Assembly (NCBI GenBank): GCA_900319955.1
Contig: ONQM01000005.1
Coordinates: 1 to 37,399 of the forward strand
Length of the DNA stretch: 37,399 nt
Direction of reading: 5' to 3'
Source of the DNA: an uncultured Eubacteriales bacterium
Lineage (GTDB): Bacteria; Bacillota_I; Bacilli_A; RF39; UBA660
In this document: one piece after another, positions 1 to 37,399 of the stretch
Position numbering within the stretch: the first letter of the stretch is position 1
How the letters are laid out: every line of letters starts with the position of its first letter
Made by a program: the position numbers and the translations under genes
The notes under the pieces: model-generated
Database searches by the model: none
The model's input: the letters and a program-made list of their open reading frames with translations, nothing else
Told to the model about the DNA's origin: nothing

Positions 1-1
1 T

Positions 2-352
2 AATGGCTGGTATACAGAGTTAAGTGGTGGAAGTAAAATTACATCAGATACTAAAGTAACAGGAGATACAACATATTATGCACAATGGACAGCAACAACT
101 TATACTAAAAACGTAAGTGGTTCAAATGGATGGAGTGCAGATTATACATGTAGTAATGGAAGAGGAACAATGACAGCATGCTATTATAATGGAACAAAGT
201 GTGATGGTGGCTCTAGCGGCTATTCCTACCGCTTCGACGGGTGTACCTACAGTGCGAGCGACGACCGCCCCTGGCCTTATTACAACTGCAGTACTAGCAT
301 GAGCCGCAACTACGTCCACGGTGGAGGTATGTCTTCTAGTATTTCTTGCTAA
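2..352 (+). CDS. Surface protein C-terminus (partial), InlB/Listeria-Bacteroides-type repeat followed by a DGR-like variable C-terminus
   Basis: The frame is open from base 2 and stops with TAA at 350-352; the start lies left of the window, so 116 C-terminal residues are seen. Residues 2-29 (GWYTELSGG ... TYYAQW) match the last part of an InlB B-repeat (Listeria-Bacteroides repeat), a beta-grasp module of secreted surface proteins. Residues 30-116 are Gly/Ser/Tyr-rich with six Cys, which could form disulfides outside the cell. Codon use changes abruptly: 3 of 69 codons end in C before base 209, but 25 of 37 do in 209-319, and GC there is about 59%. Such a run of NNC codons at the 3' end of a gene is what adenine mutagenesis of AAC codons produces in DGR target genes. 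No LPxTG anchor or transmembrane tail follows. The surface-repeat call is firm; the ligand and exact fold are unknown. Confidence 0.75.
   Translation, partial: NGWYTELSGGSKITSDTKVTGDTTYYAQWTATTYTKNVSGSNGWSADYTCSNGRGTMTACYYNGTKCDGGSSGYSYRFDGCTYSASDDRPWPYYNCSTSMSRNYVHGGGMSSSISC
209..322 (+). other. Candidate DGR variable region (VR)
   Basis: This 114-bp block at the 3' end of the partial surface gene is GC-rich in a very AT-rich genome and has 25 NNC codons out of the 37 that start at 209-317 (TAC, CGC, GAC, AGC, AAC, CAC, GTC, TGC and others). In known DGRs the template repeat is rich in AAC codons, whose first two adenines are randomised by error-prone reverse transcription, giving NNC codons that cannot be stops. 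The block is followed by a constant-looking tail and a strong inverted repeat just after the stop, as in known DGR targets. No reverse transcriptase, accessory gene or template repeat lies in the window, so those would have to be to the left or elsewhere in the genome. The pattern is seen; the mechanism is inferred. Confidence 0.6.
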
Positions 353-384
353 TATAGTATGCGATAAGCATACTATATTTTTTT
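351..384 (+). terminator. Strong hairpin after the surface-protein gene (terminator, possibly also DGR cruciform)
   Basis: A perfect 12-bp inverted repeat occupies 351-362 and 368-379 with a GATAA loop, followed by a T-rich tract. It reads as a Rho-independent terminator overlapping the stop codon. In characterised DGRs a hairpin or cruciform a few bases past the variable region helps retrohoming, so it may have two roles. Confidence 0.8.
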
Positions 385-393
385 ATTATTTTC

Positions 394-402
394 TGATATA
401 AT
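394..402 (+). promoter_or_regulatory. Extended -10 promoter of uvrC
   Basis: TGATATAAT (extended -10) lies about 25 bases before the uvrC start. No convincing -35 is present, as is usual for extended -10 promoters. The leader would be only about 20 bases. Confidence 0.5.
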
Positions 403-427
403 ACGTTAAGTGAAAGGAGCATGTTAT

Positions 428-2200
428 ATGAAAGATTTTAAAGAGAAGTTAGCTTTAGTTCCAACTAAACCTGGTAGTTATCAAATGAAAGATAAAGATG
501 GAATAATTATATATGTTGGTAAAGCTAAAAACTTGCAAAGAAGATTAAGAAGTTATTTTACAAGAACTGTATATGGTAAAACTAAGATGCTTGTTGAAAA
601 TATTGATGACTTTGACTATATTGTTACATCAAGTGAATTAGAGTCTTTAATTCTTGAAATAACTTTAATTAAAAAATATAATCCTAAATATAATATACTT
701 CTTAAAGATGATAAATCTTATCCTTATATAGAACTTACTAATGAAAAGTATCCTAGAGTTAGAATAGTTAGAAATGCTAAAAGAAAAAAAGTTAAATCAA
801 GACTTTTTGGTCCATATCCTAATACTTATGCTGCTAGAAAAACAGTAGAAATAATTAATAAAATATATCCGTTAAGAAAATGTGAGCATTTAAAAGATGC
901 ACCTTGTCTTTATTACCATATAGGACAGTGTCTAGGATATTGCTTTAAAGATATAGATAAAGAAACTATCGATAATATGAATAAAGAAATAATATCTTTC
1001 TTAAAAGGTGATAGTACCAAAGTAGAAGAAAGATTAAAAAGTGAGATGGAAAAAGCATCTAATGCTATGAATTATGAAAGAGCATTAGAATATAAGAATA
1101 TGCTTGATGATGTTAAAATAACATTAAAGAAACAAAAAATAGATCTCAATAAAGGATATAATTTTGATATGATTAACTTCTATAGAGATGAAAATTATTT
1201 AAGTGTTGTTATATTCTTTATAAGAGATGGACTTCTATTTGGAAGAGATAAAGGCATAGTTAAAACACTTGATGATACAGAAGAAGATTTAACAGAATAT
1301 ATAATTAAATATTATGATAAAAAAGGACTTTTACCAACTAAACTATATGTACCTGAAGAAATAAATAGTGAAGTACTATCAGAGTACTTTAATATAAAAG
1401 TTTTAACAGCATATAGAGGTAAATTAAAGAGCTTATCAGATTTAGCTAGAGAAAACGCTAAAACAAATCTTAAGAATAATGAAAAAGAATTAATTAAAGA
1501 TGAAGAAAAGAGACTTGATGCTTCTAAAGAACTTGCAAAACTTCTTAATATTCCAAAAGTAGAAAGAATAGAGTCTTTTGATAACTCTCATCTTTTTGGA
1601 ACATATTATGTTGGAGGCATGGTTGTATTTGATAACTTTAAACCAAATAAAAACTTATATAGGAAATATAAACTTGCAGAAGGTGTAAAAGATGATATTA
1701 GTGCAATGAGAGAAGTTCTTTATAGAAGATATTCTAAAAGTGTAATAGATAGAGAATATGTACCAGACTTAATTGTACTAGATGGTGGTGTATCACAAAT
1801 AAACGTATGTAAAGAAGTACTTGATGAGCTTCATTTAAATATACCTCTTTGTGGTCTTGTTAAAGATGATAAACATAGAACGAATCATCTTCTTAATTCT
1901 GATTTAGAATTAATTGAGATAGATTCTCACTCTAATTTATTCCTTTATTTATCTAAAATACAGGAAGAAGTACACCGCTTTGCAATAACATATCATAGAA
2001 CTATTAAAGCTAAAGGGCTACTTCAGTCAACACTTGATATGGTACCAGGTATAGGAGAAGTAAGAAAGAAAGAATTAATAAGACACTTTGGATCATTTAA
2101 GAAAATGAAAGAAGCATCTAAAGAAGAATTACTTGACATATTACCAAGTGATGTCGCAGAAAATCTGTATAATTTTTTACAAAGTTCTAGCAATAGCTAG
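428..2200 (+). CDS. uvrC: UvrABC excinuclease subunit C
   Basis: UvrC is the nuclease of nucleotide excision repair; it cuts both sides of a lesion marked by UvrA/UvrB. At 590 residues the length is normal. The N-terminal GIY-YIG nuclease domain is visible (G16-S17-Y18 and Y29-V30-G31), then the Cys-rich RKC...C...C region conserved in the family (residues about 150-175), a UVR coiled segment that binds UvrB (about 195-225), the RNase H-like second nuclease domain, and a C-terminal helix-hairpin-helix (PGIGEVRKKEL). ATG 428 is chosen because AAAGGAG at 413-419 is spaced 8 bases before it; the upstream in-frame GTG at 410 has no Shine-Dalgarno sequence. It is monocistronic, with its own promoter and a terminator at 2184-2209. 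No UvrA or UvrB gene is in the window. Confidence 0.97.
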   Translation: MKDFKEKLALVPTKPGSYQMKDKDGIIIYVGKAKNLQRRLRSYFTRTVYGKTKMLVENIDDFDYIVTSSELESLILEITLIKKYNPKYNILLKDDKSYPYIELTNEKYPRVRIVRNAKRKKVKSRLFGPYPNTYAARKTVEIINKIYPLRKCEHLKDAPCLYYHIGQCLGYCFKDIDKETIDNMNKEIISFLKGDSTKVEERLKSEMEKASNAMNYERALEYKNMLDDVKITLKKQKIDLNKGYNFDMINFYRDENYLSVVIFFIRDGLLFGRDKGIVKTLDDTEEDLTEYIIKYYDKKGLLPTKLYVPEEINSEVLSEYFNIKVLTAYRGKLKSLSDLARENAKTNLKNNEKELIKDEEKRLDASKELAKLLNIPKVERIESFDNSHLFGTYYVGGMVVFDNFKPNKNLYRKYKLAEGVKDDISAMREVLYRRYSKSVIDREYVPDLIVLDGGVSQINVCKEVLDELHLNIPLCGLVKDDKHRTNHLLNSDLELIEIDSHSNLFLYLSKIQEEVHRFAITYHRTIKAKGLLQSTLDMVPGIGEVRKKELIRHFGSFKKMKEASKEELLDILPSDVAENLYNFLQSSSNS

Positions 2201-2209
2201 ACTTTTTTT
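2184..2209 (+). terminator. uvrC terminator
   Basis: GTTCTAGC-AATA-GCTAGAC forms a stem with one bulged base and is followed by seven T. The uvrC stop codon is inside the hairpin. Confidence 0.8.
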
Positions 2210-2242
2210 GTATAATAATTTTATAGTCGGAGAGTGATAAAC

Positions 2243-2689
2243 ATGAATAAAAAAGGATTTACACTTGTTGAACTTTTAGCAGTTATGGCTCTTGTTGCAA
2301 TGCTTTCAGGAGTAGCAGTCGCTGCAACTACAAAATGGATAGTAAAATCAAAAAAAGATACATTTACAAACTATGAAGAAAACTTACAAAAGGCTGCAGA
2401 AAACTATATATCTAGTAGAACAGATTTAGTTGTACCTGGTGATACTGCAGGAACAAACATAAGTGCTGCAGATATGCATGATAGTGGAGTTCTTGAAAAT
2501 TTAATTGATCCAATAAAAAAAGAACCATGTTCTTATAAAAATAGTTATGTAAATGTTAAAGGTGTATATGATACAGCTGATTCATACAACATAACATATA
2601 AATATATTACATGTCTAAGATGTCCTAATTATACAAGTGAAGCTTGTTCTAATCCAGTATTTAGTAATATAAAAATTGTTGATGAATAG
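2243..2689 (+). CDS. Type IV pilin-like (prepilin N-terminal) protein
   Basis: This 148-residue protein starts with a class III prepilin signal: KKGFTLVELLAVMAL, with cleavage expected between Gly and Phe and the conserved Glu at +5 of the mature protein, followed by a hydrophobic helix of about 20 residues. Such proteins are processed by a prepilin peptidase and assembled into pili or pseudopili. The C-terminal part has four Cys (PCSYK, TCLRCP, EACS), so a disulfide-stabilised head is plausible. ATG 2243 is chosen from CGGAGAG at 2229-2235; the in-frame GTG at 2234 lacks a site. No other pilus gene (ATPase, platform protein, peptidase) is in the window, so the protein would depend on machinery elsewhere. 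It may be a competence-type pseudopilin or a lone surface fibre protein. Confidence 0.85.
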   Translation: MNKKGFTLVELLAVMALVAMLSGVAVAATTKWIVKSKKDTFTNYEENLQKAAENYISSRTDLVVPGDTAGTNISAADMHDSGVLENLIDPIKKEPCSYKNSYVNVKGVYDTADSYNITYKYITCLRCPNYTSEACSNPVFSNIKIVDE

Positions 2690-2712
2690 AATTGAAAAAC
2701 TAAATTAAATAT

Positions 2713-2753
2713 ATTATCAGAAGTTTTATTATTTAAATAGCTTATTTAATAAT
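2713..2753 (+). terminator. Possible terminator of the pilin gene
   Basis: An AT-only stem, ATTATTTAAATA / TATTTAATAAT with loop GCT and one bulged T, lies shortly after the pilin stop. It lacks a good T-run, so termination is uncertain. Confidence 0.3.
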
Positions 2754-2797
2754 TCTTGTATCATATTTTAATCAAGCTGTACTTTAAAACATAAATT

Positions 2798-2966
2798 TGA
2801 TATAGTAAAGGCGTATTAAATGAAGAAACCTTCATATAATATATTTGAGGCTAATGTTAGTCTTCATGAAAAAGCGAGTGATCCCAACTCCTTATGGATG
2901 CGTATGTATCACATAAGTTAATAGGGAATGGAAAAAGTAATCAGAGATTAATTTCTCTGATTTTTT
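2798..2966 (+). ncRNA. Structured RNA ending in a terminator, probable antitoxin RNA of the adjacent type III toxin locus
   Basis: An extended -10 (TGATATAGT, 2798-2806) is followed by a non-coding stretch that folds well: GAGGCTA/TAGTCTT (2847-2853 with 2858-2864), CTTATG/CATAAG (2891-2896 with 2912-2917), and a perfect 9-bp terminator stem at 2939-2947/2954-2962 followed by T residues. GTGAT at 2878-2882 can pair with ATCAC at 2908-2912, almost wholly inside the CTTATG/CATAAG loop, which would be a pseudoknot. ATGAAGA at 2820-2826 can pair with either CTTCAT (2830) or TCTTCAT (2861). Type III toxin-antitoxin loci have the order promoter, antitoxin RNA, terminator, toxin gene, as here. However, the tandem repeats usual for those antitoxins are not obvious. 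It could instead be an unrelated small RNA. Confidence 0.5.
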
Positions 2967-3043
2967 GATATTTATTAAAAAAATCCTTGTAAGTATTTAA
3001 ATAGTTTGTTATTATTTAATTAAATTGAAAGGGTGGTTTATAA

Positions 3044-3561
3044 ATGAATGATTTAATAATTGTAAGAATTGATGAAAAATATTGTAACTATTTAAGAAAA
3101 TTTGATAGCAAAGTTCCATATAATCATATAATTATGGTAAGAAAAAATTAAGACCATTTGTTGGAGCATTATTCAAGGTATAAGGTATACTTTATTTTGC
3201 ACCTCTTTCAAGTCCTAAACCTAAACATTTGAAATTAAAAAATAAATTAGATTTTATGAAGATAAATAATGGTAAATGGGGCACTATCAATTTTAATAAT
3301 ATGCTTCCAGTAACAAGAAATAATATTATTGAAATTGATTTAAATGTAAAAGTAAAAGACGAAAATCAAAGAAAATATGTAAGTCTTTTAAGAGACCAAT
3401 TAAGATGGCTAAGACGTAATAGCGATGATTTATATAGAAAATCATATAAACTTTATAATGAATATGTAAATGGAACATTAAATAAAGGTATAATGAAAAG
3501 ATGCTGTAATTTTAAATTATTAGAAGAAAAGTGTAAAGAATATAATGAAAAAAATAATTAA
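3044..3561 (+). pseudogene. Type III toxin-antitoxin endoribonuclease, ToxN/AbiQ family, disrupted
   Basis: The first 30 or so codons from ATG 3044 (site GGGTGG upstream) read MNDLIIVRIDEKYCNYLRKF..., like the N-terminus of ToxN/AbiQ toxins. The frame ends at TAA 3149-3151. After an A-run at 3142-3147 the family sequence continues in another frame (KKLRPFVGALFKV), meets an in-frame TAA at 3181-3183, then resumes with the hallmark APLSSPKPKH and INFNNMLPV and runs to 3561. Two independent lesions make it a pseudogene. The intact family cuts RNA and gives abortive-infection phage defence when its RNA antitoxin is titrated. The 110-residue open part from TTG 3229 has no good ribosome site. The preceding structured RNA with its terminator fits the standard locus order. 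Confidence 0.85.
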
Positions 3562-4963
3562 ACATAAAAATATAATACTATTTATAAGCTTTATAACAAT
3601 TACTATTATAGGCTTTCTTTGTCATGAAATATGGGAAGATGAAGCTCAAGAATATTTAATTATTAAAAATTTAGACTTAATAGGTATATTTAAAAATGCT
3701 TATTTAGAAGGGCATCCAGTACTCTATTATTATATACTTTATCCATTTATTAAAGTAGGATTTGGTCCTAGAATAGTAAATATAATTAGTTTAATATTTA
3801 TGTATATTGGAGTATATATAATAATATTTAAATTAAAAATAAATGATTTATTAAAGATACTTTTTATAACGCACTATTCAGTTATTTATCAGTATTCTCT
3901 TATTGGAAGAAGTTATTCTTTAGTTTTTTTATTAATTCTTTTGATTACATATTATTATAAAGAAAGAGATGAAAGAAGTATTCTTTATTCAGTTTTATTA
4001 GGACTTCTTCTTAATACTCATCTTTTAGCAGTACCTTTTTCTATAATTCTATTTATATTTACATATATAGATAAGATAAAAAATAAAAAATTAAATAAAA
4101 AAGATTATATTGGAATAATAACATACTTATTATTTTGTATATTACTTTTTATGCAATTTTATAAACTAATGACAATAAGTAATGGAATGAGTTTAAGTAA
4201 AGATAATTTGTTTTTATCATTTTTAGGAGTATTTTTTGGAGCACCTTTATTTATATTTAATAATAGTCACCCATTCCTAACTGTATTTGGATACATATTT
4301 TTCTTCTATACTTTTTATATATTTTATAAAAGTGATAAGAAAATATTTTTAATAGAATTATTAAACTACATTATATTTGTACTTTTATATTCTAAAATAA
4401 GTGGACTATTTTTCTATACACATAGACTAAACTTTTACTTCTTCTTTCTTATATTTGGACTTTCTAATATAAATTATAAATATAATAGAAAAGAGTATAT
4501 ATTAATAATACTTGTAATAATAATAGGACTTATTATGGATATTAGAAGTTATTGCTTAGAGATTAATTATAAATATTCTGATGGACTAAGTGCATCTAAA
4601 TATATAAGAAATAATATAAACAAAGAAAATACTATATATACAGTAAGTGATAGAGAAGAAGACGTTTTAGTACTTCCTGTTATACTCTATAGTGATAATT
4701 ATAAATTTTACAATCTAAATAGTAATAAATATTATAAATATGTTATATGGAATAAAGAAAGAGAAAAAAAATTAGATTATAAAAATATATGTAAAGAATT
4801 AAATAAGAATAATAAATCATATTTATTGCTTACTAAGAATTATGAAAATAAAGAAAAACTATTAAATAAACTTTCTAAAGACTATAAAGTAAAAGTACTT
4901 TACACATCAGATAAAAAATCTATTACAAAAGAATCTTATATATTATATGAAAGGACAAAATAA
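3545..4963 (+). CDS. Polytopic membrane protein, GT-C (PMT/ArnT-like) glycosyltransferase candidate
   Basis: A 472-residue integral membrane protein with about ten hydrophobic helices. Its first extracytoplasmic loop carries an acidic pair in HEIWEDEAQ (residues 28-35), the place where GT-C lipid-phosphate-sugar-dependent transferases hold their catalytic Asp/Glu. The region GHPVLYYYILYPF and the Arg-Ser-Tyr (GRSYS) further on also fit this fold. The last 120 residues are soluble and Lys/Asn/Tyr-rich. A role in decorating cell-wall polymers or surface proteins with sugar is inferred; the acceptor is unknown. The ATG lies 17 bases inside the 3' end of the ToxN pseudogene, in another frame, so expression may once have been coupled to it. 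No terminator separates them. Confidence 0.7.
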   Translation: MKKIIKHKNIILFISFITITIIGFLCHEIWEDEAQEYLIIKNLDLIGIFKNAYLEGHPVLYYYILYPFIKVGFGPRIVNIISLIFMYIGVYIIIFKLKINDLLKILFITHYSVIYQYSLIGRSYSLVFLLILLITYYYKERDERSILYSVLLGLLLNTHLLAVPFSIILFIFTYIDKIKNKKLNKKDYIGIITYLLFCILLFMQFYKLMTISNGMSLSKDNLFLSFLGVFFGAPLFIFNNSHPFLTVFGYIFFFYTFYIFYKSDKKIFLIELLNYIIFVLLYSKISGLFFYTHRLNFYFFFLIFGLSNINYKYNRKEYILIILVIIIGLIMDIRSYCLEINYKYSDGLSASKYIRNNINKENTIYTVSDREEDVLVLPVILYSDNYKFYNLNSNKYYKYVIWNKEREKKLDYKNICKELNKNNKSYLLLTKNYENKEKLLNKLSKDYKVKVLYTSDKKSITKESYILYERTK

Positions 4964-4984
4964 AATGTGTAAAGAATGCATCTC

Positions 4985-5000
4985 TGTTGCAAATGCAACA
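4985..5000 (+). promoter_or_regulatory. Perfect palindrome upstream of pflB (operator candidate)
   Basis: TGTTGCA-AA-TGCAACA has 7-bp arms and a 2-bp spacer, ends about 50 bases before the pflB start, and is followed by a possible extended -10 (TGTTATACT, 5019-5027). No T-run follows, so it is more likely a protein site than a terminator. I do not match it to Rex, Fnr or CcpA consensus sites. Confidence 0.45.
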
Positions 5001-5048
5001 TAGCAAAATAAAATATTATGTTATACTTGTAAAGTGGAGGTAATAAAA

Positions 5049-7283
5049 ATGAGAGAAGAATGGAATGGATTTAAAGAGGGAGTTTGGAATAAAGAAATAA
5101 ATGTAGAAAACTTTATAAGAAAAAATTATAAAGCTTACAATGGAGATGAATCTTTCTTAAAGCTTGCAACTGATAAAACAAAAAGAATATTGAATGTTTA
5201 TAACAACATGTGCAGGGAGGAAAATAAAAAACATGTACTTGATATTGATACAAAAACACCTGCAGGAATAACAACATTTAAACCAGGCTATATTAGTAAA
5301 GATGATGATGTAATAGTAGGACTTCAAACAGATAAGCTTGGTAAAAGAATGATAGTACCTAAAGGTGGACTTAGGATGATCTATGATGAGCTTAATGCAT
5401 ATAACTATAAGATGGATCCTACACTTGACAAATTTTTAAATTCAAATCTTTTTAAATCACATAACGATGGAGTATTTGATGCTTATACTGATGAGATAAA
5501 AAAAGCTAGACATAGTAAGCTTTTAACTGGACTTCCTGATGCTTATGGAAGAGGAAGAATAATAGGTGACTACAGAAGAATTGCTCTTTATGGAATAGAT
5601 TATCTAATAGAAGAAAAAGAAAGTGATTTCCATAATATGAAAATAAATGTTATGGATGAAGAAACTATTAGATTAAGAGAAGAAATAAGTGAGCAGATAA
5701 GAGCATTAAAAGAAATGAAAGAGATGGCAAAACAGTATCACTTTGATATATCAGCACCTGCTAAAAATGCACGAGAAGCTGTTCAGTGGACATACTTTGG
5801 GTATCTCGCTGCAATAAAAGAAAATAATGGTGCTGCTATGTCACTTGGAAGAGTTGACGCTTTCTTTGATATTTATTTTGAAAGAGATTTTGAGCGTGGC
5901 ATACTTGATGAAGAAGGTGCACAAGAGATAATTGATAACTTTGTAATTAAACTTCGTGCAGCGCGTCATTTAAGAACACCAGAATATGATGAATTATTCT
6001 CAGGTGATCCAACATGGGTTACATGCTCTCTTGGTGGAATGACAAACGATGATAAAAGTATGGTTAATAAAACATCTTATAGAATAGTGCATACCCTAGA
6101 AAATTTAGGATCAGCACCAGAACCTAATATAACAATACTTTGGTCAAAAGATTTACCTGAATCATGGAAAAAATATTGTGCTATGATAAGTATTAAAACT
6201 GATTCTATTCAGTATGAAAATGATGATTTAATGCGTCCTTCTATGGGAGATGATTATGGTATTGCATGTTGTGTTTCTGCAATGAAGCTAGGAAAAGATA
6301 TGCAGTTCTTTGGAGCAAGGTGTAATCTTGCAAAAGCTCTTCTATATTCATTAAATGGAGGATATGATGAAAAAACTAAACTAAAAGTTATTGATGGCTT
6401 TACTAAGGATACTGAAGAAGTGCTTGAATATAAAATAGTTAGAAAAAATTATTCCAAAATGCTTAAAGAAGTTGCAAGAATATATAGTGATGCAATGAAT
6501 ATTATTCACTATATGCATGATAAATATGCATACGAAGCAGGTCAGATGGCACTTCATGATACATATGTAAATCGTCTTATGGCTTATGGAATTGCAGGAT
6601 TTTCAGTTGCAGTTGATAGTTTATCTGCAATTAAATATGCACATGTTTATCCAGTACGTGATAAAGATGGCATTACTAAAGACTTTAAAATTGAAGGAGA
6701 TTTTCCTAAATATGGAAATGATGATGATAGAGTAGATATGCTAGGAGAAGAACTATTAGAAGAATTTTATAATGATTTAGCATCACATAAATGCTATAGA
6801 AATGCAAAACCTACTATGTCAATTCTAACAATAACATCTAACGTTGTATATGGAGAAAATACTGGTGCAACACCAGATGGAAGAGGAGCAGGTATTCCTT
6901 TTGCACCAGGTGCTAACCCAATGCATGGAAGAGATGAAAGTGGAGCAATTGCATCATTAAACTCAGTTGCAAAATTAAACTGGGATAAATACTGTAGAGA
7001 TGGAATATCAAATACATTTACAGTAGTGCCTCAGGCACTTGGAATGAATGAAGAGGAGCGAGTAAATAACCTAGTATCATTAATGAATGGATACTTTATT
7101 CAAGGAGCACATCACTTAAATGTTAATGTACTTAATAGAGAAACATTAATTGATGCAATGAATAATCCTGATAAATATCCACTACTTACAATAAGAGTAT
7201 CAGGTTATGCTGTAAGATTTAATAAACTAACTAGAAAACAACAAGAAGAAGTAATATCAAGAACATTCCATGAGAAAATGTAA
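5049..7283 (+). CDS. pflB: Formate C-acetyltransferase (pyruvate formate-lyase)
   Basis: PFL converts pyruvate and CoA to acetyl-CoA and formate without oxygen, using a glycyl radical. The 744-residue protein has both signature sites: the adjacent active-site Cys407-Cys408 in [11 protein letters not shown], and the radical Gly719 in RVSGYAVRF near the C-terminus, followed by the usual SRTFH ending. The start is ATG 5049 with GTGGAGG about 8 bases before it; the upstream in-frame GTG at 5034 is part of that ribosome site. The activase gene follows with only one base between the chosen start and this stop, so the two are co-translated. Together they mark an anaerobic mixed-acid metabolism. A palindrome upstream suggests repressor or activator control. 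Confidence 0.98.
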
Positions 7284-7284
7284 T

Positions 7285-8025
7285 ATGAAAGCAAGTATAG
7301 ATAGTATAGAAACATTTGGTTTAGTTGATGGACCTGGTATCAGAACAGTCGTATTCTTTAATGGTTGCTGCTTAAGATGCAAATACTGTCATAATCCAGA
7401 AATGTGGCATAAGAAAGTGAATAATTATACAGTAGATGATTTAGTTAAAAAAATATTAAGATCGAAGCCTTATTACAATGGAATAGGCGGTGTTACCTTT
7501 TCTGGAGGAGAGCCACTAATTCATGCAGATTTTATAATAGAAGTATGTAAGAAATTAAAAAAAGAAGGCATTAATACATGTCTTGATACTGCAGGAGTTG
7601 GTCTTGGAAATTATGAAGAAATATTAAAATATATTGATATAGTACTTTTAGATGTTAAGCACACTAGAAAAGATGGTTATAAAGATATTACTGGAAAGCC
7701 TTTAAAAGAAGTAGAAAACTTTATAGATACTTGTAACAAATTAAATAAAAGAATTTGGATAAGGCAAGTAATAGTTCCAGGCATCATGGATAATTATGAA
7801 TATATGGATTCACTTGTAAACTATTTAGGGCATATTAAAGGAATTGAGCGAGTAGACTTCTTACCATTTCATAGACTAGGTAGAGAAAAATATATAAAGT
7901 TAGGTATTCCTTATCCTTATGAAAACAAAAATGACATGGATAAAGAAAGGACAGAAAAGCTTTATAAATATTTTATAAGTAAATATAAAGAAAAATATAA
8001 TACCAATTTAGAAAAAAGAAAGTAA
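7285..8025 (+). CDS. pflA: Pyruvate formate-lyase activating enzyme (radical SAM)
   Basis: This enzyme uses a [4Fe-4S] cluster and S-adenosylmethionine to abstract a hydrogen from the glycine of PFL. The 246-residue protein carries the cluster motif C28-x3-C32-x2-C35 (CCLRCKYC), the upstream DGPGIRTVVF that is typical of PFL activases, and the GGE motif (TFSGGEP). Start choice is not certain: ATG 7285 gives the usual N-terminus (MKASIDSIETFGLVDG), while ATG 7270 would overlap pflB by 14 bases. Neither has a strong ribosome site, so translation by coupling to pflB is likely. A bidirectional terminator separates it from the convergent Fic gene. Confidence 0.97.
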   Translation: MKASIDSIETFGLVDGPGIRTVVFFNGCCLRCKYCHNPEMWHKKVNNYTVDDLVKKILRSKPYYNGIGGVTFSGGEPLIHADFIIEVCKKLKKEGINTCLDTAGVGLGNYEEILKYIDIVLLDVKHTRKDGYKDITGKPLKEVENFIDTCNKLNKRIWIRQVIVPGIMDNYEYMDSLVNYLGHIKGIERVDFLPFHRLGREKYIKLGIPYPYENKNDMDKERTEKLYKYFISKYKEKYNTNLEKRK

Positions 8026-8041
8026 CAACTACTTTCTTTTA
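8014..8041 (+). terminator. Bidirectional terminator between pflA and the Fic gene
   Basis: AAAAGAAAGTA-ACAAC-TACTTTCTTTT gives an 11-bp stem with an A-rich left and T-rich right side, so it can serve both convergent genes. It overlaps both stop-codon regions. Confidence 0.7.
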
Positions 8042-8776
8042 ATTATTCTCTAAAAAATATTCTGCCAACTTAGTATAATTATCTTGGCTATTAAGACATG
8101 TATCAATTAAATAGCCTTTATTATTATGAAGCTGATACTCCTTTAATCCTCTTATATAAAAAGCTTTGTTTCTATCTTCTATATAGAAAGGAATTATGTT
8201 ATTTGAAAGACATTCTCTAAACATAATCATCCTTCCAACTCTTCCATTACCATCTTGAAAAGGATGAATTTTTTCAAATTTTGCATGAAATTCTATTATA
8301 TCTTCTATTTTTTTATTTTCTATTTTGTTATACCAGTTTAGAAGCTTTTTCATGTCAGTTGGAACATTTTTTGGAAGACATGTTGTAATATCACCTATAA
8401 CATTTTTTAGTTTCTTGTAATCGCCAACATTAAACCATGATTTTTCACTTTCGGTTAGAGTTCCATTTTTTAAAATAAAATGATAATTTTTAATAAGTTC
8501 TTCCGTTAAAGGTTTATCTAAAGTATCAAGCATATAGTTAAATAGAAAAAAATGATTTTGTGTCTCAGTTGCATCTTTCAAGACAATTACTTTTTCTTTA
8601 TCTGCAAGTATAGTTCCTGTATCAAAAATAGATGCTGTTTCATCTGGAGTAATTGTAGAACCTTCCATGTGATTGGTATTATATGCAAAATCAATTTGAG
8701 TTTTGTAATATAAATTACCTTTTAAATTCATTTTTCTTTGTTTAATAAGAGCATCTTTTATCTTTTTAGCATCCAT
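8039..8776 (-). CDS. Fic domain protein (probable AMP transferase with built-in inhibitory helix)
   Basis: The 245-residue protein has a complete Fic motif at residues 171-182 (HPFQDGNGRVGR), with the catalytic His171. Fic enzymes usually transfer AMP from ATP to a Ser, Thr or Tyr of a target protein. Residues 34-39 (TNHMEG) fit the [ST]xxxE[GN] autoinhibitory motif, and since it lies before the Fic core this is a class II arrangement, where Glu38 would block productive ATP binding. The remaining sequence is the usual all-helical Fic core. The start has GGAGGG a few bases upstream. Its -10 lies inside a 24-bp operator-like inverted repeat. No separate antitoxin gene is adjacent, which fits self-inhibition. 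The target protein is unknown. Confidence 0.93.
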   Translation of the reverse strand: MDAKKIKDALIKQRKMNLKGNLYYKTQIDFAYNTNHMEGSTITPDETASIFDTGTILADKEKVIVLKDATETQNHFFLFNYMLDTLDKPLTEELIKNYHFILKNGTLTESEKSWFNVGDYKKLKNVIGDITTCLPKNVPTDMKKLLNWYNKIENKKIEDIIEFHAKFEKIHPFQDGNGRVGRMIMFRECLSNNIIPFYIEDRNKAFYIRGLKEYQLHNNKGYLIDTCLNSQDNYTKLAEYFLENN

Positions 8777-8792
8777 GTTATCCCTCCAATAC

Positions 8793-8816
8793 TATATGTA
8801 TATTATACTACATATA
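8793..8816. promoter_or_regulatory. Inverted-repeat operator over the Fic -10 box
   Basis: TATATGTA-TATTATAC-TACATATA has perfect 8-bp arms. The spacer contains ATTATA at 8802-8807, which is TATAAT on the minus strand and is placed as the Fic gene -10. A dimer bound here would block that promoter. Confidence 0.6.
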
Positions 8817-8875
8817 CATAAACTTAAAAAGTAATATTTTGATAATTTTTTCTTTTAAAGTTAACTTTTTGTTGT

Positions 8876-8881
8876 TATAAT
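8876..8881 (+). promoter_or_regulatory. -10 box of the 8912 gene
   Basis: TATAAT about 30 bases before the start; no clear -35 is visible. The divergent Fic promoter is about 65 bases away. Confidence 0.4.
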
Positions 8882-8911
8882 AAATGTATAAATAATAGGG
8901 GGGTGGTATAA

Positions 8912-9859
8912 ATGATAGAGTTTATTAAAAATATATTTTACAATAGTCATTTAAATTTTTTAAATATAGGCGATATTATTTGGGCTAAAAGGTATAATAC
9001 AAAAGAGGAAGAAAATGTAATACCTTTAGGTCATAGAACTGGTCCATATATAATTATTTATAAATTACTTTTAAAAGTATATGCTCTTGAATTTACTAGT
9101 AATGATAAAGAAGCAAGATATAAGATAAAATTAAATACTAAAATAGATGATAGAAAAGATACATTTGTTTATTTAAATAAAATAGTACTTTTAAATAAAG
9201 ATAGATATATTAAAAAGGTGGGTAATATTGATAAAGAAGAACTTGATAGATTATATAGATATATATTTATTTTTAGTACAAAAAATAATTTAAGACTAAT
9301 ACCAGTAAAAAAGATAAAATATAATATATTAAAAGGAGATATTGTTAAATATAATAATTCTTTATTCTATGTCAAAGATTTAAATGAAAAGAGTTATTTT
9401 ATTATGCAAGTAACTAGAAGAAAAAATGGAGATAAAAGAATAAAGATAAATAATACTTATTACTCATTTGATTTTAATAATGTAAGAAAAATAAATAAAA
9501 ATGAAAAATTAATATTAATAGATATTGTAAATGAAAATATTATAAGAAGAATTGATAGTTATAAAGTAAAGAAAGAAACAGGAAATATAGAAAGAGGAGT
9601 ATTAATTAAATATAGGGATAAATACTTTTATATTTATGGAGAATATGAATATAATTTTCTTGCATTTAGAGTATATTTAACGAAAACTAATAAAAAAATG
9701 AGGCAAATTATAATTAAGGGAGGACAATACTATACTTTATTTGAAGATTTAATACTAAAGAAAAGTGATGATATGAAAATAATCAGAAAAGCATATGATA
9801 GAGAGATGGATGAAATTAAAAAATTAAGAAAAACGCATAAGAAAACACATAAGAAATAA
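8912..9859 (+). CDS. Unknown protein with three SH3/PemK-like beta units
   Basis: I do not recognise this 315-residue protein by name. It appears to contain three related segments, each starting with a short strand and charged turn: IGDIIWAKRY (residues about 18-27), KGDIVKYNNSLFYV (about 139-152) and RGVLIKYRDKYFYI (about 229-242). The first, followed by GHRTGPYIIIYK, resembles the start of MazF/PemK-type beta barrels, which often begin GDI-W and continue with a Gly-rich turn. This is a weak similarity. The C-terminus is a Lys/His-rich tail (THKKTHKK). There is no signal peptide or membrane helix, so it should be cytoplasmic and possibly nucleic-acid binding. A strong site (GGGGGGTGG) precedes ATG 8912. 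It is a single gene diverging from the Fic gene; the spacer to pnp has no strong terminator. Confidence 0.75.
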   Translation: MIEFIKNIFYNSHLNFLNIGDIIWAKRYNTKEEENVIPLGHRTGPYIIIYKLLLKVYALEFTSNDKEARYKIKLNTKIDDRKDTFVYLNKIVLLNKDRYIKKVGNIDKEELDRLYRYIFIFSTKNNLRLIPVKKIKYNILKGDIVKYNNSLFYVKDLNEKSYFIMQVTRRKNGDKRIKINNTYYSFDFNNVRKINKNEKLILIDIVNENIIRRIDSYKVKKETGNIERGVLIKYRDKYFYIYGEYEYNFLAFRVYLTKTNKKMRQIIIKGGQYYTLFEDLILKKSDDMKIIRKAYDREMDEIKKLRKTHKKTHKK

Positions 9860-9936
9860 TTTTGTACGTACATAATTGCTCTTTTTTCTTTTATTTATTT
9901 TAAATTTGTTATACAATAGAAGTGATTGGAGTTAAT

Positions 9937-12108
9937 ATGAAGAGAACATTTGAAAAAGATTTTTATGGAAAGAAAATAATTATTGAACATGGAGAGCTTG
10001 CAAAACAAGCTACTAGTAGTGTACTAGTAAGATATGGAGATACTGTTGTTTTAACTGCAGTAGTTCTAAATAAGGATGTAAACCTACTTTCTGACTTTTT
10101 CCCATTAACAGTTAACTATGAGGAAAAACTCTATGCTGTAGGTAAAATTCCTGGTGGATTTATTAAAAGAGAAGGACGCCCTACAGAAGCTGCAACACTT
10201 GCAGCACGTATGATTGATCGTCCTATGAGACCACTTTTCCCAGAAGACTTTAAAAATGAAGTGCAAATAATTAATACTGTACTTTCAGTAGAGCCTGATG
10301 CAGATCCGACTCTTGCAGCACTTTTAGGATCAAGCATTGCAGTATCTATTAGCAAGATACCATTTAATGGACCAGTAGCTGGTGTTAAAGTTGGGTATAT
10401 TGATAAGAAATATGTGATTAATCCTACACCTGATGAGGAAGAAAAAAGTTTAATTGATTTAACAGTTGCTGGTACAATGGATGCTATAAATATGGTTGAG
10501 TCATCTGCTCACGAAGCATCAGAAGAAGTTATGCTAAAAGGTCTTTTAGAAGGACATAAGGCTGTTAAAGAACTTGTAGAGTTTGAAAATGAAATAGTTG
10601 ATGCAATTGGTGAAGAAAAGATGGAATATGAGCATCTTGAAATAGATGATGATTTAAGAAAGTCAATTGATGATGCAGTAGCAGGTAAACTTAACAAAGC
10701 ATTAAGAATAAAAGAAAAACTTGCAATGCATGAAGCAGTAGACAAAATAAAAGAAGATGTAGTTGAAAAATATAGAGAAGAAAATAAAGATAAACTTGAA
10801 GAAGATGATCTGAATTTACTTCTTTGTAAAGTAGAAAAAGTGCTAAGTGATATAGAGTATCGTGAATTTAGAAAGATAATAGTAGTTGATAAGATTCGTC
10901 CTGATGGAAGAAAGTTTGATGAGATAAGAAAGCTATCTGCTAGAGTAGATATACTTCCAAGAACTCATGGATCAGCACTATTTACAAGAGGAGAAACACA
11001 AGCACTTTCAACAACAACACTTGGAGCACTTGGAGAGCATCAAATACTTGATGGCTTAAGTCTAGAAGATGAAAAACGTTTTATGCTTCACTATAACTTT
11101 CCTAAATTCTGTGTTGGAGAAACTGGAAGATATGGAGCTCCTGGCCGCCGTGAAATAGGTCATGGTGCACTAGGTGAAAAAGCATTAAGACAAGTTATTC
11201 CAAGTGAAGAAGAATTTCCTTATACAATAAGAGTTGTATCAGAAATACTAGAGTCTAACGGATCATCTTCACAGGCATCAATATGTGCTGGTTGCATGTC
11301 GCTTATGGCTGCAGGTGTTCCAATAAAAGCTCCAGTTGCTGGTATTGCAATGGGCCTAATTACAGCACCTAATGGGAAAGACTATCAAATATTAACAGAT
11401 ATTCAAGGAATGGAAGATCATTTAGGCGATATGGACTTTAAAGTTGCTGGTACTAAAAATGGTATATGTGCACTTCAAATGGATATCAAAATAAAAGGCA
11501 TTAATAAAAAAATACTTAAAGAAGCACTAGAGCAAGCTAAAAAAGCTAGAATGCAAGTATTAGACGTAATGACCAAAGCTATTAAAGAGCCTCGCAAGGA
11601 AGTATCTAAGTATGCACCAAAGACTGTTACATTTATGATTAATCCATCAAAGATAAAAGATGTAATTGGAAAAGGTGGAGATACAATTACTAAGATTATA
11701 TGCGATGCATCAAATGTTAAAGATGTAAATGATGTTAATGCTGTAAAAGTGGACTTAAAAGATGATGGTGAGGTTATAATTTATCATAAAGATAAAGATA
11801 TAATTGAGAAAACTCGTAAGATGATAGAAGATATAGCTCGAGAAGTAGAACAAGGAAAAATATATAATGCTAAAGTAATAGACATTGAAGACTTTGGAGT
11901 ATTTGTTGAACTTTGGCCTGGTATGGAAGGATTAGTACATATCTCAAAACTTGATACAAAACGAGTTGAAAAATGCACTGATGTTGTAAAACTAGGTGAT
12001 GAAATACTTGTTAAAGCAATAGGAACAGATAAAAAAGGAAGACAGAATTTCTCAAGAAAAGATGTACTTGAAGAATTAAATATAAAAAAAGAAAAAAAAG
12101 ATGAATAA
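9937..12108 (+). CDS. pnp: Polynucleotide phosphorylase
   Basis: PNPase degrades RNA 3' to 5' by phosphorolysis and is part of the RNA degradosome. The 723-residue protein shows the full order: first RNase PH-like domain (GDTVVLTAVV, with FPLTVNYEEK), an alpha-helical linker, second RNase PH domain with the catalytic region (TRGETQALSTTTLG, GEHQ, DGL, then GVPIKAPVAGIAMGL and ILTDIQGMEDHLGDMDFKVAGT), a KH domain (IGKGGDTITKI) and a C-terminal S1 domain (GVFVELWPGMEGLVHISKL). ATG 9937 is chosen since TTGGAG ends six bases before it and the sequence MKRTFEKDF fits the family; the GTG at 9922 is not needed. Unlike in many Firmicutes, rpsO is not directly upstream. The next gene follows after 15 bases, probably in the same transcript. 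Confidence 0.98.
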   Translation: MKRTFEKDFYGKKIIIEHGELAKQATSSVLVRYGDTVVLTAVVLNKDVNLLSDFFPLTVNYEEKLYAVGKIPGGFIKREGRPTEAATLAARMIDRPMRPLFPEDFKNEVQIINTVLSVEPDADPTLAALLGSSIAVSISKIPFNGPVAGVKVGYIDKKYVINPTPDEEEKSLIDLTVAGTMDAINMVESSAHEASEEVMLKGLLEGHKAVKELVEFENEIVDAIGEEKMEYEHLEIDDDLRKSIDDAVAGKLNKALRIKEKLAMHEAVDKIKEDVVEKYREENKDKLEEDDLNLLLCKVEKVLSDIEYREFRKIIVVDKIRPDGRKFDEIRKLSARVDILPRTHGSALFTRGETQALSTTTLGALGEHQILDGLSLEDEKRFMLHYNFPKFCVGETGRYGAPGRREIGHGALGEKALRQVIPSEEEFPYTIRVVSEILESNGSSSQASICAGCMSLMAAGVPIKAPVAGIAMGLITAPNGKDYQILTDIQGMEDHLGDMDFKVAGTKNGICALQMDIKIKGINKKILKEALEQAKKARMQVLDVMTKAIKEPRKEVSKYAPKTVTFMINPSKIKDVIGKGGDTITKIICDASNVKDVNDVNAVKVDLKDDGEVIIYHKDKDIIEKTRKMIEDIAREVEQGKIYNAKVIDIEDFGVFVELWPGMEGLVHISKLDTKRVEKCTDVVKLGDEILVKAIGTDKKGRQNFSRKDVLEELNIKKEKKDE

Positions 12109-12123
12109 AAGAGGGATTAGTAT

Positions 12124-12828
12124 ATGAAAAATATACTTAAGATAATAGGTAGTGTGGTACTTATAATATTTCTAATATATTTTGTGTATAGAAATATAAA
12201 TCTTTGGCATGTACCTAAAAGTGATTTAGTTAAAAATGAAGCAACTAGTAAACTATATAGAAAAGTAATTCCAAATACAGATAATATTTCATGGATGACT
12301 TATTACTATACAAATAAGGATGTAAAAGTAAATGATATACCAGAAGGCATGAAATATAATATTGCTTTTAAAAATACTGGTACTGGTATGAATGAAGTAG
12401 ATGAAAAGACTTTAAAAAAAGCATATGAAGATGTTTATGGTGAAGGATCTTATAAACCAGTAGAAAGTTTTTATGGAGGATGCACAAAGTACTACTATGA
12501 TAAAATAAATAAGATGTATAAAGCTAAAGAAAGAAATACATGTAAAAGTATTAATACAACAATAATTTCAAAAATAACAGATGCAGAAGAAAAAAATAAT
12601 AAATTTAACTTAACAGTTGAAATAGCATATTTAGATGGAAATACAAGAACAGTTTATAAAGATTGTGATTCATCATTAACTTCATGTACAAATATAATAG
12701 AAAAAAATGCTGTAACATTTGCAGAAGAAAATCTTGATGAAAAAAATTATAATTTGCATAAATATAAATTTTACTATGAAGGGAAAAATAACAATTATTA
12801 CTTTGTAGAAAGCAAAAAAATTAAATAG
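12124..12828 (+). CDS. Membrane-anchored extracytoplasmic protein of unknown function
   Basis: This 234-residue protein has one N-terminal hydrophobic helix (about residues 5-22) with Lys residues on its cytoplasmic side, then a hydrophilic domain predicted outside the cell. That domain has four Cys (YGGCTKYYY, RNTCKS, DCDSSLTSC), possibly in disulfides, and an alternating charged pattern suggesting beta strands. I do not recognise the family. It begins 15 bases after pnp with GAGGGATT before the ATG and ends in its own hairpin terminator, so it is the tail of the pnp transcript. A function linked to RNA turnover is not implied. Confidence 0.8.
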   Translation: MKNILKIIGSVVLIIFLIYFVYRNINLWHVPKSDLVKNEATSKLYRKVIPNTDNISWMTYYYTNKDVKVNDIPEGMKYNIAFKNTGTGMNEVDEKTLKKAYEDVYGEGSYKPVESFYGGCTKYYYDKINKMYKAKERNTCKSINTTIISKITDAEEKNNKFNLTVEIAYLDGNTRTVYKDCDSSLTSCTNIIEKNAVTFAEENLDEKNYNLHKYKFYYEGKNNNYYFVESKKIK

Positions 12829-12848
12829 TTCTAAATGAGCTATTTTTT
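12823..12848 (+). terminator. Terminator after the pnp operon
   Basis: AAATAGTTC-TAAAT-GAGCTATTT is a 9-bp stem with one G-T pair, followed by more T. It ends the transcript before the SpoIVFA-like gene. Confidence 0.75.
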
Positions 12849-12872
12849 CATATACTTTATTAGGTGATACTT

Positions 12873-13442
12873 GTGAATATAGATGATTATAGAAGATCAA
12901 GATCTGGAAATAAAGAGAAGAATAAAAGTAAAAAAGGAGGAGCTAAACTTCTTTTATGTACTATTTTATTAATGATAGGATTAATAATAACTAAAGGTAA
13001 TAGTAAACTTAAGTTTAAAGTAAAAAATGAAATATATAGTACTAATATAAATTTTAATTATTTTAAGAAACTATATCATAAATACATTGGTAAATATATT
13101 GGGGAGAAAAAGAAAGCAAGCAAAGTATCAGGTGAAGTTTTATCTTATGAAAGTATTAAAAATGATGGCGGTAAAGCAGTTCTAAAAGTAGATAAAAACT
13201 ATTTAGTTCCATGTCTTAATAGTGGTATAGTAGTTTTTATTGGAAATAAAGATAACCTAGGAAATACAGTAGTTTTAGAAGATATAAATGGAGTAGAGAC
13301 ATGGTATTCTAATATTACAGTAAATGGAATTAAAATGTATGATTATATAGCAAAAGGAAAAATAGTTGGTACATCAAGTAATAAGTTGATACTATCATTC
13401 TATAAAAAAGGTAAGATACTTGACTATAAAAAATATATTTAA
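12873..13442 (+). CDS. SpoIVFA-like membrane protein with degenerate M23 (LytM) domain
   Basis: The 189-residue protein has a basic N-terminus (DDYRRSRSGNKEKNKSKK), one membrane helix (about residues 26-44) and a C-terminal domain laid out like an M23/LytM peptidase: SGIVVFIGNKDNLGNTVVLE, then ETWYSNI, then AKGKIVGTSSNKLILSFYKKG. The zinc-binding His residues of active M23 enzymes are absent, as in SpoIVFA, the inhibitor that holds the SpoIVFB protease in check during sporulation. The following, overlapping gene encodes an M50 protease like SpoIVFB, which supports the pairing. GTG 12873 is chosen because AGGTGA ends five bases before it; GTG 12864 would overlap that site. Whether this organism sporulates cannot be told from the window. 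Confidence 0.65.
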   Translation: MNIDDYRRSRSGNKEKNKSKKGGAKLLLCTILLMIGLIITKGNSKLKFKVKNEIYSTNINFNYFKKLYHKYIGKYIGEKKKASKVSGEVLSYESIKNDGGKAVLKVDKNYLVPCLNSGIVVFIGNKDNLGNTVVLEDINGVETWYSNITVNGIKMYDYIAKGKIVGTSSNKLILSFYKKGKILDYKKYI

Positions 13443-14193
13443 CAAAATCAAACTTGATAATATAACTATTATATTAGGCCTTTTTTCAATGCTCATAGGA
13501 TATTTTAAAGAATTTTCAATTATAATTTATCTAATTGTAATACATGAAATAGGTCACTGTCTTTTTGCTTCCTTATTTAATAAAAATATACTTAAAATAA
13601 ATATATATCCTTTTGGAGGAGAATCTTTAATTGACATAAAACCAAGTACTAAGATAATTTATGAAATAATTATTCTAATAACGGGGCCTTTATTTCAGTT
13701 ACTTGCAGCATACGTTTTAATAAATATTGCAAATAATTTAGATGAAAAAGAACTAATTAAAAATATAAATAATGCTCTTATTGTATTTAATCTTTTACCA
13801 ATATATTCATTAGATGGAGGTAAGATAATAAATAATATTTTAAATATATTTTTGAGTATTAAGAAAAGTTTTGAAATATCAATCATAATATCTTATTTAA
13901 CAATAATATTTATAATAATATATTTTAATAAAGATATAAGTTTGAGTATTATTTACATGATAATATTTTTAAGTATTAAAACATATAAAGAAATATCAAT
14001 GTATAATTATAACTATAATAGTTTTATGTTAGATAGATTTCTAAATAAATATCATTTTAAGGATAAAAAAATAATAGAAAATAGCAAGATGTATTATAGA
14101 AATAAATACAATTTAGTAAAAAATAATGATAAATATTATACTGAAAACGATATTTTAATAAAAAAGTTTGGTAAAAGCGTTGACACAAATTAA
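13420..14193 (+). CDS. SpoIVFB-like site-2 (M50) intramembrane metalloprotease
   Basis: The 257-residue membrane protein has the zinc site H42-E43-x2-H46 (VIHEIGHCLFA) in one helix and the second M50 motif NLLPIYSLDGGK with Asp132 in another; these make an intramembrane zinc protease. After four to six helices, the C-terminal 75 residues are soluble and Lys/Asn/Tyr-rich. SpoIVFB cleaves pro-sigma-K in the mother cell of Bacillus; related S2P enzymes cut other membrane regulators. The start is TTG 13420 with AAGGT before it, overlapping the SpoIVFA-like gene by 23 bases, so the two are translationally coupled. No terminator is seen before the tRNA. Sporulation as the role is inferred from the pair; a different substrate is possible. 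Confidence 0.8.
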   Translation: MTIKNIFNKIKLDNITIILGLFSMLIGYFKEFSIIIYLIVIHEIGHCLFASLFNKNILKINIYPFGGESLIDIKPSTKIIYEIIILITGPLFQLLAAYVLINIANNLDEKELIKNINNALIVFNLLPIYSLDGGKIINNILNIFLSIKKSFEISIIISYLTIIFIIIYFNKDISLSIIYMIIFLSIKTYKEISMYNYNYNSFMLDRFLNKYHFKDKKIIENSKMYYRNKYNLVKNNDKYYTENDILIKKFGKSVDTN

Positions 14194-14243
14194 AATGCTA
14201 TGCTATAATTTATATGTTGTTCGGAAGAAAGAACATATTTATT

Positions 14244-14319
14244 GGGGCATTAGCTCAGCTGGGAGAGCGCCTGCTTTGCAAGCAGGAGGTCAGCAGTTCG
14301 ATCCTGCTATGCTCCACCA
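14244..14319 (+). tRNA. tRNA-Ala (anticodon TGC)
   Basis: A complete 76-base cloverleaf: acceptor GGGGCAT/ATGCTCC, D-arm AGCTCAGCTGGGAGAGC, anticodon stem CCTGC/GCAGG with loop TTTGCAA (anticodon TGC at 14277-14279), T-arm containing GTTCGATCC, and an encoded CCA at 14317-14319. It is far richer in GC than its flanks. Confidence 0.98.
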
Positions 14320-14331
14320 TTTTGTAACTAT

Positions 14332-14360
14332 AAGATACTAAGAAATTAGTATCTTTTTAT
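14332..14360 (+). terminator. Terminator after tRNA-Ala
   Basis: A perfect 10-bp stem, AAGATACTAA / TTAGTATCTT, with a GAAA loop (14342-14345) and a T-rich tract. Confidence 0.9.
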
Positions 14361-14466
14361 TTTTATATTGAAAAATGTATTAAAATTGAAAAAATTAAAC
14401 TTTTTTTCATTTTTTTTTGCACATTTTAAAATTTTTGTCGAATATTATATATAGGGAGGTGAAAAA

Positions 14467-16524
14467 ATGGAAATTGTAAAACAGGAGGGAATCAAAGATT
14501 GTGGAGTATGCTCGCTACTTTCAGTAATTAGATTTTATGGTGGTAATGTTTCATTAGAATATTTAAGAGAACTAACAGGAACCACAAAAAATGGTGTAAC
14601 TGCACTAAATTTAGTAAATGCTGCAACAAGTCTTGGATTTGACTCCTATGGTCTAAAGGAAAAGCTTGAAGATATTAAAGTTGAAGATTTACCTATAATC
14701 AGTCATATAATAGTTAATAAAAATCTTAAACATTTCATAGTAATATACGGAATAGATAAAAAGTGTGAAAAAATACTTGTAATGGATCCTTATTATGGTA
14801 AAAAAATATTATCTTTTACAGAATTTAATTTAATGACAAGTAATGTCTATATTTATTTAAAGCCAGTTAGACATTTGCCTATAATAAAAGAAAAAGAAAT
14901 AATAAAACCATGGGTTAAAGATTTTTTAAAAAATAATAGCACTGTTTATTTAATAATCTTTGTTATACTAGAGTTTATTCTAACTATACTATGTTCTTCT
15001 GAATTTAATGTATTTATAAATGAAGCAGTAAACTATAATATGCTAAATAATGTAAAAGTTATTACGTTACTATTTATTACATTAGAACTTTATAAAGAAT
15101 TAGTAGGTATAATAACTTTATCTTATTCATTAAAATTAACAACAAACTTAAATGAGTATTTAACTAAAAAAATACTTTCTAGAATTACACTACTTCCATA
15201 TCTTTACTATGAGACAAGAACAAGTGGAGAAGTAATATCAAAAGTAAAAGATTTAGAAAACATTAAAAATTTTTTAATCAAATTTATTTCAAGATTTCCA
15301 CTTGATTTAATGATAATAATACTTGTTTTAATTAAATTAATAAAATTTAATTTAAATGTATTTTTAATAATTATTTTAATATATTCAATAAAAATTATAT
15401 TTAAAATATTTTATTTAAGAATATATAAAGTAAAGAAAGAATTTATGTTAAGAGATGAAGATAAAGTAAATGGCGTATTATATGAAAATGTAAAAGGTAT
15501 GCAAAGTATTAAGGGCATGCATATAGAAAAAGAAAGATTAAATAGATTCTTAAAGATATATAGAAATTTCTTATCAAAATCATATGATCTTATCATGCTT
15601 AGTGGAGGAGCATCAAAGATAGATGATTTCTTAATGGAACTTGCAAGACTTATACTTCTTTCTTATTCATCTATTATGATAATTAATGGAAAATTAAAAC
15701 TTGCAAGCTTAATACTTATTTATACACTTTATACATACTTTGAATCAGCAGTATTAGATATGTTTTCAATATTTACAAATTATACTGATTATAGAGTATC
15801 TAAAAAGAGAATTGAAGATTTATTTATGGTAAATATTGATAACTTTAACTGCAATGAATACTTTAATAAGTATGAATTAAAAGGGCCTATTAAAATTAAA
15901 AATTTAAATTATAAATATGGAGTTAGAAAGATATTTGATAATTTATGTTTAGAAATAAAGAAACAAGAAAAAATTATTTTAATAGGAGAAAGTGGAATAG
16001 GCAAATCAACTCTTATGAAAATAATAAGTGGTTTTATTGAAGTTCCAAGTGGTATGGTTAAAATAGGACCATTTGATATTTCTCATATTCATTTAGACTT
16101 AATAAGAACAAAAATTTCCTACACCTCTCAAAAGGAAGCTCTTTTTACAGGAACTATAAGAGACAATATAATATATAAAGGAGATGAGGATTTAGATAAA
16201 ATAATAGATATTGTTGGACTTAATAAAATATTTAAAAGTTCTTTAGGACTTGATGAAGTAATTGAAGAAGATGGAGAAAACTTAAGTGGAGGTGAAAGGC
16301 AAAGAATAATACTTGCAAGAAGTTTGATGAAAAAAAGTGATATCTACATATTTGATGAAGCTTTTAATGAACTTAATATTGAAGAAGAAAAGCGTATTGT
16401 TAAAAATATTTTAAAGTATCTAAAAAATAAAATAGTTATAGTTATTAGTCATAGATTAACAACACTTGATTTATTTGATAGAATTTTAGTTTTAGAAGGA
16501 GGTAAAATACATGAGAAATTATAA
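14467..16524 (+). CDS. Peptidase-containing ABC exporter (C39, bacteriocin processing and export)
   Basis: The 685-residue protein combines three parts. Residues 1-130 are a C39 cysteine protease: Gln6, catalytic Cys12 in KDCGVCSLL, His89 in LKHFIVIYG and Asp107 in VMDPYYG. Residues about 150-430 form the membrane domain. Residues about 460-685 form the ATPase, with Walker A GESGIGKST (507-515), signature LSGGERQR (from 606) and Walker B IYIFDEA. Such proteins cut double-glycine leaders from bacteriocins or pheromones while exporting them. The genes just downstream encode two peptides with exactly such leaders, so substrate and exporter are linked here. A strong site (GGGAGGTG) precedes ATG 14467, and the gene has its own transcript after the tRNA terminator. 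The next gene overlaps its 3' end by 14 bases. Confidence 0.96.
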   Translation: MEIVKQEGIKDCGVCSLLSVIRFYGGNVSLEYLRELTGTTKNGVTALNLVNAATSLGFDSYGLKEKLEDIKVEDLPIISHIIVNKNLKHFIVIYGIDKKCEKILVMDPYYGKKILSFTEFNLMTSNVYIYLKPVRHLPIIKEKEIIKPWVKDFLKNNSTVYLIIFVILEFILTILCSSEFNVFINEAVNYNMLNNVKVITLLFITLELYKELVGIITLSYSLKLTTNLNEYLTKKILSRITLLPYLYYETRTSGEVISKVKDLENIKNFLIKFISRFPLDLMIIILVLIKLIKFNLNVFLIIILIYSIKIIFKIFYLRIYKVKKEFMLRDEDKVNGVLYENVKGMQSIKGMHIEKERLNRFLKIYRNFLSKSYDLIMLSGGASKIDDFLMELARLILLSYSSIMIINGKLKLASLILIYTLYTYFESAVLDMFSIFTNYTDYRVSKKRIEDLFMVNIDNFNCNEYFNKYELKGPIKIKNLNYKYGVRKIFDNLCLEIKKQEKIILIGESGIGKSTLMKIISGFIEVPSGMVKIGPFDISHIHLDLIRTKISYTSQKEALFTGTIRDNIIYKGDEDLDKIIDIVGLNKIFKSSLGLDEVIEEDGENLSGGERQRIILARSLMKKSDIYIFDEAFNELNIEEEKRIVKNILKYLKNKIVIVISHRLTTLDLFDRILVLEGGKIHEKL

Positions 16525-16888
16525 AAAGAATATGCTTTTAACATATGTAAGTATTACTTATTTGTTTTCACTTTCTATTCTAATAACAGTGTTACTAACT
16601 AAATTTTATTATACATATAACTACTATAAAGGAATATATTTAGGAGATAATACTATAGAAGTTTATATAAAAGACAAGGACTATAAATATTTAAGAAAGA
16701 ATCCATATATCTATTCAAATAGTAAAAGAATAAAAGTAAAAATATTAGGAAAAGATAGTTATACTAAAAATAATTATACTTTAGTACTATTAAAATCAAA
16801 GAAAATAAGTAAAAAAACAAAATTAAACATAAGTATATATAAAGGTAAAAAAAACTTATTTAATATGCTTATAAAACCATGGAGGTAA
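16511..16888 (+). CDS. Single-pass membrane accessory protein of the bacteriocin exporter
   Basis: A 125-residue protein with one membrane helix near the N-terminus (about residues 9-31), then a very Lys/Tyr-rich domain, presumably outside the cell. Its place, overlapping the exporter gene by 14 bases and preceding the precursor genes, is where many bacteriocin loci have an HlyD-like accessory protein. However, it is much shorter than those (about 400-450 residues) and has no recognisable lipoyl or coiled-coil part. It could be a reduced accessory factor or an immunity protein. GGAGGT, six bases before the start, lies within the exporter gene. Confidence 0.75.
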   Translation: MRNYKKNMLLTYVSITYLFSLSILITVLLTKFYYTYNYYKGIYLGDNTIEVYIKDKDYKYLRKNPYIYSNSKRIKVKILGKDSYTKNNYTLVLLKSKKISKKTKLNISIYKGKKNLFNMLIKPWR

Positions 16889-16890
16889 AG

Positions 16891-17031
16891 ATGAAATTAA
16901 AAGATGAAGAATTAGAAAAAGTAAATGGAGGTGAAGTTGGCATGTGGGTTTATTTAATAGTTACATCAATAATAATATTTGCATCAGGAGTAATTACAGG
17001 ATATACACACGGAAAGCCATGTAATAACTAA
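16891..17031 (+). CDS. Bacteriocin-like precursor 1 with double-glycine leader
   Basis: A 46-codon gene with ATG 16891 and a strong site (GGAGGT) directly after the accessory gene. The peptide begins MKLKDEELEKVNGG, a 14-residue leader of the class cut by C39 exporters (acidic/Leu pattern, then Gly-Gly). The predicted 32-residue core starts EVGMWVYLIV, is strongly hydrophobic, has a GxxxG motif (GVITG) and a single Cys near the end (KPCNN). GxxxG motifs in both partners are typical of class IIb two-peptide bacteriocins, and the next gene encodes a second peptide of the same design. The stop TAA overlaps the next ATG (TAATG), so the pair is translationally coupled. Pheromone rather than killing activity is possible. 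Confidence 0.85.
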   Translation: MKLKDEELEKVNGGEVGMWVYLIVTSIIIFASGVITGYTHGKPCNN

Positions 17032-17192
17032 TGAAAATAGAAGATAAAGTTTTAAATGAAATAGAAGGTGGTACTGTTAGTTTAGCAACATGGTTAAATG
17101 CAGTAACTAACATAATTAAAGTATTATTTGATGCAGGTGAAGGGCTTGGATCATCAATAAGAAGATTAGGTGATAACAACATATGCAAATAG
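17031..17192 (+). CDS. Bacteriocin-like precursor 2 with double-glycine leader
   Basis: A 53-codon gene starting at ATG 17031, overlapping the previous stop by one base. Its N-terminus MKIEDKVLNEIEGG is a 14-residue double-glycine leader closely matching precursor 1. The predicted 39-residue core starts TVSLATWLNAVTNI, is amphipathic and carries GEGLG (GxxxG), a basic segment (SIRRLG) and a Cys close to the C-terminus (NICK). Together with precursor 1 it looks like a two-peptide (class IIb) bacteriocin exported by the C39 transporter two genes upstream. No separate ribosome site is evident, so coupling would keep the two peptides near equal amounts. The third small gene overlaps its 3' end. 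Confidence 0.83.
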   Translation: MKIEDKVLNEIEGGTVSLATWLNAVTNIIKVLFDAGEGLGSSIRRLGDNNICK

Positions 17193-17278
17193 TAAAAGTA
17201 ATAGTAAAAAGTCTGGTTTTAGCATTATTTTTTGTAGTAATTTATAATTTAGGTATAAAAATAGGCATAAAATTGTAA
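17183..17278 (+). CDS. 31-residue membrane peptide at the end of the bacteriocin locus (immunity candidate)
   Basis: ATG 17183 overlaps the stop of precursor 2 by 10 bases in another frame. The peptide MQIVKVIVKSLVLALFFVVI... is a single hydrophobic helix with Lys at both ends and no leader, so it should sit in the membrane. Its place last in the cassette fits an immunity peptide, although known class IIb immunity proteins are longer. AGGTGA at 17169-17174, inside precursor 2, could serve as ribosome site. It is short enough that chance cannot be excluded. Confidence 0.5.
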   Translation: MQIVKVIVKSLVLALFFVVIYNLGIKIGIKL

Positions 17279-17305
17279 AAAAAATAAGAAAAATGTATTA
17301 TATTG

Positions 17306-17334
17306 TTGAATTTACTTTCTTTTTTTGCTATAAT
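17306..17334 (+). promoter_or_regulatory. rpsU promoter
   Basis: TTGAAT (17306-17311), a 17-bp spacer and TATAAT (17329-17334) with an extended TGC before it. This is the best promoter match in the window and sits about 33 bases before the start of rpsU. Confidence 0.8.
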
Positions 17335-17366
17335 CACTATAGTTGTAAATGAAGGGAGGGATAAAA

Positions 17367-17570
17367 ATGACACAAGTAACTGTAAAGAATGGCAACTTAG
17401 ATATGGCTTTAAGAAAATTTAAGCAGAAAGTTGCAAGAGACGGAGTCCCTTCAGAATGTAAAAAAAGAGAAGCCTATGATAAACCTGGAGTTCGTAGAAG
17501 AAAAGCTAAAAAAGAAGGCATCAAGAATTCTAGAAAAAGAAACAGAATGAATAGAGAAAGAGATTACTAA
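17367..17570 (+). CDS. rpsU: 30S ribosomal protein S21
   Basis: A 67-residue, very basic protein. TVKNGNLDMALRKFKQKVARDGV and KKREAYDKPGVRRRKAKKE follow the S21 pattern; the C-terminal tail (GIKNSRKRNRMNRERDY) is about ten residues longer than in Bacillus. S21 sits on the small-subunit platform near the anti-Shine-Dalgarno end of 16S rRNA. ATG 17367 has GGGAGGG before it; the ATG at 17349 would place the ribosome site inside the gene. It is monocistronic, between a strong promoter and a strong terminator. Confidence 0.95.
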   Translation: MTQVTVKNGNLDMALRKFKQKVARDGVPSECKKREAYDKPGVRRRKAKKEGIKNSRKRNRMNRERDY

Positions 17571-17600
17571 AAAAGTTGCTTTAAAAAAGCAGCTTTTTTC
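17569..17600 (+). terminator. rpsU terminator
   Basis: AAAAAGTTGCTTT / AAAGCAGCTTTTTT forms a long stem with one G-T pair and ends in T residues. Confidence 0.85.
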
Positions 17601-17665
17601 TTGTAATAAACTTTTTTATATAATATAATAATATCAGAGTAAAGATAAAGAAAGAGGGGAAAATT

Positions 17666-19486
17666 ATGGGAGCATCATTTATAATCGCAAGTATGTTCTA
17701 TAGTGCACTTTTATTAATAATATATTTTTCAAAGGATAAAGAGAAGAAAGATGAAAATAAAGTATATGGATATATGATAGTTACTAACTTCATAGGACTT
17801 ATTATTTCATTACTTTCATATTCAGTTACATTAAATAAAGATATGTTTGGAGCATTTACAACAATAATTAATAAGCTTTATTTAATATATCTTTTAACAT
17901 TTTTAATACTATTTATATATTATACATTCTTAATATCATTTAGTAAGAAAATTAATATGAGGTTTGATAAATATGATATATATAGGAAAATAAAGAGTAT
18001 ATTTATAAAAGTATATTTTGTATTTGCATTTGCTCTTCTTCTTCTTCCACTATACTATGAAAGTGCAGGAGTTGATAATGTATATTCATATGGTCCTGGA
18101 TCACTTCTTTGCATACTTATGAGTGCATTCGGAATAATTCTAAGTTTGATATTTATGATAGTTGGTAGAAAAAATATACGAAAAGAAAAATTTATACCAC
18201 TTATTACATATATTATACTTTTACCCCTTTCGTTAGTACTAGAATATAAGTATCCTAATCTATTGCTTACAACACCAATAGAAACATTTATTGTATTTTT
18301 AATATTCTTTACAATAGAAAATCCTGATCTTGATACAATAAACAATTTATCTAATAAAAATAATAGCTTGGAAGAAAGTAATGATGCCAAAAATAAATTT
18401 TTATCAAATATATCACATGAAATTAGAACTCCTCTTACAAATATAATTGGATTTACTGATAGTTTAAAAGAAAAAAATAAAGATATGAGTATTAAGGGTG
18501 ATATAGATAATATATCTGTTTCTGCAAATAACTTGCTAGAGGTAGTAAATGGAATACTTGATCTTTCTAAATTTGATAAAGATAAAGTTAAATTAAATAT
18601 TAAAAATTATGATTTAAAGTCAATGATTGAAGAAATAAGAGATTTTTCTAAAGAATTACTTGGAAATAAAAAAGTTGCATTTAGAACAAGCTTTGATACA
18701 GATATGCCTAAAGTGTTAAGAGGCGATTATGTAGTTTTAAGACAAATTATTCTTAATATGATTGCAAATGCAATGAAAAGAACAGAAGTTGGATATATTG
18801 AGTTTAGTGTGTCAACAATTTCTAAAGGAGATACTGCAAGAGTAATAATATCAGTAGAAGATACAGGCGGAACATTAAAAGAAAAAAAGCTTGAAAGCAT
18901 ATTTAAAGGTGCTTCAAATGGAAGCGACAACTACAAAGTAGAAGGGGTTGTAGCATCTCTTCCAGAAACATATAAACTTGTAAAACTAATGAATGGTAAA
19001 ATAATGGCACAAAATGTTTATGAAAGAGGATTAAAAGTTACAGTTGCAATTGATCAAGGAATAGTAACTAATGAAGTAGAAAAAGATGTACTTCCTGATA
19101 CGCCAATTGATATAGCAGGTAAAAATATTTTAATTGTTGATGATAACAGATTAAATATAAAAGTTGCAGAACGCTTACTTGCAAAATATAATGTTAATAT
19201 TAAATCTGTAACAAGTGGATCTGATTGTATAAGTTTAATTAATAATGGAGAGACATTTGACTTAATACTAATGGATGACATGATGCCAGAATTAAGTGGT
19301 GTTGAAACATTTAAGAAGTTAAAAACTAATCCTTCATTTAACACTCCAACAGTTATGTTAACAGCAAATGCAATGGAAGGTATGAGAGAAAAATATATTT
19401 CTCAAGATGGATTTGATGATTATATAGCAAAACCAATTGCAAAAGATGAACTTGAAAGAGTTTTAAGAAGCATATTTAGAAAGTGA
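17666..19486 (+). CDS. Hybrid sensor histidine kinase with receiver domain
   Basis: The 606-residue protein has about seven N-terminal membrane helices (residues about 5-225) as sensor, a HisKA domain with phosphorylated His251 in SHEIRTPL, an HATPase_c domain (N-box LNMIANAMK, G1 box VEDTGG) and a C-terminal receiver. The receiver has the acidic pair D492-D493 (IVDDN), the phosphoacceptor D537 (LMDDMMP), the switch Thr in TANAM and the Lys in AKP. The second glycine-rich ATP box (about residues 430-445, GVVASLPETYKLV) is poorer than usual, so ATP binding may be weak. No output regulator or phosphotransfer protein is nearby. It starts at ATG 17666 after AGAGGGG. The TGA stop here shows the standard code. 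The signal is unknown. Confidence 0.95.
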   Translation: MGASFIIASMFYSALLLIIYFSKDKEKKDENKVYGYMIVTNFIGLIISLLSYSVTLNKDMFGAFTTIINKLYLIYLLTFLILFIYYTFLISFSKKINMRFDKYDIYRKIKSIFIKVYFVFAFALLLLPLYYESAGVDNVYSYGPGSLLCILMSAFGIILSLIFMIVGRKNIRKEKFIPLITYIILLPLSLVLEYKYPNLLLTTPIETFIVFLIFFTIENPDLDTINNLSNKNNSLEESNDAKNKFLSNISHEIRTPLTNIIGFTDSLKEKNKDMSIKGDIDNISVSANNLLEVVNGILDLSKFDKDKVKLNIKNYDLKSMIEEIRDFSKELLGNKKVAFRTSFDTDMPKVLRGDYVVLRQIILNMIANAMKRTEVGYIEFSVSTISKGDTARVIISVEDTGGTLKEKKLESIFKGASNGSDNYKVEGVVASLPETYKLVKLMNGKIMAQNVYERGLKVTVAIDQGIVTNEVEKDVLPDTPIDIAGKNILIVDDNRLNIKVAERLLAKYNVNIKSVTSGSDCISLINNGETFDLILMDDMMPELSGVETFKKLKTNPSFNTPTVMLTANAMEGMREKYISQDGFDDYIAKPIAKDELERVLRSIFRK

Positions 19487-19589
19487 GATAAACTTTAACT
19501 TTTTTAAATGAAAAATAGTATGAGAAATATCATTAATTCACTTGAAAAATACATCTATTTTTGATAAGATAGACTTGTTTGTTAATAAG

Positions 19590-19768
19590 TGATGATTAGA
19601 GATAAGTAGTAAGTAATTTTCTTTAAAGAGAGGTTATGTTTGGTGTAAATAACTAAGAAAAAACTTATGAAGCTACTCTAGGAGCTTTGAGGTGAAAGCC
19701 TAAAAAAAAATTAAGACCGGATAAGGATGGTACCGTGCATTATGCACTCCTTATCATAGGTCTTTTTG
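19590..19768 (+). promoter_or_regulatory. Alanine T-box leader (GCU specifier)
   Basis: The leader has the usual T-box parts: the Stem I pattern (AGTA motif near 19605, AGAGAG, then TTGGTGTAAA), a specifier region GAAGCTACTC with the Ala codon GCT at 19672-19674, the T-box proper TGGTACCGTG (19728-19737) and a terminator pairing AAGACC and GATAAGGA (19713-19727) with TCCTTATC and GGTCTT (19748-19764). Uncharged tRNA-Ala would stabilise the antiterminator. It controls the kinase-like gene, alaS and probably holA. The upstream boundary is approximate. The spacer from 19487 to 19590 shows nothing else I can name. Confidence 0.92.
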
Positions 19769-19787
19769 TATATTAGGAGGTATTTTT

Positions 19788-20318
19788 ATGGTATATATGA
19801 TATGTGGAAAAGCAAGAAGCGGAAAGGATACGTTTGGAGAATATTTAAAAGAAGAGTTAGAGTCACGTGGAAAGAAAGTTTGTACAGTACATTTAGTAAA
19901 CTCACTAAAAGATATGATTTATCATTACTTTGGATGGGATGGTAATGATGAAACAAAGCCTAGAGAATTACTTCAAAGACTTGGTACAGATATTATAAGA
20001 AACAAAATGCATAAAGATATGTTCTTTATAAATAGAACTCTAGAAGATATGGAAATACTTTCAGAATTTTATGATACATTTATAATTCCAGATTGTAGAT
20101 TACCAATTGAGATTAAGAGTATAAAATATAAGTATCCTGATACAAAGGTAATTAAAGTTATAAGAGATGGTTTTGAATCAAATCTTTCTGACACAGAAAA
20201 AGCACATATTACAGAAACTGCACTTGATAATTATGCAGATTTTGATTATTACATACATAATACAACTCTTGAAAAATTAGAAGAAGATGCAAAAAAAATA
20301 GCAAAGGAGAATGATTAA
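19788..20318 (+). CDS. Deoxynucleoside monophosphate kinase-like P-loop protein
   Basis: The 176-residue protein begins MVYMICGKARSGKDTFG, a P-loop (G7-x4-G12-K13-D14) of the kind found in phage-type dNMP kinases and related nucleotide or dephospho-CoA kinases. DETKPRELLQRLGTDIIR and FIIPDCRLPIEIKSIK also fit the phage dNMP kinase family, where the Asp and Arg after the third strand contact the nucleotide. It would phosphorylate dNMPs for DNA synthesis, or another small substrate. It is the first gene after the alanine T-box, with AGGAGG before ATG 19788, and its stop lies one base before the alaS start. That placement is odd, since the T-box is normally tied to alanine supply or charging. 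Confidence 0.8.
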   Translation: MVYMICGKARSGKDTFGEYLKEELESRGKKVCTVHLVNSLKDMIYHYFGWDGNDETKPRELLQRLGTDIIRNKMHKDMFFINRTLEDMEILSEFYDTFIIPDCRLPIEIKSIKYKYPDTKVIKVIRDGFESNLSDTEKAHITETALDNYADFDYYIHNTTLEKLEEDAKKIAKEND

Positions 20319-20319
20319 T

Positions 20320-23010
20320 ATGAAATATATGACACATATGGAAATAAGAAACATGTGGCTAAACTACTTTAAGAATCATGGCCATATGATAATAGAGTCA
20401 GCATCATTAATACCAAAAGATGATGATAGTCTTTTATGGATTAATGCTGGCGTAACTCCACTTAAAAAATACTTTGATGGAAGTAAACTTCCTCCTGCAA
20501 AACGCCTAACAAGCATACAAAAATGTATTAGGACAAACGATATAGAAAATGTAGGTATTACTAAGCGTCATCAAACATTTTTTGAAATGATGGGTAATTT
20601 TTCTATTGGAGATTATTTTAGAGATGAAGCGATAGAAATGAGTTTTGAGCTTTTGACATCAGATAAATACTTTGGAATACCTAAAGAAAAGCTTTATGTT
20701 ACAATATATACAGATGATGTAGCAAGTGAAAAGAAATGGATTTCTGTTGGATTTCTTCCAGATCACATAGTAAAACTTGATGGAAACTTCTGGGAAATAG
20801 GTGAGGGGCCATGTGGACCTGACTCAGAAATCTTTTATGATAGAGGAGAAAAGTATGGTGACGCATCAGCACTTGATAAATTTAAGTGCGATGAAGAACA
20901 AGAGCGTTACGTAGAAATATGGAACAATGTTTTTTCACAATTTAATTCAGAGCCTGGAAAAGATAGATCTGAATATAAAGAACTTCCTCATAAAAATATA
21001 GATACAGGAGCAGGATTAGAGAGATGGTGCATGATACTTCAAGATACAGATTCAACATTTGAAACAGATCTTTTTATGCCAATTATGGAAAGTGTTGAAA
21101 TATTATCAGGTAAAAAATATGAAGGCCAATCAGAATTTAAAATAATAGCAGATCATATAAGAGCACTTACATTTGCTCTCGCTGATGGAGAAAACTTCTC
21201 TAATACTAAAAGAGGATATGTTTTAAGACGTCTTTTAAGAAGAAGTGTAAGAGCAGGCAAAAAATTAGGCATTAATGAAAACTTTATGTATAACCTAGTA
21301 GATGTTGTAGTAAGTGTTATGAAAGATGCTTATCCATATTTAGAAGACAAAGCAGCATACATTAAAAGTAAAATATTAATAGAAGAAAAACAGTTTAGAC
21401 TAACACTCAATGATGGTGAAAAAATACTAGAAAATTTAATGAAAAACTCAAATAATAAAACTATTTCTGGAGAAGATGCATTTAGGTTATATGACACATA
21501 TGGATTTCCATTTGAGTTAACACTTGAAATATTAAAAGAAAATGGTTTTACTACATCAAAAGAAGAATTTGATAAATATATGGAAATGCAAAAAGAAATG
21601 GCAAGAAAATCAACTAAAAATAAAAGTGCTATGGCATCTGGTAAGCAAATACTTGTTGACTTTAAAGAAAAAAGTACTTTTAGTTATGGAATATATAGAG
21701 TAAAAGGTAAAATAAATGGACTATTTACAAAAGATGCATCAGTAAATACTCTTTCTAAAGAAGGATTAGTTTCACTTACAAGAACATGCCTTTATGCAGA
21801 GTCTGGTGGTCAAATAAGTGATACTGGTATGATTATAGGTGATAACTTTAAAGCACGAGTATTAAGTGTATTTAAAGGCCCTAATGGTCAAAACATTCAT
21901 CATGTTAAGATACTTGATGGTGTAATGAAACTTGGAGATCAAGTAGAATCTGTTGTAGATAAAGATAGAAGAAAAGGAATTGAAGTTAACCATAGTGCAA
22001 CACATATACTTCATTATATATTAAGAAAATATATTGATGAAAATATAAGACAAGCTGGAAGTTATGTTGCAGAAGATAGATTAAGACTTGATATAAACTA
22101 TGCAGGGACTTTATCAGATGATGACATAATAAAAGTAGAAGATGAAGTAAATAACTTTATAAAAAAAGGATTTATTGTTAGTACTGAGGTTATGCCAATT
22201 GATAAAGCAAGAAAGTTAGGTGCAATGGCACTATTTACAGAAAAGTATGGAGACATAGTTCGTGTTGTAAAAATTGGTAAAAGTATTGAGCTTTGTGGTG
22301 GTACTCATATAGGTAGCAGTAAAGATATAAAACGTTTTGCAATAGTATCATATGAATCCAAAGGAGCAAACACATATAGAATTGAAGCAGTTACAAATGA
22401 CTTTATAAATAAAGCATTATTTGAAGTAATTAAACCTTATAATGATGAAATGGTAAAACTTTTAATGCATGCTAAAGAAGTACTTAATGAAGCAGATGAA
22501 GATGGAATTAAACTTGACTTTGATGTAGATATTGATAATTCAAAGCCCACTGGATATAAAGATATAGTATATAATCAAAATGAACTTAAATATGTAGAAG
22601 ATGAAGTATCTGCACTTGACAAAGAATTCTTTAAATTAAGAGAAGAAAAAGTATTATCAGATTTATCTAAATATGAAAATAAAATAGAAAAAAGAAATAA
22701 TTATAAGTATTTAGTATATGAAAGTGAAAAAATGGATAATGAACTTATAAAAGTAATACTTGATAACTTAATAAATAACGATAATTTAGTACTAGGTTTA
22801 TTTGTAAATAAGAATGAAAAGGGTGCTAATCTAATTATGAGAACAGATGGTAAGATAAATGCAGGTCTTTTAATTAAGAAATTAAGTACATTTATGGGTG
22901 CAGGTGGAGGAGGATCAGAAACCTTTGCATCAGGAGGAGCTAAAGACTTAAATAAAATAGAAGAAGCCATCAAAATAGTAGAAAGTGAAATAGATGAATT
23001 ATCTAATTAA
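20320..23010 (+). CDS. alaS: Alanyl-tRNA synthetase
   Basis: AlaRS charges tRNA-Ala and clears Ser/Gly mischarging. The 896-residue protein is of normal length. It shows the class II catalytic part (WINAGVTPLKKYF, RHQTFFEMMGNFSIGDYF, DTGAGLERW), the tRNA-recognition region, the editing domain with HxxxH (NHSATHILH) and the zinc-binding CGGTHIGSS, and the C-terminal DHHA1 domain (GAGGGGSETFASGGAKD). ATG 20320 is preferred over ATG 20311 because GGAGA at 20306-20310 is well spaced only to the later one. It is controlled by the upstream alanine T-box, and tRNA-Ala(TGC) itself lies about 6 kb upstream. holA overlaps its 3' end. Confidence 0.98.
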   Translation: MKYMTHMEIRNMWLNYFKNHGHMIIESASLIPKDDDSLLWINAGVTPLKKYFDGSKLPPAKRLTSIQKCIRTNDIENVGITKRHQTFFEMMGNFSIGDYFRDEAIEMSFELLTSDKYFGIPKEKLYVTIYTDDVASEKKWISVGFLPDHIVKLDGNFWEIGEGPCGPDSEIFYDRGEKYGDASALDKFKCDEEQERYVEIWNNVFSQFNSEPGKDRSEYKELPHKNIDTGAGLERWCMILQDTDSTFETDLFMPIMESVEILSGKKYEGQSEFKIIADHIRALTFALADGENFSNTKRGYVLRRLLRRSVRAGKKLGINENFMYNLVDVVVSVMKDAYPYLEDKAAYIKSKILIEEKQFRLTLNDGEKILENLMKNSNNKTISGEDAFRLYDTYGFPFELTLEILKENGFTTSKEEFDKYMEMQKEMARKSTKNKSAMASGKQILVDFKEKSTFSYGIYRVKGKINGLFTKDASVNTLSKEGLVSLTRTCLYAESGGQISDTGMIIGDNFKARVLSVFKGPNGQNIHHVKILDGVMKLGDQVESVVDKDRRKGIEVNHSATHILHYILRKYIDENIRQAGSYVAEDRLRLDINYAGTLSDDDIIKVEDEVNNFIKKGFIVSTEVMPIDKARKLGAMALFTEKYGDIVRVVKIGKSIELCGGTHIGSSKDIKRFAIVSYESKGANTYRIEAVTNDFINKALFEVIKPYNDEMVKLLMHAKEVLNEADEDGIKLDFDVDIDNSKPTGYKDIVYNQNELKYVEDEVSALDKEFFKLREEKVLSDLSKYENKIEKRNNYKYLVYESEKMDNELIKVILDNLINNDNLVLGLFVNKNEKGANLIMRTDGKINAGLLIKKLSTFMGAGGGGSETFASGGAKDLNKIEEAIKIVESEIDELSN

Positions 23011-23929
23011 ATATGAATCATTTATATTATTTGATAAATGGTTAAAAGATTTAAAAAAGAAATATAATGAAGAAGAAATATCAAACTATAATTTAACTGA
23101 AAATACACTTTCTGAAGCATTAGAAGACTTATGTACTTATTCACTTTTTAGTAATAAAAAACTAATAATCATTGATAGTATAATGAGTCTTTCTGATACA
23201 GATAAAGATTATAAAGCATTTATTAAGTATTTAGAAAATCCTAATAAAGATTACACTTTAGTTATGACTGATTCTAAGTTAACAAGCATAAAAAAAACTA
23301 TAAAAGAAATAAAGAAAAATTCTAAATATATAGAATTAAAAGAAAGTCCAATAGATTTTCTATCAAATAAACTAAAAGATTATAAAATAAGTATGATAGA
23401 TAAAAACTTGATACTTGAGTATACAGATAATGATATAGATAGTATTGAAAATGAGTGTAATAAACTTTATGAATATAAAGAGAAGGGGAGCACTATAACT
23501 AAAGAAGATATAGAGTCTGTGTGCTATAAAAGGCTTTATAACTATACTCCTCTTGCATTTGATATAACATCATATATTGCAAAAAAAGATTCATATAATG
23601 CAATGAAAACATATCTGGAATTTAAAAAATATAATGTAGATGATGCAGCACTTACTGGATTAATAGAAAGTGAATTAAGATCATTAAAGATTATATCAAA
23701 GATGAAGAACTCTGGCTTTAAAGATAGTGACATTGCATCAAACTCTCACATATCGAAGCCTCCATTTAATGAGAAGAAAATATATGTAATGGAAAAGCTT
23801 TTAAGATATGTGTCTGAAAAAGAAATAAATGATTTAATACATCAGTTCTATAATTTAGATTTAAGCATAAAAAATGGAACAAATATAAGTGAAAATCCAT
23901 TAGAATTATTTATATTAAATATAAAATAG
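22994..23929 (+). CDS. holA: DNA polymerase III delta subunit
   Basis: The delta subunit opens the sliding clamp within the clamp loader. The 311-residue length and layout fit: an N-terminal degenerate AAA fold (LFSNKKLIIIDSIM; DYTLVMTDSKL with no Walker A), a middle helical part, and a C-terminal collar domain (PLAFDITSYIAKKD, ALTGLIESELRSLKIISKMKNSGF, PPFNEKKIY). It starts inside the end of alaS (17-base overlap), so it is translated from the T-box controlled transcript. The family call rests on these scattered motifs and length, since delta subunits are poorly conserved. Confidence 0.85.
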   Translation: MNYLIKYESFILFDKWLKDLKKKYNEEEISNYNLTENTLSEALEDLCTYSLFSNKKLIIIDSIMSLSDTDKDYKAFIKYLENPNKDYTLVMTDSKLTSIKKTIKEIKKNSKYIELKESPIDFLSNKLKDYKISMIDKNLILEYTDNDIDSIENECNKLYEYKEKGSTITKEDIESVCYKRLYNYTPLAFDITSYIAKKDSYNAMKTYLEFKKYNVDDAALTGLIESELRSLKIISKMKNSGFKDSDIASNSHISKPPFNEKKIYVMEKLLRYVSEKEINDLIHQFYNLDLSIKNGTNISENPLELFILNIK

Positions 23930-23941
23930 AAGGAGAAAAAA

Positions 23942-24718
23942 ATGTACAGCATATTACAAAATACTGAAGGTACTAATTTATACCTATTAAATGATAAAGA
24001 AAATATAACAAAAAGACTTGAAAATATAGTTGATGTAGAAAAATATGAAATAAACGATGGCTTTATACTATATGTAAAATATTTAGAAAGAAAAGGAAAT
24101 CATTACACAAATTTTATTCATGGAAAATTAGATAGTAATGGATATACTAACTATTTTGAAGAACCTGATGTTAGACTAGTCGGAAAATTTGATAATACAT
24201 ATTTATTAAAAAATATATGTGAAGGTGTACATACAGCAAAGGATGAATCATATACATTATATAATTCTACATTAAAAAGAAGACTTGATTGTGACTATGC
24301 ATCAAGAAATGGAATGCTAAATGATGAAATATTAACAGGATATTTTGTAAAAAATGATAAAAAAATAGTTGATGTTTTATTTTCAATAACTGATATAAAT
24401 AGTTTAGAGGGAATAAAATTATACTCAATTAATTTAGATAAAATAATAAATATTTATACAGAAAATGAATATATAAATACATTGAATAGAAAAATAAAAG
24501 AAGAAGAGTTAAATAATTCATCAGATATAACTACATATTGTAAGAAATTAGAAAACTATTGTAAAGAAAGAGAACATGAAAAATTTATTGATAGATTAAA
24601 TCTTACGAAAGAAGATTTTATAAATAAATATTATAAGCCTTATAGATTATTAGACATTGATATAGAAAATATGTCAAAAAATGCAACAGAAAATCTGAAA
24701 AAATATATAAAAAAATAA
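23942..24718 (+). CDS. Unknown cytoplasmic protein downstream of holA
   Basis: A 258-residue acidic/Lys-rich protein without signal peptide or membrane helices; I do not recognise it. The N-terminal half looks beta-rich (DGFILYVKYLER, HTNFIHGKLDSNGY-like strands, VRLVGKFDNTYLLKN), and the C-terminal 80 residues look helical (LNRKIKEEELNN, CKKLENYCKEREHEKFIDRL). It lies 12 bases after holA, with AGAAGGAG before ATG 23942, and ends in a bidirectional terminator, so it is the last gene of the T-box operon. A role in replication or nucleotide supply can only be guessed from neighbours. Confidence 0.75.
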   Translation: MYSILQNTEGTNLYLLNDKENITKRLENIVDVEKYEINDGFILYVKYLERKGNHYTNFIHGKLDSNGYTNYFEEPDVRLVGKFDNTYLLKNICEGVHTAKDESYTLYNSTLKRRLDCDYASRNGMLNDEILTGYFVKNDKKIVDVLFSITDINSLEGIKLYSINLDKIINIYTENEYINTLNRKIKEEELNNSSDITTYCKKLENYCKEREHEKFIDRLNLTKEDFINKYYKPYRLLDIDIENMSKNATENLKKYIKK

Positions 24719-24753
24719 AAGAAAGTTAATGTTTTAAATGACTTTCTTTTATT
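24714..24753. terminator. Bidirectional terminator between the 23942 gene and rarA
   Basis: AATAAAAGAAAGT (24714-24726) and ACTTTCTTTTATT (24741-24753) are perfect complements with A-rich and T-rich flanks, able to stop transcription from both sides. Confidence 0.85.
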
Positions 24754-25949
24754 TTCTCTAATCTTTCATATACTTCTTTATAATTAATTTCATAACCATT
24801 GCTTTTAGGAGTATAATATTTAACATTTTTAATCTTATCTGGCAGATACTGCTGATATACGTAATCATTTGGATAGTCATGAGGATACTTATAGTCAGGT
24901 GAACCTTTTACAATATGACGTGGTACTTCTCCAACATTTCCTTTATTAATATCATCTATTGCAGCATTAATACCTAAATATGATGAATTGCTCTTAGGAC
25001 TTAAAGCCATTTCACATACAATCTCTCCAAAAGGAATAATAGCCTCAGGAAGTCCAACACGCTCTGCAGCATTAATAGCAGCATCAAGTCTTACACCAAT
25101 ATCTGGATTTGCCATACCAATATCTTCGTAAGCAATTACTGAAAGTCGACGTTCTAATGTTTTTAAATCACCTTCTGTAAGAAGTCTTGCAGTATAGTGA
25201 AGAGCTGCATCAACATCTGATCCTCTAATAGACTTTTGAAGGGCAGACATTACGTTATAATGACCATCACCAGATTTATCAGAGAAGAAAACAGGTTTGT
25301 TATTAATTGTTTTAATAATATCTTCATTTACTTCGTGATTTTCTTTTTGCATATAAGCAATCTCTAAAAGATTATAAGCAGATCTTAAGTCATTTCCTGA
25401 TATTTTTGCAATTAGTTTAAGAGATTTATCATTTATTTTTATATCAGTAAGCTCTCTTTTACATGCGTTTTTAAGACCTTTAACGATATCTTTTTCAGAG
25501 AGAGGTTCTACTTCAAATATTTCACATCTGCTTCTAATAGCAGGGTTTATCGAATGATATGGGTTTTCTGTTGTCATACCAATTAAAACAATTAATCCAT
25601 TTTCAATCATTGGAAGAAGTATATCTTGCTTGTCCTTATTAAATCTATGTATTTCATCAATAATTAAAATCATACCATCATACATTTTAGCTTCTTCTCT
25701 TGCAATATCTAAGTCTTTCTTAGAACTATCAGTTGCATTAATAATTTTAACTTTCATATTCAAATCATGTGCTAGTGCATTTGCAATCGATGTTTTACCA
25801 GTACCAGGCATACCATGAAGAATAAAAGAAAAAGGATGATTAAACTTAACCATATTTCTAAGAACTTTTCCTTTACCTGTTAAATTTTCTTGTCCTAGAA
25901 CATCATCAAGTGTTTTAGGCTCCATTTTTTTAGCAAGAGGTATTATCAT
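24726..25949 (-). CDS. rarA: Replication-associated recombination protein A (AAA ATPase, MgsA/RarA)
   Basis: RarA acts on stalled replication forks and is related to clamp-loader ATPases. The 407-residue protein has PLAKKMEPKTLDDVLGQENL at the N-terminus (the family start), Walker A GMPGTGKTS (46-54), Walker B LIIDEIHRF, sensor 1 (GMTTENP), the arginine-finger region PAIRSRCEIF, and the C-terminal tetramerisation part with KSIRGSDVDAALHY and EDIGMANP. The start is uncertain: ATG 25949 gives MIIPLAKKM, GTG 25958 would add three residues. Either way it overlaps the 3' end of the NUDIX gene by about 20 bases, so the two are one operon. Confidence 0.96.
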   Translation of the reverse strand: MIIPLAKKMEPKTLDDVLGQENLTGKGKVLRNMVKFNHPFSFILHGMPGTGKTSIANALAHDLNMKVKIINATDSSKKDLDIAREEAKMYDGMILIIDEIHRFNKDKQDILLPMIENGLIVLIGMTTENPYHSINPAIRSRCEIFEVEPLSEKDIVKGLKNACKRELTDIKINDKSLKLIAKISGNDLRSAYNLLEIAYMQKENHEVNEDIIKTINNKPVFFSDKSGDGHYNVMSALQKSIRGSDVDAALHYTARLLTEGDLKTLERRLSVIAYEDIGMANPDIGVRLDAAINAAERVGLPEAIIPFGEIVCEMALSPKSNSSYLGINAAIDDINKGNVGEVPRHIVKGSPDYKYPHDYPNDYVYQQYLPDKIKNVKYYTPKSNGYEINYKEVYERLEKIKESHLKH

Positions 25950-26418
25950 TTGTATCACTATCCTTTACTTTTTCTTCTAATTTATTAAGAAAATAAATTT
26001 GGCTTTTCATAATAACTTTTTTAGCATCTTTTATATTAAACCACTTATAAGAATCCATTTCATGAACTGTTATAAATTTATTAGAATGTTTAGGAAACTC
26101 CATTTGAAATGTATTTGAAAAGCATTTGTTTGTATCAATATCTTTTAACCCATAAAACATAGTTACAAGTTTTTTATTATTTACCTTATAAGTACCTAAA
26201 AATTTAATGCTAGTAGGAGCATCAAATGAAGTTTCTTCCTTAAATTCTCTACTTGCAGTATCAATTATCTTCTCATTAGATTTCATTTCACCTTTAGAAA
26301 TAGTCCAAAAATTTTTACATTTCCAGTATGGTCCACCTGGATGCATTAAAAGTACCTCTAAATTATTATTATTTATTCTATAAACAATTATGCCTGCGCT
26401 ACGCTTCAATTTAATCAC
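25930..26418 (-). CDS. NUDIX hydrolase
   Basis: The 162-residue protein has a full Nudix box: G43-x5-E49-x7-R57-E-F-K-E-E62 (GEMKSNEKIIDTASREFKEE), which binds metal and hydrolyses nucleoside diphosphate linkages. The N-terminal KRSAGIIVYR and WTISKGEM resemble bacterial (di)nucleoside polyphosphate hydrolases of the MutT/Ap4A group, though the substrate cannot be told. AGGTGAT precedes ATG 26418 on the minus strand. It is the first gene of an operon with rarA and is divergent from xerD. Confidence 0.92.
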   Translation of the reverse strand: MIKLKRSAGIIVYRINNNNLEVLLMHPGGPYWKCKNFWTISKGEMKSNEKIIDTASREFKEETSFDAPTSIKFLGTYKVNNKKLVTMFYGLKDIDTNKCFSNTFQMEFPKHSNKFITVHEMDSYKWFNIKDAKKVIMKSQIYFLNKLEEKVKDSDTNDNTSC

Positions 26419-26495
26419 CTATATATATTCTACCATAAAACATATAAATTTGATTAATTTTTCTAATTATAATATAATGGAATAGGTGATTTTTT

Positions 26496-27395
26496 TTGCA
26501 AAATGCTTTAGAATATTTACAAGACTTTTTAGATTACTGCTCTATAGATAAAGGACTATCTCCTAAAACAATAGAGTCTTATAACTATGATTTAAAACTT
26601 TATTTTGAATACTTAAAGAAAAAAAATATTAAAAATGTTAATGATATTAAAGTAGAAGACATTGAGTCATACCTAAAATATTTAAGTGAAGTGCATGATG
26701 AAGTTACAACAATAGCTCATAAATTAACATCGATAAAGGAATATCATGCATATTTAAAAAGAGAAGGTATTGTAAAAAATGATGTTAGTTTAACTGTAAA
26801 AAGACCTAAAACTGCAAAAAAAATACCTAGAGTATTATCAGTTGAGGATGTTGATAAACTTCTTGATATTCCTCTTAAAACGCCATTCGATTATAGAAAT
26901 AAAGCTATGTTAGAAGTAATGTATGGAACAGGCCTTCGCGTATCAGAGTTAGTTTCTCTTACACTTAACAATGTTGATTTTACAAATAGCATAATAAGAA
27001 TAGTTGGAAAAGGTAATAAAGAAAGAATTATACCAATTGGAGAGTATTCAATGTATTATTTAAAACTCTACATGGATAATCGACCACTTCTTGAAAAAAA
27101 AGGTGTGGTAGATGAATCACTTTTCTTAAATAATCATGGAAAAGGTGTTACAAGACAAGGATTCTTTAAAATGCTTAAAGCCTTGTTGAGAGAAAAAGGA
27201 TTAGATGAAAGGGTATCACCTCACACGTTAAGACACTCTTTTGCAACACACCTATTAGATAGAGGAGCAGATTTAAGAAGTATACAAGAAATGCTAGGAC
27301 ACTCTAGCTTACAAACAACAAAAATATATACACATGTAAGTGATAATGCAGTACTTCATGAATATGAAGAATATCACCCACGTGAAAAGAAATAG
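26496..27395 (+). CDS. xerD: Tyrosine recombinase XerD
   Basis: XerC/XerD recombinases resolve chromosome dimers at dif. The 299-residue length is typical. The N-terminal SAM-like core-binding domain (LSPKTIESYNYDLKLYFEYL) and all catalytic residues are present: R148 (TGLRVSEL), K172 (GKGNKER), H243 and R246 (SPHTLRHSFATHLL), H269 (LGHSSL) and the nucleophile Y278 (KIYTHV). The start is TTG 26496, with AGGTGAT at 26484-26490. It is followed 12 bases later by deoB, the same order as ripX(xerD)-drm in Bacillus subtilis, which favours XerD over a phage or integron integrase. No att-like duplication is seen around it. Confidence 0.95.
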   Translation: MQNALEYLQDFLDYCSIDKGLSPKTIESYNYDLKLYFEYLKKKNIKNVNDIKVEDIESYLKYLSEVHDEVTTIAHKLTSIKEYHAYLKREGIVKNDVSLTVKRPKTAKKIPRVLSVEDVDKLLDIPLKTPFDYRNKAMLEVMYGTGLRVSELVSLTLNNVDFTNSIIRIVGKGNKERIIPIGEYSMYYLKLYMDNRPLLEKKGVVDESLFLNNHGKGVTRQGFFKMLKALLREKGLDERVSPHTLRHSFATHLLDRGADLRSIQEMLGHSSLQTTKIYTHVSDNAVLHEYEEYHPREKK

Positions 27396-27407
27396 AGGTA
27401 AATAAAA

Positions 27408-28568
27408 ATGAAATTTAAAAGAATATTTTTACTTATAATGGATTCATTAGGAGTAGGGGAAGCAGATGATGCTGCAGAGTATAACTCAAAAGGTGCATCA
27501 ACTCTCGGTCATATAATGGAAAAAACATTACTTTTTACTCCCAACCTTAAGAAAATTGGTTTACTTGATACAGTTACAATGGCAGAAAATGAGAGAGATG
27601 CATATTACACAGTTGCAAAACCAAATAATGCTGGAATTGACTCACTTAATGGTCACTATGAACTAATGGGAATAAAATCAAATATTCCATTTAAAACATT
27701 TAATGATGGTTTCCCTATGGAGATTTTAGAGGCAATATGTGAAATAACTGGAAGAAGAATAATTGGAAATAAATGTGCACATTCAGAAGATATAATTAAA
27801 GAGCTTGGTGATAAAGCATTAAATTATGGTGCATTAATAATATATACATCAGAAGACTCAGACTTAGAAGTTGCTGCACATGAAGATGTTATACCAGTTT
27901 CAATGCTTCATGAATACTGTGAAGCAATAAGAAAAATAACGCTTGGTGAAGAATATAGAGTTGCAAGAATAATAGCTCGCCCTTTTACAGGTACTAATGG
28001 TAACTTTAAACTTTCTAATAGTGGAAGACGTGATTACACAATAGAGCCACCAAAAAAAACCATATTAACTGATTTAACAGATAATAACTATAATGTTATA
28101 GGAATTGGAAAAATAAATGATATATTTGATAGAAAAGGTATTAATAAGATGGTTAATGCATCAAATAACAATGAAGTTATAAATAAATTAACCGATATAA
28201 TGGATAAAAACTTTACAGGGCTTTGTATTGCAACACTTCCTGATTTTGATTTGTTTGGTCATATGAGAGACACTGAAGGCTATCAAAAAGCATTAGAAGA
28301 ATTTGATGTTAATGTTCCAATAATACTTAATAAGTTAGATACAGATGATTTGCTTATAATAACAGCAGATCATGGAAATGATCCAACTTTTACTGGCAAA
28401 GCTCATACAAGAGAAAATGTACCTGTAATACTATATAGTAGAAGATTTATGAGTCCAAAAAGAATGAAAGCATTTGATACACTTTCTAATGTTGCTGCAA
28501 CAATAGCAGATAACTTTGGAATAGATATGCCTGAATATGGTAAATCAGTTTTAAAAGAATTGGAGTAG
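27408..28568 (+). CDS. deoB: Phosphopentomutase (divergent)
   Basis: DeoB interconverts ribose- or deoxyribose-5-phosphate and the 1-phosphate, linking nucleoside salvage to the pentose and phosphoketolase routes. The 386-residue protein has the alkaline-phosphatase-superfamily metal sites: IMDSLGVGEADDA at the N-terminus, FDLFGHMRD, ITADHGNDP and the C-terminal AHTRENVPVI. It departs from the usual KDTxTGHWE nucleophile region, which reads IDSLNGHYE here, and from the usual GNKPASGT, which reads GNKCAHSED. So it may be a sub-family with changed specificity, or Ser may replace Thr as phosphate acceptor. It is downstream of xerD as in Bacillus and has its own terminator. Confidence 0.9.
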   Translation: MKFKRIFLLIMDSLGVGEADDAAEYNSKGASTLGHIMEKTLLFTPNLKKIGLLDTVTMAENERDAYYTVAKPNNAGIDSLNGHYELMGIKSNIPFKTFNDGFPMEILEAICEITGRRIIGNKCAHSEDIIKELGDKALNYGALIIYTSEDSDLEVAAHEDVIPVSMLHEYCEAIRKITLGEEYRVARIIARPFTGTNGNFKLSNSGRRDYTIEPPKKTILTDLTDNNYNVIGIGKINDIFDRKGINKMVNASNNNEVINKLTDIMDKNFTGLCIATLPDFDLFGHMRDTEGYQKALEEFDVNVPIILNKLDTDDLLIITADHGNDPTFTGKAHTRENVPVILYSRRFMSPKRMKAFDTLSNVAATIADNFGIDMPEYGKSVLKELE

Positions 28569-28586
28569 AGAAGGGGAAGTACAATA

Positions 28587-28617
28587 AAAGTAAGGATTTA
28601 ATTAATCCCTACTTTTA
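28587..28617 (+). terminator. Terminator after deoB
   Basis: AAAAGTA-GGATT / AATCC-TACTTTT forms a stem with one A-C mismatch. It can also serve the minus-strand small gene that ends at 28623. Confidence 0.75.
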
Positions 28618-28622
28618 CTTTA

Positions 28623-28808
28623 TTATTTGCAATCTTTAGTATTCTTAGTATTCTTAGAAGACTTAGCAGATTTGCATGATTTACAAGACTTTGTATTTTT
28701 TTCAGTACTTGTAGTTTCATGTGTTCCAAGTGCAGATTTTGCACTTTTTGTTGTAGAAGTCCCCTCTTTACTATTTTTTGCATTTTTAAGAGCTTTACTT
28801 TTACTCAT
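28623..28808 (-). CDS. Small Lys/Ser/Thr-rich protein with Cys pair repeats
   Basis: A 61-residue ORF with a good site (AAAGGAGA) about 9 bases before ATG 28808. The sequence is low in complexity: repeats of K-S/T/N-x, with SCKSCKSAKSS and ending KDCK. It has no signal peptide or hydrophobic helix and is strongly basic, which recalls nucleic-acid-binding tails. The Cys pairs might bind metal. ORFs in two other frames overlap it; this one is preferred for its ribosome site and for lying against a terminator. I do not know a family for it, and repeat-like composition means it might be non-coding. Confidence 0.5.
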   Translation of the reverse strand: MSKSKALKNAKNSKEGTSTTKSAKSALGTHETTSTEKNTKSCKSCKSAKSSKNTKNTKDCK

Positions 28809-28867
28809 AAATTATCAATCTCCTTTACGTTAATATTATCTCCTACATAAATAAAATTATACATAAA

Positions 28868-29142
28868 TTTGCATCGAATTTTAAAAAGATAGATAATTAT
28901 TAATTTAATACATTTTATATTTTGCATTGAAAAATATTTAAATAGATAATTGTTAACATGGAGTAAAATTATTTTGCATTGAAATATAAAAAAGTGGATA
29001 ATTACTTATCTAATACAATTATAATTTACATAGTTGTTTATTTAATATAATGAAACAAATTAGACAAATATAATTTATATAATATTATTTATTGTATTTG
29101 CACTGAAAAATAAATCAATGAATAATTATACATTTATTACAA
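28868..29142. repeat. Four degenerate ~52-bp direct repeats in a 490-bp gene-less spacer
   Basis: The stretch 28809-29297 has no gene. It contains four copies of a degenerate motif TTTGCATTGAA followed after about 12 bases by GATAATTA and ATTTAATACA-like bases, starting at 28868, 28921, 28973 and 29097. The first three are 53 and 52 bp apart. In the third copy GATAATTACTTATC is an inverted repeat. The repeats lie upstream of the Lys-rich gene and downstream of the HTH gene. They may be binding sites or a decayed repeat element. The rest of the spacer is featureless A/T. Confidence 0.55.
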
Positions 29143-29297
29143 TAAATAAACATATTGTTTTGTAAGAAATTTAAATATATTTAATAATAATTAATTTAAA
29201 TAATTATAAATTAATACTATTTTAATGCATATTTATAACTTCCTATAATTGATATTATGTTAACTTCTCTAAATAAAAAGAAAAGAAATATATAAAT

Positions 29298-30065
29298 CTA
29301 TACTTTTCTACTCTCTATCTCTGCTATTTTTTCTAAGACTTCTTTTGCATTAGATGAATTAATTTCAGTATATCCTAATTCTTTTAAAGCTTCAGCAGTA
29401 TTTATATTTAATTCTAATGTTCTTCCAAGTTTTTCTTCTTGATCATGACTAATTTCTTCAACAAAAGCTTTATGTCTTTCATTAATTTTTGATTTAGATA
29501 AATTACCACTTTTATACATAGTTGAAGCACTATACATAATAGATTCAAAAATAAACTGTTTATTTTCATTGAAATCAAATTTCATTGGATCAGTAAATCC
29601 AAGTAATTTAGATTCATATGCTAGAAAATATTTAAGTTCTGGATTTGCATCCATTGACTGCAAAAAATGATATAAATATAAATATGTACTATAAGTCTCT
29701 TTTGAACTATTTTTCTCTAACTTTTCTTTTAATAGATTAATAATATCAGAAAGTATCCCCTGCTCTTTTCTATTAAAGTTCTTTAAATCAGTTACTATTT
29801 CTTCTTTACTACTAGCTTTACTTGCATTTTCTATTCTAGAATTAATTTCATTAATCATTTCTCCATTTAATTCTAATTCTTTTAATTCTTTTTCATTTTT
29901 TACATTGAATAGTAAAAAAAACTTTTCTTTCTTCTCTTCTGGCCATTTTTCAATGCTACTAAGTCCTAAATAATTATAAAGCATTTGTCTTGATACTCCT
30001 AAATATTTAGCTAGACTGACCTTAGATATTCCTATTTCTGAAATTAATTTATTAAGTTCTTTCAT
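29298..30065 (-). CDS. HTH (XRE-like) transcriptional regulator
   Basis: The 255-residue protein has an N-terminal helix-turn-helix (ISKVSLAKYLGVSRQMLYNYLG, about residues 13-34) of the Cro/CI kind. A long, helical, charged region follows, with DFNENKQFIFESIMYSASTMYKSG as a likely ligand or dimer domain. ATG 30065 is chosen since GGAGGG lies just before it; the TTG at 30080 would contain that site. It sits between the repeat-bearing spacer and mnmA on the minus strand. The spacer repeats (28868-29142) are possible targets, but that is inference. The rest of the protein matches no family I know. Confidence 0.8.
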   Translation of the reverse strand: MKELNKLISEIGISKVSLAKYLGVSRQMLYNYLGLSSIEKWPEEKKEKFFLLFNVKNEKELKELELNGEMINEINSRIENASKASSKEEIVTDLKNFNRKEQGILSDIINLLKEKLEKNSSKETYSTYLYLYHFLQSMDANPELKYFLAYESKLLGFTDPMKFDFNENKQFIFESIMYSASTMYKSGNLSKSKINERHKAFVEEISHDQEEKLGRTLELNINTAEALKELGYTEINSSNAKEVLEKIAEIESRKV

Positions 30066-30361
30066 AATGCTACCCTCCAATAATAATTGTATCTAGGTTT
30101 ACATTTTATGTCAAGTGTAAAGTTTACAAAATTTTTATTTAAGAGATAAAGTTTTATTTTTTTCATCTTTATTTGTTTTAATTTATTTACATCATAAAGA
30201 GGTATAAATCTATTATGAAGTGAAGAATAAAATCTATTTGTTTCTAGAGTCCTTTTATCTACCTTATAAAATATTTCATCTCTTACATATTTTCTATAAA
30301 CATAATCTTTTATAAGTATACTAAATAAAAAGTTATAGAACATACCATAACTTTTTACCAT
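30062..30361 (-). CDS. Possible small protein between mnmA and the HTH gene
   Basis: A 99-residue frame overlaps the end of mnmA by 29 bases and reaches the start of the HTH gene. It fills an otherwise gene-less gap of about 270 bases. The sequence is rich in Tyr, Lys and Phe and looks protein-like ([21 protein letters not shown]), but no convincing ribosome site precedes ATG 30361, and no family is recognised. It may be a chance frame in AT-rich DNA. Confidence 0.3.
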
Positions 30362-31448
30362 CTTTTCTAACTTCTTTAATAATGCCTCCGCCTAAGCATA
30401 TATCATTGTCATATAAAACGCATGCTTGACCAGGAGTTACGCTTTTGACGCCTTCCTTGTATTTAACTAATACATTTCCATCATCTAAATACTTAAGTTC
30501 TACAGGATTATCTTTTTGTCTATAACGAAACTTAGCAGTACATTTAGTAGGTCTTAAATCACAATTGAAATTAACATCTTCTATAATGCAACTTGTAGAG
30601 TAAAGGTAAGGATTATCCTCTCCTTCGGCAACATATAAAATATTCTTATTTAGATCTTTTCCAACAACAAATAACTTATCTTTAGTGCCACCTATATCAA
30701 GGCCCCTTCTCTGTCCTATTGTATAGTACATAAGGCCAATATGTTTGCCAATTTTTTCATTAGTATCAATATCTACAATATCTCCTTCTTTGTTAGGAAG
30801 ATAATTTTCTAAGAATTTAGTAAAGTTTCTTTCACCAATAAAACATATTCCAGTTGAATCTTTTTTACGTGCAGTAACAAGACCATACTCTTCTGCTATT
30901 TTTCTAACATCAGGTTTAAGATAGTCTGCAAGAGGAAATAAGACGTCCTTAAGTTCTTCTTTTGTAACTTGTGATAAGAAATATGTTTGGTCTTTATTTT
31001 GGTCTAGAGAGCGTTTTAAATATCCATCTTCATGTTTAGCATAATGACCTGTTGCAATATAGTCTGCTCCAAGCTTGCGAGCCTCTTTTGCAAAAAGATC
31101 AAACTTAATATATTTATTGCACATAATATCAGGATTAGGAGTTCTTCCTTTTTTTAGTTCATCTAAGAAATACTTAAATACATAATCCCAATATTCTTTA
31201 ACAAAATCAATTCTATGAAGTGGAATACCTATTTTTTTACATACAGCAAGTGCATCATTATAATCAGTTTCCTGTGGACATATATCAACATTTCCAATAT
31301 TAGGATTGCCCAAATAATCATTATTTAATGTACTATCCCAATTCCTCATAAAAAGTCCAATAACGTTGTATCCTTGCTTTTTTAGAAGAATCGCAGCAAC
31401 TGATGAATCAACTCCACCACTCATACCAACAACTACTGTTTTTGCCAT
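30333..31448 (-). CDS. mnmA: tRNA 2-thiouridylase
   Basis: MnmA puts sulfur on U34 of tRNA for Lys, Glu and Gln, with ATP and sulfur passed from a cysteine desulfurase. The 371-residue protein has the PP-loop S10-G-G-V-D-S-S16, the two catalytic Cys, C110 ([11 protein letters not shown]) and C202 ([10 protein letters not shown]), and the C-terminal barrel ([20 protein letters not shown]). The start ATG 31448 is preceded by GAGGATG-type bases. The gene is followed on the minus strand by a small uncertain ORF and the HTH gene, and is preceded by an unknown gene. No cysteine desulfurase is next to it. Confidence 0.98.
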
Positions 31449-31484
31449 ACTATCACATCCTCAACATGCTAATTATACACTAAT

Positions 31485-32105
31485 TTACCTTCCAAGGCAA
31501 AGTCTTATTAACTGTTTTTCTTTTCTATCATCATTAATTGCAGTAACATCTGTTCTTAAAGCATTGCAAACGTCAATAATATCTTTTTTAACATCATCAA
31601 GTTTAATAATTCTATAGTCAGGTTTGCCTTGCATATCATCAAAAGATCTAAAATGAGCTTTTTCTTCTTTTTCTAAATCAAAATCTTTATCATATGAATC
31701 ACTTAAATAAGATATCTTTAAATTACCATCAGTCTCTATCAAAGCAAGATTAGTTTTAATATTAACATTTATATTTCTTTCTCTATAAGCTCCATTTTTA
31801 ATAATAGGTGTACCAGTAATACTTGTAATATCTTTTCTTATTAAAATACTATTATCAGGCCTAACTGCAACCATAAAATTAATTTGAGATGGATAATCAT
31901 ACCCATTATAAGAACTCTTTATAGTAATAGTATTTCTAGGTAATCCATAATACTCATTATCTATAGGTTCAACATATAATTCTTTAAATTCAGAAATACT
32001 AATTAAATCATAAATATCAAAAAAACTTTTATGATTATCATCATCTATATTTTCAAGTATTTCTCTTATCTTGTCATCTATTTCACTATATAATTCATCA
32101 TGCAT
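31485..32105 (-). CDS. Unknown cytoplasmic protein upstream of mnmA
   Basis: A 206-residue, acidic protein with no membrane helix. The N-terminal 50 residues are helical and charged (MHDELYSEIDDKIREILENIDDD), the middle looks like beta strands (NTITIKSSYNG, INFMVAVRPDNSILIRKDI, RNINVNIKTNLALIE) and the end is helical and basic. I do not recognise it. AGGGGGAG lies just before ATG 32105. It is 36 bases upstream of mnmA in the same direction, so the two may be co-transcribed, but no functional link can be claimed. Confidence 0.75.
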   Translation of the reverse strand: MHDELYSEIDDKIREILENIDDDNHKSFFDIYDLISISEFKELYVEPIDNEYYGLPRNTITIKSSYNGYDYPSQINFMVAVRPDNSILIRKDITSITGTPIIKNGAYRERNINVNIKTNLALIETDGNLKISYLSDSYDKDFDLEKEEKAHFRSFDDMQGKPDYRIIKLDDVKKDIIDVCNALRTDVTAINDDRKEKQLIRLCLGR

Positions 32106-32169
32106 ATAAACTCCCCCTCAAAACAAGTAAATCATATTATACTACAAATTTTCTAAAAAGAATATATTA

Positions 32170-32766
32170 TTAAGAAATAAATTTAACAAAAGGTTTGATC
32201 ATATTAGGTACTAAATATATTTTTATAATAGTATTTAGTATAAATAAAGTTAAGCATATAATAAATAGCTTTAAATTCTTTCTCATTAAATTATTAATAT
32301 TATAATCTTTCTTTTTAAACATTTTATCAAGAAGTTTCTTATTAAATCTAATTAAATAAAAACTATATACTAAACTAACAACTAAATTTAATATGTCTGG
32401 TACTACATAAGATAAAAGAAATACTCCTTTAAATTTATATACTTTAAATATATTAAAGATAGTAAAAGATAAACTAAAAGACTTATATGCAATATATGCT
32501 ATATTTAAAGGAGTACCTATTATACTTAAAGTTAAAATAAATATAACTATATTAATAACTATATAATTAATAATAGTATTTTTAACATAAGTTTTATCTA
32601 TTTTATTAATATTTAAAATAAACTCTTCTAAACTATCTTTAATTATCTTATTATTATCTTTAGACAAAAATATAGTTACAAATAAACCAACAATAAAAAA
32701 GACTACAATTAATAAAATAAGTCTTTTAAATAAACTCTTATTTTTCTCTTCCATATACTTGTCCAT
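32170..32766 (-). CDS. spoIIM: SpoIIM-like membrane protein
   Basis: A 198-residue protein with about five membrane helices. It follows the SpoIIM layout: a first helix (FKRLILLIVVFFIVGLFVTIF), an extracytoplasmic segment, then a conserved core in which LSIIGTPLNIAYIAYKSFSLSFTIF corresponds to the family's LTVIGIPL...F.KGF.LGF, and a final helix. SpoIIM works with SpoIID and SpoIIP in septal thinning and engulfment during sporulation. With the SpoIVFA/SpoIVFB-like pair this gives three sporulation-type genes in the window, though sequence drift is large and the organism may have lost sporulation. AGGTGAT precedes ATG 32766. Confidence 0.65.
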   Translation of the reverse strand: MDKYMEEKNKSLFKRLILLIVVFFIVGLFVTIFLSKDNNKIIKDSLEEFILNINKIDKTYVKNTIINYIVINIVIFILTLSIIGTPLNIAYIAYKSFSLSFTIFNIFKVYKFKGVFLLSYVVPDILNLVVSLVYSFYLIRFNKKLLDKMFKKKDYNINNLMRKNLKLFIICLTLFILNTIIKIYLVPNMIKPFVKFIS

Positions 32767-32841
32767 ACAATCACCTAAGAAAATATATGAATAAAATTTA
32801 CTTTTTATTACAAATATATTATAATGATAAAGGTGGTAACA

Positions 32842-32937
32842 ATGAATAAGAAAGCAATGAAAGTAGTAGTTTTAATACTACTAATAGGTATGATTATAGG
32901 ATCATTTGGTATGCTAGTTGTATACTTTATGAGTTAG
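32842..32937 (+). CDS. 31-residue single-helix membrane peptide (Prli42/DUF4044-like)
   Basis: ATG 32842 follows AAAGGTGG at a good distance, and the 31-codon frame MNKKAMKVVVLILLIGMIIG... ends at TAG 32935-32937 just before a terminator. It has a basic N-terminus and one membrane helix. This is like the tiny conserved membrane peptides of Bacilli such as Prli42 (a stressosome anchor) or DUF4044, but at this length similarity is weak evidence. The ribosome site plus terminator make a real gene likely. Confidence 0.65.
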   Translation: MNKKAMKVVVLILLIGMIIGSFGMLVVYFMS

Positions 32938-32963
32938 AAAAGTGAAGTTTATCACTTTTTTTA
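32938..32963 (+). terminator. Terminator after the 31-residue membrane peptide
   Basis: AAAAGTGA-AGTTTA-TCACTTTT, an 8-bp stem followed by T. Confidence 0.8.
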
Positions 32964-32993
32964 TTTTTATTAAAATTTTAAAATATCTATATC

Positions 32994-33082
32994 AAATTTG
33001 CAAATTTCACCATACAAAATGCAAAATTCATGTGAGAAAATGCAAAATTAACAAGAAAATTTGCAATTTTCTTTTTTGACAT
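32994..33082 (+). promoter_or_regulatory. Four 21-bp-phased TGCAAA(A/T)TT motifs upstream of the ORF6N gene
   Basis: TGCAAATTT (32999), TGCAAAATT (33020), TGCAAAATT (33041) and TGCAATTTT (33062) start exactly 21 bp apart. The first is inside a 14-bp palindrome AAATTTGCAAATTT (32994-33007). They end at the -35 box TTGACA (33076-33081), which is 17 bp from a weak -10 TAAAGT (33099-33104). Spacing of two helical turns puts all copies on one face of the DNA, which suggests cooperative binding of a regulator, perhaps the ORF6N protein itself. Confidence 0.7.
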
Positions 33083-33131
33083 ACATATAATTTTATAGTA
33101 AAGTATTGCCTCGAAAGGGGGATTTTATACT

Positions 33132-33674
33132 ATGAAAGAATCATTAAATGACATTATTCATGAAATTAATGGCAAAAGTATGGTACTAGATTCAGATATT
33201 GCAGATCTTTTTAATATCAATATTATGAAAATAAGAAGATATTCTAAATGGTTTAGAAAAAGATTTAAAGATGGTGATATCATGCTTACAGTATTTGATG
33301 GTGATAAACATATTGCATTTACTTATAGAGGATTAATTATCCTATCAAATGTTTTAAGACATAAACTTGATTCAAATAAGTTAAAGAATCTAATTAATGC
33401 ACTTAAATATAAAAGTGAGATTGAAGTCTATAAAGACCTGATAAAAAATGCAAAAGATGAAATAGTAATCACTGATAATTATGTTGATAAAAACATATTT
33501 AACATACTTAAAAATACTAATAAAAAAGTAACACTAGTTGCTAACAGTTATAATAGTGATGATTATAGTACATATAGAAAAGAAAATAATAATGTTAAAT
33601 TAATAATTAATGATACGCATCATGATAAAACAATAACAATTGATAGAAAAAGAATCAATTTAAAAAGCATTTAG
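33132..33674 (+). CDS. ORF6N (KilA-N-associated) DNA-binding domain protein
   Basis: The 180-residue protein starts with an ORF6N-type domain (about residues 3-78): EINGKSMVLDSDIADLFNI, then FRKRFKDGDIMLTV and IAFTYRGLIILSNVLR, as in phage-type KilA-N/ORF6N regulators. The second half (IEVYKDLIKNAKDEIVITDNYVDKNIF) matches the start of a phospholipase-D-like domain often fused to ORF6N, where the common ...HDK/RF...D motif is suggested by HHDKTITIDRKRINLK. The protein stops right after that, so the C-terminus seems shortened. GGGGGA precedes ATG 33132. The 21-bp-phased motifs upstream suggest autoregulation. Remnant phage or defence-island origin is likely. Confidence 0.75.
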   Translation: MKESLNDIIHEINGKSMVLDSDIADLFNINIMKIRRYSKWFRKRFKDGDIMLTVFDGDKHIAFTYRGLIILSNVLRHKLDSNKLKNLINALKYKSEIEVYKDLIKNAKDEIVITDNYVDKNIFNILKNTNKKVTLVANSYNSDDYSTYRKENNNVKLIINDTHHDKTITIDRKRINLKSI

Positions 33675-33695
33675 CTTTAAGCTAAGTGTTTTTAA
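33665..33695 (+). terminator. Terminator after the ORF6N gene
   Basis: AGCATTTAGC-TTTAA-GCTAAGTGTT with two wobble pairs and a T-run; the TAG stop lies inside the stem. Confidence 0.75.
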
Positions 33696-33976
33696 TTATC
33701 CTTTTTTAATTCATCTAACATAATTTCTTCTATTTTATCTATATCAGTAAAAAATAAATTAACAACATATTTTTTTCAATCATATATTTAAAATTTCATC
33801 TCTTAATTTATCAATATTTATCAATAGCTTTAAGAGGTTTACCATTAACAATATGAAATAGTAAAATAAGTAGGTCCAGAATGACCATTTTTATGGTTAA
33901 TCATTAACTCTTTATTCTTTACTTTGTCAAAAAAGTCATCTTTTATATGATATAAATATCCTGTTTTTATTTCCAT
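33692..33976 (-). pseudogene. Type III toxin-antitoxin toxin, CptN-like, decayed remnant
   Basis: On the minus strand ATG 33976, with GAGG about 7 bases upstream, opens MEIKTGYLYHIKDDFFDKVKN...LMINH and PTYFTI, the N-terminal pattern of CptN-type type III toxins. The frame breaks soon after. Later pieces read HIVNGKPLKAID, then, after more shifts, NLFFTDIDKIEEIMLDELKKDN up to the TAA at 33692-33694, the usual C-terminus of that family. Most of the catalytic middle is missing, so the gene is dead by deletion and frameshift. The family assignment is from memory of sequence patterns. With the ToxN pseudogene near 3044 it makes two decayed type III loci in the window. Confidence 0.7.
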
Positions 33977-33984
33977 AATTGAAC

Positions 33985-34110
33985 CTCGTAAATTAAAATT
34001 AAAGGAAATCCTACTATTGAAATAAGATTCCCCCAAATATTTTCGCTCGGGATAATTTATTAGTCGCACCACCAGAGAGCAACAACATTTGCAATTTGCA
34101 ATGAGTATCA
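33985..34110 (-). ncRNA. Probable remnant antitoxin RNA of the CptN-like locus
   Basis: Upstream of the toxin remnant on the minus strand lies a stretch richer in GC than its flanks (minus-strand motifs GGTGGTGCGAC, TCCCGAGCG, GGGGGAATC), followed by a hairpin (GGAATC ... GATTTCC, 33999-34028) and a T-rich tract. Position and design fit the antitoxin repeat plus attenuator of type III loci, but only one repeat-sized unit is present. It is an inferred element. Confidence 0.4.
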
Positions 34111-34168
34111 CTACTCATTATATTATATGAGAATTCTCTCACTTAATACACGTATGGTGTTTCATATT

Positions 34169-36493
34169 TTAAACTACTATACAAGTTTTTCTAAAAGAAT
34201 CAACACCAAATTGTCTTATATAATCATCATGATATTTAAGCATTTCTTTGCACCAATCATAAAGTGGTTTAGATACATCTTTATATTTATCTAGAAGATC
34301 AAGCGCAGACATAACTAAATGAAATCTATCAATCTTATTCTGAACTCTCATATCAAAAGGTGTTGTAATAGTACCCTCTTCCTGATATCCATGTACATGT
34401 AAATTATTATTATGTCTATTATAAGTAAGTTCATGAATAAGAGATGGATAACCATGAAAATTAAATAGAATTGGTTTATCTTTAGTAAATATGCTGTCAT
34501 ATTCATTATCAGTTAAGCCATGAGGGTGTTTGTCATTTGACTCTAACCTCATTAAATCTATTACATTTACAAAACGTATTTTAATAGTTGAAATAGAACT
34601 TTTTAAAATATCTACTGCAGCGACCGCTTCCATAGTTGGAGTCTCTCCTGCACAAGCTATTACTATATCAGGATCTTTATCATTAGAAACAAAGTTCCAA
34701 ATGCCTAATCCTTCTTTGCACAAAAGATCAGCATCATCTTTAGAAAGCCATTGAGGTCTCATGTGCTTGCTTGCAATTATAACGTTTATATAGTCTTTTG
34801 TCTTAATACAGTGATCAAAAGTTGCAAGAAGTGTATTAGTATCAGGTGGCAAATAAATTCTTACAATATCTGCTTTTTTAGTTACTAGATGATTCATAAA
34901 TCCAGGATCTTGATGAGTATATCCATTATGATCTTGCTGAAATACATGTGATGATAAAATATAATTAAGAGAAGGAATTGGTTCTCTCCAAGGAACTTCT
35001 TTAGATGTTTTAATCCATTTAGCATGCTGACTTGCCATACTATCAACTATTCTTATGAAAGCTTCATATGAATGCATAAATCCGTATCTACCCGTTAATA
35101 AATACCCTTCAAGCATTCCTTCACAAACGTGTTCAGAAAGATATGAATCCATTACCCTACCATCTTTAGATAAGTTTTCATCACTCATATAAGTTTTAAA
35201 ATTCCAAGTTCTGTTTTCTACTTCAAAAACATGATTAAGTTTATTTGATGCTGCCTCATCTGGACCAAACATTCTAAAGTTTTTGTTTTTTCTATTAAGT
35301 AAGAATAAATCTCTAACGTAACTACCTAAATTTGTCATGTCAGAGTCTTCTATCATACCAGGCTTGCCAAATCCAATAGTATAATCCTTCCAGTTAGGAG
35401 TATTAATTTTTTTAGTTAAAAGTCCTCCATTTGCATAAGGAGATGCACCCATACATTTATCAGGTGATGGAATGCATTTTCTGTATTTAGCTTTTAATTT
35501 ACCTTTACTGTCAAAAAGCTCTTCGGGTCTATAAGACTTCATCCATTTTTCTAGTATATCAATGTGCTTTGGATTAGTCTTATCAATATTAAATGGTATT
35601 TGATGAGCTCTAAAAGAGCCTTCTATTTCTTTACCATCAACTTTTTTAGGACCAGTCCATCCTTTAGGTGTTGTTAAAACGAGCATTGGATATTTTGTTT
35701 TCTTTCCTTCTTTAATCTTCTTCCAGTCTTTAACAATAGCATCTAACGCCTCAGCCATAGCTTCATGCATCTTAGTAGGATCTGATCCTGTTACAAAATA
35801 AACTTCATATCCAAGGCCTGTAAAGAAATATCCAATTTCATCTTCACTCATTCTACCAAATACAGTTGGGTTAGCTATCTTAAAGCCATTTCTATGAAGA
35901 ATTGGAAATACTATTCCGTCAGACTCTCTATTTAAAAATTTATTAATATTCCAAGAAGTTGCAAGGGGACCCGTTTCAGCCTCTCCATCACCAACAACAC
36001 AAGCTGCAATTAAGTTGGGATTATCAAGAACTGCACCTGCTGCATGAGAAAGTGAGTATCCAAGTTCTCCTCCTTCATGAATAGATCCAGGAACATTAGG
36101 AGCAACATGAGAAGATACTCCAAAAGGAAAACTAAACTGCTTAAAAAGCTTCCTCATTCCCTCTTCATCTTCAGTAATATCTGGATAAAATCTTGAATAT
36201 GTTCCATCTAAATAATTATTTGCAATAGGACCATTCCCACCATGTCCAGGACCTGATATATATATCATATCTAAATTATTTTCCTTAATAATTCTATCAA
36301 GATGTGCATATATAAAATTTTGTCCAGGCACAGTTCCCCAGTGCCCTACTAATTTATTTTTAATATCAGTTATAGTAAGTTCTCTTTTAAGAAGTGGATT
36401 ATCAAGAAGATAAAGTTCACCAACTGATATATAGTTAGCCGCTCTCCAATATCCATCAATAGATTCTAATTCTTCTTTACTTAATGCTTTCAT
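34169..36493 (-). CDS. xfp: Xylulose-5-phosphate/fructose-6-phosphate phosphoketolase
   Basis: Phosphoketolase splits xylulose-5-P (and often fructose-6-P) with phosphate into acetyl phosphate and a shorter sugar phosphate, using thiamine diphosphate. The 774-residue protein has the XFP signatures EGGELGYSLSHAAGAV and GHGGNGPIANNYLDGTYS, the ThDP-binding GDGEAETGPLATSW...N, and the C-terminal half with SHVFQQDHNGYTHQDPGF and YLPPDTNTLL. Length is near the family norm of about 790. AAAGGGGAAAG lies before ATG 36493. A minus-strand -10 (TATACT, 36523-36528) is visible. With PFL it supports acetate-yielding fermentation. Confidence 0.98.
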   Translation of the reverse strand: MKALSKEELESIDGYWRAANYISVGELYLLDNPLLKRELTITDIKNKLVGHWGTVPGQNFIYAHLDRIIKENNLDMIYISGPGHGGNGPIANNYLDGTYSRFYPDITEDEEGMRKLFKQFSFPFGVSSHVAPNVPGSIHEGGELGYSLSHAAGAVLDNPNLIAACVVGDGEAETGPLATSWNINKFLNRESDGIVFPILHRNGFKIANPTVFGRMSEDEIGYFFTGLGYEVYFVTGSDPTKMHEAMAEALDAIVKDWKKIKEGKKTKYPMLVLTTPKGWTGPKKVDGKEIEGSFRAHQIPFNIDKTNPKHIDILEKWMKSYRPEELFDSKGKLKAKYRKCIPSPDKCMGASPYANGGLLTKKINTPNWKDYTIGFGKPGMIEDSDMTNLGSYVRDLFLLNRKNKNFRMFGPDEAASNKLNHVFEVENRTWNFKTYMSDENLSKDGRVMDSYLSEHVCEGMLEGYLLTGRYGFMHSYEAFIRIVDSMASQHAKWIKTSKEVPWREPIPSLNYILSSHVFQQDHNGYTHQDPGFMNHLVTKKADIVRIYLPPDTNTLLATFDHCIKTKDYINVIIASKHMRPQWLSKDDADLLCKEGLGIWNFVSNDKDPDIVIACAGETPTMEAVAAVDILKSSISTIKIRFVNVIDLMRLESNDKHPHGLTDNEYDSIFTKDKPILFNFHGYPSLIHELTYNRHNNNLHVHGYQEEGTITTPFDMRVQNKIDRFHLVMSALDLLDKYKDVSKPLYDWCKEMLKYHDDYIRQFGVDSFRKTCIVV

Positions 36494-36522
36494 TTAACTT
36501 TCCCCTTTCCTACTCTTACACT

Positions 36523-36528
36523 AGTATA
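36523..36528 (-). promoter_or_regulatory. -10 box of xfp
   Basis: Minus-strand TATACT with TG just before it, about 30 bases upstream of the start; no good -35 is seen. The divergent gene at 36593 has a possible -10 (TATGAT, 36557-36562) nearby. Confidence 0.45.
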
Positions 36529-36592
36529 CAATAAATTCTTTAAAATAACTAGTAGATATGATAAAATAATTTTAGAAAGGAAACATTAAAAT

Positions 36593-37117
36593 ATGAATGA
36601 TATTAAAAATGAAAATCAAATAAAAAAAATTTATGATGCTTGTAAAAAATATGAAGCTGCATATAACTCAAAATATACAAAATTTTCAAAATTAGGAAAC
36701 TGGCTTGATAAAGAAAGTACAATTTTTTATAATGAGTCAAAAAGAAAAAAAAATAAGCAATTGCATTATAAAAGAGGGCAAATAATAAAAGTTGATTTTG
36801 GTGTTAATGTAGGTTCAGAAGTATCAAATACACATTTTGCAATTATACTAAATGATGATGATAATTCTTCAACAGATACAATCACTGTTTTGCCATTGAC
36901 CTCAAAGAAAAGAACAAAAAATGTATATTTAGGAAATTTAATTTCAAGCATTTCTGAAAATGATAAATATAAAGGTAAAACATATGGATGCATAACACAA
37001 ATAAAAACTGTAAGTAAAAAAAGAATATTATTTAACAAAAGAAGAAAAATATGTAATCAAGAAATATTTGAAATAATTGATAATGCTTTAATTAAATATT
37101 TAACAAAACAAGAATAA
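36593..37117 (+). CDS. PemK/MazF-like endoribonuclease toxin with N-terminal extension
   Basis: The 174-residue protein has a MazF/PemK fold from about residue 59: YKRGQIIKVDFG, then SEVSNTHFAIILNDDDNSSTDTITVLPLTSKK, and TYGCITQIKTVSKKRI. MazF toxins cut RNA at short sequence sites. The first 58 residues, a helical charged extension (IKKIYDACKKYEAAYNSK), are not part of the usual fold of about 115 residues and may act as a built-in antitoxin-like or targeting part. No separate antitoxin gene is upstream; the neighbour is the divergent xfp. AGAAAGGA precedes ATG 36593. Toxicity is inferred. Confidence 0.85.
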   Translation: MNDIKNENQIKKIYDACKKYEAAYNSKYTKFSKLGNWLDKESTIFYNESKRKKNKQLHYKRGQIIKVDFGVNVGSEVSNTHFAIILNDDDNSSTDTITVLPLTSKKRTKNVYLGNLISSISENDKYKGKTYGCITQIKTVSKKRILFNKRRKICNQEIFEIIDNALIKYLTKQE

Positions 37118-37138
37118 TATTTAATAAAAAGGATAATA

Positions 37139-37168
37139 TTGACAAAATAGCATATAATATGATATAAG
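37139..37168 (+). promoter_or_regulatory. Promoter of the deaminase leader
   Basis: TTGACA (37139-37144), an 18-bp spacer and TATAAG (37163-37168). The transcript would start near 37175, just before the structured leader. Confidence 0.55.
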
Positions 37169-37189
37169 TATAGTGTAAATTAATTTTAC

Positions 37190-37283
37190 AAATTGAGTCC
37201 TTCACGGACATTTGGCTTTTTAGCCAAGAATTTGAGACCTAAACGGTCATTATACAGATATCATATTGGTATCTGTATTTTTT
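37190..37283 (+). ncRNA. Structured leader with two sister hairpins and a terminator
   Basis: TTGAGTCCTTCACGGACATT and TTTGAGACCTAAACGGTCATT are near copies that form GTCC/GGAC (37197-37209) and GACC/GGTC (37236-37248); the base differences in the two stems compensate each other. Between them is TTGGCT-TTTT-AGCCAA (37212-37227). A terminator stem TACAGATA/TATCTGTA followed by T residues comes next, just before the ribosome site of the deaminase. The design suggests transcription attenuation by a ligand or protein. I do not recognise the class. Confidence 0.65.
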
Positions 37284-37300
37284 TAAGGAGTAGAAAGATT

Positions 37301-37399
37301 ATGAATAAAAGAAAAGAATATATTAGTTGGGATGAATTCTTTATGGGAATTGCATCTCTTGCAAGTAAAAGATCAAAAGATCCAAATACACAAGTTGGA
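37301..37399 (+). CDS. comEB: dCMP deaminase (partial, N-terminus only)
   Basis: Thirty-three codons are seen before the window ends. MNKRKEYISWDEFFMGIASLA and KRSKDPNTQVG form the characteristic start of dCMP/cytidine deaminases of the ComEB type, which turn dCMP into dUMP for thymidylate synthesis. The zinc-binding HAE and PCxxC motifs would lie beyond the window. AAGGAG precedes ATG 37301. The structured leader with a terminator suggests controlled readthrough. Confidence 0.85.
   Translation, partial: MNKRKEYISWDEFFMGIASLASKRSKDPNTQVG

Follow-up and report, generated by a model that had tools for sequence, protein, structure and literature searches.

Positions 209-319 of the window, the whole 37,399-nucleotide stretch of DNA analysed here, very likely (probability about 0.9) form a DGR variable region (VR), that is, the randomised 3' end of a putative surface-protein gene; current activity, secretion of the product and action of the DGR in trans are inferred. 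The window is contig C51 of a 1.24-Mb, 73-contig, 91%-complete genome (MAG) of an uncultured Eubacteriales bacterium, and a complete DGR with AAC-rich template repeats (TRs) and a reverse transcriptase (RT) gene is present on another contig, C70, of the same genome.

An NNC-rich block at the 3' end of a truncated gene

The target gene is truncated by the contig start, and its 5' end is lost. Its remaining 3' part is an open frame of 116 aa on the forward strand (2-352), in which an InlB/List_Bact-type repeat is followed by a six-cysteine C-terminal domain of about 82 residues (104-349, forward strand), the latter supported by alignments and an AlphaFold2 model. The repeat is matched by PF09479 (22.1 bits, below the 27-bit cut-off, E 1.6e-4), and TIGR02543 also matches the gene below its cut-off. 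The VR core with its NNC codons (209-319, forward strand) was defined by codon statistics and by comparison of the paralogs on C51, C50 and C62. In this core, C is the last base of 25 of 37 codons, compared with 3 of 68 in 2-205 (Fisher p=3.9e-12; open frame 2-352), and the GC content of the block is 0.55-0.63, against 0.30-0.38 upstream and 0.13-0.28 downstream.

The block is followed by a constant tail (320-352, forward strand; GGTGGAGGTATGTCTTCTAGTATTTCTTGCTAA), a candidate segment for the initiation of mutagenic homing (IMH), which in a 34-base alignment is 91% identical to the 3' ends of TR1 and TR2, the template repeats on C70. A perfect 12-bp inverted repeat with a 5-base loop (351-379, forward strand; arms 351-362 and 368-379) overlaps the stop codon and folds far better than shuffled sequences (z -7.0). 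This stem-loop is placed where DGR targets carry one, and it is also terminator-like because a T-run comes after it. The sequence-only reading had claimed the codon bias, the GC-rich block, the constant tail and the perfect 12-bp hairpin, all of which held, with a trivial difference in the number of upstream codons (69 in that reading, 68 here).

Elsewhere in the window, a prepilin-like gene (2234-2689; assigned by eye) with the N-terminus KKGFTLVELLAVMALVAMLSG is located downstream of a uvrC-like gene, and a peptidase-containing ABC transporter of the bacteriocin-export type (14467-16524; by eye) is followed by a small membrane protein.

Paralogous blocks differ at the first two codon positions

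Two paralogs of the window block, C50:155-348 and C62:5850-6043, have closely similar upstream sequences and the same frame, and each carries a different NNC block. Over the 72 bases at the start of the block, C51 and C62 show 7, 8 and 0 differences at codon positions 1, 2 and 3, respectively, and among the 25 codons with a final C in both, 13 are changed, by definition in their first two bases. The C50 block has a different length and aligns less cleanly. Variation between paralogs at codon positions 1 and 2 is thereby shown. The check proposed with the sequence-only reading was for variation at the first two positions of NNC codons; this pattern was found between loci (C51, C50 and C62), not between strains, as the data comprised one genome per species without strain or read data and allowed comparison between paralogs only.

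The sharp GC step at the block might also point to DNA of foreign origin, or to an effect of codon usage that has nothing to do with DGRs. This explanation is all but excluded: the frame and the domain are common to C50, C62, C70 and C20, the C-ending bias is limited to the variable block, and templates are present in the genome. A homolog with the same domain in the same genome, on C23, where the six-cysteine domain comes after a domain related to lectin/FGE-like targets, has only 2 of 34 codons ending in C and no bias, so that the C-ending bias is not imposed by the protein fold alone.

A complete DGR on another contig of the genome

The DGR on C70 consists of V70, the VR (335-493) at the end of a target gene that shares the C-terminal domain of the window gene; TR1 (937-1065) and TR2 (1427-1564), both AAC-rich template repeats; an Avd-like ORF (1752-2153; NF033474, E 5e-5, below the curated cut-off); the RT (2140-3429; RVT_1, 66 bits, above cut-off; motifs IGAQSSQ and YQDD); and a MutS-like ORF (3643-4065) with relatives at many related RT loci. 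The presence of the RT, the Avd-like and MutS-like genes and the TRs is shown. The motif [LIV]GxxxSQ is characteristic of DGR RTs, and IGAQSSQ of the C70 RT fits it. The genome contains two RT genes, one of them on C70. The sequence-only reading had described a DGR variable region remote from its RT, to be refuted by a genome without an RT and an A-rich template. Both were found on C70, beside a target gene with the same domain, supporting this claim, although the link from the C70 RT to the window VR is only inferred.

MSL/PF01624 has been named as a DGR accessory (PMC10053308). The C-terminus of the C70 RT (L011:3205-3426) matches MutS domain I (PF01624/MutS_I) above cut-off; judging from sequence alone, the RT is apparently fused to a MutS-like accessory domain, and a separate MutS-like gene follows.

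AAC makes up 14 of the 43 codons of TR1, which reads SCSHNGNSCNNTSGCTGNTNNNYNCNNNDNNNGGGLSSSISC. Between TR1 and V70, 15 of 19 mismatches fall on TR adenines (p=6e-6), and the relation is asymmetric, with a mismatch at merely 1 of 27 V70 adenines. Likewise, 18 of 27 mismatches between TR1 and V20, the VR on C20, fall on TR adenines (p=1.6e-5). The adenine-directed nature of the differences between TR and V70 is thus shown. V70 and V20 are nevertheless no clean copies of TR1 or TR2, because the AAC tract of V70 is 30 bases longer than that of TR1 and the 3' end of V20 differs from those of both TRs, its last part being common to V20 and C62. The extra 30 bases of V70 and the end shared by V20 and C62 make it probable that there are, or once were, templates of several lengths.

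Ordinary recombination or gene conversion among C51, C50, C62, C70 and C20, without reverse transcription, might be invoked for these sequences, since V20 looks mosaic, its 5' half resembling TR1 and its 3' end C62, and VR lengths vary. It is very unlikely. Gene conversion accounts neither for NNC codons nor for the location of 15 of 19 differences at template adenines; C-ending codons are dispensable for the protein, as the C23 homolog demonstrates; and the RT, Avd-like and MutS-like genes adjoin the templates.

Under the preferred DGR reading, the C70 element would transcribe its AAC-rich template repeats, and the RT with Avd would copy them, placing random bases at template adenines. The cDNA would then replace the 3' ends of dispersed targets, namely those on C70 and C20 and, by inference, those on C50, C62 and the window contig C51, so that at least five dispersed targets are likely.

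Imperfect 26-bp hairpins were observed at L011:667-730, 813-869 and 1286-1353 (C70) and at L015:3073-3127 (C20), lying before TR1, TR2 and a TR-like piece on C20, and also downstream of V70. Their outer arms are conserved, and their inner arms vary with compensation, 9 of 26 pairs being altered on both sides and 98% remaining paired; none of 500 shuffles was as good, with just four sequences compared. A TR-RNA leader element or MITE-like repeats are both possible interpretations. The piece on C20 (L015:3210-3368), with the TR-like frame CDGGNNKVSSTYMC..., shows a relationship to the six-cysteine domain (E 4e-6) and has the same hairpin leader in front. It is AAC-rich merely in part and may be a decayed template or a decayed VR.

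The template of the window VR is missing from the assembly

When the assembly was searched with an A-tolerant IUPAC pattern for the window VR template, the sole match was the window VR itself, and a DNA search of the assembly with the TR cassettes found no template fitting the window VR. TR1 and TR2 align poorly with it. Because the exact template is absent from the assembly, action of the C70 RT on the window VR in trans, by a missing template, is inferred and rests on the shared domain, the shared 3' end and the paralogs. The missing template is weak evidence against such action, because the MAG is only 91% complete and its contigs break at repeats; C50, C51, C62 and C70 each end at or near these repeats. 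The window template could lie in missing or collapsed repeats. Beyond the assembly, no match to the window VR DNA was found in seven genomes of the same genus, viral contigs searched by domain profile and by 3'-end pattern yielded nothing, and phage records yielded one match at chance level. An Rfam search of the cassettes returned only sub-threshold miRNA-type matches.

It remains possible that the window VR is a fossil, written by the DGR in the past, whose template and downstream recognition element are gone and which is now a fixed gene copy. This alternative is supported by the lack of a fitting TR in the assembly and by the 3' flank of C51, in which the sequence common to other VRs is replaced: a ~190-bp element lies behind the VRs of C70, C20 and C50, and its first 99 bp lie behind that of C62, but C51 lacks it and carries a stem-loop of its own instead. 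In addition, its stop codon is TAA, compared with TAG in the other VRs and the TRs. Against a fossil, the frame is open, the NNC pattern has not decayed to AT-rich codon use, unlike in contig C65 of genome G081 or in C23, and a strong stem-loop still lies 3' of the VR; loss of the template is also unsurprising in an incomplete MAG that breaks at these repeats. Even as a fossil, the window VR would be a DGR-written sequence.

The variable domain is a rare six-cysteine domain

Cysteines at alignment positions 16, 26, 33, 47, 62 and 82 are invariant in nine sequences, two other genera included. The domain is rare, being present in 3 of 386 genomes of the family and in 2 of 385 sampled genomes of the order. 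AlphaFold2 predicted the window copy with a pLDDT of 89.2 and a pTM of 0.79, and the V70 copy with a pLDDT of 76 and a pTM of 0.64, the low-confidence part of the latter being the randomised region. Structure searches gave no Foldseek match at E<=0.001 and no VIA-align match at Z>=2 in the PDB and none in BFVD, and a sequence search of the PDB with the domain profile gave nothing significant.

A C-type lectin/FGE fold was considered for the VR domain and was not recognised: there was no structural match, and the length and cysteine pattern disagree as well. The suggestion made beforehand, that this target has an unusual architecture other than a C-type lectin, therefore held, in that the domain has six cysteines and no C-type lectin is recognisable. 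A missing structural match is not in itself proof of a different fold. In tentaclins, it took better models to recognise that the VR domain has a C-type lectin fold (PMC10743442), and claims of a new scaffold accordingly call for caution.

In the TRs, the Cys codons TGT and TGC hold no adenine and AAC fills the inter-cysteine loops, so mutation cannot destroy the Cys scaffold. New cysteines are possible, as V70 has TGC TGC where TR1 has TGC AAC. In the proposed mechanism, the AAC codons in the loops would become NNC, encoding 15 residue types and no stops. The resulting surface protein would have a stalk of InlB-type repeats, topped by a disulfide-rich binding tip whose loops are randomised. 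Disulfides, secretion, surface display and ligand binding of this product are all inferred.

Genome G081 has two paralogs (L107:69-917 and L108:6537-7382) that combine a camelysin/TasA-like N-terminus (weak match) with a six-cysteine domain, one of the two being mildly C-biased (14 of 37). Neither a DGR RT nor a template was found in G081, whose sole RT is retron-like (QGSPTSAY and YSDD, judged from motifs).

Relatives of the reverse transcriptase

Relatives of the C70 RT (36-52% identity) were collected from 80 loci, nearly all in MAGs of uncultured Bacilli/Tenericutes. A gapless search for A-directed repeat pairs found 52 pairs, distributed among more than half of the remaining loci, in addition to L018 with 21 of 22 mismatches at A; a few of these pairs are short or out of frame and could be spurious. 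Avd-like relatives are present at 38 of the 80 loci. With few exceptions, the VRs of the related loci have lectin/FGE-like ends (...YWTMTP...YGVRPVxxL...; judged by eye), and the six-cysteine domain was found at none of the related RT loci. The C70 RT thus belongs to a clade of DGR RTs, in which the window target type is the exception.

A second DGR-like locus was observed on C27 (L016:4138-7177), with Avd (PF22296, above cut-off), RT and MutS-like ORFs. Its target is of the lectin/FGE type, with an end that looks frameshifted and an adjoining TR-like piece, and the locus may be broken.

Comparison with known systems

Roux et al. reported, from a large metagenomic survey of DGRs, that annotated VRs systematically had C-type lectin folds and that their method would have overlooked remote targets (PMC8144416). 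The present case is a remote-target DGR with a six-cysteine variable domain for which no structural relative was detected. A bolder reading, which we regard as likely, is that it represents a DGR family in which a small disulfide-rich variable scaffold replaces the C-type lectin and several templates at one RT locus write dispersed chromosomal surface-protein genes. If true, DGR diversity can also be borne by a second scaffold of much smaller size, in a design akin to disulfide-rich peptide libraries, offering a natural stop-free library design for binders.

The C70 system resembles the DGR of Bordetella phage BPP-1 (Mtd) in that TR adenines are randomised into a C-terminal VR with Avd and RT, and in BPP-1, too, a stem-loop lies directly 3' of the VR (PMC12875486). 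In BPP-1, however, the target, with its C-type lectin fold, is encoded next to the RT, whereas here targets are dispersed, at least two templates exist and the variable domain has six cysteines. The uncultured Bacilli loci L018-L097 share RTs 36-52% identical, Avd-like and MutS-like genes and A-directed TR/VR pairs, but their VRs end in ...GVRPV...-type lectin/FGE-like domains (by eye), none of them six-cysteine. Thiohalocapsa PB-PSB1 likewise has several DGR loci, some remote or degenerate, with MITE-like hairpin repeats, and diversification in trans has been considered for it (PMC10907252); its targets differ in carrying FGE/C-type lectin domains, partly of conflict systems (PMC10907252). 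In Treponema denticola, one chromosomal RT locus serves several far-off target genes, and SP32 has an orphan VR whose template type is lost (PMC4891356), both of which are similar to the present case. T. denticola TvpA has a C-type lectin/FGE fold. In the T. denticola isolates, a single TR is accompanied by an HRDC accessory (PMC4891356), whereas the genome described here combines two TRs and a TR-like piece with Avd-like and MutS-like accessories and a different scaffold.
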